Assembly (NCBI GenBank): GCA_950295325.1 | Contig: OX485803.1 | Coordinates: 20,520,001-20,584,000 of the forward strand | DNA from: Polytrichum commune | Taxonomy: Eukaryota > Streptophyta > Polytrichopsida > Polytrichales > Polytrichaceae | DNA: 64,000 nt | Direction of reading: 5' to 3' | Shown: piece by piece, positions 1 to 64,000 of the stretch | Numbering within the stretch: position 1 is the first letter of the stretch | How the letters are laid out: each line of letters starts with the position of its first letter | Translations under genes and position numbers: made by a program | Notes under the pieces: model-generated | What the model was told of the DNA's origin: nothing | Seen by the model: the letters and a program-made list of their open reading frames with translations, nothing else | Databases searched by the model: none

Positions 1-755
1 TCCTTGGCACGGCGATGACCAGGCTGGGCAGGGTGATCAGCCGCCTTCTTCCCTACAGCTGAGAAGGAGATGTGAGTGTGGCCATGAGGTAGCACACTGT
101 TGCTGACGATAACGTTGATGTGAGCAGATTCACGAACATCCACAATATTCAAGGTCATGCCAGGAAGCTTGGCAGGCATCTGGTCACCCGTAACGCTGGT
201 CGCCAGCTGCATGCTATAGCATCCAGAGGGGACGATAGTGGAGCCCAAGGTAAGGCCCGGGCAAATGGCCAGAAACTGGGGCTTGCTCACCAAGCATTCA
301 TGCATAATGTGAGGGAATTTCCCCAAGCACGGGTTTGATGCATCTGTGCATGTTATTTCGGTTCCAGTGGGGGCTAACACCACTTTCTGGATGAACCCTA
401 ATGGGAATGAGGTTAACCCTAGCTTGCTTACAGTGGCATGATCTGTTGCGGCGGAGGAGATGCATGGTGTGTTAGGATCGGAGACGTGGAACACCCATGT
501 GCATCCTTCGATGGCCGTTCTCCAGCCGCTGGTTTCACACATGTTAGCCTCAATGAACTCCACCCCTGGGAGTACAAGCTTGAGTGTTCGGAGTTGATCG
601 GTGTCTCGGAGTGAGCGAACTACACATCGCACGCGGTAGCCTCCTTGCATGAGGTATTTGCTTACCCATGTTACCAGGTAGCCCGAAGCTCCGATGACTA
701 GGCAGAGATCACCTGCTCGCAATTGTGTGTGGGTGGCCTCAGCATCCTCCGCCAT
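1..755 (-). CDS. Extended SDR (dihydroflavonol reductase/CCR-like), C-terminus off the window
   Basis: An open frame of 251 codons starts at the ATG at 755 and runs unbroken off the left edge, so the gene is partial. Residues 19-28 carry the Rossmann nucleotide loop (LVIGASGYLV), followed by the basic stretch VRCVVRS typical of NADPH-binding plant reductases. Further on come VFHV, CPGLTLGS and VDVRESAHINV, which match the conserved NPGLVLGP and VDVRDVA-AH blocks of the DFR/CCR/anthocyanidin reductase group. Two oddities are visible. The third loop glycine is valine, and the stretch before CPG is too short to hold the usual Y-x3-K catalytic pair; I find no such pair. Family members reduce phenolic aldehydes or flavonoids in the cytosol, but this copy may be inactive, divergent or a pseudogene. 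No intron is seen, although family genes usually have several. Decayed copies of its start region lie upstream. Confidence 0.72.
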   Translation of the reverse strand, partial: MAEDAEATHTQLRAGDLCLVIGASGYLVTWVSKYLMQGGYRVRCVVRSLRDTDQLRTLKLVLPGVEFIEANMCETSGWRTAIEGCTWVFHVSDPNTPCISSAATDHATVSKLGLTSFPLGFIQKVVLAPTGTEITCTDASNPCLGKFPHIMHECLVSKPQFLAICPGLTLGSTIVPSGCYSMQLATSVTGDQMPAKLPGMTLNIVDVRESAHINVIVSNSVLPHGHTHISFSAVGKKAADHPAQPGHRRAK

Positions 756-1830
756 GGCTGATTTATTAGATGAAACTGCGTACGATGAAGACAACGACAT
801 CATTTAAACAGCATGCACAGCATCCAAGTTCGAAGTTGTAAGTCTAAGGGGCTTACAAGCTTCAATATTAAGAAGCTCAAACTGTGAAAGCTGAAAACTT
901 CACTAATTCTCAGGCCGTCAAAAATTTGAGCAAGTGTAGAACGATCATGTTCAATCTTTGCGGCATCCGCCATGGCCACCTATCAGATGGAATTGCCTAA
1001 GCAGCAATGCACATGATGAAGAAAGTAAGAACGTTAAACCAAGAGCATGCATACCGAAAGACCTAGATTTTGATTCCCCCTTTACAAGAGATCGAGTTGA
1101 GAAGACTTTTGCGATGAAGATTTCATTCAATGCTCAAATTATTGAGAGCTGAATCACCAATCCCTAAGCATTCAATAGTTTGAGAAAACAAAGAAAGGTC
1201 ATACTCTATAGTTTGAGAGTAGGGGTAATTGCCAGATGCAATTGCACCAGTACAGCAACGGCATTAATTGATTCAACAGCATGGACACCGATGTAGATTG
1301 TGAACCCTGCTTCACACTAGAGATCGAGTGGAGAACTTACAATGTTAGGAACAAAGTCAAATCCGAAATTCCGAACTATTAAGTTGAGCAAGCATCAGGT
1401 GATCATGCTCAATTTTGGGAACATCCGGCATGGCTAAGATCCACAGCGCATGATGAAGACAGTTACAACAGTTAAGACAGGAGCATGCACACAGACCTAG
1501 ATCATGAGGCATCCCTTCACTAGAGATCGAGTTGAGAGCTTCTTTAGAAGTTTGATACCAAAATCTGACAAGAGCTTTTATCCGATTTAGCTCAAACTAT
1601 CGTGATCTTGTCAAATCCGAGCACAAGAATTCCACTTCAACTTTGGTGGCATCCGTCATGGCTACTGTACCAGATGCAATTGCACAAGCACAGCCCATGA
1701 AGACACTAATGATGATTAAGCAACAACATGCGTGCCGACCGACCTACCTCATAATCTAACAGATGTAGATTATGAGGCTTCAATTGCGCTAGAGATCCGA
1801 GTTGAGACCGCAAACTTGAAATTTTCGGGA
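750..1830. repeat. Degenerate tandem copies of the SDR start region
   Basis: Four to five diverged units of roughly 220-330 bp lie directly upstream of the SDR gene. Each carries a 'catccg-catggc' block (near 753, 970, 1432 and 1655) that reads on the minus strand as ATG followed by Ala/Thr-Asp-Ala, like the gene's own start. Each also has a 'gatgaag-aca' block, an 'agcatgca' block, 'gacctagat' and 'agagatcgagttgag'. This suggests repeated local duplication of the 5' end of the gene. Confidence 0.6.
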
Positions 1831-2921
1831 GCATTTCGACAATTGCATTTGACGAGTTGTATTCCATAACTCGTACTATTGCGAGCTACATCAATCCTCG
1901 AGTGTAAAGTTCACATAGTCCAAAATGAATCATCTGTGGAACCAATCCATTAAGCGGGGGAACGGAACTAAATCAAAACCCGTTGGCTTGGATCCACAAA
2001 ACGAGACCTCAAATGCACGAGGTAGGTTTAATATTTTGACCGCAAAAATAACGTTAGTTCTACATGGGAACTATCAACCCGTAAACTTAGCGTTGGAAGT
2101 CTGCTAGCTATTTGGTATCACATTTGAATCTGATGTGTGGACTTGAGGAAACAAGCATCATTAGTAAGAGGCTCTCCTCAATGGAAGGCTCCTTTCCTCA
2201 ACCTCTCTACCTTATCCTGGCCGAGCAATCTTAGAATAAGTATTTATTCTAAGAATAACCTCCGTTACTCGCTTGGATGCTAATTTCCACAGCTTAATCA
2301 TCGAGGTGCAACGATACAAGAGATGGAACCGTCAATAGCTAAGTGCACAGAAAATTAGAGATCGGTAGCTGCATTTCTCAATTTACAGATCAACCTACAT
2401 GTGACTCACCGCAATCAGATCTGAGAGACTTCACAATTATTCTGGAAAAATGGTATAAAACCGACGAACATTACAAAAGATCAGTGATCTACATCTGCAC
2501 CCACTCGACAACCACCAATGCAATTCCACTCTCGTAGTTACAACTGCAGTCCCTCTCGATCGTGAGTACTTACCGAGCTCCGAGACTCAACTAATATCAA
2601 CAAGCTCCAAGCTCCTTCTCCTCCTCCTACACCCTTAGCCTTGATCCTCACCTTGTCTGCTGAGATTATCAAGTGCCTCTAACTTAGAACTTGTGCCTGA
2701 TCCACAACATGAGCTTCGAGGTACTAAGTGGTTGTAGTTCTGGCAGATTGCAAATATGTAGGCCGAGGTGACGTTCCATTGCAAAGCTGTTTCAACTTCA
2801 GACGCCGTTCAAGATTAAACAAATTTAGTACAAGATTGAGATCTACAAGGTGCAGGCTGCCTGACACCGTCCTGCAAGGGGTGCTCAGTCAAAGTGGCTA
2901 AGTAATGCACACATCTAGGTA
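1831..2921. other. Intergenic, nothing recognised
   Basis: AT-rich sequence with only short open frames and no recognisable protein motif, RNA gene or terminal repeat. Confidence 0.5.
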
Positions 2922-3172
2922 AACGGCTTTGTCTAATTAGTGTGGACCACACTAATCCCCAATTAGCCACGCTGTTCTCTGATTAGTTTGAAGTGGTCCA
3001 CTCTAATTTCCAGTGTGAAAAATTAGTGTGGGCATTTTCGTCTACATATTTTGATGAGAATTGCAAGGCCAAGCAAGTACTATAAAATTACTAATGGCAA
3101 CCAAGGCAAGTGTTGTAAAATTAATGTGGACCACATGAATTCCACCCACACTCATTAGACCGAAAAGAAAAG
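2922..3172. mobile_element. TA-flanked MITE, family 1 (copy 1)
   Basis: The ends form an inverted repeat around GTCTAATTAGTGTGG (left) and CCACACTCATTAGAC (right), with TA on both outer sides. The interior is homologous to the better-preserved copy at 53667-53932. TA target and short TIR suggest a Tc1/mariner (Stowaway-like) non-autonomous element. Ends are approximate. Confidence 0.6.
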
Positions 3173-3191
3173 TATTTTGGTGGGGTACTTA

Positions 3192-3310
3192 GGGTTGGTT
3201 TCCATGTAGGCCACTCGCCCACCAGATTCTAGTGGAAATGTAGATTTTACCAAGTGGAATCTCTATTTTCTAGAATTTGGTGGACGAGCATATTGTATGG
3301 AAACTAACCC
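3192..3310. mobile_element. Tourist-like MITE (119 bp)
   Basis: The TIR GGGTTGGTTTCCAT pairs with ATGGAAACTAACCC (one mismatch). TTA lies on both sides (3189-3191 and 3311-3313), the TSD of PIF/Harbinger elements. The whole element folds into a hairpin. Confidence 0.7.
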
Positions 3311-3313
3311 TTA

Positions 3314-4580
3314 TGTTTCCCTTACCTGCCCATATATATGTACATTTCAACTTCGTTGTACTACACAAAATATTGTTGTTAGTGTCACTTCATGTTTGGG
3401 ATTATGCAATGCTATATCTATTTAATGTATATCTCATATGTTACCAACAAATGTCAAGTTGATTGTTTGGACATTATGAAACGTTAACAATTGTACATGG
3501 TAAAAAGTTACATCAATATTAAAAAGATGTAGCATTGTGCAATTCCCAAATAGAAGGTGACACTACCTGACATGTTTAGTGTACTAGATCATTTATGGTG
3601 ATTAGTGTCACATACGTTATTTGCAAAGGGCCTACACTAGATACCTAGAGGTCTCAAAGTGTCACGTCCCCTAATTGTGAATACAATACTATGTGTCAAC
3701 ACAAGTAACTATTTTAAGTGAAACATGATATGCACTCTAAACGTTGTAATGCTACACTTGTGGCAACCGAAGTGCATGTGATATTAAGGAGTTATGTAGT
3801 GTTAACATGGATGCGTGATGAAAGAGGATTTGTGTAGGATTTGACACTATGGAATAACACAAAGTCAACATTGCAATAATGACAATGTGATGCATGCAAG
3901 CATGTTAATGCTTTGGTAGTTTATTTTAATGTCAAAAACCTTGATATATGGGAGGGAAATATGACAACAAGGAGCGAGATTTAGACCGAGAACATCTGTT
4001 CCTTATATAGGGGTTTCGGGATATAAGAGAAGGATTGACATTAAGGAGGTTGATATTACGGAGCTTGGAGTGTCCATTGTGACATCTAATGTAGCACATT
4101 AGGATACTTGATATGATGTTTTGCATTTTAGTATGCAAAAGGAAGACGTGATTGAGCATACTAATGGCAAGTATCGTGTGCTTATATTTTTAGTATGCAA
4201 GACGAAGACGTTCTTGAGCATACTAATGCCAAGTGTCATTTGTGTACACTTTAGTCAACTCGTAGACCATTGTGTAACATAGCATACGCCTCTTAACACT
4301 ATTGGAACATACTCACACCAAGATATTAGTAAGTGCACTTGAACGCCAAATGTCATGAGGTGACACTATTGGTGGAGTTGTTGATCATTAGTGTAACCTA
4401 GCACGTGCCTCAATATAGGGTAAGTGACACTATCATGTGTGTGACACTAAATACCATAGACGGTGCTATACCAACTCAACTATACCTTGTATTCATAACC
4501 ATTTTTGTGTTATTGCCATCATTTAGTTTTTTTAGTTTTTTTTTCCTTTGATGATATCATGACCCGTATGCCCAAGCCAA
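3314..4580. other. AT-rich non-coding region, possible old dispersed repeat
   Basis: No gene is visible. Blocks near 3400-3480 and 4435-4470 resemble 54340-54430 and 54525-54560 (shared 'gattgttcggacatta' and 'aaataccata-acggtg' type words), so an old repeat family is likely here. It has no resolvable ends. Confidence 0.3.
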
Positions 4581-4839
4581 GATACTCATAATAATACTCA
4601 TAATAATAATAATAAGAAGAAGAACTCCGGTCTCCGGAGGGGGCCGGAGTGAATAAAGTGTCTGTTCATAGAACATCTTAGGCCATGCCTTATGGCAGTG
4701 GCGTTAGATGTAAAACTACTTCGCCCTTTGCAGGACATAGACACTATATTTAGAAACCAATAGTAAATTTCAGTAGCCGGTTATTATGTATGGGCCTTGT
4801 TTGGGGTAGTTAGTGGGGGGGGGGGGGGATTTGTATTGG

Positions 4840-5784
4840 GTTGGGAGTTTTATTTATTTATGAGAGGTCTTGGAGATCATTAATAGTTTGTCGATTTTCT
4901 AGCCTTCGTTTGTGGACTAATATGGAATGTACATATTGTGTGGCAATTATGTTAATTTGTTTAAACATGTTTTTGATTTTTTTGATAGGGAGTGTGAACG
5001 TTGTTTCCAGTTTTTTCTTTGATGGGATATGTGTTGTGCCTCTTGCTCCCGCAACTAGTACCATGAGTGGGGCTACGTTCCAACCCTTAGTTATGATGTT
5101 GTTTATGAGTGGTTGGTATTTTATGATTTTTCTGTCTAGGGTTTCAATGGCGAATCTATCATTGTAATATATGAATTCGATGAATTGTATGATGATATCA
5201 GGTTTAGGGGTTTCTGGGGAGGGGGGGGGGGTGGTTATATGGGTGGCCTATGATGCATAGTATGTCTAGTTTGAGCCTAGGGTTGCAATGACATCTTTGG
5301 GTATCACATGTACATGGAAGTAACCATGGGGGAACTATATTTTCTTGGGGTAGTTCATTATGTGTTCCTGCATTCATTAATGTATAATGTCTTGATATTC
5401 GAGTTGATACAATGAGTTTGCGTATTTCCCATACCACTTTGTTATGCCTTTTTGTTATTAGTGCATAGATGTGTTGTTGTTTGCATTTAAGTAGTACATG
5501 TAGCCATGTATCCGCATCTGTTGAGTTGCAGATAGGACATGCTCACGATGGGAAGGTTTCTCTGCCAAAGAAGAGTTGTTTTCAGGCGTGGCCCATATAT
5601 TGTCCAGTTCGGAATTTTATTAGGCACGTTTTTTGCTTATATGTGATGACGGGATTCGCCCAAAAGTCATTTGATAGTATTTAATCTATGTTGTCATTTT
5701 CTAGCCATTTGTGTAATTGATGTGTTTGATTTGCTATAATTGTTAAGTTATGTTCATTGTCATGGTTGAGAATGTGTTTACTAA
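4840..5784 (-). pseudogene. LINE ORF2 C-terminal zinc-motif segment
   Basis: This is the continuation of the LINE frame beyond the nested transposon. On the minus strand it reads KFRTGQYMGHA, then a Cys2-His-Cys cluster (CPICNSTDADTWLHVLLKC) and a TKRHNK basic block. Such a cluster followed by an RHN motif is typical of the C-terminus of LINE ORF2 proteins. Several stops interrupt the frame. It joins in phase with ...LIRHL encoded at 8410-8440 if the transposon and one TAA are removed. Confidence 0.78.
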
Positions 5785-6371
5785 GAGCATCTCCACCCAT
5801 ACGCGCTAAAGGGACTCGGCAAGCCCTTTAGCGTGGCCTTGAAGAAAAACTTGCCCCACCCCTCTTGCCCGGGCTCTTCAAACTTGCCAGGGCTCTTCAA
5901 ACTTCGGGCTCCACTCACTATCCTCGCGGGTGAGCGTTGCTCTTGCTGCGCCCACATTCCGGGCCTCATCCTCTTGCGATTCAGTGAATCGTGCCACTTT
6001 TGGGAATCAAGAGCGGTTCTGTAGGGCGGACATGGCGGGAAGTGGGCGCAGTCGCGGAGGAGATTCTGCAAGCGTTGGGCGCAGCCGGGGAGTGCGTGGA
6101 CGAGGCCGCGGGACGGCAACTCAACGATCATCCGCAGGTGGTTGCGATGTTGGAGGTGCAGTGCGGGATCAGGTACTGGAACTCTACATCGTTTTACACT
6201 CCGCCTCATCAGCCGTAGCTGTAAGATAATGTCGCATGTAAGCTTTCAAATAGAGGATTACGGGAGGATTACAGGAGTGCTGCATTCGTAGTCACGTTTC
6301 TTCGAACTAAATGTCTTGGCAGAATCTGTCGTAAATTTGAGAGACAGGTAAATCCTGGGTAATTCTCTGGT

Positions 6372-6790
6372 TGTTTAGCAGACCTGTGTCCATATTCGGG
6401 AGTTTGGGAATTCATTTCGACAGCTCGTGTCTGTGCAATTAGGTGATATGTGTGATTTGTTGTGGTTGAATTCTTTTGATGCTCCTTTCAATTCGTAAGT
6501 TCTTGTTCTGAGGTTAAGCTCGGTGGAACTGTGCAATTCAGTTGGTATCCTCAAGTGATGTCTGCAGGAATTTGAGATACCCAATCTCTCTGAATTTCTT
6601 TCGGTGTTTAGCAGATCTGTGTCCATGTCCGGGAGCTGGGGAATTCATTCGGCGGCTCGTGTCTGTGCAATTAGGCGATATGGTGTAATTTCTTGTGATT
6701 GACATCTTTTGATGCTCCTGTCACTTTGTGAGTTCTTGTTCTAGGGTTAAGCTCGGTGGAGCCGTGCAATTTAGTTGGTGTTCTAAGATG
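6372..6790. repeat. Two ~230-bp direct repeats inside the DNA transposon
   Basis: The block beginning 'gtttagcagacctgtgtccat' near 6373 recurs near 6605 with scattered differences, including the shared 'gctcgtgtctgtgcaattagg' and 'ggttaagctcggtgga' words. Confidence 0.7.
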
Positions 6791-6797
6791 ATGGGGC

Positions 6798-7610
6798 AGG
6801 GATTGGTGTAGGTTGTATAAATTTTCAGGGTTTAGGGTGTTCAACAATCAGCTCCACCTCGTATGGGCTCCAGATCCTTCTGTGTATCTCCTGAATCATG
6901 AATGTGGTGATGTAATTGTGGTTTGCCAACCACATAACCTACTTTGCCTGTTATCTAAGTTCTTAGTACATTTCACTGAGAATGAAGGTCAGCCATGTTG
7001 GTGCTATTCATCTGTGAATTGCAAGAGATTGACATTATCATTTGGTTTGTGGGTTAATGAAATTGATGCAAGAATATGTTGTTGTGGGGGGAAAGGGGTT
7101 GTTGAAGGTTGTATGTATTTCCGAGGTTTAGGGTGTTCTACATTGAGCTCCACCTCGTATGGAGTCCAGATGCCTCTGTGTATATCCTGAAGCATGAATG
7201 TGGTGATGCATTTGTGATTAGCCAAGCACGTTACCTATTTTGACTTTGATGCAAGTGCTTAGTACATTTCCCTGGATAGCATGAAGGTCAGCCATGTTTC
7301 TGCTATTTATCTGTGAATTGCAAGAAAATGACATTCGCATTTGGTTTGTGGTTAAACGAAATTGGTGCAAGGATATGTAGTTGTGGCGGGAAAGGGGTTG
7401 TTGTAGGTTTTGTATATGTCCGGGGTTGAGGGCGTTAAACATCCAGCTCTGAGTTGGATGGAGCTCAAATGGTTATGTGTAAATCCTGAAGTCTGAATCT
7501 GATGATACAATTGTGATTTGCCAAGCACATATCTACTTGCAGTTGACTTAACTGCTTATTACAGCCATGGAAGTGCCGTTTATCCGCGAATTGCATGAAC
7601 AGGACACCCA
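6798..7610. repeat. Three ~300-bp tandem repeats inside the DNA transposon
   Basis: Units start near 6798, 7098 and 7400; the last is partial (about 210 bp). Each opens with a 'gtaggttgtat' block and contains 'gctccacctcgtatgg' or a decayed form, a 'tcctgaa-catgaat' block and 'tctgtgaattgcaag'. The open frames over this region are by-products of the repeat. Confidence 0.75.
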
Positions 7611-8406
7611 TATACCTTAGACGATATGATGGGGTCCAGTTGCCTCAATTCCTTAGTAAGGTATTGCGTAATATTCCTGATCATGACAGAGCAGTGTTGC
7701 TCAAGACACATGAGATTGGGCATACCTTCTCCGTGCCAAACTTGCAGAATAAAAAAAAAGACCACATGTAATGAACTTCAATTGTTTATAACAGAAACAC
7801 TTCAACCATGCCACTAAACCCTAAAACCCTTCACTCAGGATATACGATGAGGAAAGAGACGAATACACACAGGCGTCCTTGACAGTACTGGAATATACAA
7901 AGCTTTGGATACCTATTATGATTTCGGTACAAGAATGCAGTCAGAACAATCGATTTATTTGGAAATTTATCAAACCAGAGGGCTTGCCTGTTGTCCCTTG
8001 GAGTTCGGAGGATTCGAGCAGGCAGCCAACCTTGAGCTACAACTCACAGAGCAGAGTGTATCCCGCAGCAGCCATTCAGGAAAACAGAGCGTTCATTGAC
8101 CCTAAACCCTCAAAGCTACAGAATCCTCCCTCAAGGTAATCACTGCCAGCAAGGCCAGCTAAGTGATAAGCTCTCATTTCAACACCTTCCTTGAAACAGG
8201 TTCGAAAGTGGAAAGTGGACAGGTGGGTTATTTTTGGCCAGGGCGGACATGTCATCACAGGGAATATTCCTGATCGTTTTTGGCTTGAAGAGCCAATATG
8301 CAAGTAACGGTGGGGGAGTGCCACTCTAAAGAAATTTAATGGATGTTTGGAGCCCTTCAAAGTGCATTTGGAGAGCCTGCCTTACTGCCCAAGGGTGGAG
8401 ATGCTC

Positions 8407-10180
8407 TAAGGTGCCTAATAAGGCCCTTGTCAAGTGTTTCTTGCATGGAATGCCACCAATCTTTTTGTAGGTAGTATGGTGTAGGGTGTGCATGCTCATA
8501 TGGAACTGCGGCATCTCTATGGTCTAGTTCACGTCCTTGTTTGGCTAGTGTATTTGCTTGGTCACTTCCCCCTATGTTTGTGTGGGCCTTTATTTTGTGA
8601 AGTGTGGTGCTTTGTGTGCGGGATATTAACATTTTAATCATGTTTTCTAGGATTATTTTGTCCGGGTGACTGTTATGACTAGTGGGGTGTTTAATTTGGG
8701 TGTTTAGGAGGTATAGGATGTTTAGACAATCTGTGAATATGTGGGCTGGCTCATTTTGGTACGTTGTGGTGAGGAGTTGTAGAGTGTGGTATATGGCCAT
8801 CATTTTTGCTCGTAGAATATTTTGTAGTCCCGGTAATCTTTTTGCGATTTTTAGGTTCTTGAAAAGGTTGTAAATACCATATCTAGCTTTTTCACGTCTT
8901 CATTGTCCATTATTTGTTTGGGTGGGTGGTTTGAATGACCCGTCCGTATAGTAGCAAAATTGGGGTGGGTATTTAAGCGGTAGGTATTGTTCTGGGTTGA
9001 TATTCCATGGGTTGGTTGGGGTTTGGATGGTCGGCGGGGGGGTGGGTGGGTATGTGAGTTTGGTCCATTTTGTAGTGCGGTTCACTAAGGTGTCTAGTGG
9101 CGTTAGTGGTGGAATTTGGCAAAACATTTTGGGGATTCGTAGTGTGTTGGCAGTATCTTGCATTTGTTGGGTATAGGTCTATGTTCTTATGGGTGTATTC
9201 TTATGGTGTATGCATACTATTTGTATAGCGCGATTTTCTATTCTAGGTTCACTTCTTAGTTATGGGGGAATTGTTGGTTCTTCGTAGATGATGGTATCGG
9301 CTTTGAAGTGGGTTATAACATGTGAATATGGGAAGGGTCCATTGTGAGGATTAGGATTGTGATACCAATTTTTGTTTGGCATTACTAGTTTTGTGATAGA
9401 GTTTGAGTCGTTTTTGGTTGCGAGGCGGACCCAATAGAGGGCTTGTTGAGTTTCGGTATCTGTGTGTGGGTGTGCATAGCCATTTCCATGCCATTTATGA
9501 TGGAATGTTTTTCCAACTGATCCAAATACTACATCTCTAGGGAATGGGGAGTGGAATTGTCTGAGTGTGGTGGAGCATGTTACTGGTGATGAGAAATATG
9601 AGTGTGTTATTTGGAATGTATTTATGAAGTTCTCAAGGATGGCATTTGGGAGTGTGTATTGTGAAAGTTTAAGGGGATCATTTTTGGAAGTTTTGTATTT
9701 ATATCTTTGGTATAACCATGCCACTTCAGTTTCAAATGGTTGGGTGGGGGGCTCTAGGTTGTGTGGTCTATTTAGTGCTAAGTGATATTGGTCCCATAAC
9801 CATTTTAGTCTTGTTTTAGGAATGGTAATCAAATGTCGACCAATGTTATTGTAAATGTGTGCATTGTCATATTGGGTTTGGATAGTGTATTGTATGCATG
9901 CGATATCATCTTATGGGTTGCATTCGTTAATGTGTATTTGACATAGGGGTATGGTTTGTGGTGGGGGGATATATCTGGTATCTCTCATTTGTTCTTGGTT
10001 GAAGTTTATATTTAGTATGTTAAGTAAAGTGTTGGTGTTGTTTTCAAGGGTAGTATTGTGTTAGTAGTAAAATGTTATGGCTTATGGTGTTTTGGTTGTT
10101 CCATGGAAAAAACTCTTTTTGGGGTAGCCATTTGTTGTAAGTTGTTTCATTTGGGAGTGTCCATTGGCATAGGTAGGATG
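8407..10180 (-). pseudogene. LINE ORF2 segment: post-RT linker and RNase H domain
   Basis: Open stretches on the minus strand (about 10150-9840, 9832-9260, 9163-8900, 8803-8410) read as one decayed polyprotein. Residues encoded near 8950 contain YYTDGS, the first RNase H Asp motif. The stretch IFTDCLNILYLLN holds the third acidic residue, and DQANTLAKQGR holds the last Asp. The expected glutamate just before MMAI is lysine here (AKMMAI), whereas the copy at 16.7-17.1 kb keeps AELMAI. A TGA separates YTDGS from the rest. RNase H would remove the RNA template during target-primed reverse transcription. The frame is cut at 8409 by the nested transposon. Confidence 0.82.
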
Positions 10181-10321
10181 TGTATTTTTTCGTGATTTTG
10201 TACTTGTCTATGTATGCGCATGGGCGGTCGTTTCTTATACTTTGTATCGGGAAGTGTGTTGGGTCCTTGAGTATGAATGGGGGTGGTTTTGGGTGTCCTA
10301 ATGATAGTGATACTCATAATA

Positions 10322-11574
10322 CATATAAATAAGCCCACCCTAGATATGTTCCAATGCTTGAACAACTTAAAACTCACTTTCACCCAAAACCAAGTTGTGA
10401 TGCATATACATTTCAAAGAGAGATGCTCAATGTATCTATGATCCTCAAAAGTCGGTCATCAGCTTTTGCTAAGGTAGATGAGGCTAATGTGGACACCTCC
10501 AGCTTTGTGGAATCATCTAGCCGATGGATTTGAGCATTAGAAGTTTGAGCAAGATAACAATTGCAAATCATGACCAAAGAGTTTGAAATCATTGAAATCA
10601 GAGTTTGGGGAAGGTGTTGGTATAGGCTTTGGAATCAAAGATTCTCTACTTCCCAATGTGGTGTTATAGGGAAAACTCTTTTATCATTCAATGTTGTGTA
10701 AGTGGACATCATCATTAGTAGATTCTACATGGGTCATTTGCCAAAGAAAACAAAATTATTTAATGCCAATATTGCATGTGTCATGTAAGATTGAATGTTG
10801 CCGGATTGTTTTTCCATTCATTATAGAATACCCACAATATAAGTTGATCGGCACCTAACATTGATATACCACCTCCTAATTTGCCCACATTGGACACACA
10901 AATTAGGTGTGCCATAGCTCGATGAATAGCACTCCTCATTATGGAGGATGGTGGGTGTAATTTGACTTTTGCAAATGTGACTAACCTGAAAATCATCAAG
11001 GTGGCGGCTAAATCACCATGTAGTATTCATCCACTAAATGAAATGATTATAGAACCAATTAGGAGCCAAAAACGGGTGCTCAATTAAGGAAACTAACTAA
11101 ATTAACTTTGTCCACCCTACACTAAGTGCAATTAAGATGCAGAGAAATATGTTGATATGCTTGTATACCAACTCACATGATTGATTGCACTATGAAAATA
11201 ACGTGTGGGTTAAGGTAAACGGGACTTGTTATTTAGTTACTTTTCTTAATCAAAAACTTGTATTTTGATTGGTGCATGCTTTGGTGAGGATCAAAGAACA
11301 AACACCATAAAGACACATGTTTAAAATAGATTGGATCATGTTTTTGCATCTTATTAACTACTCTCAATAGTGAACACAATTGAAAAAGACTTAAGGTGGA
11401 TATATGGAAAATGATGAAAATTAGTTGATTCGGCCAAAAAAAGTGGCTTGAAATTTGTGCAATACTCTTCATGGACATAGTAGAGTAAATGACGAGGAAT
11501 ACAAATTCTTTCATAAATTATTCCATGTAAATATTTTTCCAAAGAGACAAGTAAGTCAAACCCCCTACTTGTAT
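10322..11574. other. Non-coding, nothing recognised
   Basis: AT-rich sequence without a recognisable domain. Several short frames on the minus strand (10781-11578) show no motif I know. Confidence 0.45.
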
Positions 11575-12312
11575 ACAATCTAACCTCGTTAATACGACAC
11601 TCATTTACACGACACCCTCAATATTATAACACATTTTTGCGCAACCAAACTTTTGAGTTCAAAACTCCCTCTTTTATACAACTACAACACTCGATAATGC
11701 GACATTTAGAATCTCCGTTTTGTCATAAGCTAGTGAATGCTAAAATTCGCTTCATCTATGTTATGTATATCTAAAGTACATCCATTTTCACTTGGGAACT
11801 ACATGGAAACTTCACTTACCATTGGGAACTTAATGAGAATTAGGCTTACTAGTGCAGAATCGACATGGTTAGGGTTAGAGTGGCCTCCCGCCTAGTATGT
11901 TGTTAAATGTCATGCATCATTGTTGTCTAGTTTCTTATTAGAGACCTCTTTATATTTTGGTGTTAATGAAATTATTAGTTTTCAAAAGTTAAGTAGGGAA
12001 TTTAGATAAGATGATAATTATGAACTTGGGTAAGCAACACCATCGATCTTTGGACTCCCATTTCAAGAGTTTTTGAGAATATTTTTATTTTGTTTGGAGT
12101 TACAAGTGAGTATTTCACACCATCTATATTGCTTAAACTCGTTGTAGATATATTTTAAGCTCGTATTACTTACGTTTTCATATTCACTCGATAATACAAC
12201 AACTTTACGCCATTTGTCATATTAATGAGAAGACGACACCTCGATAATACGATTTTTTGTGTTTCCCAAATGTATTATACTAAAGAGGGAGAAAAATAGT
12301 AGAGTCTCCCTA
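11575..12312. mobile_element. Decayed pogo/Tc1-mariner-like remnant
   Basis: The left side carries 'acctcgttaatacgacac' and 'acactcgataatgcgac'; the right side carries inverted and direct versions such as 'cctcgataatacga' followed by 'ttatactaaagaggg'. Repeated CTCGATAATACGA-type words in opposite orientation at the two sides recall pogo/Tc1-mariner ends. No clean TIR or TSD was found. Confidence 0.35.
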
Positions 12313-12912
12313 TTATGAGCATCAAAACATCCCACTATGCATACGAATGCACATAAACAATTGACTCAATGACACCCAAAAGTGATCGCAAGTGATGTGA
12401 AACATCAAATGTATGGCCAATCACTACATCCCACTTATCACTGCATCCTTTCGGGCCATCACGTTTACAATTAGCCATTTTGGATCCACACAATAATCAT
12501 TCTATCCCTAGTCTAGTACACTAATAGTGGTCACTCATCATGTTTTTTTCTTTTTTCTTTTTTTAACCTTGTGTATATAATTAAAGAATCAACAAACATG
12601 CACTTTCGATGACCATAACTAAAGCATAGAAGTCCGTTATTCAATCCAGTTTTTAGTTGATGCTTCATCGTAGATTTGCTAATGCAACACAAGCTTCATG
12701 TGTAGATCTAGAATAATACTCACATATCTTAGCGTATCACGGTTGCTTTGAAATTATGCAGATGTTGGATGCAAAACCATTGGGCCTTGCAAGTGGGAGA
12801 GAAGCCTGGAGAAGTGTAAGTAAACATGTAACTTGGAAGACAGGAACACAAACCAAAGACCACAACTCCCACCCAACATGGTTAGAGACATATAATGACC
12901 TAATGTACAACA

Positions 12913-13118
12913 AAAGAAGAAGAAGAAGAAGAAGAACTCCAACCCCCTTTGGGGGGTCGGAGTGAATAGAGTGTCTGTTTGTAGGACATCCTTAGCCATA
13001 CCCCAGGGTAATGGCTTTGGGTGTGATACTACTTCACCCTTTTCAGGGAGTAGACACTATGTTTAGTAACTATTGACTTTTTACCGGTTTAACCAGTGGC
13101 GTGGGCTTTGGGAGGGGG
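12913..13118 (-). mobile_element. LINE tail fragment (206 bp) with 13-bp TSD
   Basis: This is homologous to the 3' end of the LINE at 4600-4790 (shared 'ggagtgaata-agtgtctgtt' and 'agacactat-ttta' blocks). It starts with an AAG simple-repeat tail. A perfect 13-bp TSD (ctaatgtacaaca) lies at 12900-12912 and 13119-13131. It is an extreme 5' truncation of the same family. Confidence 0.85.
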
Positions 13119-13654
13119 CTAATGTACAACACTACTTAAATCAATGCTATGTAGAAGATAGCTTGGACATCCCATCCTTTATCGGTTCTTTAATTTCAGT
13201 TATTGTTTCAAACTTCAGACTTTCAAGTTCACAATTATCAATAGAGTTATTTGTAAAGTCCATTAGAGCGGAACGAAGCCATGGGTTTGATCCTTCTTTC
13301 AAGAAAATTTTATATTAAGAGCTCGTTAGTTCATTGTGTATCGGATCTTATTTTGAAAGTTGGGTTGAAATTTTTGGGCGTTCTCTTTCCATCTCTCAAA
13401 GTTTGAGAGAATTTAGGATCTAAAACATGGTATGCACATGGGACTTGTTGCCTTAAATCATGGATCAACCTATGAAAGGGTAGCTTGGTGCACCCATCCT
13501 AGTAGGACAAACTAGAAAGCATGCTTTTAATATAGTAGCCCGATACCACTCTTTGTGTATAGAAATTTAAGCATTGAGAAAAAATTGGACAACTTTTTGT
13601 TAATTCCCATAAACGTAGGGTTTGGGACTTAACCCCATGGTTTCATCTGCTTTA

Positions 13655-14669
13655 GGATTACCTCACACATGAGATTGAGAGCATGTGACCCGTACACTTC
13701 AAGCATTCTCATTGGTGGAAAAGGCGGAGCCTGTCCAAGTTCGCTTCACACTATGTTCGAGGGACCAACAGAGTATGTGAATGCAAGATGGATGTAAAGT
13801 CTACATGTATTCCTACATGGCATTGAATGGATCATGTTGCATGATCACTTGGATTATTTTTTAAAATCGCCTCTTGGAGGTAGGCCTAACACAAAACCGG
13901 GAGACCATGGCACTCCGAATGCTCACAACCGTTGATTTATTCTATTTTATCATGTGTGAGAACCCGTATGAATAGAAATTCATTGAAATAGCAGCTGGTT
14001 GAGGGCCCGGTCACATATAACTTCACATTACACTTGAGGATTTGTGACCACACTACATGATTTTGGATGTGTCTTGGGACATGCCTTTGGACACTCTCTT
14101 GTGGGCTCTCACAATTTCATGGTCATGGCTCTTGGCTCATGGGTGTTGGGAAAGCCGTCTTATGTAGTCACGGGCCCTCAAGCATAGTGTGAAGTGAGAA
14201 TGGGCCATGTTGCGGGAGCATTGCATATTTTGTTGGCAGAAAAAAGAGGGGAGAATTTGGTTTAATATAATATGTCTCAAACTCTATCAGTTTGAGAGAA
14301 TTACTTGGTGGTGTTTGTCTGTCCCGGAATCTACCATGGAATATGTTTTGGAACATGCCCTGCAATTTGTCCTAAAATATGTCATGTTGGAAAAGACATA
14401 AAAAAAAGTCATGATGTCCCAGAATTTGTATCAGGCCAACCCACTTCTTCGAGATGGGCTTGATGCAAATTTCGGGAGACCATGAAACCTTATCCATAGT
14501 CCGCCATGTAGGACTCCATGTACACTTTTCATCCATGAAGCCTTCTTTGGGCCTTCAGGCCTTCACCTTCATGTGTGAAGTGAACTTGAACGGTCTCCGC
14601 CGTTTCGACCAATGAGAGTGCTTAGATTACAATGGACACGGGCCCTCAGTCTTGTGCGTGACGTGGCCC
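13655..14669. mobile_element. 1.0-kb TIR element with ~100-bp imperfect inverted ends
   Basis: The left end (ggattacctcacacatgaga) pairs with the inverted right end near 14570-14669. Matches continue for about 100 bp, including 'ttctcattggt' and 'aagttc-cttcacac'. TTA lies outside the left end and TAA outside the right, an imperfect 3-bp TSD. The ends match the element at 62656-62970, so they form one family. No transposase is visible. Confidence 0.68.
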
Positions 14670-15346
14670 TAACTTCCGACTTTCACCGCATCTGACACAA
14701 CTGCCATGGCACCCATTTCATGGCAATACGCCTGGATTAGATCATTATGTTAAAGGATTGCACAAGTCAATGAATTGCCAAGAATGGGAATTTGAAGCAC
14801 ACAGAGTGTGTATCTTATATCAAGCAGGGTTCGGGAGATTCTTGAGCTCAACCAGCTAAAATCCGCCTTTTCACAACTTCTATCGGTCTTTTCAGGATTT
14901 GATTGGTTGTAAACTTGTTGCCAATGAGGTTTTAAGACATAGGTATGACAGAAGAGTAAATCCATGGCCATCAACCAGTTGATGGGTCATTACAAGTTCA
15001 ACTCCTGCTATGCATAAATTGTTGGTCCTTGTTGTTGTTTCTTGTATGTAATGAATTGTTGATCATTGTTGATGGATGTTGATATGTTCTTTGGACGTTG
15101 TTGTTGAATGGTGTATATTGTTTGTAGATGTAAGTTTGCTACATTGGAAACCAAATCCACATTGTGATAAAAGAGTAACCTAGCATACCATACTATATAC
15201 AAAAATGAGATTCATCAACTGTTAGAGTCAAAATCAGTAGTATCATCTTTACCTTCAAGAGGAAAACGCCCTAAAAGGTATCTATGTGGATGTGAGAACA
15301 ACCATCTAAACTTTGTAGAGTTCCTTCATAAAGCTATGGCTCCCAT
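14670..15346. other. Non-coding, nothing recognised
   Basis: Short frames only; a GTTGTTG-rich stretch lies near 15020-15120. Confidence 0.45.
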
Positions 15347-15348
15347 TA

Positions 15349-16287
15349 CCGTAGGTTCATAGCTGGTTCGATACATGTTAGCCGAATAATTAATTAAAGT
15401 TCAAAAAGTAGGTTCAGCACCTAAAAATAGGATATTCATATTTTTGGCAATTTCTCTTTTAATTTTTAAAATTAAACTTAAATTCATTTTTAATTTTCTA
15501 TTTAAGCTTATATCTTGTGCATCTCTCTTGCATTGAATGACAAGTAAGATGTGAGTGAAGAGTTGAGAATGCTCTGTGCTTTATGCAGGTAGAGTGGAGT
15601 TGTGTTCAACAATGCATATGGGATATGTAAACTTTGAGGTGAAGCACCGAGTTAGACTTCATTTTTATAACACGCATAACTTTTGCATAGAGTCTTCAAA
15701 TGACATAAAAATTGTTGGAGGTGAAAGATTACTTGATTTCTAAACTTTTCTTAGACCAACAAAATTCCAAAAAAGTTGATCTTCTATGCACAAATGAGCT
15801 CCGAAAAACTGTTATGAACGCATTTTAATGTTTTGATCTTTACACGGCTGCAATGTTTTGTCCATATATTTGCATAAAGACTTATTTTGACACAAAACTT
15901 GTTGGAGGTGGAAGAAGGATTGATTTCTCAACTTTTGTTAGTTGGACAAAATTCTATAAAACTTCATCTTCTATGCTCAATTGGACTCCAAAAATTTGTG
16001 TACAACACATTTGAAAAGCCTCACCTAGAGTCTTGCTACTTCTTAACCCATATTCTTTGTGGACTAATGTAAGTGAGCTTGATTACAAAAGGAGCACCTT
16101 CTCTCTTTCAAAATTCACATATGCTTCCATTGTAAGTAAAACTCTAGTGAGAAGTAAAAATTTCTTACTTTTTGGCAATTTTGAAAAATAATTAATTTTA
16201 TATTCGGCAAAAATGCCAATAATATTCCAAATTTTTCGGCATCTATTTTTAGAATTATTTTGTGTCGAACCAACTATGAACCTACGG
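15349..16287 (+). mobile_element. TA-flanked TIR element (939 bp), copy 1 of an inverted pair
   Basis: The TIR CCGTAGGTTCATAGCTGGTT pairs with the inverted right end (one mismatch in this span), with TA at 15347-15348 and 16288-16289. The interior is almost identical to the reverse complement of 42750-43693. A 61-codon frame inside both copies encodes the same peptide, but it starts at a non-ATG codon and is probably not a gene. TA target and TIR suggest Tc1/mariner. Confidence 0.75.
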
Positions 16288-16666
16288 TAGTACGTTATGA
16301 AGATCACCACGAAGATCTTTCATAAACACACGCATAATACATTCTAAACGCTAGCCATCAACAATGAAATGCAATAATGAAGCAAAAGGTTCGCCTATCC
16401 GCCATTAACCAAATCGCTACAAGCCTACAACAAACACATAACCTAAACCCTAGAACCAAATAATATCCGGCCCTAGATGAATCAAACCGGATGAAATCCG
16501 CCTATTTCACGATTCATCCGGGTAAAAATCCTCCTCCTCAAAATGGTTGCCGGTTGAAATCCGTTTTTTTTTTTTGTTATTTTGTTATTTGTTATTTGTT
16601 ATTTATTTTTTAAGCACCAGTTTCACATCCTCCATTTTCCCAATTCAACCAGACTTTCACAAAACC
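16288..16666. other. Non-coding with T-rich simple repeat
   Basis: No coding signal. Poly(T) followed by TTATT-type repeats lies at 16566-16612. Confidence 0.4.
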
Positions 16667-16697
16667 CACGGGTAGATCACTCTAAGGCATTTTTGTG
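16667..16697. mobile_element. Orphan hAT-MITE end joined to a LINE fragment
   Basis: All 31 bases match the left terminus of the hAT MITE at 45902-46438 (cacgggtagatcactc...). Directly after base 16697 the sequence switches to the minus-strand LINE. The matching right end was not found. Confidence 0.6.
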
Positions 16698-18075
16698 TCG
16701 TATGGGGCCTTTGTTTGGTGTTTCTTGCATTGAGTGCCACCAGTCTTTTTAGAGGTAGTATGGTGTAGGGTGTGCATGTTCATGTCGCATTGCGGCGTCT
16801 CTATGATCTAGTTCGCATCCTAATTTGGCTAATGTGTCTGCTTGTTCATTGCCATTTATGTTAGCACGTGCTTTGACCTTATGAAGTGTGGTGATTTGTG
16901 TGCGGGATTGTAGCATTGTGGTCATGGATTCAAGGATATTTTTGTCTGGGTGGCTATTATGTAGTGTGGGGTATTTAATTTGAGTGTTTAGTAAATAAAG
17001 GACATTAAGGCAATCCGTGAAGATATGTGTTGGTTTGTCACGATATGTGGTGGTCAAGAGTTGGAGGGTGTGGTGTATGGCCATCAATTCTGCTCATAGT
17101 ATGTTTTTTAGCCTGGTAGTCTTATCGCAATATTTAGATTTTTTATAGCATTGTAGATACCATACCTTGTTTTTTCGCGTTTCCAGTGTCCTTGAGATGT
17201 TTCTTTAGGTGGTTTGTGTAATAGCATAATTGTGGTAGGTATTTGAGGGGTAGACATTTGTCAATGTTGGTGATTAGTGGGATATTGGGGGTTTGGGTGG
17301 TTGATGGATGAGGGGGGTATGTGAGTTTAGACCATTTTATACTACGATTTACTAGGGTGTCTTGCGGTGTAGGTGGTGCGGGTTGAGTGAACATTGCAGG
17401 TTTTTGTAAGGTGTTAGCAATATTGTACATCTGTTGAGTATATCCTTTTGATCCAATGGGTGCGCCTTTGTGATGGATGCATAGATTATGTATGGCGTGA
17501 CCTTCTATTCTAGGTTCAATTCGTAGTACGGGTGAAATTGTTGGTTCTTTGTATGTGATGGTGTCAGCTTTGAAGTGTGCGATAACATGTGAGTCTGGAA
17601 AAGGTCCTTCGTGGGGGTTGAAGTTGTGATACCAGTTCTCGTATGGTATTACAAGGATTGCGACTGTGTCAGGATTATATTTGGATGCGAGTCGTGCCCA
17701 ATGAAGGGCTTGTATGCTTCTTCTTCCGTGTGTGGGTGGGCATATTTGTAACCTTGCCATTTATATTGGAACGTTGTGCCTATCGATCCAAAAACTCTCT
17801 CTCGGAGGAATGGGGAGTATAATTGTTTAAGTGTGGTGGGACATGTACCTGGTGATGAAAAGTAAGAGTGTGTGATTTGGTGGGAGTCTATGAAGTGTTC
17901 AAGGATGGCCTCTAGAAGCGTGTATTGTGAAAGTTTTAGGCGATCCTCTTGGAAGTTCTACATTTATATTGTTGATATAACCATGCAACTTCCGTTTCAA
18001 ATGGTTGGATGGGAGGCTCGAGATGTTGGGGTTTTTCTAAAGTTATTTGGTATGGTTCCCATGGCCATTAAGATA
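16698..18075 (-). pseudogene. Second LINE fragment: linker and RNase H
   Basis: Collinear with 8410-9800 of the first LINE. It keeps AELMAIHHTLQLL, IFTDCLNVLYLLN and EQADTLAKLGCELDHRDA of RNase H. The YTDGS motif is destroyed (YYTNHL) by a local frame change, and stops break the frame. The zinc-motif end is missing. Homology stops on the left at the hAT end (16697) and on the right near the hairpin element at 18076. Confidence 0.8.
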
Positions 18076-18204
18076 GGTATACCCAAAACCATCACCGAAC
18101 CTAAAACCACCACTATGTACCAAATGCGTACATTTGTTGCTTCCACATGCATGCATGTGGTACATACTGGTGGTTTCAAGTTCGGTGACGGTTTTGGGTA
18201 TATC
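18076..18204. mobile_element. Foldback MITE (129 bp)
   Basis: Nearly the whole element is an inverted repeat: GGTATACCCAAAACC at the left, GGTTTTGGGTATATC at the right, and matching inner arms (accgaac/gttcggt, tggtaca-tact). TA lies outside both ends. The centre contains catgcatgcatg. Confidence 0.65.
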
Positions 18205-19424
18205 TACCTTACACTAAATACCGGTTCTCCCCGGACATTGATACCCAAGGAGGGGAAGACTAGGTGGCGGTGGCTGCTTGAAAGAACGAGGTCCAGGGGC
18301 AGTGAGCCAGCCAGCTAATTGGCAGATCATCGTTTTCCGAGTTTTCCTAGCTATTGAAAGCTGGCCTGTGGCTTGCTGCCATGCTATATATGTATCTAAG
18401 AATGGAATAATTGTCTGTGACCTAATTTTTGGCAGCAAGATTCACCCAATGAATGGGCAGAACCGACCGCTAAGCTTAGTTACGGATGAACTAGAGTTTG
18501 GGAAGTTTTTGAAGCCTTAGTGGCTAATTGCCGGTAGTTGCTACGAAGGGTCGGATTTTTCCCAATTTACATCAGCAAGAGCCGGTCTTTTGTAAAATCA
18601 ATCGGCCAATTGCCTATATTTTCATATTTTCATTGGCCAATATCCAATTAAATGGAATTCATATCGGCACTAATTGTTTAAAAAATGTATGAAAAGTTAT
18701 TAGAAATCATTTCTTAGTACAAAATCTTGAATAAGTGAAAAGAAAGGCATGTTCAAAACTTTAAATTTGAAGAGTTAATATCCTTGGCATGAATTGAACC
18801 TAGCAATGCCTTCACCGCTTGAAGGCCAAGGGTCCCCCAAGTCTTCATAGAAGCAATTGGACTTGGTCATGGAAAGGTTGCATAATTCAAAAAGTTTAAG
18901 GTTTAGGGTACTTCCTCAAGTGCATCATTAGATGCCCCAGACAAATAGCGCTCTGGATGCTTCCGGCTGAAATCCATTAACTCACAAGAAGAATTGGCTA
19001 CATTTCCGGGACATTTTCTGGTTCATCGGCTAATTGCCGGAGGATTGAAATTATAGTCGGATAGCCATCCGATGGTTGGAAATTTGGACCGGCCATGAGG
19101 GGAAATCCATCAGCTGATAATGAACTAGCCGTCGGTTTTCCCCGAACATAGGGACGAACCGGTGGAGTTTGAGAAATAACCAGTTGGGGTTCGAGGCTTC
19201 AGGAAAATTAATTGCGCATCATTTTGTGTTGATTGTGGAGCTTAGCATGGTTATGAAATTTTGAGCATGCAATGCGATCTCTTTGAAACACATGTCTTTT
19301 TGATATCCGTTTGTGGAGCCACATCAAAATCGCATACTATACAAATATAGGTGTTTTGATGAGAAGATTCAAACCGAATAAGGGTTGTCTACATTATATA
19401 TATGATATATTGTGGCATTCAAAA
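18205..19424. other. Non-coding, possible dispersed repeat
   Basis: No gene seen. The stretch 19140-19215 resembles 63875-63940 (both near 'gaaccg-t-gagttgagaaataa' and 'gattcgag-ctt'), pointing to a dispersed family. Repeated 'ggctaattgccgg' words occur at 18522 and 19027. Confidence 0.35.
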
Positions 19425-19720
19425 CTGAAATGGCATCACGTTGATTAAAGTGGTTTCCGTGATATACCATGTAGCAACAAGTATCATATGCCAATTTCCT
19501 TTGGTTGCCACCTAGTGATAGCAAGATCATCTACGTGGGTGACGATGAATGATGCATAAATGATTTAGTAGGGCATTAACGTTGATGTGTCATGTTGATT
19601 ATAGTGGCCTTGATTACTTATCGTGTAGCAACAAGTGTTGTATGCCACTTTCTCTAGTTGTAAGATTGCAAGATCATTTACGTGGGTCGATGATGAATAT
19701 TGTGCATGGGCCACACTAAA
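19425..19720. repeat. Two tandem ~160-bp repeats
   Basis: The blocks 'gttgatta-agtgg', 'gtagcaacaagt', 'tatgcca-ttt', 'gcaagatcat-tacgtgggt' and 'gatgaat' occur in the same order at 19440-19550 and 19597-19700. Confidence 0.7.
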
Positions 19721-21477
19721 TTGGTTGTGTAGTGTAGCGAGCACCAACGTATAAGACATGTATAATGGAACTCATTGCGGACTATAACTTCGTGGTGTTT
19801 GGCTAAATGCATCATTGGAAAGACTATAAATTAATATAATGGGACTTGATTGGCATAAGATGGTCCTTAACCCAATAGCTCGGGCGATGGTCTTCACTGG
19901 AGCCCCTTCATAGTGATGGATAAGTTCACATGGTCAATCATGTCATGTAAATTTAAAGTGTGACAAATCGACATTCATAATATCATTTCAAACTTGCGTG
20001 CCTTATTATCTACCATGCAAATATGTAGCTTCTAAACAAAACATCAAGTTTTCTATATCTCCATAGCATATCCTAAAGTATGGTCCAAGATGTAATGCAT
20101 TGTAGAACTACTTCTTAAATTATTAGGTTCATCAATACATGATTGATTGCTCATCCAAGGACACAAGAGTGTTCACAACTCATCACAATTTTCATTCCTG
20201 AAAATACAATATCATATGTAACTCTTAAATTATGTTCACAAGGTGATCATTTGTGATTGATAACCAACTCAAGTAGGTGGATGACTCACCACTCTTGCGG
20301 CTTGACATCCACTATCCTTTCCTTGATAATCTAATCCGTATATTTATAGAATTGTTAATGTCTAAAAGCCACCATGTAATGTGTAGCCTACATGTAGCTA
20401 GTGTAAGTTATATGCATTTAACTACAAAAGTCATTGAGTTCCTTACGTCGTCAATAGTGATGCATGATATAAGTTAGTGTGACCCATTCCCTCCAGAACC
20501 CAACCCTTGTGGCTATTTGGCAAGTCTCAATCCCCTTGAATTTTGCACTTCACATGCTTCATGTGGGAGGAGGGGCACTATCTATACAAGTTGTCTAAGG
20601 ATGTACTGTACTTGGTTTTTCTTTGAAGTGCCCATGGCGAGGAACAAGTCTCTTTGTGCAAACATTCCAAGGATGCCCTTGGTCAAGCCTCTATGATGAT
20701 TGATTCTAGGTTGTATCACGGACTTCGAGGAACTTGAAACTAACCATATTTAATATCTATTGTGATGGACTCATCAACTAGAATTCTTGAAACATGTCCT
20801 ATTACAATTTAATAAAGTTCAACAAAACCCACAACACATACCATGGATTTTTGCATTTTTCATCACCAATAAAAACAACACATACAACTCTCAATTGTTT
20901 TATTTCATATATTGATAATTTTGCGGCTCTCTAGGCCTTCCCAGTTAGCGTCTGCTCACATGGGGTCCCAAGTTCCAAGTCTAACTCATGTTAGCAAGTC
21001 CCAACATGGAGGCAAAGTCTTAAGTATTGAACATCAAGAAATTATTAAAGACAAATTCCTTATGAACGCCGATATCCACCTAAGACAGATTGAACTCCTC
21101 AACAACAAACAAATTCCTAATGAATGCCAATACCCACCTAAGAATCCCTCTAGATAATGCAATCCCCACATAGCTATATCCATGTTTCTACACCACACGA
21201 CCTTGCCAATGTCTAGTTATATTCAAACCCAATATCCTTATAATCATCATCACCTTCGTAGAAAAAACTACACACCATACCATCCAATAACATTATATTC
21301 GTTAATTTGAGACTTTCTAATGTCTCAAATTGATATATGGACCACAACAACATGAATTCGCCCGAAACTATATTGTCAACAATCTCAAATATATTATTAG
21401 TTTAGTATCCCAAAATCAATGATTGGCCAACATAAGCACATTGGGTAGATCACTTGAAACCAACTTCACCAACATAA
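19721..21477. other. Non-coding, nothing recognised
   Basis: Only short frames. A small imperfect duplication (aaattcctna-tgaa and cccacctaag) lies at 21052-21145. Confidence 0.4.
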
Positions 21478-21485
21478 CCACAAGG

Positions 21486-21755
21486 CTCGGGGGGTTCACT
21501 GGCAAAAAATCGTAGAACAGCGTGCGATAAAAAATAGGGTCTAATATATTCGTTGTAGATAGATTTTGTAAAAAACTTACATATAATATAGGGGGTTTTA
21601 AAATAATGAAAAATGATTACATGTAAAATACCATCACACCTTTATTTTGAAAAATACCATACCTTATAATATTTTCTGCAAGGTAAATAGCCCCCCAATA
21701 AATAGGTCCCGAACGCATGTGTATGCAAAATATAAGAGGGAGTGAACCCCCCGAG
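21486..21755. mobile_element. hAT MITE, family CTCGGGGGG (270 bp)
   Basis: The 15-bp TIR CTCGGGGGGTTCACT/AGTGAACCCCCCGAG is perfect. The 8-bp TSD ccacaagg lies at 21478-21485 and 21756-21763. An 8-bp TSD indicates hAT. Further members are at 37823-39108 and 51664-51949. Confidence 0.88.
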
Positions 21756-22187
21756 CCACAAGGGTAGAGCACTTCAAACGAACTTCACAAAATTAATCAT
21801 ATGGAATGTTGGATATTATTAGCATGTCAAGTAAAATATAGATACTACGACCTTGGAAGCATCGTACAAAAAATGCATATTCATTCAACCCAACAGTTTA
21901 GTCCCAAACAAAATAATAAAATAAAGTTAACATTTGTTATGAAATATTGTATATGGATATTCATCCAACCCTGATCGAGTTGGAGTGTTCCTAAGTTCAA
22001 CCCACACTCTACCCCTATTTTGAGGAGCACACATATGATTAATATGTGTTTACTATAGTTACATATGAAACTATAATTATTATGATAACACAATCCTACC
22101 AACTTCTCATTCAACGTGGCATGCTTCTTGTTCGATTCGAGCAAGGTTGTCTTTTGCAAAAATTATGTACTTTTGAGGGATGGACAC

Positions 22188-23624
22188 TTATCCATTGTGA
22201 TTTTTCCGTGGTTTCCATGCTATGAATATGGAATTTGTATCTATCCAAGATAGACCGTGCTCATAATCCACCTTCCACCGAAAATTAGGGTTTGTATCCC
22301 AGCCCATGTAATACCGAATCACATCTTCATTCTCTGCCGTCGGTTGATAGTACTCCACCTGAATTTGTAAAAAATGAGGGTTGGTCAAAATTTGGTGTGG
22401 ACAAAGCTCTTGCCACCCACATTAGTTTTGCATATGTCTCATCTTCAGGATGCAAAATGAGTATATACCCTTCATGACAATCCACTGCAAAACGGAATGA
22501 TGGTGGGGGACGGTTACTAGCAGGCCCGACGAAATGGTCATCCACATCAAACTCCTCTCGAACCTCTCTATTTCCCAAAATGCTAGCCTCTGAAGCTTGT
22601 ACATTGACATGCGTTTGTGGCCAAATCCCATGCCTCAAAGTAAGGGGGGGTATCTTGGTAAAGGTTTGCCAAGGCGCCACTAACATGTGTCCAATAATGT
22701 ATCCAACTCCCGTAACGAAGCTAATACGATCCACCAACATCCGCTACCCTCAAACTCTCCTAATATTGTATGAAGCCTGATATGTCTTTTACAATATCTT
22801 TCAAATTCTTCATGGGCATTGGTTTGCAAGGCTTAGGCTCCCCATCCGGCAACATCGTCCTTCCCTCCGCATCAACGCGCCATACAAGGAGACCCTCCGG
22901 CAGGCTCTAGTCTTGTGTCGTGTACAACAACTTGTATTGCATAGCGATGACACCATCGTCACGCATGTAGAACCAAAATTGTTGTGCTTTCGTATGCCCG
23001 ATCAATCGGAGAGCTCCACTTTGAATATACGGTTCTATAAATGTTTTGAAGTTGGACACCTCATTGATCATATGGGGGATGACATGAACATTCTCCGAAT
23101 TCATGTACGACTTCATCAATAATGGGATTGTTGGAAAATTCTCCTCTTGCAACTTTATGCTCCACTGTCCAAAAGATGCATCAATATCATTGTGCGTGTG
23201 GCCTACCAACAAAAGGGACACAAACACCTCCTTGAAAATGCCTTTCGCAACCAACAACGACCAATATGCAAAAACATATCTATTTTTATTTTCCTTGGCA
23301 CAATTGTCCAATTGAACACGCATCATTGGGGGCAAATTCATGGCAGTCATAGGTTCACTTGGTGGCTCCGGCAACAAATGCAGGCATACATCTTTTCCAT
23401 CCAACACCGCTTCATATAGAATTGTTGACCCCATGTTTTCAAATAACAATCTTGAAGAATAGGACGCCAATTTCTCCAAAGTACATAAAAACCTTGCAAA
23501 TGACCATATCGTGTGGTTTGAATCCGCCAGATACAAATCAAGAGCATAATGAGCAAACTTGACATCACTGCGTCTATATGCAATCATTCCGAGAATGCCA
23601 ACCCAAGGGTTTAATATTCATCTA
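22188..23624 (-). pseudogene. DUF7869-type protein, C-terminal half (pseudogene)
   Basis: On the minus strand a 226-codon stretch (23587-22907) contains LDNCAKENKNRYVFAYWSLL and a VGHTHNDIDASF block. Together these are the hallmark of the DUF7869 domain, a family often thought to descend from transposases. The frame continues to WIDTNSIFIAWKPRK, ending at 22188, but only through in-frame stops (just after TTQD at 22907, near 22755, and near 22725). A good acceptor (TTTTTTTATAG, near 23622) precedes the domain, so the break up to 26918 could be an old intron enlarged by insertions. The N-terminal half is at 26918-27809. Confidence 0.72.
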
Positions 23625-23649
23625 TAAAAAAATCACATGGTGTATATCT

Positions 23650-24487
23650 ATGTCGATCGAGGCGTGGCTTAACAATGGAAAGCCATCTCGGAGTTGCAAC
23701 CGAGACAACTTAGTGGAAGCGTTGAGGTCTCGCCTAGATGTGTCATGTTAGGCTAGTGGAGCCTAACGGGGGAGGCCCCAAAGGAGGGGCAACCCAAGTG
23801 AGTCCCAAAGTAGGTGGGTCTAGTGTAGGTTAGGTCCTTGGAGGAGAGATCCAAGGTCGCTAACCAACCACCTAGGAACGACACCTTTGGGACTATGCCA
23901 AATTTGAAGATGCATTGTGGGGGTCGCGCCCTAAGGTAAACACAATGCAGCACCATAGAGGATGGCAACTTGAGAATTGGTGTGCTGACTACGAGTATAG
24001 TCGATGAGGGCATCGACTCCGTTTCGTGGGGGTGAGTGTTGCGCACCTCTCCATGAGGAGTGCCCGAAACACCATGGGCACAAGGGGGACCCCGGAGTGA
24101 CACCCAGGACTTGTGGCGCCGTTGGTGAGAGGGCCCAAGTGATCCTAGTGTGGGTGAGGGCCCCGGGCGTTGGGAACGCCTCCCACCCACGGAGACTAGG
24201 AGGCACAAGGGTAAGGCCATAAGCTATGCGTAGCTCATGGCGTGGTGATTCTAGAATGCTCAAGAACACCTCAATCGGAGGTGTGAGCTAGGAGTTATGG
24301 CAATTTGAGTGGGGCGCTGTCCCGGGACAACGCCCTGGTACAGCAGTGCCTGGGAGTGATTCTCGGGACTGCCAAGGTTCAAACAGGCATAACTTCCCCA
24401 AGATTTGCCCGAATGGGGCAAGTGAGGAGTCCATCGGCATCTACGTGAAGCGTAGATGCGGATGGAGTGGTCGCTTGTTAGCATCAG
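23650..24487. other. GC-rich sequence inside the split DUF7869 gene (left part)
   Basis: Markedly richer in G+C than its surroundings, with no recognisable protein domain. It continues at 26334-26917 on the other side of LTR element A, which is inserted in it. It may be an unrecognised retroelement or intron filler. I could not define its ends. Confidence 0.35.
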
Positions 24488-24621
24488 TGTGAGGCCAAAA
24501 CCATCCCCCTTAAGCGTCCTAGTCCGGGTGATGGCTTTGAGAATCACATGTGTTGCCTAATTCAATATTGAACCATGTGCAAAGTAATTTTCATGTCCAA
24601 AAGAACACATATTGTTTCCGC

Positions 24622-24786
24622 TCATTGTGCTTTATTAATGTTAGCCTCTTGGCTTGTGGTAGAGTTGGCTTTCTCAAGAGTCCAACCCGCGGCTTTAGCC
24701 ACACATGCCCTTAAGGACATTCCCCTCGCTCGTTTAATCTTCACTTCCTTTTTCTTGCCATTGCAAGGATCGTCCACATTCTCCAT
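24622..24786 (-). CDS. Conserved 54-codon small ORF in LTR-like element A
   Basis: ATG at 24786, stop at 24622. The core peptide RGMSLRACVAKAAGWTLEK then ANSTTSQEA matches the frame in element D (40737-40892) at 25 of 27 residues. Within that core the two DNA copies differ at 13 positions, of which 12 are third codon positions, and both frames begin at an aligned ATG (M-acidic-x-V-acidic-D). The N-terminal third is lysine-rich (KKKEVKIKRAR). I do not recognise the family. The pattern argues that a protein from this strand was selected during the spread of the element. Confidence 0.5.
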   Translation of the reverse strand: MENVDDPCNGKKKEVKIKRARGMSLRACVAKAAGWTLEKANSTTSQEANINKAQ

Positions 24787-24954
24787 TAATAATGCAAGGG
24801 AGTTATTTTGACCAAGAGGTGCAAGTGTTGAAAAACACTTTTCTCAATGGTTAAACACACTCATACAAACCCATACATGGCACCAACTATCCTAAATTAA
24901 TCTAACTCCCTAGCCACCCCTAAAATGATCTAATGTAATCTAGTACCGGCAACT

Positions 24955-25640
24955 CCTAACCCACCAAACCAGCTGCCTCTGATTACAGTCCCGGTTGGGA
25001 CCTAACCTCCAAACCAGCTGCTCCTGATTACAGTCCCGGTTGGGACCTAACCCACCAAGCCAGCTGCTCCTGATTACAGTCCCGGTTGGGCCTAACCTCC
25101 AAACTAGCTGGCTCTGATTACAATCCCGGTTGGGACCTAACCCACCAAACCAGTTGCCTCTGATTACAGTCCCGGTTGGGACCTAACCCACCAAGCCAGC
25201 TGCTCCTGATTACAGTCCCGGTTGGGCCTAACCTCCAAACTAGCTGCCTCTGATTACAGTCCCGGTTGGGACTAACCTCCAAACCAGCTGCCTCTGATTA
25301 CAGTCCCGGTTGGGCCTAGCCTCCAAACCAGCTGCCTCTTATTACAGTCTCGGTTGGACCTAACCTCCAAACCAGCTGCTCCTGATTACAGTCCCGGTTG
25401 GGACCTAACCCACCAAGCCAGCTGCTCCTGATTACAGTCCCGGTTGGGCCTAACCTCCAAACTAGCTGGCTCTGATTACAATCCCGGTTGGGACCTAACC
25501 CACCAAACCAGTTGCCTCTGATTACAGTCCCGGTTGGGACCTAACCCACCAAGCCAGCTGCTCCTGATTACAGTCCCGGTTGGGCCTAACCTCCAAACTA
25601 GCTGCCTCTGATTACAGTCCCGGTTGGGACCTAACCCAAA
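24955..25640. repeat. Minisatellite of element A (~45-bp unit, ~15 copies)
   Basis: The repeating core is 'gattacagtcccggttggg' followed by 'cctaacc-ccaa-ccagctg'. A block of about five units (about 25025-25270) recurs nearly unchanged at about 25380-25630, including the variant gattacaatccc, which shows higher-order duplication. Poly(T) follows at 25673. Confidence 0.9.
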
Positions 25641-26333
25641 ACTCTTTCCTTCACTAATCACACGTCTTCTAAGTTTTTTTTTTTTTTTTTTTTTTTCTTG
25701 CTACTAAATAATGAACTAATCTTAACACACTAATTCCACTAGCTCCTAACTAATCAACACGTGCAATTTTAAACTCTAATAACTCCCTCACTTGGGAGGC
25801 CTTGAGAAAGAGAGCTTAACTCATTAACTTCACCAAGAACTAATGTCACACACACGTGGCTCAAGCTCTTAAGAGCTTGCTCCCTTGGGAGCGCTTGATG
25901 GAGAGAGAGGAAAATGAGAGAGAAACCACCTTAAATAGCAAAGAGGGAGAGAGGGAGAGAGAGGTGAGGATAGGGTGAGAGGATTAGCACCTCCAATCAC
26001 AATCCCTTAACCTTCACCTTCAAAGTAGGGACTAATCTCCTTCCACCAAGCTTCCTTCTTCCTAAACTAACAAAGTGGATCCAAAAGTGGGCATTTAACC
26101 CATGGAGCTCACCTTGCCTCACCTTACCCCATACTCACATAATCAAGGCATCCTCTTATTGAAATCAAACCTTGAAATAACTACATAACACATTCTAATG
26201 CCTAAACTTAAATCCACACCACACTTCACTCTTTTTATGTTTTGTGAATAATCATAACACCTCAAAGTCAAACTAAAATTGGTTTCGAAGAGTTAATCAC
26301 CACATGTGGGCACCATTTTGGGCTCACAATCAG

Positions 26334-26917
26334 ACATCATACAAGGAATTTATGATGGTCTGAAGCTGCTGGGGGCTTCTAGGCCCAGCGGCTAAGGGAA
26401 AATGTCTACTTGGCCCCAACGCTTGGTGGAGAGACAAGAGGTTGGTTGACGGTGGGGTAGGGGCCCCGCGTAGAGTCTTAGAGGCTTATATGAGTGAGGT
26501 GGTGTGGCCTCACCCACCCGAGGCCGAACGGCACGGCCTCCATGGGCATTGGCCCAATGTGAGGCCATAGTTGCCTAGTATGCTTCGGGTTGTTGTAGTG
26601 TTGCTCCGGCAACGCGATGATCAACATGGGATTGGACTTCCATGGATGGAAGTCCACATCTAGGAATGGGTTACCGATTAAGGGATGAGTTCCGAAAGTA
26701 AAGTAGGAGGGTTGGTTCCCTCCTATGAACTAAAAGGTCCGGGGTAGGAGGAGCTAACCATTAGCATGGCGGAATGCGAATGGTTAGCGTTCGTAACCTT
26801 TGCTAGAAATGAAAATTGGCAAGATTGTCAAGGGGGGCTAGCAAGGGTTGCGACACAGGGGAACAATGATGGTTGCCAGAGTGATAGTTGTTTGCCTCGT
26901 TGCATCCCTAAGTTTAT
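26334..26917. other. GC-rich sequence inside the split DUF7869 gene (right part)
   Basis: Continuation of 23650-24487 across LTR-like element A. No coding domain recognised. Confidence 0.35.
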
Positions 26918-27809
26918 TTAAATCCATGTTTTCATGGTGACGGGACCGGCGGCCCTCCTTGGCATAGGACGTCTATAAAATTCCGCTTTTGACACACTGT
27001 GAATGGTGTACCATGCCATACAACACACGTTTATGCTTTCAAGGGTGATGATCTTGCGACCCGCTCTATTCACATGTATCGCCCTATAGACATCTAGTTG
27101 TTTGGTGGATCCTAGATGGAAATCTCCAAGCCACATTTCTTCACAGATGGCCTTCATTTTATCCATTGGGAACAATTGGCAACAACGACATACACAACAA
27201 TCATTTGTGGCAACTTCTCTAATAGACTCTTCACAGAGCAACCTTTGACATTTACACTCATTTACAGACGGAGTAGGACGTGCCAATATATCGTACTTCC
27301 GTAGGTCTTTGCGTGGCCGAATGTTTGTTTGGAGCTCCTTTTGGATTTGGATGTGTCGTCGCTTATGGTCACGCAAACTAATTCCCTCGATCATGACATT
27401 CCTCAATGGCCACCTACGGAGGGAGAACCTATGAGTTGGATTCATTTCGGAATGAACGAGTGTCTCCAATATGACAACTCCAACGTCCTCGGTGTCAAGC
27501 GGGTTTTCATCCAAGCAATCTTGTGGATGGGTATTACGACAAACACCCTTCGCCACAACAACTCCATTGTCATTAATAAATACCACTTGTAAATTCACCA
27601 TGAAGCTCTTGAAAGCCCCACACATTTCATAATGGGGCAAAAAGGTGCGGAAGACGAAGGACCCTCCAAATGATCTTTATCTGCACTATCATCAATAGTA
27701 GCCTCCCAACAATGTCTAGCTCATCCCCAGATGCAGGTAGGGTAGTGCCCATGTCTTCAAAATAGGAATCACCTCTTTCACTAAATCCTTCCATTGCGCC
27801 TACACACAT
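26918..27809 (-). pseudogene. DUF7869-type protein, N-terminal half (pseudogene)
   Basis: A 240-codon minus-strand frame (27640-26918) contains a CxxxxC and CCVCRCC cysteine cluster, then QLFPMDKMKAICEEMW and INVCCMAWYTIHSVSKAEFY. That layout (Cys-rich block, then a '-C-x-x-a-W-x-I-x-x-is-x-x-F-y' block) is the usual N-terminal part of DUF7869 proteins. Upstream, 27809-27640 reads on as an acidic N-terminus (MEGFSERGDSYFEDMG) only after a frameshift near 27650. Element B is inserted at 27810 and removes whatever lay upstream. Function unknown; probably the relic of a transposon-borne or domesticated gene. Confidence 0.68.
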
Positions 27810-29094
27810 TGTGAGGCCAAACCACCCACCCTTAAGTATCCTAGTCTGGGTGAGGGAGTGGGTATCACATTCATGTTTCCATAACTCCATTTTACCAAAT
27901 TCGTGAAACTCCATTACATTTCCCATCAATCAGTGCACACCAATCCATTCCATGATAATATTACAAGCGTTGACAAACGCTCTTCTATATTATCCCAATC
28001 ATAACACCCCCCATTGCTACCCAATATCATTCACACCCCACATTCAACCGCTAATCCTACCATCCAATACTTCTTATTCTCCTAGCTTACTAACGAACTA
28101 ATTATTTAAACTAATATTAAGTGACAACCTAATTAACTATCTATTACCAAGTCCAATGTGGCACCACGGCATTCCCATGTAAGGCCGGCAGCTGCCTCCT
28201 TATACTAGCTTAACCTTTGAACATCTGTCCCACTGCCTCGGCAGCTGCCTCCTTATATCAGCTAACCATTGAAGTCCTGTCCCACTGCCTCGGCAACTGC
28301 CTCCTTATATCAGCTAACCATTGAAGTTTTGTCCCACTGCCTCGGCATCTGCCTCCTTATATAAGCTAACCTTTGAAGTTCTGTCCCAACTGCCTCGGCA
28401 GCTGCTGCCTTATTATATCAGCTAACCTTTGAAGTTCTGTCCCACTGCCTCGGCAGCTGCCTCCTTATATCAGCTAACCTTTGAAGTTCTGTCCCACTAC
28501 CTCAGCAACTGCTGCCTTATACTAGCTAAATATTCAAATCCTAATTAACCACACTAATCCCCTACTTGACCTCACTAATTCCCACAAGACCCTCTTACTA
28601 ATCTTCCTACCTAATCACACTAAATCCCCTAATAACCTCTTCCTAATTCAGACATTTTTTCTAACTCTAAGAGCTCAAAATCCTAGAGAGGAGGGGGAGA
28701 GAGAGAGAAGAAGAAGAAGAGAGGAAGAAGAGAAGAGAGGAGGAGGAGGAGAGGGCACCCAAGACCACAAACCCCTTAACATTCTCCTACTTAGTAGGTC
28801 CTTATCCTATCCACTAAATCCTCACCCTCTAAACCAACAAGAGCATGTTCTAATTCAAACATTTAAATCCAAGGCCCTTCCCCTTGCTTCATCAAATACT
28901 ACTCACTTAACCAAAACACTCCCTAATGTCACTAAGCTTCTAATTAACCACACAAAATAGGCTTAAGTCCTAAAACATAAACCACACCAAGCCTCACTCT
29001 TTTCATATTTTTGATTGTTTCAATAACACTCCAAATGCAATTCTAAAGAAATTCTAAACATAAAACAAATATGAGCACTCATTTTGGGCTCATA
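27810..29094. mobile_element. LTR-like element B (1285 bp) with perfect 5-bp TSD
   Basis: Starts TGTGAGGCC and ends GGGCTCATA. TSD CACAT at 27805-27809 and 29095-29099. It carries its own minisatellite (28180-28535), then a GA/AAG-rich purine stretch (28685-28755) and a tail nearly identical to that of element C. It lies just 5' of the DUF7869 fragment. Confidence 0.85.
28180..28535. repeat. Minisatellite of element B (~55-60-bp unit, ~6 copies)
   Basis: Core words are 'gcctcggcagctgcctcc', 'ttatatcagctaacc' and 'ttgaagttctgtcccact'. The unit is unrelated in sequence to the array of element A. Confidence 0.9.
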
Positions 29095-29149
29095 CACATG
29101 CACATGAAACCTCAATAAAGATGGACACAATTTAAGGGTCCAAAAGAAT

Positions 29150-32100
29150 AAAACATTGAAAATTCATGACATCATGATCATTGGGGACACTGAGGTCCAA
29201 GACATGACCAACACAATTACAATGTGGACTTCCAATCCTATGGGTCAGTCCAAAACATGTTTCACAACATATTCTAGGAAGGGGTTTGGGTCGACCGACC
29301 TAAACCTGCGGCAATATGGGTTCATTGCCATCCATATTTGTTGTGAAAGTTGGGACCGTGGAGCAATACACATGGGCAACTCTTACAGGGTGGGAGGTGG
29401 CATTGGTTCAAACTTTTGGAGATTATGTAGACGTCATCCTCAAGAACTCCACTATGCAGAATGTCCATATGTTCATGCACTAGTTCTCCGAGCCTTTCGA
29501 TGCAATCTATGCCAAATAGTCTTGCATTGAGCCAGACGTGATTAAACGGGAGTCGATATTAATTGATGATAGTACATCAAACACAAAGGTTTCAAGCTGG
29601 TTTACAAAACCGAAACATGTAATCACCGTGTTAAACAAGGCCCTACAGAGCAAATCAAAATCTCAACAACCTGTGAGGCGGAAAGCCACCATTGAAGAAG
29701 GTGCAGTGTCGTCAAGGCCTCAATTAGTGAGGAAGCCATGAGCGGTTTCGGCTGACTCAAGAAGAACCATTCCTTTAGCGACATCAGCTGATAGCGAGAT
29801 GCCTACGCCTTCTACCAGCCGACATACGACACCATCGAAGAGGGCAAGAGAGTCATCAGTGATGACTGATGAGCCAATTTTTCCTAAGTTGTGCATGCCA
29901 AAGCCTGGGCAAGAAGTGGATGCAGGGGAGATTCCAAAAATCGTGAACAATTTCACAACCAATTGTTCCCACTGTTTTTTCATGGGTAGGAATTTCAAAT
30001 TCGACGTGAACATTAGCCAGTGCCATTTAGCGCCACTAGAAAAATGTGTCCGGACAAAAGAAAACACCTTCACCGGTTGGATAAACACGTAGATCGTGAG
30101 TGAACAATTCAAAGATGATAGGCAAACTATTGTAGTCGTGCCCCAAGGACAGAAGAAAATGCCTCCCCTGGATATGTAGCCGACAATTTAGAAAGGTGAT
30201 TTCTAGCTAATAGACGGCCAACACAGTGTGGAGGTGTCCAAGAAAATCCAACTGATACCTTGGTGGTGTGGTTTGACGACGAGACCATATTCAACGACAT
30301 TTCCCGCTACTTCAACATGGGGAACAAGAAAAAGGCCTACCAAACTTCATGGATAAGGAATATCATGGCCTTGTGGGAGGTGTGGTAGTTATATGGCAGA
30401 CAAAAATCCCAAGTGGGAGGTGAGTATGGTTTGGGTTGATCGACCCAAACTCTTGTTGCAGTTATTGTTCATAATATGTTTTAGAAATTATATGTATAGA
30501 TTTAACACGCGTGATTTTGTTCACATACAAGATTTCAAGTACCATATGATAAATAAATTCTCCTCAATTGATAACATTAGTCACAAGTAGAAGAAATATA
30601 ACAAGAAAAGAGGGGGGATATATTTAATTATAGCATCCGACTCCGTTTGGATGAAGTGGAAGAATGTGTTCAAGAAGCATGAGACGGGGGAGCTAATCGA
30701 CCCTGACACGTGCATGTTCTTCAACCAAACCTCACGCTTGAAGCAAATGAAGCCTCTCATAATAGAGTTCTTTAGAACTCTTCAAGGGCTTTCAAAGATG
30801 GAGATAGGGAAGGCGGCATCGCACATCCTGCACGTCACGCCGTCGGCAAAGAGATGTTGGGTGCACCCAAAGATTGTCTTCCAAAAGCCCAAATCCTTCG
30901 TTCCTTCATGCTACACCATGAAAGAATGGATGGGGAACAGGAAGAAGAAGAAGACTATCGTGTAGGATTTGCATAAACTGGTGCCGGAAAAGAACATTCT
31001 CGTGGATGGCAAGGTCCATGAGGTAAACTGGAGAGCTTGCAAAGCAGAGTACAAGTTCACCAGTGCGTCCATGGCGGCTATAATCAGGAAAGCAGGGAAA
31101 ACTTCCTGGGGTCGAAGCTGGTTAAGGGTGGGAAGAACCGGGCGCTTCAAGAACACACATGATGTGTTTTTTCCAACTTCATAAAGGAGAAAAAATTGTC
31201 CATTTTGAGTGGCACGCATATTTCAACCTTGTCACCTTTGAGCCTTTAAAAATCCAAGGCTGGCCAGGCCTTGATGCCATAATGGCAATAAGGACAAAAA
31301 TAGAGGATTTGTTTCCGTTTGGAATGATAGATTTCATGAACATTCCTAGAAGTTCATTTGAGGGCACCATGAGCACCCTATTTTACGAGCCCATCCTATC
31401 TATGTTCGTTGATTATGCGAGCCCTAAGTTCAGGGAAATAAACATTTGGTTGTGGATAGTCGAGATTAGGAGGGCGGAGCAGGTGTACGAGCTTGTTTGG
31501 AAATTGCAACCGGAGTATGCAGTAGATCTTTGGCAAAGAAGATGGACATCTTTGATTGGATCCTGGGGAGCTACGTCAATGAGATCGTTCAGAGGGGTGA
31601 AAACCCGCTTGATAAGGTGAGGTGAATCAACGCGGAAGAAATGGCCATGAGGGCCACAACCCAAATTCCTGAACCTCTGGTCGGATTGCATCCGGGCAAT
31701 CCGTCCTGGACAGTAGGTGGCGAGGTGGAAGAGGAGGAACAAAATGAACAAGAGGGGGAAGAGAAGGAAGGCAAGGTGGAGGAAGGGGCAACGGGATTCA
31801 CGTAAGAAACCAAAGCCCCTCAAGACAAGAAAGCTATGCGGGTGGCAACCCCACAGAGTAAGCTGGTGTTTGTCCTCACGGTGGACGATGCGAGGGACAT
31901 GTACTCTAGGGACGCGACTGTCATGTTCAGGGAGAGGAGGAGGATAAAAGGGAAGAAACTCTATGGCAACTACGCAATTGAGGAGGCCATCGCCATAAGC
32001 AGCGAGGATGAGGACGACATTTAGCTCGCCAAACGACTTAGGTTGGATCCTCCTTCCTCAACATTGTTCGCAGGCATGGTGAGGGTGAAACTTAAAGCCC

Positions 32101-33060
32101 TTACTGTGGAGGAGGCTAACGAGAAGATGCGGAGGGACAAGTAGTAGCGTGTCCGTTTGCAAAAGGCTGCTACAGAAGAATTCCTAGTGCGGAACGAAGT
32201 CGCAGAGTTGAGGGCTCTCATGTTGGAGCAAAAACGACAAAGAACGATGGTCCAACCTTCATCTAGAGCGGACTTGATCTCGCAGGTGATACAAGGGATG
32301 TGGGCGCAAGGTTTGGTGGTGGCTCCATTGAGCTCATTTTCCACACTTGCCCCCTGATTTCCCTGCGCAGAGCATCTTGCAGTTGTCCGTCCTGCAACCG
32401 TCCTTCAGTTTCTAACACATGATGTGGCCCCACCACATTCCATACGCCCCTGTCCAGCAAATGGACGACCCCAACATCTAGCGCGTCCCTAGAGCCTCCT
32501 CCGTTGTGGGGGCCCCCTCCACTTCCGCCACCCATAGTGATGTCACCCCCTCACCAACATGACAACCCCAGAATGTTTGGGTTGCCCAATCCAAACCCGC
32601 TTGCCCCTGCAGCCCCCCAAGGCGGCTCCCCTGATACAAGAGAGTTTGGGTTGGGTGACCCAAATTCCGTTGCTGCTCAGTCTTCCCTTGACCAACATGG
32701 GTGTCAAAGAGACACAACCATGTTAAATGTTGAAGGCCTGCAAGGGCCTAGTGATACTTCTACTCCTAACCAAATCGATGAACCTGTGCATGATGCACAT
32801 GGGGAGATTGGTTTAGGGTAAGGGCTTGATATTGAGCCTTTGCAAGAAAAGGTTGGTGACGTTGTTAGAGAAGGCGGTGGCGAGAGAGGAGGGCAATGAA
32901 GACTGTGGAGGCTTCCACAACATCGAGACATGACCAGGGCGAGGTAATATACTGAGACCTGCCAGTTTGGGTCAATCGACCCAAATTTCCTGGGTCATTG
33001 TCTTGTTGGCATGGTCGTGTCCCCCACGCTTGGAGGAAGTGCTCCCCCATCCCCACCCCA
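29150..33060 (+). pseudogene. Decayed long coding region, unrecognised, with a DGQHS motif
   Basis: Plus-strand frames chain together with stops and frameshifts. First comes CIEPDVIKRESILIDDSTSNTKVSS-type sequence (29330-29750). Then a stretch near 30140-30400 reads LIDGQHSVEVSKKIQ followed by FDDETIFNDISRYFNMG. A basic region follows (30651-31620; HEVNWRACKAEYKF, FEGTMSTLFYEPI), then an acidic segment (EVEEEEQNEQEGEEKEG), a coiled-coil-like stretch (VAELRALMLEQKRQR near 32200) and a Pro-rich tail (32504-32821). The DGQHS-x-x-x-SKK signature recalls ParB/sulfiredoxin-fold 'DGQHR' proteins; that is only a motif-level guess. The region is bounded by element B and a solo LTR at 33078. It probably belonged to a large mobile-element gene. 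Confidence 0.45.
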
Positions 33061-33077
33061 TGCCCGCCACTCGTGCA

Positions 33078-33929
33078 TGTAATGTAATTAGAATTATTAA
33101 GGAATATTCTAACTACATGTGCCAGTGTGTAAGCAGAGAAAGATGAGAGCTAGACAACTCTCAGTTGAAGATGGTTGGATAGGAGTAAGACAACTCCAAA
33201 TTGACAACATGTGCACTGGAGTTAGACAGCTCAGTATTTAGTGCATTGGAACTAGACCATTCCAATTGAGAACATGTGCACGTGAGTTAGACAACTCTCG
33301 ATGAGGTGCACAGAAGTTAGACCACTCCATATTTGGAAAGATGAATGTTATTCGTTGGAGTTAGACAAATCTCAATGAATAGATAAAGCTAGTTGGAATT
33401 AGACAGTTCCAATTAGAAGATTGAATGAATGAATTAGTTGGAATTAGACAGTTCCAACTAAGAGAAAGCTTGGATGAACCAAGTTGGAATTAGATAGTTC
33501 CAACTGGAATAAAGGATGGATGTATTTAGTTGGAATTAGACAGTTCCAATTAGAAAGAAGAATGGATGAATCCAATTGGAATTAGACAGTTCCAATTGGA
33601 AGAATGGAATTGAGATAAGAGATGAAAGAAGGTTCTAGAAGAACCAAAGATAGAAGATTCATAGTAGAACTATGAGATAGAGCTATGAATAGAATACTTT
33701 TACTATATGTAAATATAGAAAGTAAAAGTAGTGCTTCGGCATAAGAAGAAGCTCGGGGGAGGAGAGAGGATCTTTTATATCTCTCTCCTATGGTCGGGTG
33801 GTAGAGCTTCTATGACTAAACCATATTTGGTTGTGGTTTGTACTTAGAGGAAGAAATAAAATTTGAATTTGTTTCAATTCTTTACTTTAAGATTTTGTTG
33901 TCAAGAAACCAATTGAGAGGTTCGTAACA
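33078..33929 (+). mobile_element. Solo LTR (852 bp)
   Basis: Starts TGTAATG and ends TTCGTAACA, with flanks GTGCA and GTGCC (4 of 5 bases identical). The 3' part (ctctctcctatggtc, ttcaattctttac, gaggttcgtaaca) looks like a Ty1/copia LTR end. Coding-like sequence continues on both sides, so it interrupted an older gene or element. Confidence 0.7.
33145..33605. repeat. Degenerate ~40-bp repeats inside the solo LTR
   Basis: About nine or ten units share the inverted words ttggaattagacagttccaa. Each unit therefore contains a short TTGGAA/TTCCAA palindrome. Confidence 0.8.
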
Positions 33930-34337
33930 GTGCCCTTCATCCACCCGCGATCCCTCCCTCTCCCTGCACTCAACTACGCTCGAACTTGGCGGCGCAAAGA
34001 CAATTTTGTAGATATACAATTTGAATAGTGTGAATGGCTCGTTCAACATGGTACCCCCCAAGAAAATTGCACATAAAGAATTGTAGAAATAAAAATATTA
34101 TTTTTGGTGCCCATATGTTTGCTTTTGTGTTCAAATGTATCTTGTGAGCTATTCCCCTTGTATGTTTTTGTCGCCACCAATGGTTCAATTGTTCTTGTAT
34201 TTGCACAATTTTTTTGATATGCTTGAAATGGACATAGCATGACATAGCATGACATAGCCGTCGTTGCCTTCTCTCGCTCGTCTCCGCAAGAATCGGAGCA
34301 TAGCGTCGTTGCTCCCCACCGGTCCCGTCCAAGAAGC

Positions 34338-35059
34338 GTGGAGGACATCGTGGTGGCCCCTCCGATTTTACCTGCGCCACCTTTGCCGCCTAAGACCCAG
34401 TTCCTGGCGTTAGACCTCAATGGGTTCCTTGTCCAATGTGTGCATTGTCCCAGGGTCCCCACGGTGCCTTTCTGCAAGCCCAAGGATGCAAACTACGATG
34501 CCCCCCCACGTACATCAAAAGCAAGCTAGTGTACCTCCGGCCGTGGTTTCAGCCCTTCTTGCAGTTTGCCCTATCAAAATGGTGGGTGATTGTGTGGAGC
34601 TCCATGAAGTCCGAGAACACCTAGGTAGTCGTGGAGTTCATCTTCAAGGGCCTCCAACCCCCCTGCTTGGTCCTAGGACAAGAGTCTTGTAGAACTTTAT
34701 ACACCCCCGACGGCAGGGTTGTCAGAAAGCCCAACAACCCCGTTGTAAATCAATATCTTAAGTTCTTGAAGCCAATTATATGGGACCAATGTCCCACTAT
34801 GGTCGGCTGTCCCTACAACGTTCGCCCCACCCGTGACAACACGCTGATGGTGGACGACAACGCTTTCAATAACATTTTGAACCTGACCTCCAACTTCATA
34901 GTTTGCCCTACGTGGACGGTCGGGAAGGTCCAAGACCGTTTTTTGTTAGACCTAATTAAATACCTTCAAATGCTCGTGGGGAGCGGACTACCCGTGCCCC
35001 GGTTCCTAAGTTGTAATCCGATAGGCGAGAGATATATGGAACCGAGGGACTATATATAA
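34338..35059 (+). pseudogene. FCP1/NLI-type HAD phosphatase-like pseudogene
   Basis: Three plus-strand pieces read as one HAD-like domain. KTQFLALDLNGFLV holds the D-x-N-G motif I (34390-34430). After a frameshift comes YIKSKLVYLRPWFQPFLQF and VIVWSSM (34510-34610), the RP-x2-FL and VWSS blocks. After a stop comes LYTPDGRVVRKP, NTLMVDDNAFNN and DRFLLDLIKYLQMLV (34690-34980), matching the D-N and D-x-FL-x2-L-x2-YL blocks of FCP1-like phosphatases. A frameshift near 34500 and a stop at 34624 kill the frame. Family members dephosphorylate the RNA polymerase II tail or other proteins; this copy cannot. Confidence 0.6.
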
Positions 35060-35099
35060 AGAGAGTTGTACGCTCATGTGAAATATAATAAACTCATTT

Positions 35100-36150
35100 G
35101 AGATAGTATATTGTGTGCCATTTGTGTAATATATGCCTCAAATGCATATCGATTTTCACATGCTCCCTCTCCCCCCTCCCTTGGGTTTTGTTTGTTTTTA
35201 TTTTGGCATCAACGTTTGGAGTCCTCGCTTGAGGTCGTCAGTGACTCAAACTTGGGAAGCTTCTTCTATAAGACCGTTTACGATGCTGCGTCTATCATCG
35301 ACTACTCCAAGGAGCCTCTTGATGTCGGCGTTGTCAATAGCCCCCACCCATGCAAATATTTTGACAATCTCCGTCTCCATCATTACTCAAGGGCATAGAT
35401 CGCAACTGTGTCCGGGCGTCCCCCTCTCGACCCAATGGCAGTATTACACCTCAACGACAGCTGCGGATGAACGTTCAACCTGCAAAGAGTGGACCCCTCC
35501 TTATTCCTTTATGGGATGCTTTGCCCTTCCTCGTCAACTTGGACGCGAGCACCCCCAAGTGCCAAGGTGACCCCCACACATGGCTTAACCATACATTAAA
35601 ATCATTCTGGACTAAAAAAAAGCGTGTGACATGTTTGGGTCTTTCTCTTCAAACTAACACATGTGTATTGGTAAGATGCGTTGCAAGTTGCGTCCAACCC
35701 TATACCTCTGTGGTCTAATGTGTCCATTGAGTTGGAGCATTTGTACGCCATGCCCAGAAATGCAAGACAATCCACTTCATCGTATTCGAATTATTCATCA
35801 TATAAGTTGGGCGGCCAACGGAAAACAAAATGTGTTATGAAGGACCCACGTCCCAAACTTGGCTATAGTCGCCGGGGGGGGGGAGATTTTCAGGAATGTT
35901 GAAGCAATGCGAGCAAAAGAAAAAGATGCAACCTCCAAGGCTAGATAGGCCATTGTAGGCGTAGGGGTTTGGGCCATAGGCAAGATGATTTTGGGTCGCA
36001 CTATCCAATGGATGTGTGGTGCTAACATGCTATTCAATTACATGCCATACATTGTATATTCTATTTGCAGTAACATGAGTGTTATATGATTTCCCCTTCA
36101 ATATGATGTAATGTTTGGATTGTCCTACCTAAACCATCTCGATATGAGTT
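35100..36150 (+). pseudogene. Decayed coding-like sequence downstream of the HAD pseudogene
   Basis: The plus-strand frame at 35205-35400 reads GSFFYKTVYDAASIIDYSKE and HPCKYFDNLRLHHYSRA, with no stop until 35398. Other frames continue to about 35900 (PLLIPLWDALPFLVNLD). I do not recognise the protein. It may be the tail of the same broken gene as the HAD domain. Confidence 0.35.
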
Positions 36151-36934
36151 CTTAATTGGGTCCTTGATATGAACATCTGCTTCAAAGTATTTGCATCTTA
36201 CAACAATCTCCAATATTTGTGTCATTTTATCCATGTTCTTCTGTTTGTAAATGTCATAAAATGCCCAAAAAGTCCCAAATTCACGAATATAGTGTTCAAT
36301 ACTTGAACCTTTGGTTCATTGAATTCACATTCTGCCAAGATTGCAACCCCACTTCCACCACCTGCCAGGAAAAAACCAAAAATACCAACCCCGGATGGTA
36401 TGTAGCACTCGCTATCCTCACAACATGCATACAAGGAAGCATCCACACGAACAACATCACCAACCTTTTTGATCGATGCTACATCCCTCTATTGCCTATA
36501 CATGCATGGATGCAGCAAATACACTTGATCACTATCAAATACCTTATCATGTTGTGAGGCCAAACCACCCACCCTTAAGCGTCCTAGTCCGGGTGAGGGA
36601 ATGGGTATCACATTCATGTTTCCATACTCCATTTTTACCAAATGCGTGAGACTCCATTACAATTCCCATCAATCATTGCACACCAATCCATTCCACGATA
36701 ATATTACAAGCGTTAATAAACGCTCTTCTCTATCATCACAATCATAAAGTCCTCCTAGCTTACTAATGAACTAAATATCTAAACTAACATGAAGTAGTAA
36801 CCTAATTAATTCACTATCCCCAAGCCTAAGGTAGCACCATGGTCCCCCCGCTTACATCTTCTTGGCCCCCTTTAATCCTCTACCTAACTCCTTCAAGGAT
36901 TTGCACTGAGCCTCGAAGCCGCCATACAACCTCA

Positions 36935-37490
36935 ACCTTATAGGACCTTGGAACTACAATTGTAAGCCTCGGTGTAATTAGATAGGCCCTGGACCGCAAC
37001 CGTATAGCTTCAAAGTGACCAGATAGCCCCTGGACTGCAGCCGTATAAGCTTCAAAGTGACCATATAGCTCCCTTGGACTGCGCCTGTTAGGCCCCTGGA
37101 CCGTAACATGTTAGGCCCCCTGGACTGCAACCGTATAGCTTCAAAGTGACCATTAGCCCCTGGACTGCAACATGTTGGGCCCCTGGACCGCAACCGTATA
37201 GCTTCAAAGTGACCAGATAGCCCTTGGACTACACCGTATAAGCTTCAAAGTGACCATATAGCCCTGGACTGCAACCTGTTAGGCCCCCTGGACTGCATCC
37301 GTATAAGCTTCAAAGTGACCATATAGCTCCCTTGGATTGCACCTGTTAGGCCCCTGGACTGCAACCGTATAGCTTCAAAGTGACCATTAGCCCCTGGACT
37401 GCAACCATAAAGCTTCAAAGTGACCATATAGCCCCTAGACCGAGAATGTGAGCCTCGGCTGTAAGTAGTACCCTCCGGCTGCAACCCAGC
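36935..37490. repeat. Minisatellite of element C (~40-bp unit, ~12 copies)
   Basis: Core words are 'ctggactgcaaccgtatag', 'cttcaaagtgaccatatag' and 'cccctggac'. A (GA)n run follows at 37628-37662. Confidence 0.9.
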
Positions 37491-37620
37491 CTAAACCCCT
37501 CAACTATCTACCTAATCCTACCCAACCCACTACCTAATTACTTCTAAACAAGCCCACTAATTCTACTAACCCTACCTAATTCCCACATTCTCTAAGAGCT
37601 CTAAGAGCTCCCAAGGTCCT

Positions 37621-37664
<44 letters not shown>

Positions 37665-37822
37665 AGAAGAAGAGAGGAATGAAGAGGGAAGAGGATGAGG
37701 GAAGAGGAGGAGGGGGAGAGGGCACCCAAGACCACAAGCCCCTTAACCTTCTTCTACTTAGTAGGACCTTATCCTATCCACTAACCTTCACCCTTTAAAC
37801 CAACAAGAACATGTTCTAATTC

Positions 37823-39108
37823 CTCGGGGGGGGGGGGCACTCCCTTGTATATTTTGCATACACCTGCGGGGGGCTATTTACCTATGAGAAAAGATTATAA
37901 GGGATGCTAATTTTTGAAATAATGGTAAATTGTTGTGATTATTTGCACCCTATTGGTAATTATAAATTCTTGGATGGTTGATTTTATGGTACCCTATATT
38001 ACTTATATGTATTTTTTTCCCCTGATTGCCCCCATTCCTTAAAGTGTATGATACAGTAGAGTTCTTGTTAGAAGCACATGTACAAAGTAAGAGAAACAAA
38101 CATTTACTAGGGTTTAGGGTTCAGGGTCACACTGAAGTCCGGGCAAAGCAAAACACTAAACAATAACAACAAAAGATTGCAATTACATGTCATTAAGCAA
38201 CACGAGCAACGAATAAAAGTTGTGTTGGATAACACAGTTAGAAACCTTGAGGTCTTAGGGAACAGGCCAGCCACATGTGTCTCAAAGTCACATTTACAAG
38301 GTTTGTAGAATCCCTACAATTGATGCCTTGATCTTCCAATCCTACACATTGGAGGAAAATCCCACACCATGCAAGCAAAATCCACCTAAACCTGCTAGGC
38401 TACCATTTACACATGTGGGAGATATGAGGGTACTCGAATTGAAATGACTACTACAAATTTCAAGGTATACTAATGATCATTCAACCCTTTTTCCAAATTA
38501 TATCTCCACATGTGTGAGATAGTACAAATTTAGCAAGTTTTATTTTTTATTTGAAATGAACTCACTCAATGAGTTTGCATCTACCTCATCTAAGGTGTAG
38601 ATTTTGCTAGTTGATTCATACATTAGAGACACAGTTGAGATAATAGCATCCACATCAACCCACACACAATCACTCTCAACATACTTATATTTGTTGAGAC
38701 CCGGCTGTTTTTTGAACCAATGGAGGTAAGCCATAGCAGTTGGGAAGAGCGTTTCTCTATTTCCGTTCTGGACTGCAGGTTTCATCAAGTCAATGGGTTG
38801 CCAACAATTGCCCCACTTAGTACCAACCTTCACCCTTCCTATATAGAACATGCCATATTTTGGTGGCAAAGTATTTAATTTTTGAAACTATCATTTTTTC
38901 TCCATGCTATTTAATATGTACCACTTAGGTAATTTAATCATGTTTTGTCAAATGCTATATTACATATAATCATGTTTCACAATCCCAAAGCACTCTATAC
39001 TACATCTAATAATTTACAAATTTTACGCCAAATTTTTATACAAGACCCTATATTTTATCGCACGTAGTTCCTACGTTTTTCGCCAGTGCCCCCCCCCCCC
39101 CCCCCGAG
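37823..39108. mobile_element. hAT element (1286 bp) nested in LTR-like element C
   Basis: Starts CTCGGGGG and ends CCCCCGAG, with TSD tctaattc (8 bp) at 37815-37822 and 39109-39116. Its left side is the reverse complement of the right side of the MITE at 21486-21755 (tattttgcatacac, ggggggctatttacc), so it is a longer relative. It carries an internal 109-codon minus-strand frame. Confidence 0.8.
38540..38869 (-). CDS. 109-codon frame carried in a hAT element, unrecognised
   Basis: The frame opens with MPPKYGMFYIGRVKVGTKWG and has a CVWVDVDAIIST block near residue 70. It is not a hAT transposase (no C-terminal dimerisation motif). The WVDVDAII stretch faintly resembles the WIDTNSIFIAW end of the DUF7869 pseudogene at 22.2 kb. 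It may be a captured fragment of a gene. Flanks (poly-G tracts, MITE ends) show that it is cargo. Confidence 0.35.
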   Translation of the reverse strand: MPPKYGMFYIGRVKVGTKWGNCWQPIDLMKPAVQNGNRETLFPTAMAYLHWFKKQPGLNKYKYVESDCVWVDVDAIISTVSLMYESTSKIYTLDEVDANSLSEFISNKK

Positions 39109-39667
39109 TCTAATTCAAACATTAAAGCCCAAGACCCTTCCCCTTGTCTCATCAAATACTACACACTTACACAAAACATTACCTAAGGTCACTAAGCTTC
39201 TAATTAACCACACAAAATAGGCTTAAAGCCTAAAACATAAACCACACCAAGCCTCACTTTTTTTATACTTTTGATTGTTTTAATAACACTCCAAATGCAA
39301 TTCTAAATAAATTCTAAACATAAAACAAATATGAGCACTCATTTTGGGCTCATACATGTCCATGCTCAACAAACGCAAACTAGAAAACCACCATTAATCA
39401 ATATTTCCCATCTAAGCAAACACCAATACTATATACACACAATAAAACCTCAAACTTGAATCTTACAACACGATGCCCAAACCCAATCAACTACCTCAAT
39501 TTAAAGGATAGCAAACCACTTAAAGACACCCGAGAATTGAACCCAAACCATGTTGCAAGTTAAGACATAATGACTTCATAACTCCCACCCCTGAGATGCA
39601 CAATATTACTCAACCAAAAATCTTTGTTCTCCCCATTGGGTATGCGGTGCCCACTGTCATTGGTTAC

Positions 39668-39785
39668 CAATAGAGCCACCTCCAACAAGAGGCAGTAGCA
39701 CTTGTCTCATAGCCATGTTCAGTCAACCCGTCCTAGGTTCACATACGAGCTTGCGGCTATGATCAAGGTGAAGCATCCTTCATTT

Positions 39786-39822
<37 letters not shown>

Positions 39823-39830
39823 AACACACC
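39668..39830. repeat. SINE-like dispersed repeat ending in (TC)n, copy 1
   Basis: About 120 bp (ccacctccaac-agaggcagt, agcactt, catagccatg, ggttcacata-gagct, atgatcaaggtgaa) also occurs at 51508-51660. Both copies end in a (TC)n run. The ggttcacat block could be a pol III B box; the A box is weak. Confidence 0.4.
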
Positions 39831-40422
39831 TCTAAACCCCATTTGTAGAATACTCAACCCCATCCCAAAAGAAAACCTACAAAACTTCCAAACCCTATGC
39901 TTTGAAACAAACTCAAACCAAATAGAAGAGCTCTCACTATTGCTAGAAACCAATGACCACCTAACAACCGAGCAATGGCAAATGGCATGTAGCTCACTCT
40001 TCAACAATTACACCACAATCCAAACAATATGTAGTGCACCACCAATTTGAAACTCCCAAACATAATTGTCAAATGAAGAGGTTACCTCCCCCCCAAAAAA
40101 ACTCCAAAGAACTTGGAAAAGAACATCTCACAACATACATGACTAAAAACAACCTAAACTGGTGAAACCACCCCATAATCCACAAAATCTGAATCTACAC
40201 CTACACCATTATACCACCACCTCCCAATCCCCCAATCCCACATGACACATGGATAGAAGAAGTAGCCAAATTCTCAAAAGAATTAAAAAATGAAGCCCAA
40301 AAATCAGTATGGAATACTCACTAGCATATATTAAGAATTTTATATCCAAATATCAACAAATATACGAAGAAAAACCCCAAGAAAATTAGTAGGGCACTCT
40401 TTAAATAACAACGACACCCCTT

Positions 40423-40453
<31 letters not shown>

Positions 40454-40604
40454 TGATTGCCTCACAAACTTGGAAGATATCGCAACAAAATTTGCATCCA
40501 ACAATCAATAAGCAACATACCAACAATGCCCACATGCCACTACCAACCAAATCACCCATAACAATGCACCTATAGAGTCATACAATACCCATGGCCTAAC
40601 CTAG
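39831..40604 (+). pseudogene. Decayed A-rich coding-like sequence, possibly retroelement
   Basis: The plus-strand frame near 39840-40050 reads NLQNFQTLCFETNSNQIEEL, then TNDHLTTEQWQMACSSLFNN without a stop. Its composition (Asn, Thr, Gln, Ile-rich) resembles the local LINE proteins, but I see no RT motif. It continues beyond element D at 42478-42747. A poly-C then (CA)n run lies at 40423-40453. Confidence 0.35.
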
Positions 40605-40736
40605 TGTGAGGCCAAACCCACCACCCTTAAGCGTCCTAGTCCGGGTGATGGTCTTGAGAATCACATGTAGTGTATGTAGCATGAAAATTGATCTCGTCAC
40701 ATCCTTAAGCATTCACGTCATTTTAAATCACTTTGT

Positions 40737-40892
40737 TTATTTAGAAGTAGCCTCTTGGCTCGTGGTCGCGTTGGCCTTCTCTAGGGTCCAACCGGCGGCC
40801 TTGGCAACACAAGCTCTTAAGGATATTCCCCTTTGGCCTTTGATTATCCTTTCCTCCACATTGCCCTTGCTAGAGTCTTCCACTTTATCCAT
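40737..40892 (-). CDS. Conserved 51-codon small ORF in LTR-like element D
   Basis: ATG at 40892, stop at 40737. Partner of the frame at 24622-24786. The core RGISLRACVAKAAGWTLEK then ANATTSQEA differs from that copy only by Ile/Met and Ala/Ser. Nucleotide differences concentrate at third codon positions on this strand. An in-frame ATG further upstream (40949) would extend the frame, but only the ATG at 40892 is shared by both copies. Function unknown. Confidence 0.5.
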   Translation of the reverse strand: MDKVEDSSKGNVEERIIKGQRGISLRACVAKAAGWTLEKANATTSQEATSK

Positions 40893-41174
40893 TTTCATAA
40901 GTGAGTGAGTTTCCCAAAAGGACGTAAGTGTTGAAGAACACTCCCTCAATGGTTAATCACAATTACACTTGCCTTTGAGGCCACACGTGATCCTATATAA
41001 ACTAATGCTTTTAACTAATTGGCTTGCATTACAAACTCTAAACACCTAAAGTAATGGTTTCTAGGGATACTAATGTATGGTTATTTAGGACCAGCCTTAA
41101 CTAGCTCTAAGGTTAATACGATGTGGTTAGGTCCCCTAAATACCGGCTTCTAATGCCCTCTCATATCGATCCCC

Positions 41175-41705
41175 TTTCGGCAGCTTAAGGCTTAGCCCAC
41201 CGAGTTAGACACAGTCCAGCAGCTCCAGGCTTAGCTCCACCGAGTTAGCCACAGTTCAGCAGCTCCAGGCTTAGTCCACCGAGTTAGCCACAGTCCAACA
41301 GTTCCAGGCTTAGCTCCACCGAGTTAGCCACAGTCCAGCCGTTCCAGGCTTAGCTCCAACAAGTTAGCCACATTCTAGCTGTTCCAGGCTTAGCTCCAAC
41401 GAGTTAGCCACAGTCCAGCCGTTCCAGGCTTAGCTCCAACGAGTTAGCCACAGTCCAGCCGTTCCAGGCTTAGCTCCAACGAGTTAGCCACAGTCCAGCC
41501 GCTCCAGGGCTTAGCCCACCGAGTTAGCCACAGTCCAGCCGCTCCAGGGCTTAGCCCACCGAGTTAGCCACAGTCCAGCTATTCCAGGCTTAGCTCCAAC
41601 GAGTTAGCCACTGTCCAGCCGCTCCAGGCTTAGCTCCACCGAGTTAGCCACAGTCCAACAGTTCCAGGCTTAGCCCACCGAGTTAGCCACAGTCCAGCCC
41701 AACTT
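41175..41705. repeat. Minisatellite of element D (~40-bp unit, ~13 copies)
   Basis: Core words are 'gagttagccacagtccagc' and 'gttccaggcttagctcca'. It occupies the position that holds the gattacag array in element A. Confidence 0.9.
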
Positions 41706-42477
41706 AGGCTCTATCAAGCCGAACTAAAATCCACCATAACCACCTAATCCCTTACTTGCTCAAAGGCCCACATGCGAGCCTTTTAGCTACACTCTTAATT
41801 GTAATCCCCTCAAGATGCTTAATCGGACAAGTGCTAACTCTTCTATCCTTTGGCTAATAAGCTAACTAATTACCTAACGTCATTAACTAATCCACACACG
41901 TGGCCCAAGCTCCTAAGAGCTTATCTCCCTTGATAAGGCTTGAGAGAGAGGGCTTACTACTTAACTTTACTAAAAACTAATAACCCACACACGTGGCTCA
42001 AGCTCCTAAGAGCTTGCTCCCTTGAGAGCGCTTGATGGAGAGAGAGAAAAATGAGAGAGAAAACACCTTAAGTAGCAAAGAGGGAGAGAGGAAGAGAGGG
42101 AGAGAGAGGTGAGGATAGGGTGAGAGGATTAGCACCCCCAATCACAATCCTTTAACCTTCTCCTCCAAAGTAGGGACTAATCCCCATCCATCAAGCTTCC
42201 TTCTTCCTAAACTACCAAGGTGGATCCAAAAGTGGGCATTTAACCCGCGGAGCTCACCTTGATTCACCTTACCCCCTACTCACATTATCAAGGCATACTC
42301 TTATTGAATTCAACCTTGAAATAATCACACAACACATTCTAATGCCTAAACTTAATTTCACACCACACTTCACTATTTTTATGTTTTGTGAATAAACATA
42401 ACTCATCAAAGTCAAACACAAATTGGGTTCGAAGAGTTAATCACCACATGTGGGCACGATTTTGGGCTCACACCTAG

Positions 42478-42747
42478 AGAGCTATACCATTGAAAAAAAA
42501 GACCACAAATCCCACTCCACACCTACCTCGACCAAGAAACATATGAAATGTGCTTGAAAACCTTGCTAATGGAAAATCCATGGACCAAATAAAGTCCCCA
42601 ACTGAATACTAAAAAATATGCCACCACGCTTTCACACGCACTTACTACTATTCTTCACTCATTGTTCCAAATAATAGAAAATTATTGCCTCTTGGAAAAT
42701 CAACGTATAGAGTCTTCCTTCCAGACTGTAATTCTAACCTACTGGAA
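42478..42747 (+). other. Continuation of decayed coding-like sequence beyond element D
   Basis: AT-rich, same character as 39831-40604; the element D insertion separates the two. No domain recognised. Confidence 0.3.
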
Positions 42748-42749
42748 TA

Positions 42750-43693
42750 CCGTACGTTAAGGGCAGGTTCGGCACAAAATAATTCTAAAAATAGATGCCG
42801 AAAAATTTGGAAAATTATTGGCATTTTTTAACGAATATAAAATTAATTATTTTTCAAAATTGCCAAAAAGTAAGAAATTTTTACTTCTCACTAGAGTTTT
42901 ACTTACAATGGAAGCATATGTGAATTTTGAAAGAGAGAAGGTGCTCCTTTTGTAATCAAGCTCACTTACATTAGTCCACAAAGAATATGGGTTAAGAAGT
43001 AGCAAGACTCTAGGTGAGGCTTTTCAAACGTGTTGTACACAAATTTTTGGAGTCCAATTGAGCATAGAAGATGAAGTTTTATAGAATTTTGTCCAACTAA
43101 CAAAAGTTGAGAAATCAATCCTTCTTCCACCTCCAACAAGTTTTGTGTCAAAATAAGTCTTTATGCAAAAGATATGGACAAAACATTGCAGCCGTGTAAA
43201 GATCAAAAAATTAAAATGCGTTCATAACAGTTTTTCGGAGCTCATTTGTGCATAGAAGATCAACTTTTTTGGAATTTTGTTGGTCTAAGAAAAGTTTAGA
43301 AATCAAGTAATCTTTCACCTCCAACAAATTTTATGTCATTTGAAGACTCTATGCAAATGTTATGCGTGTTATAAAAATGAAGTCTAACTCGGTGCTTCAC
43401 CTCAAAGTTTACATATCCCATATGCATTGTTGAACACAACTCCACTCTACTTGCATAAAGCACAGAGCATTCTCAACTCTTCACTCACATCTTACTTGTC
43501 ATTCAATGCAAGAGAGATGTACAAGATATAAGCTTAAATAGAAAGCTAAAAATGAATTTAAGTTTAATTTTAAAAATTAAAAGAGAAAAATTGCCGAAAA
43601 TATGAATATACTATTTCTAGGTGCCGAACACTATTTTTTTTACTTTTAATAATTATTTGGCAAGAGAGCGCCGAAGCTGCCCTTAACGTACGG
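42750..43693 (-). mobile_element. TA-flanked TIR element (944 bp), copy 2 of an inverted pair
   Basis: The TIR CCGTACGTTAAGGGCAG/CTGCCCTTAACGTACGG lies between TA at 42748-42749 and 43694-43695. The interior is nearly identical to the reverse complement of 15349-16287, but the terminal bases differ between the copies. Confidence 0.78.
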
Positions 43694-44055
43694 TACACAT
43701 TCCCACCAACAATAGTTGTCCCTTGTGAAGTTCATACTACTGTTTCATATTGACCCTCATTTGCAACTGGGAATTTTTTTTCACACACTTGCAAATTGTG
43801 ATATTGTGACTAGAGTGTAAATTTGATGATGAAAGCAAGTCATGTTGCTTCTCTTGGCCCTCCCAACTTCAAGAGTGTCTTTGTTATATCACGAGGTGAC
43901 ATAGCCTGACTCATGTGTTCTGGCCTTCTATCAAATATGCTTCAACATCACGCAATTAACAATATGAATTTTGACTCCAAAATATCAACATCTGTTATGC
44001 CAAAGGCAGATGTAACAGACCATCTCTGCAAAATCACAACACTTTGAGACATTAC

Positions 44056-44642
44056 GGGCCGGTTCACATTATGGCCGTCCAAGTCGAGAGGCCGTGGGAT
44101 TGAGTGGCCAAACTTTGTTGAGAGTCCAAAGAAATGAGCTGAAAATAGTCAATAACATATAGTAAGTGGAGCCTTTGGCCGGGCATAGTGTGAAGCCTCC
44201 AAAGGCTAAGCCCAAAGTCCTAACCTTTGGCCATGAACTCTCACGGCCTCTCGACTTGGACGGCCATAGTGTGAAGCCTCCAAAGGCCGAGCCCAAAGTC
44301 CAAACCCAAAGGAGCATCCCACTTTATTCCTTGCTCAAAATAACCCCTCCAATCTAATGGTCAAGATCTTGTCAATGATTGATATTTTAATGAAAAAAAA
44401 GTTCGGCCTCTCGACGGAAGTTTGGGTCGAGCATTTTGCTCGACCCAAACTTTGCTCGAGAGGCCGAACTCTTGGCGCCATAACTTCCTAAAAGTGCTGC
44501 CACCTAGGCTCTTTTGGAGGCGATGTCCTTTGGACTTCGGCCTCTAGTGTGAAGGCCGAGAGGACAGACTTTGAACATTTATGCATTTTCATTGGTCCAA
44601 ACGCTTCTCCTCTCGAAGTTTAGCCATAGTGTGAACCGGCCC
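44056..44642. mobile_element. TIR element (587 bp) with internal palindromes
   Basis: The ends GGGCCGGTTCACATTATGG and CCATAGTGTGAACCGGCCC are inverted repeats. The flanks are TAC (left) and TAA (right), a TSD with one mismatch. Inside are a second inverted pair (gtccaagtcgagaggccgt at 44078 and its reverse at 44241) and a strong hairpin at 44402-44469. It directly abuts the REV7-bearing unit. Confidence 0.7.
44402..44469. repeat. Strong hairpin inside the TIR element
   Basis: Outer arms TTCGGCCTCTCGA/TCGAGAGGCCGAA enclose perfect inner arms GTTTGGGTCGAGCA/TGCTCGACCCAAAC around a TT centre. Confidence 0.85.
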
Positions 44643-45901
44643 TAAGGGCCGCTTTACACCTAGAGGCCGGGCCAATTCCCCTTGAGGCTGATTGCATGAA
44701 ATTTTAGCCTCTTTTGGGTTGAAGGCCGGCCCCAACTACACATTATAATAAAATTATAATGGGGTCAATTTTCCCATATGTGAAGGCTGTAGGGCTAAGA
44801 AGCTAGGCCGATTCAATAAATCTAGCATAATCCAACGGATCTAGCATAATCTAGCATAGAGCCATTCAAATTTCCACATAATCCAATGGATAAGGTTCGT
44901 TCAAAAAATCACATTTTATTTTTAAAAAAATATTTTGTATTGAGATTTGACATTGGCCCACCATTTTGGGTGCACCCAATTCAATGAGCTCGGATCGTGT
45001 CATACCATGCATTTTTTGATTAAAACGAGCCGCTAGGGGCCAAAGGCCCACCGCTGGTGGGAGAAGAAGTCCGTAAGGAAGTTGGCAAAGCAGAGAGTTT
45101 GTTTGGGTAATAGGTATTGATGCTTACACCAAAAAAATCATCAAAACAACTACAAAACAATATGGAATTGTTTCACCTTTGTTCTTGGTATTGAAATCTG
45201 GCCCACACAATGCTATCTGGCAAACCCTGTTATTGCAATAATCTTTCATTAGCCTTCTGAATTTCAGATACAATGAGAATGTACACGAGGCGTCTTATCT
45301 TTGTGTACATAGGTTGCCAACTGCGAAATAAAGATAGGATACAAGACCTCCAAATTAACCCAAATATACATAATTAAAGCAATTGAGTAGCAGAAGCAAA
45401 GTATACATCAGCTTCAACAAAACAATTGGTCCCAGCAAGCTAAAAAATTCATAACTACACTATGGTTTCTAGTCTTCAGATTTGTATCTCAAAAGCAAAT
45501 GCCAATAAACCATTTTCTTGCCATGATTGCTCCCAACTCCACCTAGAACATATGTAGGAAATCAAAGACACGCTTCACACAAAAATTAAGATTAACCACA
45601 TAAAAATTTGACACGAAGCCATGAAAGACTGTTCCATGGAAGTATATGGTGTGATGGAGTTGTATGAAGATTATCCAATGTTTTGGGAAAGATCTATGCA
45701 CCACTCTTGACAAAGTATATATGTGTGCGTGTGTGTGTGCGCGCGTGCGTGCATGGGCATATATATGCATATTACTATAGCCGTACAGTATCTATAGTTA
45801 TACCTGTACAACTTAAATCCCCAATATGTAAGTACTTGCCTGATATTTATCTACAGGATCATAGATAACTTTAATGTAGTGATCCAAGATATCCATTGAC
45901 A

Positions 45902-46438
45902 CACGGGTAGATCACTCTAAGGCATTTTTGTGCACCACGTGCGGCTAGGGGTTTTTTGTTTTGGGGCTATTTACCTTCAAGGGATGAAATAAAGCCTCCC
46001 TATAATTACTTAAACTTCAAAAATGGCCCATTTGTTTGCACCCTTCCATTACTTTTATTGTCTAAGTCATTGTAATTTTTTGTACTCTATATTTCTTTTA
46101 AGTAATAAAAGCTAATCTACTTCCTAACGCAATTGACGAGTGTTGAGGGAAAGCATGGAAACAAAGAAGGGTGCAAACATCCCCATGAGTCCTAAACCCA
46201 TTTACATACCATACTAAACATGCCTTCTAGGATCCTTATCTTTAGCCCCTATATTAATTTTACAAAAAATAATGGCCCACGTTTTATGTTCATCCAACTT
46301 ACTTATAATGGGATTGTCTACATTTAATGGCCCCTTCATTATTTGGAATTCCTTTATAATTTTTATTTCAAATGATTTTAATCCTCTCTATATTATGCCA
46401 CACGTCATTTTTAAAATACACTAAGTGATCTACCCGTG
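45902..46438. mobile_element. hAT MITE, family CACGGGTAG (537 bp)
   Basis: The TIR CACGGGTAGATCACT pairs with AGTGATCTACCCGTG. The 8-bp TSD cattgaca lies at 45894-45901 and 46439-46446. It is nested in the REV7 unit. Its left terminus recurs at 16667-16697. A (GT)n-rich tract lies upstream at 45721-45752. Confidence 0.88.
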
Positions 46439-46469
46439 CATTGACATAGTTGGCAACCGATGGACGGCA

Positions 46470-46600
46470 TGAGGTCCAACATTTATCATACTGTAGGGTG
46501 GCGGGCAGTAAAAAGATCAGTTTCAGGAGGCCACGAGGTTTTTGGCCAGCTGCCCGTTGCTAGCAAGGCCACTGCACCCCATTCTCAATAAATGTTGGAT
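46470..46600. mobile_element. Small foldback element
   Basis: The arms tccaacatttat (46472) and ataaatgttgga (46586) are inverted, with further pairing of gggtg/caccc and gggcag/ctgccc inside. No TSD was resolved. Confidence 0.45.
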
Positions 46601-46679
46601 GACAAACAAACGCTCTTACTAAGATCTGTGCATCCTTTAGTGGTCACACTTGATATTACTTTGGCCATTATACATCCAG

Positions 46680-47045
46680 TGTTCCAAGATTGAAGTCTTC
46701 AATGCCCTTCAAACACGATTTGGCCTTCAAAATATACCTCTTTCAAAACAACCCCAAATTGGAAATGAAGACGTCACTTGAAGTCTTCATTATAATATGT
46801 CTGCCACAAGAACCAACAAGCATAGGGCATTGTCACTACAAGAAGTAGAGTTAGATGGTTGATTCTTAATTCTTTACATTGTAGTGGAAACATGTACCAT
46901 ATAATTCATGCACAAGTTTAATTTGAGTTTTGTATTTCATTTCTATGTTCTTGAATTGCCGTCTTGGATTTGAACCCTTGAACTGAAGAGTGAAATATGA
47001 GATCCCTTCAAAATGAAATTCATATGAGGGCTTCAATCTTGAACA
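46680..47045. mobile_element. MITE-like inverted-repeat element
   Basis: The left end tgttccaagattgaag and right end cttcaatcttgaaca are inverted copies. Inner blocks (cccttca, gaagtcttca) also pair. No TSD found. Confidence 0.45.
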
Positions 47046-47338
47046 TTATATAGATCCCCACATCACTTAGCAAAGAAACAATGATAACTAGACTATCCAC
47101 CATCAACGTTTAAAATGTACAGGGAAAGGGCTTGATGGAGGATAGTCTAGTTATCAACGTTTAAAATGTACCCTTATACCAAATACACATTGTGTTAAAC
47201 TTGGTGGAACTTGTTCCTAATATTGACATAAGGGACTCTTCTAAGTACTGCTGCATTATTATTCTTGCAGTATGGTGATGACAAAAGAAACCACCTTGCG
47301 ATTCTCATTACTGTCCTTGAATGTGAAAGAGTACTCAC
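47046..47338. other. Local duplication and hairpin beside the CDC5 exon
   Basis: The word atcaacgtttaaaatgtac occurs at 47102 and 47153. Between them, taactagactatcc (47085) and ggatagtctagtta (47141) are inverted. No coding content. Confidence 0.45.
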
Positions 47339-47539
47339 CTCTGCCTCCATCATGATTGCATCTCCTTTGAGACCAAGAGTTTGTTGAGAAGTTGGCAATG
47401 GAGTCATCCCAAGCGGAGTTCGAGAGTAGTTGGAGAGCAATGCTCGGGTTACACCACTGTCCTCCTCTGGTCTAGCTTCACCAACAATAAAATCTCTAGC
47501 GTAACCCCTCTTTGCAATCTCTTCTACCAGACTTCGGAG
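47339..47539 (-). pseudogene. Isolated CDC5/CDC5L-like exon (67 codons)
   Basis: The minus strand reads LRSLVEEIAKRGYARDFIVG, then SGVTRALLSNYSRTP-LGMTP and KGDAIMMEAE. This matches the segment of plant CDC5 (MYB-related NineTeen-complex splicing factor) that follows its HELEEIAK-like block and ends at DAIMMEAE. It is bounded by a plausible acceptor (GGACAG) and a consensus donor (GTGAGT), so it looks like one whole exon. The next expected CDC5 block (N-LARLRESQTPL type) is absent downstream, and no other CDC5 exon is seen. I read it as a captured gene fragment inside the TIR unit. The reading frame is intact and could be spliced into a chimeric transcript with REV7. Confidence 0.72.
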
Positions 47540-48199
47540 CTGTCCAAAAGAGTCTCTTCTTAAACCCTAACCTTACTATGGCCTCAAGAGTTTCTTCTTG
47601 AGTGGCGAAGGAAAGGTTCTATGATCTATGAAGGATGTACATTTCTGGCCCATAAGTATATAGCATTTTTTCTAGATTGAAAACGGTAAAGGGCTTGATG
47701 GAGTCATCGTCTTTGAACTAGGCAACAGAGAAGGGCTACACAAATAAGTGCGGCCGAATTGAGGTTCTTCAAAGCCTTTGATTGAAAGATTTGCAACTCT
47801 CTATTATAGGCAGTATTAGAACACATCATTCTGCAAAATTTACAGTTGCATAATGAGTTTTTAGATTACTTTTGTACCAAAATTTGGGTGATTTAAGTGT
47901 TCAAATGGAATCGTTTTTTGCATGTTGCCATTGTCATGTTGCCTTGCTGAGCTATTCTGTTGCAAATAGCAATTGCTCTTTGTGGTAACCACACACACTA
48001 TGTATGTCAACACATTCAAGTTGATGGATGCCTGAAATATTCTCACAATTTTTGGTCCTATATACACTTATACTAGTAGTCATTACGATTTCTGTCCTTT
48101 AGGTGTCTAGTGAGGACCAGACGATCTATTAATATGGCATGTTGATAGGCCACCCACATTCCAGAAACAGATTTCATTCACATTGTCTTGGTCCTCTTT

Positions 48200-50015
48200 T
48201 CAGTTTCTATTTGATGGTTCTTCAACAGGATGCTCAACATACAACTGCAAGTCCAAAATCTCACTTTGCATTGACTTGATGGTTGAGATTGTGAAACCCT
48301 GATGCCATCCTTCGCTATCAGCTGGTATCCAGAACTGCCCTTTGTTGGTAATGTCTGTGGAGAGTTCTTTCATGTACGCAACAAGCTCCCAGGAACAATC
48401 TGCCACAAGTTTGTAAGTAGGATCTATCAGATTCAGCTAGTAGTCAACAAATCACTTCCCCCATTCAACATCAGCAAAGCAGTAGACCACATGAGTCTCA
48501 CATGATCGTCATAGCACATAATACCCTTGTAAGTGTCAAGGTTAGGACAACAGTTACAGATAGAGGTAACCAGTAAACCATGAAAAAAGGCGCAAGGCTT
48601 TTGGAGTGTTAAGGTCCAGTAAATACTGTGAATGAGCCGAAGACATGAATCCAAAGTAGGGAATACAGACCCGACACTATAACAAAGAAGGCCTCAGATA
48701 TGCAATACTCTGCCACAGCGGGTGTGTACAAGTATGGTGGGTGCACAGTTCGAGTAGTCTCTCCAGACGGCCACTTCCTTAGCCAAAAACTGGCTTAGCT
48801 CAGACTGTCTCAAATCTAAAGTGTTCGATTCGAAGCTGCCCCCAGGCAGAGAGTTCCTCTGTTGACCTATCTATCAAAACTTTATCTTATCTTAACTTGA
48901 ATCCTTTGAAAGGAAGGTCTTTGGAGAAACTGGTAAAAATGTCTTCCCTATTAAAATTACTAAACTACCTGGTTAACATAGAGGTACATGAATCAAAGTG
49001 ATAGCACATAATCATGGAAAACAAATAAATAATAATGGTGATTGAAGCTTTAAGATGGTGCTATTATACCAGAGGGTATGGAAGGCGAGAGCAATGGGCT
49101 GCAGACAGACAGTTTGAGCAGGAAGCCTCGCAGGGCAAATTCAAGATGTTGTGCTGGCACGCCTGCCTTTGAAAGCTGCTTCAGGGATACCTTGAACACA
49201 CAATTCTCTACGGGTATGTGATTGGAATCTGTAACCAGAAGGGCAACCTTCTCCACAACACCCTGTCCAAGACATGGCATTAGTATCATCACTGCTCATT
49301 TAAATTGGTGACCTTCAAGTGCGGAATGCAAATAGAAGCAACAAAGGCGACCTGAATGTGAACCCTAGCCGTCTCGTAACGAGCTACGAGATTATTTTTC
49401 ACAGAACATCAGCAATTTGCAGGATAAAAAGAAGAATGATGACGTACTTGCTGGATGTGGGAGTGAAGGTTTGTAACGGCGGAATGGATGTACTCCCTCA
49501 GATCCGGGTGACGAGCCCACTGCACCGGAACATTGAAGTGCCGTTGCCTTTCGAAAGTTTCTACACAGAGTCACGCATGGATCTGAGCACAATTCGCTAC
49601 ACAACTCCTCCTACCCGTACTTTCTACAATAGAAGAAAACAATGCACATCACTCAGTTGGATCGCAGGCAACTGTTTAAAGGTTCTACATAAGCCGTTTC
49701 CAATGTCACCCCGTGTCTATGGAAAATTTCCTGACTAGGAAAGAGACAACAAACTTTGACCCACAATCGTCAAGCGAGAGAAGATACCTGGAGAATTAAG
49801 CTCTCTGATGCACAACAACTGATGAATGACGACCTCCAGACATTCGCAAACAAGCCCTGCAACTTCTCCTGCAACTCACCACCGAAAGCTGAATGATTGA
49901 ATACCGAATAGTTGTGGGATCTCCACAATCCAGATTGAAATGCCTAAAAGCTCAAGAAACCCAACATGATTTGTTGGCACCCCGTACCTGGTTCAGAGAG
50001 ACGAACAACCTCCAT
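48200..50015 (-). CDS. REV7: REV7/MAD2L2 (HORMA subunit of DNA polymerase zeta), five exons
   Basis: Exons on the minus strand are 50015-49988, 49868-49788, 49560-49448, 49262-49070 and 48399-48200. All four introns (119, 227, 185 and 670 bp) have GT-AG ends, and the join gives 615 nt, or 204 residues, close to plant REV7. Motifs in order: GEVAGLVCECLEVVIHQLL (residues 10-28), the FERQRHFNVPVQWARHPDL-REYI block (38-60), VVEKVALLV and VENCVFKVS, LEFALRGFLLKLSV, CSWELVAYM, then the C-terminal safety-belt part with FWIPADSEGW, IKSMQSE and LQLYVEHP. REV7 links REV3 and REV1 in translesion synthesis and acts in the nucleus. The start was chosen because it joins in phase and aligns with the family N-terminus. 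The frame stays open for some way upstream of it, with no in-frame ATG in the part I read (about 40 bases). No lesion is visible. The gene lies inside a TIR/TAA-bounded unit together with a CDC5 exon, so it may be a transposed copy. Confidence 0.9.
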
Positions 50016-50838
50016 TTGTCCTCTACCGGAATTGTGCTCCCCGATACAGACCCGGGTGAATCGCCCTGCATTTAGATCATCCCAAAACCCTAAACCCTAC
50101 TTTCCATTATACCACCCGACACGCAATTTTGAGTGAATAGAGTACAATGAAAATGGGTTTCATATCCTGGAACGATGACAAAGATAGGAGAACTCTGAAA
50201 CTCCACGAATTGTAGCAATGTGCATTTTTTTTGTCGTGGGATCAAGAGACAAGAGGCCCATAACCCTAATTTACTTCATTCCACAACGATGAGGGAATTT
50301 CAAATCAACACACTATCTCTTTCCAGTTTATTTCCTCTGCTCCTGGTACATTTATATTCAGTCCGCAGGTCATGCGAAGAACACAAGGAGCCCGCAAGGT
50401 AAACATAAATGTATCAAAGTTCATCGTCAATTGATCGCAGAAACGCAGCAGCGGCAGCAGCAACAAAGAAGAGGGAAAACAAAGAAGAGAATCGGCAAAG
50501 AAATCGTAATCGGGAAGGTGAAGAGAGTGAGTGTATGTCTTCTCTGTCTGTCTGTCTGCACACACAGTGGTGGTGGCAGGAACGGAGGAGATCAGGGGAG
50601 GAGGGTTACATCGGTCAAATCCGACGGTCGAGAAAGCACAGGCAACGTGGTTTCACCAGAAGCCAGAAGCTGCTTTCATCGCCCATAGACTTCTTCTCGA
50701 AAATTCATACCACCAAATCGATCCGGCCTCTAGGTGTAAAGGAGTTGGAGCTGATTTGAGGCTTTTGGCCTATCACAAGTGAGAATTTCAAACCTCTTAC
50801 ACAACGAATTGGCCCGGCATCTAGGTGTAAAGCGGCCC
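50016..50838. promoter_or_regulatory. REV7 upstream region up to the right TIR
   Basis: This is the likely promoter and 5' UTR of REV7. It holds a short telomere-like run (ccctaaaccctac near 50089), a plant telo-box-like motif often found near start sites of DNA-metabolism genes, and a CAG-rich stretch (50445-50465). The telo-box role is inference. Confidence 0.35.
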
Positions 50839-51255
50839 TAAGTTCATCGATGCACAAAACGTTTCATCAGCCCAAATGGCATTTGATGTCTCGGTCACCT
50901 ATCATTTGCCATTATCGTGGCAAACCATGCCACAAAATCCCTCAGATTGCCAAAAGAAAAAAAGCGATATGGAGAATTCAAAGTCACATGTTCATTCTTT
51001 CTTTCATATTGGATGACACATTCGAATGATTTCAACTAGTGTGCTCCCTCCACCATCCATTTACAAAGCCTGGTATTTGTTCTCATGTGCGAGTCAACAC
51101 ATGTCACCGATAGAAATTTGAATGCAACAATTGCAAACAACCGATACAATGTAAACGTAAGCCACAATGAAATGCACAAAGAGTGTTGGTACTTGAAAGA
51201 TGGCACCATTGTCACGATGGAAGGTGCTAGAAAGAAATTGGCGCAATTTAAAAGC

Positions 51256-51284
51256 CCACTTAGGGCCTTGTCGGCCCTAAGTGG
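51256..51284. repeat. Perfect short hairpin
   Basis: The 12-bp arms CCACTTAGGGCC/GGCCCTAAGTGG enclose a 5-base loop. It could be the fused ends of two GGGCC-type MITEs. Confidence 0.7.
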
Positions 51285-51507
51285 TCTTCAAAAGAGTAGG
51301 AACTTGAGATCCTGCCCTCAATCTATGAGAGACCTACTATTTCATATTATACATACTCTCTTTCAAATGTAAGTAAGTAGTCTCGTGATGAATTACAATT
51401 TACTTTGCGGGAGGAAAAACAGAAAAGGAAAAAGAAAAAAAAGAAAAATAGGAGTTCACATCTAGCATGTACATCGAGTTTGCATAACCACATATATACT
51501 GTACCAA

Positions 51508-51660
51508 AATGGTCACCTCCAACGAGAGGCAGTAGCACTTATCCATAGCCATGCTCTGTAAACATGATTTGGATTCACATATGAGCTCGAGGTTATGATC
51601 AAGGTGAAATGTCCCTCTTTTAGGCTAATAGGGTTGGTTCTCTCTCTCTCTCTCTCTCTC
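51508..51660. repeat. SINE-like dispersed repeat ending in (TC)n, copy 2
   Basis: Homologous to 39668-39830, with the same order of words and a (TC)n tail into which a hAT MITE has inserted. Confidence 0.4.
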
Positions 51661-51663
51661 TCT

Positions 51664-51947
51664 CTCGGGGGGTTCACTGGCAAAAATCGTAGAACAACGT
51701 GCAATAAAAAATAGGGTCCAATATATTCATTGTAGATAAATTTTGTAAAAAATGTACATGTAAAATAGGGAATTTTAAAATAATGAAACATGTTTACATG
51801 TAAAATACCATCACATATAATATTTTCATGCTTTTTACATGTAAAATACCATCACCTTATAATCTTTTCTGCAAGGTAAATAACCCCCCCAATAAATAGG
51901 TCCCGAACGCACGTGTATGCAAAATATAAGAGGGAGTGAACCCCCCG

Positions 51948-51949
<2 letters not shown>
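51664..51949. mobile_element. hAT MITE, family CTCGGGGGG (286 bp), inserted in (TC)n
   Basis: Same TIR as 21486-21755. It sits inside a (TC)n microsatellite that continues to 51986. The flanking ctctctct on both sides fits an 8-bp TSD, although the simple repeat makes that non-diagnostic. The interior has a duplicated 'tttacatgtaaaataccatcac' block. Confidence 0.85.
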
Positions 51950-51988
<39 letters not shown>

Positions 51989-51989
51989 A

Positions 51990-53640
51990 ACAACGTGCGG
52001 GTCAAGAAAAGTTACATTTACCATAATTATAGTGGGCTAGGGTAATAACGTAGATGTGCCATTCATGGATATTTTTCTCCCTGCACCCAATTCTTGTGGG
52101 ACGCAAAACATGCAATTAGTGCAAGATGATCATCAAATATAACTCATGCCCGCACCCATTTGCCTCGTAATTTTTGGAGCTTATATGAATATGTTATTCA
52201 TTATCAAGTGAAGATTTTTGTGCTCAATAAGTGGTCATATAGGTCCATCTAGTCATATTGATTGTTGAACCTAAAATGGCTAACATATTTGAGCACATAG
52301 TCCAATCTCTTATGGTGCTACTTCTTACATCCACACCTAACTAGATACCTCTCAAATATAGGTGTCCATATTAGTGTTTGTGTCTGATTTAGGCACGTCT
52401 CACACCTTAGGTATGATAAAGTATAGGTATGACAAGGGCAGGTTGAGTCTTCTACATCTTCGGTCAATTCATTAAAGTTCATGTAGTTGGGGTGTCCAAC
52501 AAATAACATCCAAACTCCTCTCCACTTGCCTCTCTACTTACAAGTTTAGAAGGGTTTCTTTTATCCTCGTAATCTAGTAGTCATCTTCTCATTCACTTTT
52601 GCTTTGTTGAACTCCTAGTTGCAAGATGAAGGCGACCCTTGTTATTGACAATCCTTATTTGCAGAAATGTCTCTGATAAGCAATGTCGTGATGAGAATGG
52701 GTTCAAATGTCATCAATGGCATACACAGTTGTTTGTAGTCAATCCAGCCTCTTTTGTCGATTGTTTTTTCAGAGGAATTTGAGAGCCAAAACCATGCAAC
52801 ACTATGAAGTCCCGTGTTGCTGACATTGTTGTGTGGACTGAAAGCATTGCCAAATGACATCATATAATCATATGAATGGCTACAGAATGGGCTTCACTTA
52901 CTGGTACCTAATATTTTCATCTTCCTTCGATTATGCATCATGCGAGTCCCAGGTTTGTTGTTTGCCATTTATTTGGTCTGTCATACACCATTTTATAGAA
53001 ATCTCTCCAAGGATGACTTAGTCGACAACTGAATGTTGTCATTGCAATACGTACTGAGGCTCAATATATGGGCTTGATGCATGACGTTACTTTTATGCAT
53101 TCTTGTACTTGATTATTGTTCCAGATTTCGTGAAATATTTGGGTCAATCGAGCCAGTGCAAGGTGGATGAAACTCCAAAGGGGGTGGTTCATATCCTGCA
53201 TAGATCGAGAGCCAGAGGCGTTATTAATTTGAAGAGCAATTGAGGTAGGGCAGAGCTTGCAAATGAAGAACGCCATGAATGATAAAGCCTTGAATGAGTG
53301 TAATAGTGTATTTGATAGAGGAATAAAAATTGCTAAACATGGACATGAACAATTTGTAGTTAATATGACTGAATTGAGAAGGAATGATGGAGAAAAACAC
53401 GCTTTTACATTTAGCACGAATAAATGATCTCAAGGAAAGACGTCTCTACAAAAGGGTGGAAGTGCTGCAGTTCGACTTGCTGAACTTTCAATCTTTGTAG
53501 ATGGAGAGGATGTCCAAGTGCAACAAATGAGGAGAATAAAAAAAAGTGGAGCTAGAAACGAAAGAAGTGTAGGAGTGGTGGCTGAAATGATGCAAGAGAT
53601 TAAGCATGTGAAGGATAAGGTGAATCAAAAGCATTATTGA
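51990..53640 (+). other. Non-coding with decayed coding-like stretch near its right end
   Basis: On the plus strand 53395-53520 reads NDLKERRLYKRVEVLQFDLL, a charged, helix-rich stretch typical of trihelix/Myb-like or transposon proteins, followed by stops. Frames at 52620-52870 (EMSLISNVVMRMGSNVING) may belong to the same relic. I cannot assign a family. Confidence 0.3.
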
Positions 53641-53666
53641 CTTTGCGAGGGGTTGATTGTGAGGTA

Positions 53667-53932
53667 CATTGTTTTGTCTAATTAGTGTGGGTGGGAAATT
53701 CATGTGGGTTGGGATTTAGTGTGGCCCACAATAATTTTATAGTATTTGCCTTGGTGAACATTAGTAATCTTGTAATACTTGTCTTGCCTTGAATTTTCAT
53801 CCAATTATGTAGACGAGAAAACCACACTAATTTTTCACATTGGAAATTGCAATAGGCCACTTCAAATTATAATTAAAGAAATAGTGTAGTAATTTGGATA
53901 AGTGAGGTCCACACTAATTAGACAAAACAATG
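53667..53932. mobile_element. TA-flanked MITE, family 1 (copy 2, 266 bp)
   Basis: The perfect TIR CATTGTTTTGTCTAATTAG... pairs with its inverted right end, at least 24 bp. TA lies at 53665-53666 and 53933-53934. Homologous to 2922-3172. Confidence 0.8.
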
Positions 53933-53934
53933 TA

Positions 53935-55200
53935 GTAAGCCGAACACTGGCTGATTACTATGGGGGGATAGTGTGGTGAAGCAAGTCAGTAGTAAATATA
54001 TTGGTGAAATTTAAATGTTGGAGAGCAAACACATTCTTAAAATAGATAAATAAGAGTTAGAAACAATGATTTCAGGTATTGGAGAGGGTTTAGTTAGAGG
54101 AGTTGATGGAACATAGAGGAATTCCAATGCTTGGGTCATTGTCCAAAAATGTTGCCAATTGTGTTGCAGTGGTGAAGAAACGAGTGATCATTTCATGGTA
54201 GAATTATAGCTCATGATTCATTATGTCAACATGGGTTGATTACTGAAGTTATCAAATCCGCACGTTCGATATATTATATACCTTGTTTGTGATATCACTA
54301 CACCCTTTATATTATTTAGTGTAATGTACTATTTGCAATTATGAAATGCTGTAACTATTTACTATAGATCTCATTATTTACTCATAGGCTGTGACGGTCA
54401 AATTGATTGTTCGGACATTATAGCACATTGATGTAGTACATTCTTGGTACATATACAATCTTGACATGGCAAGAACTCGCATCACCAGAAAGGAATAATA
54501 GCACTGCGTCACTCTGGATAGTAAGTGACAACTAAATACCATAAACGGTGTACTGGTACATGATACAAGAAATATAGGTATTGGTTTTGAAGCTGACACG
54601 TTTTTCTGAAGTGAAAGAACAATTTGGAGTTCCTAATGAATCACCTGATGAGAGTGATCCAATCTTGATTGAATTAATGCAATTAAACCCAGCAACCTTG
54701 CTCTTGTAGAAAACAACCTAGCAAGCATTCATCACAAGTGCTTGCATCCTTCATACACTGGAAATGACCTCAAGCCATGCACATCAAATTCCTGCAGTCC
54801 ATTGAATCCTAGACTTTTAACATTAACTTCTCCTAACTTAGATCTAGGAAAAGGGAATTCATGTCAGAAGGTGTAAACAACTTAAGCTCAACTTGAGTCA
54901 CCCTGAGGCCCAATGAAAGAATGCTGAATTTGTGTCAGTCGGGCTGTCATCAATTAAAAGAAAACACTACTGCATCAGTCTGCTGGGAATGGGCTCTATT
55001 CTGACTCATTGTTTGTGTGCTTGACACACTGGTATATATATATATGTGAGCCTTAAGTATGTATGTGGTCACTCTTATTAAACTGGTCGCATGTCTTTGA
55101 GCGATATATGGCAAGGCAAGGCTTGCAGTTAAGAACAGGCATGGAAGAGAAATATGTTACGATGACGAGTATGGCAGTGGACAATGCATGTGCTCACAAT
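53935..55200. other. Non-coding, nothing recognised
   Basis: AT-rich with a short (TA)n run at 55032-55044. The part at 54300-54560 resembles 3360-4470. Confidence 0.35.
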
Positions 55201-55249
55201 AAAAGAGTAGTACATTCTATGTTCACTGGTACTTGATACAATTGGGTGG

Positions 55250-57300
55250 GCCTTTGTGATCGTTTGAAGAGAATGAGAATCTTCACTTTGGCCTCTTGTA
55301 ATGTTTGCATTTTAACTTTGATATTGGATCTTGGAATGACAATCTTTGCAATGCGCAATTGTCAAGTTTGCAACTCTGATTCTGAGCCAATCCATTGCTC
55401 ATAAGTATTTGCGGAGTTATAATTGTCCACAATAGCGTCACATAAGATATGTGGGCCTTATATTATGTGCTCAGAATGTGTTAACCACTCAAGGGTCAAC
55501 TCATGCTCAACTATTGACACTTTAAATGAGAGGACCTATGTGTTCTTTTCTTGGACTTCTTTCAACTTTCACATCTTAACTCCAATTTTGAAACTAAAAT
55601 AACAATCTTTCTAGTTCACAATTGTGAAACAGATAAGACAATTTCCTTCCAATTTGGAGTTGGTTCAACAACCACATATGTATGTGAAGTTGGACATAAG
55701 CACAATATCACCACACATACAAGTAATTGATAAATATAGTTAAGAGTGGACACCCAAAAAGACATGCATTTTTGGATTGGAACTATGTGCACAAAATGTA
55801 TCAATCATTCTAGATTAAGTAATGAAAATTGTTGCAAGGGCCTATTTGATCATTGAAAAATAAACTTAATCTTCACTTTCATCTCTTATACCTTTTTCAT
55901 ATGTCCTCCGATCTTGAAACTTGAAATGAAAATGATCTACGTGACGTGTAGTTGCTAATCAAATGAGACAATTCTCGAGCCAATCCAACAACCCAAAAAA
56001 TGCATGTGGAGTCATTGTTGTTAGTGTTCACAATGAGGTCAAACATCTTTGACATATTTTGATTTAGCAATGTGCCTTTGCTAATAGCAAAAGTACCCTT
56101 CACAAGCAACTCAAAACCTTTGCATCTTTACTTTGACTCTAGAATGGAAACGACAATCTTCGTGACATGCAACTGCTAACCAAATGAGACAATTTCCATC
56201 CAAATCTGATGGTGTAAATGTTTGTGGAGTTGAGAGTATCCACATACCTTACATGTACATAAAAAAAACTTGTCGAGGCATTCCAATTATCCAAGCTTTT
56301 ACATCTCTACTCCACGTTTGAAACTTGAAATGACAATCTACATGACTCATCGCAATTGCTAACTGGATGAGACAATTCTTGAACCAATCCAACAACCCAA
56401 AAATGTCTATGGAGTTCGAAATGCCCACAATGTGATTGGTTGGAACCTAATCAAAGATGACATGGAAACCGACTTTACTTAGAGAAGTGCCCAATCAAAC
56501 CCGAACATTACGGCGATCTCTTCTTTCTTCGACACCTATCATATTCCTATTCAATGCACAATACTACAGCTCTTGGCAAGCAAGGTGTCTTCCACTGAAA
56601 CCGAAGGAAGTGACTCGGTGATAGTGCAATCGGAGTGGATCCACATGTGGAAAGATGTGTAACTCCCAATCTTGACAATGATCTGCATGATTTGCAATTG
56701 CTAACCGGATGAGTACGTGTTAGATTAGGCACAAATCAATTAATTTTTGTCTCAAAGAGGACACATTTGATTGTTTGATTAGTTGCAACCTAAATTTAGG
56801 TGGAGAAGTGCCCTACTAGACTTGAATGAATGGTAGTATCTTCTTCCGTTTACACCTAATCTACATTGGATGCACAATAGTACTATGTATAACTCTTGCT
56901 CAATGTTGAGCAAGGTTATTCCCTCCACCGAATCTCAAGGGGACAAGAGATGATCACACACTCGGGATATATGGTTATCCAACTAGAATGAGGCTCTACC
57001 CTACGTTAAACTTATCATTTTGAACCCCCTTCAGTGCCACGTGTCATCATGTGATTGGTTGAAACATTAGGAAAGATGATGTGGAAATATCATATAGGCA
57101 GAGAAGTGCACAACCAAACCTAAACGAATGGTAGTTGCTTCTTCCTCAACACACTATGACATTCTAACTTTATGCAGTGCACAATGTTGTTTATAATAGC
57201 TCTTGTTGAGCAAGGTTTCTTCTGCTAAACCCGTGGGGGGATGAGAGGGTGATTGGACATTGGGAGCGGTTCCACATCTTCTATACGTTTTGGAACTTTG
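55250..57300 (-). repeat. Array of decayed NHL 3'-end copies downstream of the NHL gene
   Basis: Five to seven diverged units share 'ttgaaact-gaaatgacaatct', 'caattgctaacc-gatgagacaatt' and, in three of them, 'gcacaat...ctcttg-gagcaagg'. These words match the C-terminal coding part of the NHL gene at 58244-58390 read on the same strand. One unit (56551-56688) still encodes a clear NHL C-terminus. Confidence 0.6.
56551..56688 (-). pseudogene. Truncated NHL C-terminus (45 codons)
   Basis: The minus strand reads KIGSYTSFHMWIHSDCTITE and ends AKSCSIVH-stop. It parallels KIGSYTSFGIWVHSECDITV ... TRSCSIVH-stop of the NHL gene at 58244. No upstream domain remains, so it is a 3' fragment. Confidence 0.78.
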
Positions 57301-57709
57301 AAAATGGTGAGGGTGCATGGGGGTTCATACAATCACCATTCCAAAGTCCAAAAGTGGTTGGAGGCTAATGACAACATGTTGAGTGCTTGGTGTGGAATTA
57401 TCCGGGACACTAACCCCTAAAGGTTGAAGATAAATCATCCCCAAATTGTCTACAACAATTCACTCCAATTCGACATCTTAATAAAAGAAGATTGACATCT
57501 CTAATACATAAAATTAGAATTTCAGCAATCTCCATGTCCAAGATTAGGAGATTATAACATAAACGTGTATGTTAGTACAGTCCGACATCAATGATTACTA
57601 ATACAAATACATCTAGCTTGCCTTTAAGGGAGAATCCAAATGCACAGATGCAACATGCCAGGACGGCATGCGCCCATACAACCAACCATAATGAGGGTTG
57701 GTTTAGATG

Positions 57710-57967
57710 GGGTCCCAAGTCACACTCATGTTAGCAAACCCCAATTTTTGTGCCTCAAGAAACCATTAGAATATGGTTAAGTATCATTAAAGTTGGAACC
57801 TGATTATTTTATGCTTACGCAAAATTATTTGCAGGAATTGTGTTGAGAGTTGGGTCTAACTTTTTGCTCAAACCAACTCTCAACACAAGTCCCCAACCTC
57901 ACCTCCGCCAAAAAGTGTTGCCATGTAGGCATCCATGTCACACCTGGGACTCAAGACTTGGGACCCC
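57710..57967. mobile_element. Inverted-repeat element with GGGGTCCCAAGTC ends
   Basis: GGGGTCCCAAGTC at 57710 and GACTTGGGACCCC at 57955 form a perfect 13-bp TIR. A similar end occurs at 20960 (ggggtcccaagt). No TSD found. A perfect hairpin (57838-57888) lies inside. Confidence 0.55.
57838..57888. repeat. Perfect 16-bp-arm hairpin
   Basis: The arms TTGTGTTGAGAGTTGG/CCAACTCTCAACACAA enclose a 19-base loop, giving a stable stem if transcribed. Confidence 0.85.
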
Positions 57968-58243
57968 GTGTGAAGTGGTACGTTCCAACCTCCATGCCCT
58001 CAACGGCTGAGATTGCACGGATTGCCGGTTGTGATGAACCGGCCCTCCGAGCTTTTGCCCTACGTGTATCAGGGTTAAGTTGTTCTATGATGTTCCAGGA
58101 GTTTGACACGTGTCATCTAGGGGGTTGGGTGAGACGCAGCCAAACAGAGCTGACGTGGACATGAACACAGGCAGAGAGGGAAGTGCACACTGAAGGAGTC
58201 GCACCTGAAAGTCTCCGGCTCCCTCATCGACATGTGCATCGCA

Positions 58244-58933
58244 TCAGTGCACAATGCTGCAGCTCCGGGTAAGCAAGACGCCTTCGACATTCCCCGAGGG
58301 AGGCGAGACGGTGATGTCGCACTCGGAGTGGACCCATATGCCGAAAGATGTGTAACTCCCAATCTTGGCGTGCAAATGGGCATCGATTCTGACGACCAAC
58401 GGAACGCTCTGTCGATCGATCCCGGCTTGAATCAAGATCCCCGTGGCTTCATTCACGGAAGCCGACCCGCTGTTGGTCTGCACCGAGAAGGTAGATTTGT
58501 CTTGGTGGCCTAGAAAGAAGCCTGGCACCGTGCACTCCCCCAGCGCAACCGACCCCTGGAACGTGGTCTGCACAGAGAATTTGTCGTAGTCCATGCTCAC
58601 CCTGCTGTTGGGATTCTCAACGTAAATACCGTACGTGATGTCCACATTGGCGATGCTGGAGCCTTGTGTGACGCTTAGGGTTTGCACCTGTGCGCTAACG
58701 ATGGTGTACCGGGTTGCGTGAGGGTGGAGTATGAGGTACGTGATGAGTATGGCGATGCCGAGGATTATGATGATGACGACGAGCGCGAAGCATAGGATGG
58801 CCCAGATGCTGGCCTTGAAGAGACGGGAGATTGTGTGGTGATGGTGGCGGTAATAGTGCCATGATGATGTTGTTGAGTGCTTCTTGTGATGCGCTTCCGG
58901 GTCGTTCGAGAGGTTGACGTGGTTGTGCCCCAT
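58244..58933 (-). CDS. NDR1/HIN1-like (NHL) LEA_2-domain membrane protein
   Basis: A single-exon frame of 229 codons. A His-rich cytosolic N-terminus (residues 1-40, with HYYRHHHH) is followed by one hydrophobic membrane segment (about 41-68, ILCFALVVIIIILGIAILIT). An external LEA_2 domain comes next, with the NHL signature VENPNSRVSMDYDKF (105-119) and a hydrophobic C-terminus. The layout and length match NHL proteins, which sit in the plasma membrane and act in pathogen responses, some as partners of resistance proteins. The role of this member is unknown. The ATG at 58933 is preceded by repeated promoter-like units, and 3' fragments of related copies lie downstream. Confidence 0.88.
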   Translation of the reverse strand: MGHNHVNLSNDPEAHHKKHSTTSSWHYYRHHHHTISRLFKASIWAILCFALVVIIIILGIAILITYLILHPHATRYTIVSAQVQTLSVTQGSSIANVDITYGIYVENPNSRVSMDYDKFSVQTTFQGSVALGECTVPGFFLGHQDKSTFSVQTNSGSASVNEATGILIQAGIDRQSVPLVVRIDAHLHAKIGSYTSFGIWVHSECDITVSPPSGNVEGVLLTRSCSIVH

Positions 58934-59836
58934 GGCTAATTGACAGGGCGAGTTCTTGTTGTAAGGTGAAGTTTCAGGTGTATCACATCCGGTAGTGTGG
59001 GTGACGATGTGTTCAAACCGAAGTCAGCTCCTTACACCGCTAGTTTAAGGATATTTGTTGAAGAGGAATTCGCTTGCCCTACACATATAAGAATTGAGCT
59101 TGTAATTAGTCAGCGGTAAGTCACCACTTCAAGCACTGAAGTAATTAAGGTGATGCTGCGGGTATGTGATCGGCGTTAGAGAGCTGACACCACTTGGAAA
59201 GCCGAAAAAGCAATTTAATACTTTCCTACCACATGAGCCATTTAGGCCATGTCCAGCTTGTTGTGTATCGACAAGAGCTGTGCTGTAGGTCACCACACAG
59301 TTACGATGAATCTCTGCAGTGGACATCAAAAGTGAGCTTACCAAATCCCTTAGGGTAATTGAAAGAGTGTGTTCTTGGGGTAAGGTCAACTTTCAGGTGT
59401 AGCACGTCCGGTTGTGTCGATGATGATGATGTCTTCGAACTGACGTCAGCTCCATGCAACGCCAAGTCAAGGATATTGAGGAGGACTTCTGCTTGGCCAA
59501 ATAGTTGAAAGAGTTCTCCCGGTAACCTTATATGAGTTCAGCTGCACCACATCCGGTAGTGTCGATGATGATGATGATGATGTCTTCAAACAGAGGTCAG
59601 CTCCTTAAACCGCCAGAGCAAGGACATTGAAGAGGAATTTTTCTTGGCCTATTCCCACTCATCCTTCCAGCCCTGCACATACATGTGGATTGAATGACTC
59701 ATTTCTCAACGATTCATCATCACTTCAAGCACTGAAGCAGTACCATGGCTATGTCATCGACACTACTTGGAAATCCAACACGAAATTTAATTTTTTTTCT
59801 ACAGCATGGCCATGTAGGCTATAACTTGTTGTGTTT

Positions 59837-59869
<33 letters not shown>

Positions 59870-60900
59870 GTATTGTAAATTCTGCAACAAAGTTAGGATG
59901 AATCTCTGCAGTCGACATTAGAAAGTAGGCTTACCAGTATGTACTACTGCGTGGAATTCAGTAACCCAAATCTGAAAAAGATGTCACACCTCGCTGCTAG
60001 AACAGCTACCTGCTCGTCGAATGATTCAAGAGGAACTTGCCTGGCCTACTCCCACTGATCCATCCAGCCCTGCACACATAACATATGACTTGACCAATTG
60101 CTGCAGCTATCATTTCACCACTTCAAGCACTAAATTGATGCCGCTGCTATGTAATCGTCATTGCAAATCTGACACCACTTGAAAATCCTGGATCTTTTTC
60201 TTTTCTTTTTTCCCACGAGACACAATCTAGGCCATGTCCAGGTTGTTGTATATCGAGAAGAGAGCTGCGCTGTAGGTCACAACAAAACGATATATATCTA
60301 CAGCCGCCATTACAAAGTAGGTTTACCACACCCAGACGCTCTTCAACCTAAGATGTAGTCCTGCTTAGTAAAATCCACTAACACAAACTTGAGAAAAAAC
60401 CTTACAACCACGTCCTACTCGTCGATTTGCTCGAAATGAACTCCTTACAACACCCAATTCAAAGATATTGAAGAGGAATCTGCTTGGCTTACACCCACTT
60501 ATGATCCATCCAGCCCACACATAGTATTATGAATTGAACGAAATTTTTTTCTGCAATTCGTCACCATTACTTCAAGCACTGAATTGATGTATGCCGCTGC
60601 TAGTATGTATAACGATCACAGATCTAACACCACTTGACAATCCAGAAGCCGGCCGGTAAAAGAAAACTTCCTACGATATCCAGCAACCTGGGCTATGTCC
60701 AGCTTCTTGTAGTGTACCGAGATAAAAGCTGCACTGGTTTCGAAACACACAACAAAATGATGAATCTCTTTAGCCGACATTATAACAAAGTTACAGGCTT
60801 ACCAGAACCAGGCGCTCTTCAACCTGTATTAAGGGATGTAGTCTTCCTGTCAGTTGAATTCAATACCACAAACTAGAGCTGAAAGAAACACATGCAGAGA
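58934..60900. repeat. Tandem diverged repeats upstream of the NHL gene
   Basis: Four to five units of about 400-500 bp. 'Cacttcaagcactgaa' recurs at 59127, 59723, 60119 and 60569. 'Ggccatgtccag-ttgttg' recurs at 59246, 60231 and (variant) 60693. 'Gatgaatctct-cag' recurs at 59304, 59897 and 60761. The block 'cacatccggtagtgt-g-tgatgat' directly upstream of the start recurs at 59402 and 59549. The array therefore includes repeated copies of the gene's proximal promoter or 5' UTR. A (GA)n run lies at 59839-59868. Confidence 0.75.
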
Positions 60901-62652
60901 CAACTAGCAACATTCATTCATTCATTCATCTCGCAACCAAGCACACCTTCTACAAAAACTAGTCCAAGTCGGTAACTCTGTCTCTCCGACCATTAAAAGT
61001 GATTCTTCTGATGTGAACAGAAACCCAGCAATTAAGCTTAGTTAGGGGGCCGATCATCGACCAAGGATCCTTGCACGAGTTTGGCGAAGGAATCCCGGAA
61101 GACCTGCGGTGGAAACAGTGCAAATCAAAGTGCGCCTTCCAAAATGCACTCTAATAATTTATAGAGGCATTATCATGAGTGACAATGTTGCACACATGAA
61201 GGATCATGTTGGAACATTTCAGTAAGTTATTAATGAATTCGGATCCCGAGAAGTTCCTTCTTTCTGGCACATTCACCAACCCTGATCAATCGCCTTGCTT
61301 TGTGGCCAACCGAAATTAGCAGGTGATCGGAAAGGGAAATGATCAATGGGCATTTGGCATGTCAAGCTGCATCGGTGGCCATTGACCCCAAGGCAGAGGG
61401 GTGCTAAAACTGTCAGTTTTGGGTTCTGAGTTTATCTAATATTACTGGATTGATGAGTTTTAAATGATTTCTTTTATGGTAGCAATTGAGAGGTGGTTTC
61501 CAATGCACCAAAGTATGTCTTATTTGATATCTGTATGCAAAAGTTATGAGGGTTCAAAGTTTTATTGGTAGATGACCTAAAACCAAAACGGGAGCAGTTA
61601 CGTTACGGTGGTGGACATCCTTTAAGTCAATACGTGTTTAAAGTGCAAGCTTTTAGGGTGTTGGTTTTAGCACCCTCTACCTTAGCGAATGTTGTTGTTT
61701 TTCCGGTGACGAGGATAGTGAAGTATAATAAGGTAAACAAACCTAATTCGGGTACTACTTATCTTTACTTTTTAAACACCTATGTTTGAGTGGTTGTGGG
61801 GTGGCTATAAAAAACAATGTGCTTAGAAGAAATTGGACCGCATACTCGTTAATTCTTCTAAGCTCAACGCCCAACGCAATTCAATTGAAGGGACCTACTT
61901 ATAGAACCATTTAAGAAGAAAGAGAATCTTTACTTTGATAACATACAAGAAATTCATATGAGCTCCTAAAATTATGAGAAAATTATGGCTATGTCCTCAA
62001 TTTGGATTTGCTAATCAGTTTAAAATATATGTATACTTAAAATCTTATGAGAAGTGGACTAATAACATGTAAGCCTACCTTACTAGCTCAACTTCTCACA
62101 TTTTGTTATTTTTTGTCTTTTTTTTGTTTTGTTTTATTTGATCAAACTTGCATGCAACAAGGAGAGCCTTGGTTAACTACAAAAAATTGAACATGTAATG
62201 TCCGGAGAGTAATGGATGAACTAAAATGGTTTTCTTCCTAATATGTACAATTTCAAACTTGGATATGCACCTATATGTTGCAATCCATCAAAGGCTACAA
62301 TTCATTATAGGTGTACTACCCTTAAAGCCTATGGTATATTTTAGACTTTTCACCATCCAAATGGCTTCAACTAAAACCTACAAGTTATACTTGTTGATAC
62401 CATCAAAAATGGCTTCCTCTAAGCTTGCCTATAATTAAATATTGTTATTGTCACCAAAGAAATGGCCTCATCTAAAACCTGTAATTTAGAGAGACTATAT
62501 CAACTACTATGTAGTATGCAGTAAAAGGCAATCTCATCAATTGTTCCATGCAGATTCTGCTTTCACACTGCTAAATATTAATTGTGACAGGGTATTTTGG
62601 TCACGCTTCCAACTAAAGAGCCTCTCTGTTCTGCACCAAGTACGGGAGCTTC
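60901..62652. other. Non-coding, nothing recognised
   Basis: Only short frames. A TTTTGT-rich run lies at 62101-62135. Confidence 0.4.
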
Positions 62653-62655
62653 TAA

Positions 62656-62970
62656 GAGACCACTTCACACACGAGACTGAGGGCCCGTGACCACTGCATT
62701 CTAAGATCTCTCATAGGTCAAAAATGTCGAGACCACCCAAGTTCACTTCACACTAGAAGGTGAAGGCCTAAGGGCCCAAAGACTTTATCATGGACGAAAA
62801 TTTTGCATGGCAAATTATGGATAATGTTTCGTGGTCATGTACCAAAAGATAGGCGTGACACAAACTCTAGCAGACCATGTTTTGCTAAATAGCTGCATGG
62901 CCTTTAGATGAGAGTCAAAGACCCTCACAATCACATGGTCATGGCCCTTACCTTGTGGGTGAAGTGGCCC
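62656..62970. mobile_element. TIR element (315 bp), same family as 13655-14669
   Basis: The left end GAGACCACTTCACACACGAG pairs with the inverted right end ...GTGGGTGAAGTGGCCC, and the match extends through ggcccgtgacca/tggtcatggccc. The TSD TAA lies at 62653-62655 and 62971-62973. Confidence 0.75.
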
Positions 62971-62973
62971 TAA

Positions 62974-63559
62974 GGGGTGTTTTACACCATGGACCATGAA
63001 GTCGTCCCAAGGCCCTGTAAAATTTGTGATTGGTTGTTGAACTCGTCCCGGGACCACTTCGATTGCCACCAAGGAAAAAGTGTCAGAGTGATTGTGAAGT
63101 TCGAGGTCCCCAAAAGACATGTTTTAAGGCCTACACTATCCACTAACATGATCCAATGGATTTTGCAATGGGAGAGGCAAAAGAGGTGGTCTAGTAAAAA
63201 AAAGACAAGGGCCCATGGCCAAGAAATATTGTTATCGTAACTTATTAATGATTTTTTTGGGGGGAAGAGAAGACGAAGACAAGAGGAGACAAAAGAATGG
63301 TCAAACTTGAATTTTATTTTTATTTTTTTCAAAACTGTCCTTTTTGAACACATATTAGAAAAAATCAACACATTCACTTTTTGGTGCATGGTTGGTCCTC
63401 TTGATTCACATTCAGTTTACACCTAGTGAAGTGCCCAGAAGCTTTTTGTAAAACGGTTTTTTAAGAAATTAGACCATGAAAGTTGAACCATGAAGTCGGA
63501 CCATGGAGAAAGACCATCTTCCATAGTCCGACTTCACGATCCATGGTGTAAAGCGGCCT
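62974..63559. mobile_element. TIR element (586 bp), TTTACACC family, abutting the previous one
   Basis: The left end GGGGTGTTTTACACCATGG and right end CCATGGTGTAAAGCGGCCT are inverted. TAA lies at 62971-62973 and 63560-63562. The GGTGTAAAGCGGCC end is the same terminus as that of the 6.2-kb REV7 unit. Confidence 0.75.
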
Positions 63560-63562
63560 TAA

Positions 63563-64000
63563 GTAGCATCTCTCACCGAGGCTGCAATAAGTCAATTGAG
63601 AATAACCATTAAGAAAATTTTGCAATTATAGCAGCACTATAAATAATAATACTAATGTATCTCAAGTTTTGAAGTTTGAGCCAAAGTGGACTAAGAACAG
63701 TAATTACTGTGTGGGCTTTATTGAGATTGTGGGGCCAAGCTTACAGTAGTATATACGGTGGTTACAATTTGCAGTGTAAGTTACACATCAATCCTTCGTG
63801 CATGTCAACTTACGGACCTTTTAAGCGGGAGTGCGCAAGCAATGAATGAATGGGGAGAACCAATCACTAGGTGCAGATGAACCGATTGAGTTGGAGAAAT
63901 AATAGGTTGAGATTCGAGACTTGAGAAAAATGACCGATCATTCTAGACGGATTTAGAGAATATGCCTCAAATTAATAAGAGAGACCGAAAGATGTCAACA
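63563..64000. other. Right-edge non-coding sequence
   Basis: No gene seen. 63875-63940 resembles 19140-19215, suggesting a dispersed repeat. Confidence 0.35.

Follow-up and report, generated by a model that had tools for sequence, protein, structure and literature searches.

Probable capture of REV7 and CDC5 sequences by a Helitron2/Helentron-like element nested in a MITE of Polytrichum commune

A 6.2-kb unit in the Polytrichum commune genome, bounded by terminal inverted repeats (TIRs), holds a five-exon REV7 gene and a piece of CDC5, raising the question of which transposon acquired them. A sequence-only reading had proposed that the TIR unit itself captured both, as a Pack-type element. 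We analysed the unit within the window, the whole 64,000-nucleotide stretch of contig OX485803.1 considered here, and conclude with high confidence that it comprises three nested elements and that REV7 and CDC5 were captured by a Helitron-type element. The proposal of gene capture is thus borne out in that two unrelated host genes share one transposon, but the TIR unit is not the captor.

The inverted termini are as previously described: they agree at 32 of 33 bases (44646-44678 and 50806-50838, a single mismatch) and TAA lies outside both. The arms reach 37 nt at 95%, and the 25-nt core of the terminus matches the window twice, versus 0 matches in 100 shuffles. The termini belong to the following parts:

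44646..45025, plus strand: left part of the outer MITE, with TIR GGGCCGCTTTACACC... and TAA at 44643-44645
50700..50838, plus strand: right part of the same MITE, with TAA at 50839-50841

The left part aligns over 384-408 bp at 78-90% identity with nine of the 11 MITE loci fetched (L001-L007, L009 and L011), and these alignments end at window 45016-45025; L010 gives a partial alignment and L008 one of 65 bp. In the same copies the right part corresponds to a 136-148-bp match that starts from window 50699-50702 and takes up where the left part leaves off. The outer TIRs are those of one MITE, whose two parts (44643-45025 and 50700-50842) abut the insert at one shared interior position. The sequence-only reading had named, as an outcome that would refute it, each TIR belonging to its own complete short MITE; a single short MITE accounts for both TIRs. 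The 33-bp terminus has 1,300 matches genome-wide (646+654, up to three mismatches allowed), and intact copies elsewhere measure 516-597 bp and lack the insert. Matching 3-bp flank duplications occur in seven of eight two-ended copies (TAA in three, TTA in three, TCA in one), the eighth (L005) having unequal flanks GTA/TTA. A short TIR element with a 3-bp TWA duplication is characteristic of Tourist-like PIF/Harbinger MITEs, and the outer unit 44646-50838 is one such common MITE, split in its A-tract. This tract is 4+4 around the insert, whereas uninterrupted copies mostly have 5-7, and the window insertion may have involved a 2-bp duplication.

The insert has ends of its own:

45026..50699, minus strand: Helitron2/Helentron-like element with REV7 and the CDC5 piece, found elsewhere with identical ends and differing flanks
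50662..50699, minus strand: element 5' end, T followed by CGAGAAGAAGTCTATGGGCG..., with the 5' asymmetric inverted repeat (5'-ATIR) GAGAAGAAGTC one base inside the border
45026..45072, minus strand: element 3' end, with 3'-ATIR GACTTCTTCTC, hairpin CCCACC-AGC-GGTGGG and terminal ...GGCTCG followed by T

With up to three mismatches, the 5' end has 411 genome matches and the 3' end 75. The flank base is A at 10/10 left and 5/5 right borders inspected, where the element starts with CGAG (TGAG once) and ends with CTCG, and the 60-nt flanks are different at each locus. The base after the 3' end is T in 75/75 matches, and TT follows in 70/75 (the search pattern contained TTT, but mismatches were permitted at the third base and did occur there); T precedes every 5' end among the matches listed of the 411.

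According to three papers on Helitron2 and Helentron elements (PMC3627910, PMC5148889, PMC4067079), the 5'-ATIR is 8-15 bp long and 0-2 bp from the 5' border, and the 3'-ATIR, adjoined by a hairpin, lies 20-30 or 20-40 bp, depending on the paper, upstream of the 3' end. Helentrons there target TT, and Helitron2 (as in Chlamydomonas) targets TTTT^T/C. A 5' hairpin involving the ATIR belongs to the definition of Helitron2, and an endonuclease fused to Rep/Hel is characteristic of Helentrons. The window element has an 11-bp 5'-ATIR 1 bp inside its border, an exact 3'-ATIR 35 bp from its end and, adjoining this, a predicted hairpin with a 6-bp stem (CCCACC/GGTGGG). It sits at TT with no target duplication beyond the 2 bp possible at the window locus. 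On the element strand, the 5' flank reads TTTT, the Helitron2 target, in the window, and TTAT or TTGT at the four other right borders inspected. The 5' hairpin was not clearly found (the predicted fold gives 3 pairs within the ATIR region, z -0.14), and the end folds are no stabler than shuffles (60-nt 3' fold, z -0.42). The CTRR 3' end and A/T insertion of canonical Helitron1 are absent, the element ending in ...GGCTCG with T on both sides. No endonuclease family was detected in ten of the broken frames of two relatives. As the target fits the TT of Helentrons and no endonuclease was seen, we leave the Helitron2-or-Helentron subgroup undivided and classify the insert, from its ends (ATIRs, 3' hairpin, T^T), as a Helitron2/Helentron-like transposon.

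The element carries parts of two host genes, as follows:

47927..50443, minus strand: captured REV7 segment with the whole gene, the only part of the element matching locus L020 (C7:35.2 Mb)
49988..50015, minus strand: REV7 exon 1
49788..49868, minus strand: REV7 exon 2, with window-copy changes F19C, Y34N and P35S
49448..49560, minus strand: REV7 exon 3, with window-copy change R42Q
49070..49262, minus strand: REV7 exon 4, with window-copy change F95C
48200..48399, minus strand: REV7 exon 5 and stop
47527..47926, minus strand: Helitron-derived stretch, in the C3 relative located downstream of its helicase frames, with matches elsewhere
47157..47526, minus strand: captured CDC5 piece (truncated exon, donor, partial intron), 94-95% identical to locus L035 (C7:15.6 Mb)
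46677..47045, no strand given: high-copy repeat with places elsewhere, in the REV7 element before its spread

The REV7 segment includes ~430 bp upstream of the ATG and 273 bp downstream of the stop. The five exons reported earlier hold up: joined, they encode 204 aa in an open frame, all four introns have GT/AG borders, and the top PDB match of the product is a MAD2B (REV7) chain (E 7.3e-30). Neither the REV7 nor the CDC5 pieces from the window matched a Pfam family at E 0.1, and the PF02301 (HORMA) profile gave six matches genome-wide, 0 of them at the REV7 exons identified. A VLVHTR-like stretch near 48750 was rejected as a REV7 exon, as exon 4 joins exon 5 directly in consistent phase and the alignment of the product with MAD2B includes the C-terminus.

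The CDC5 sequence had been described as a cleanly bounded exon. It is instead a truncated exon that runs, on visual inspection, through its donor site into the following intron, and it lacks ~154 bp present in the likely parental gene. The peptide matched 12 stretches of the genome, and a PDB search with the piece gave no match. The name comes from L035, which we take to be CDC5 from its Myb-like N-terminal exons, recognised by eye. L035 is likely the parental CDC5, the locus that the sequence-only reading had recommended seeking.

The search for a second REV7 locus was also productive. Besides the window, the element occurs at six further loci, whose flanks are not the outer MITE, and of the 30 genomic stretches that the REV7 protein matched, 29 belong to L020 or one of these seven Helitron copies; the thirtieth, at C5:5017029, is a weak remnant with two stops (67% over 36 residues). 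L020 is likely the parental REV7, judging from its structure and constraint: the 9 kb retrieved for this locus contain neither a Helitron end nor a CDC5 part, and it retains 14 bp missing from the Helitron copies. This gap is common to 6/6 Helitron copies spanning 48812, which suggests that REV7 was captured once and the element amplified afterwards. The repeat at 46677-47045 has at least 33 further places at 84-89% identity (40 of 1110 candidates scored). Among the Helitron copies, the third element is seen only in that of the window:

45902..46438, no strand given: inner hAT-like MITE, 537 bp, with TIR CACGGGTAGATCACT and 8-bp duplication CATTGACA

It has the 8-bp duplication and short TIRs (15 bp, perfect) typical of hAT-like elements, and at least 23 near-full copies elsewhere. 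The duplicated 8 bp occurs twice in the window and once at the empty site of L012 and L013, and the inner MITE inserted after the Helitron. The element measures 5,674 bp, or 5,129 bp minus this MITE and one 8-bp duplication.

When the 34 PF14214 places were compared by hand, four had the element's 3' end within 12 kb downstream of Rep/Hel and in the same orientation. At C1:7.76 Mb, PF14214 (5.5e-23) and PIF1 (1.8e-19) lie upstream of an element-type 3' end. The relative at C3:53.03 Mb has both ends recognisable, the CDC5 piece and PF14214 (2.3e-16), with broken frames. The 5' end was not found at the Rep/Hel loci C1:7.76 and C3:5.80 Mb, and no REV7 was seen in any Rep/helicase-bearing relative. 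Related elements with Rep and helicase, expected of Helitron2/Helentron, thus exist as relatives without an established intact Rep/Hel gene. The stretch at 47527-47926 matches at 94% at C3:53036665 and C1:37131401, and at 95% at C6:32889991.

From these relationships we infer an order of capture. A Rep/helicase-bearing ancestor would have acquired a genomic fragment of CDC5 downstream of the helicase gene; in a derivative, REV7 with its introns and upstream region would have taken the position of Rep/Hel, after the 5' end and before the CDC5 part. This derivative was presumably copied to at least seven loci by rolling-circle transposition, with Rep/Hel acting in trans to recognise the ends and mobilise copies, leaving the donor in place. 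One non-autonomous copy entered between two A's of the MITE A-tract (T^T on its own strand), and the hAT-like MITE subsequently inserted into it.

The window REV7 had been thought still functional-looking. For the change counts, an alignment column had to contain a window base and at least six letters, which leaves a 1-bp insertion in L015 and a 19-bp deletion in L013 uncounted; L020 is aligned only over its longest match (47927-50306), and the L018 row covers exon 5 only. L020 has 2 changes per 615 CDS versus 36 per 1765 noncoding positions (p 0.0022, uncorrected), and among the eight rows compared it is alone in having a coding rate significantly below its noncoding rate. Relative to the copy consensus, the window copy carries five amino-acid changes and no silent change; each of the five falls at a residue where the consensus equals human REV7. 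This copy is most likely drifting and is then not the working gene. The copy is so young that its open frame alone says little on function.

Among the pooled Helitron copies (L020 omitted), amino-acid changes make up 19/39 versus a neutral expectation of 72% (p 0.0019), or 18/35 versus 70.5% with each change counted once (p 0.024); the coding rate equals the noncoding rate (p 1.0). Some other Helitron copies may be under constraint. The silent excess, which counts against simple neutrality, is driven mainly by L012 and L014, whose open frames look conserved (2 amino-acid and 8 silent changes, and 1 and 4, respectively). We consider it rather unlikely that some Helitron-borne copies work, with L012 (C6:17.04 Mb) and L014 (C5:22.06 Mb) kept by selection. 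If so, they would serve either as extra host REV7 or by aiding, through this translesion-synthesis factor, an element that passes through single-stranded DNA; the window copy would then be a decaying sister.

Three other explanations of the locus were weighed. Pack-type capture, in which the TIR element took up REV7 and CDC5 and is mobile as a unit, draws on the single mismatch in the 33-bp TIRs and the TAA flanking both. It is nevertheless very improbable: the insert has constant ends of its own and recurs at six loci in non-MITE flanks, the MITE without insert is 516-597 bp long and present in high copy number, and the REV7 copies at independent loci are bounded by Helitron ends in place of the TIRs. 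Least credible is a resident REV7 between two independent MITE ends, the alternative named in the sequence-only reading. So common a TIR makes chance flanking conceivable, but the flanking pieces compose one MITE with no overlap or gap beyond the A-tract, and the gene is present at seven Helitron loci and at one more that lacks Helitron ends.

The remaining explanation accepts the same element and reverses the roles of the copies, C7:35.2 Mb being a moved or truncated copy and the working REV7 a Helitron copy. The open, conserved-looking frames of L012 and L014 would suit it; against it stand the absence of Helitron ends and a CDC5 part from the 9 kb retrieved at L020, the 14 bp kept there and its uniquely reduced coding rate, and we regard it as improbable. 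We accordingly prefer the three nested elements, with the Helitron-type element as captor.

Pack-MULE and Pack-TYPE elements carry host gene pieces between transposon ends; unlike these, the TIRs in the window belong only to the landing-site MITE. Helitron-5_SMo is a Selaginella element. It is named in PMC3627910. The window element resembles Helitron2/Helentron elements (PMC3627910, PMC5148889, PMC4067079) in its short ATIRs (at the 5' border and 3' subterminal), 3' hairpin, TT target, Rep/Hel-bearing relatives and gene capture, and differs in its unclear 5' hairpin and in carrying a complete five-exon host gene. Within the literature collection searched, no report joined Helitron and REV7. 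The gene-capturing Helitrons of maize are of the canonical type, and papers on P450 and cytidine deaminase reportedly describe such capture. PMC3288121 states that maize Helitrons can capture an entire gene and gain pieces stepwise. The window element is similar in its entire captured gene and several pieces, apparently gained in steps, and dissimilar in its Helitron2/Helentron-like ends and DNA-repair gene. As whole-gene Helitron capture is known from maize, it is a well-resolved new example and not a new kind.

The locus illustrates that nested ordinary elements can mimic Pack-type capture. Nor should function be read from an open frame when the copy is young. The locus provides a multi-copy land-plant case of a Helitron2/Helentron-like element with an entire intron-bearing host gene and its upstream region, and it comes with capture junctions, Rep/Hel-bearing relatives and, for REV7 and CDC5 alike, a likely donor locus.

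The inverted termini from which the sequence-only reading started are present in the window. The 33-bp end at 44646-44678 has an inverted counterpart at 50806-50838 with 1 mismatch in 33, and TAA lies outside both. We searched the genome (408 Mb in 64 contigs; the window is C1:20520001-20584000) and found this terminus to be abundant (at up to 3 mismatches, 646 hits on the forward strand and 654 on the reverse), but the MITE copies with both ends are 516-597 bp long, not the approximately 6 kb of the proposed unit. In 9 of 11 fetched MITE loci, 44643-45025 corresponds to the left part of the MITE and 50700-50842 to the right part, and the two parts end, give or take a few bases, at a shared A-tract; in the other two the alignment is partial (L010) or extends over 65 bp (L008). 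The 3-bp flanks match in 7/8 two-ended copies, the exception being in L005. Because the left and right parts meet at one A-tract in intact copies, the window contains a single split MITE, interrupted by 5,674 bp. The proposal that a Pack-type unit bounded by these termini captured the genes is thus not upheld, as the termini are two parts of one common MITE and the insert occurs elsewhere in flanks other than this MITE. Abutting the split MITE and sharing its TAA, 44400-44643 carries inverted repeats and the end motif AGGGCCGGTTCACAC of a second MITE-like element; another MITE end motif match, with 1 mismatch, lies near the window's right edge (63546-63560).

The insert, 45026-50699, is a transposon in its own right. 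Among 40 scored of 3279 candidates, we identified it at at least six further loci (C6:17.04, C6:9.77, C5:22.06, C4:1.67, C1:27.77 and C5:45.18 Mb), in pieces 92-99% identical to the window. The flanks vary between copies, and those of the other six are not the split MITE. The 3' end is kept in all seven copies, window included, and the 5' end in five (window, L012, L013, L015 and L016). The C4:1.67 Mb copy is rearranged, and those at C1:27.77 and C5:45.18 Mb are interrupted by about 5.6 kb and about 14 kb, respectively. The insert carries the following features:

45902-46438, inner MITE, 537 bp, absent from other insert copies
minus strand, REV7, five exons with GT/AG introns, 204-aa frame

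The inner MITE has an 8-bp duplication, its unoccupied site is visible in L012 and L013, and it is a later insertion into the Helitron-like element. A repeat at 46677-47045 occurs at at least 33 further places (84-89% identity) and in six of the seven copies compared; it was not found in that at C4:1.67 Mb.

Read along its own strand, the element opens with CGAGAAGAAGTC after a T and closes with GACTTCTTCTC-CCACCAGCGGTGG...GGCTCG before a T. An 11-bp repeat lies at the 5' border and again 35 bp from the 3' border, followed there by a hairpin. Of the 3' ends matched across the genome with at most 3 mismatches, 75/75 have T after them and 70/75 have TT; the search pattern included TTT, although its third base was free to vary and did so. 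T precedes every 5' end among the matches listed, of 411 in total. The ratio of 411 5' to 75 3' matches, each with up to 3 mismatches, is rough given patterns of unequal length; many relatives may use different 3' ends. The end architecture and T preference are those of Helitron2/Helentron elements, as set out in sections of PMC3627910, PMC5148889 and PMC4067079. The section of PMC4067079 on Helentrons describes a variable number of border Ts, comparable to the 4+4 As at the window insertion. The TTTT^T/C target of Helitron2 does not fit the TT target seen here. A further misfit with the pattern is that the 5' hairpin is not clear in the predicted fold of the element's end. The element lacks canonical Helitron ends (CTRR, A^T).

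The five-exon REV7 gene described from the sequence is borne out: its 204-aa product matches MAD2B (REV7) chains in PDB (E 7.3e-30), the matched chain being presumably human. The CDC5 exon is also present, but is not cleanly bounded as had been described; the piece (47157-47526) begins inside an exon and continues past the donor (by eye) into the intron. It corresponds to two stretches of a gene at C7:15.56 Mb (L035), 94-95% identical. The same piece is found in an element at C3:53.04 Mb and, going by position alone, accompanies Rep matches at C6:32.89 and C1:37.13 Mb. The REV7 capture (47927-50443) matches a locus at C7:35.2 Mb (L020), where neither a Helitron end nor the CDC5 piece was found in the 9 kb fetched. 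The second REV7 locus and parental CDC5 gene that the capture idea called for are thus likely L020 and L035. A 14-bp gap relative to L020 is common to all six Helitron copies spanning 48812, which suggests a single REV7 capture before amplification. CDC5 is common to the two kinds of element and REV7 was seen in a single kind, so the simplest order would be CDC5 first and REV7 second. A 182-bp stretch upstream of REV7 occurs twice in L020 (~2278-2805 as fetched) and once in the window copy. Outside the eight REV7 loci, C5:5017029-5017136 holds a weak exon-2-like remnant (67%, two stops).

The genome contains 34 matches to PF14214 (Helitron_like_N). Compared by hand with the 75 3' ends, four lie up to 12 kb upstream of a same-strand 3' end of this element type:

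C1:7756900, PF14214 upstream of 3' end, same strand
C3:53033430, PF14214 upstream of 3' end, same strand
C3:5799135, PF14214 upstream of 3' end, same strand
C6:32893172, PF14214 upstream of 3' end, same strand

Frames of the C1 relative (7.76 Mb) match Helitron_like_N and PIF1. The 5' end was not found within the stretches fetched at C1:7.76 or C3:5.80 Mb. The C3:53.03 Mb relative, about 11.6 kb long, has both ends recognisable, with changes in its 5' asymmetric terminal inverted repeat; its Rep and helicase frames are broken, and the CDC5 piece lies behind the helicase. Two Helitron relatives (L029 6484-7412 and L034 1048-2034) have, by eye, a predicted protein in common, for which two frames taken from L034 gave no Pfam match; it is possibly an accessory protein or another captured gene.

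Among the seven Helitron copies, all REV7 exons are unbroken in the window, L012 (C6:17.04 Mb) and L014 (C5:22.06 Mb), and also at C1:27.77 Mb, where the inserted 5.6 kb lies in intron 4. REV7 is frameshifted in L013 (19-bp deletion) and L015 (1-bp insertion), and exons 1-4 were not found in the C5:45.18 Mb copy. Counted against the consensus of copies, L020 has 2/615 coding versus 36/1765 noncoding changes (p 0.0022), and the window 5/615 versus 13/1776 (p 0.79). All five window coding changes alter the protein (F19C, Y34N, P35S, R42Q and F95C; P35S is common to L015), at residues where the consensus equals MAD2B in every case (background 71/184 aligned sites, p 0.008). At under 1% change, an open frame would be expected without selection. 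In the pooled Helitron copies, 19 of 39 changes are amino-acid changes (72% expected, p 0.0019), or 18/35 with each change counted once (70.5% expected, p 0.024), a deficit led by L012 (2 amino-acid, 8 silent) and L014 (1, 4). The pooled coding rate equals the noncoding rate (p 1.0). Silent changes in L012 REV7 look denser than that copy's own noncoding changes. The pooled silent excess argues against simple neutrality, and despite the equal coding and noncoding rates some REV7 copies other than the window's may therefore be under selection.

That captured sequence can take in an entire gene is also stated for maize Helitrons in PMC3288121, a likeness to the REV7 element, and the type of event seen here is already known. 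The locus is real, well resolved and instructive: here a Helitron2/Helentron-like element that captured genes one after another and was amplified lies nested within a MITE.
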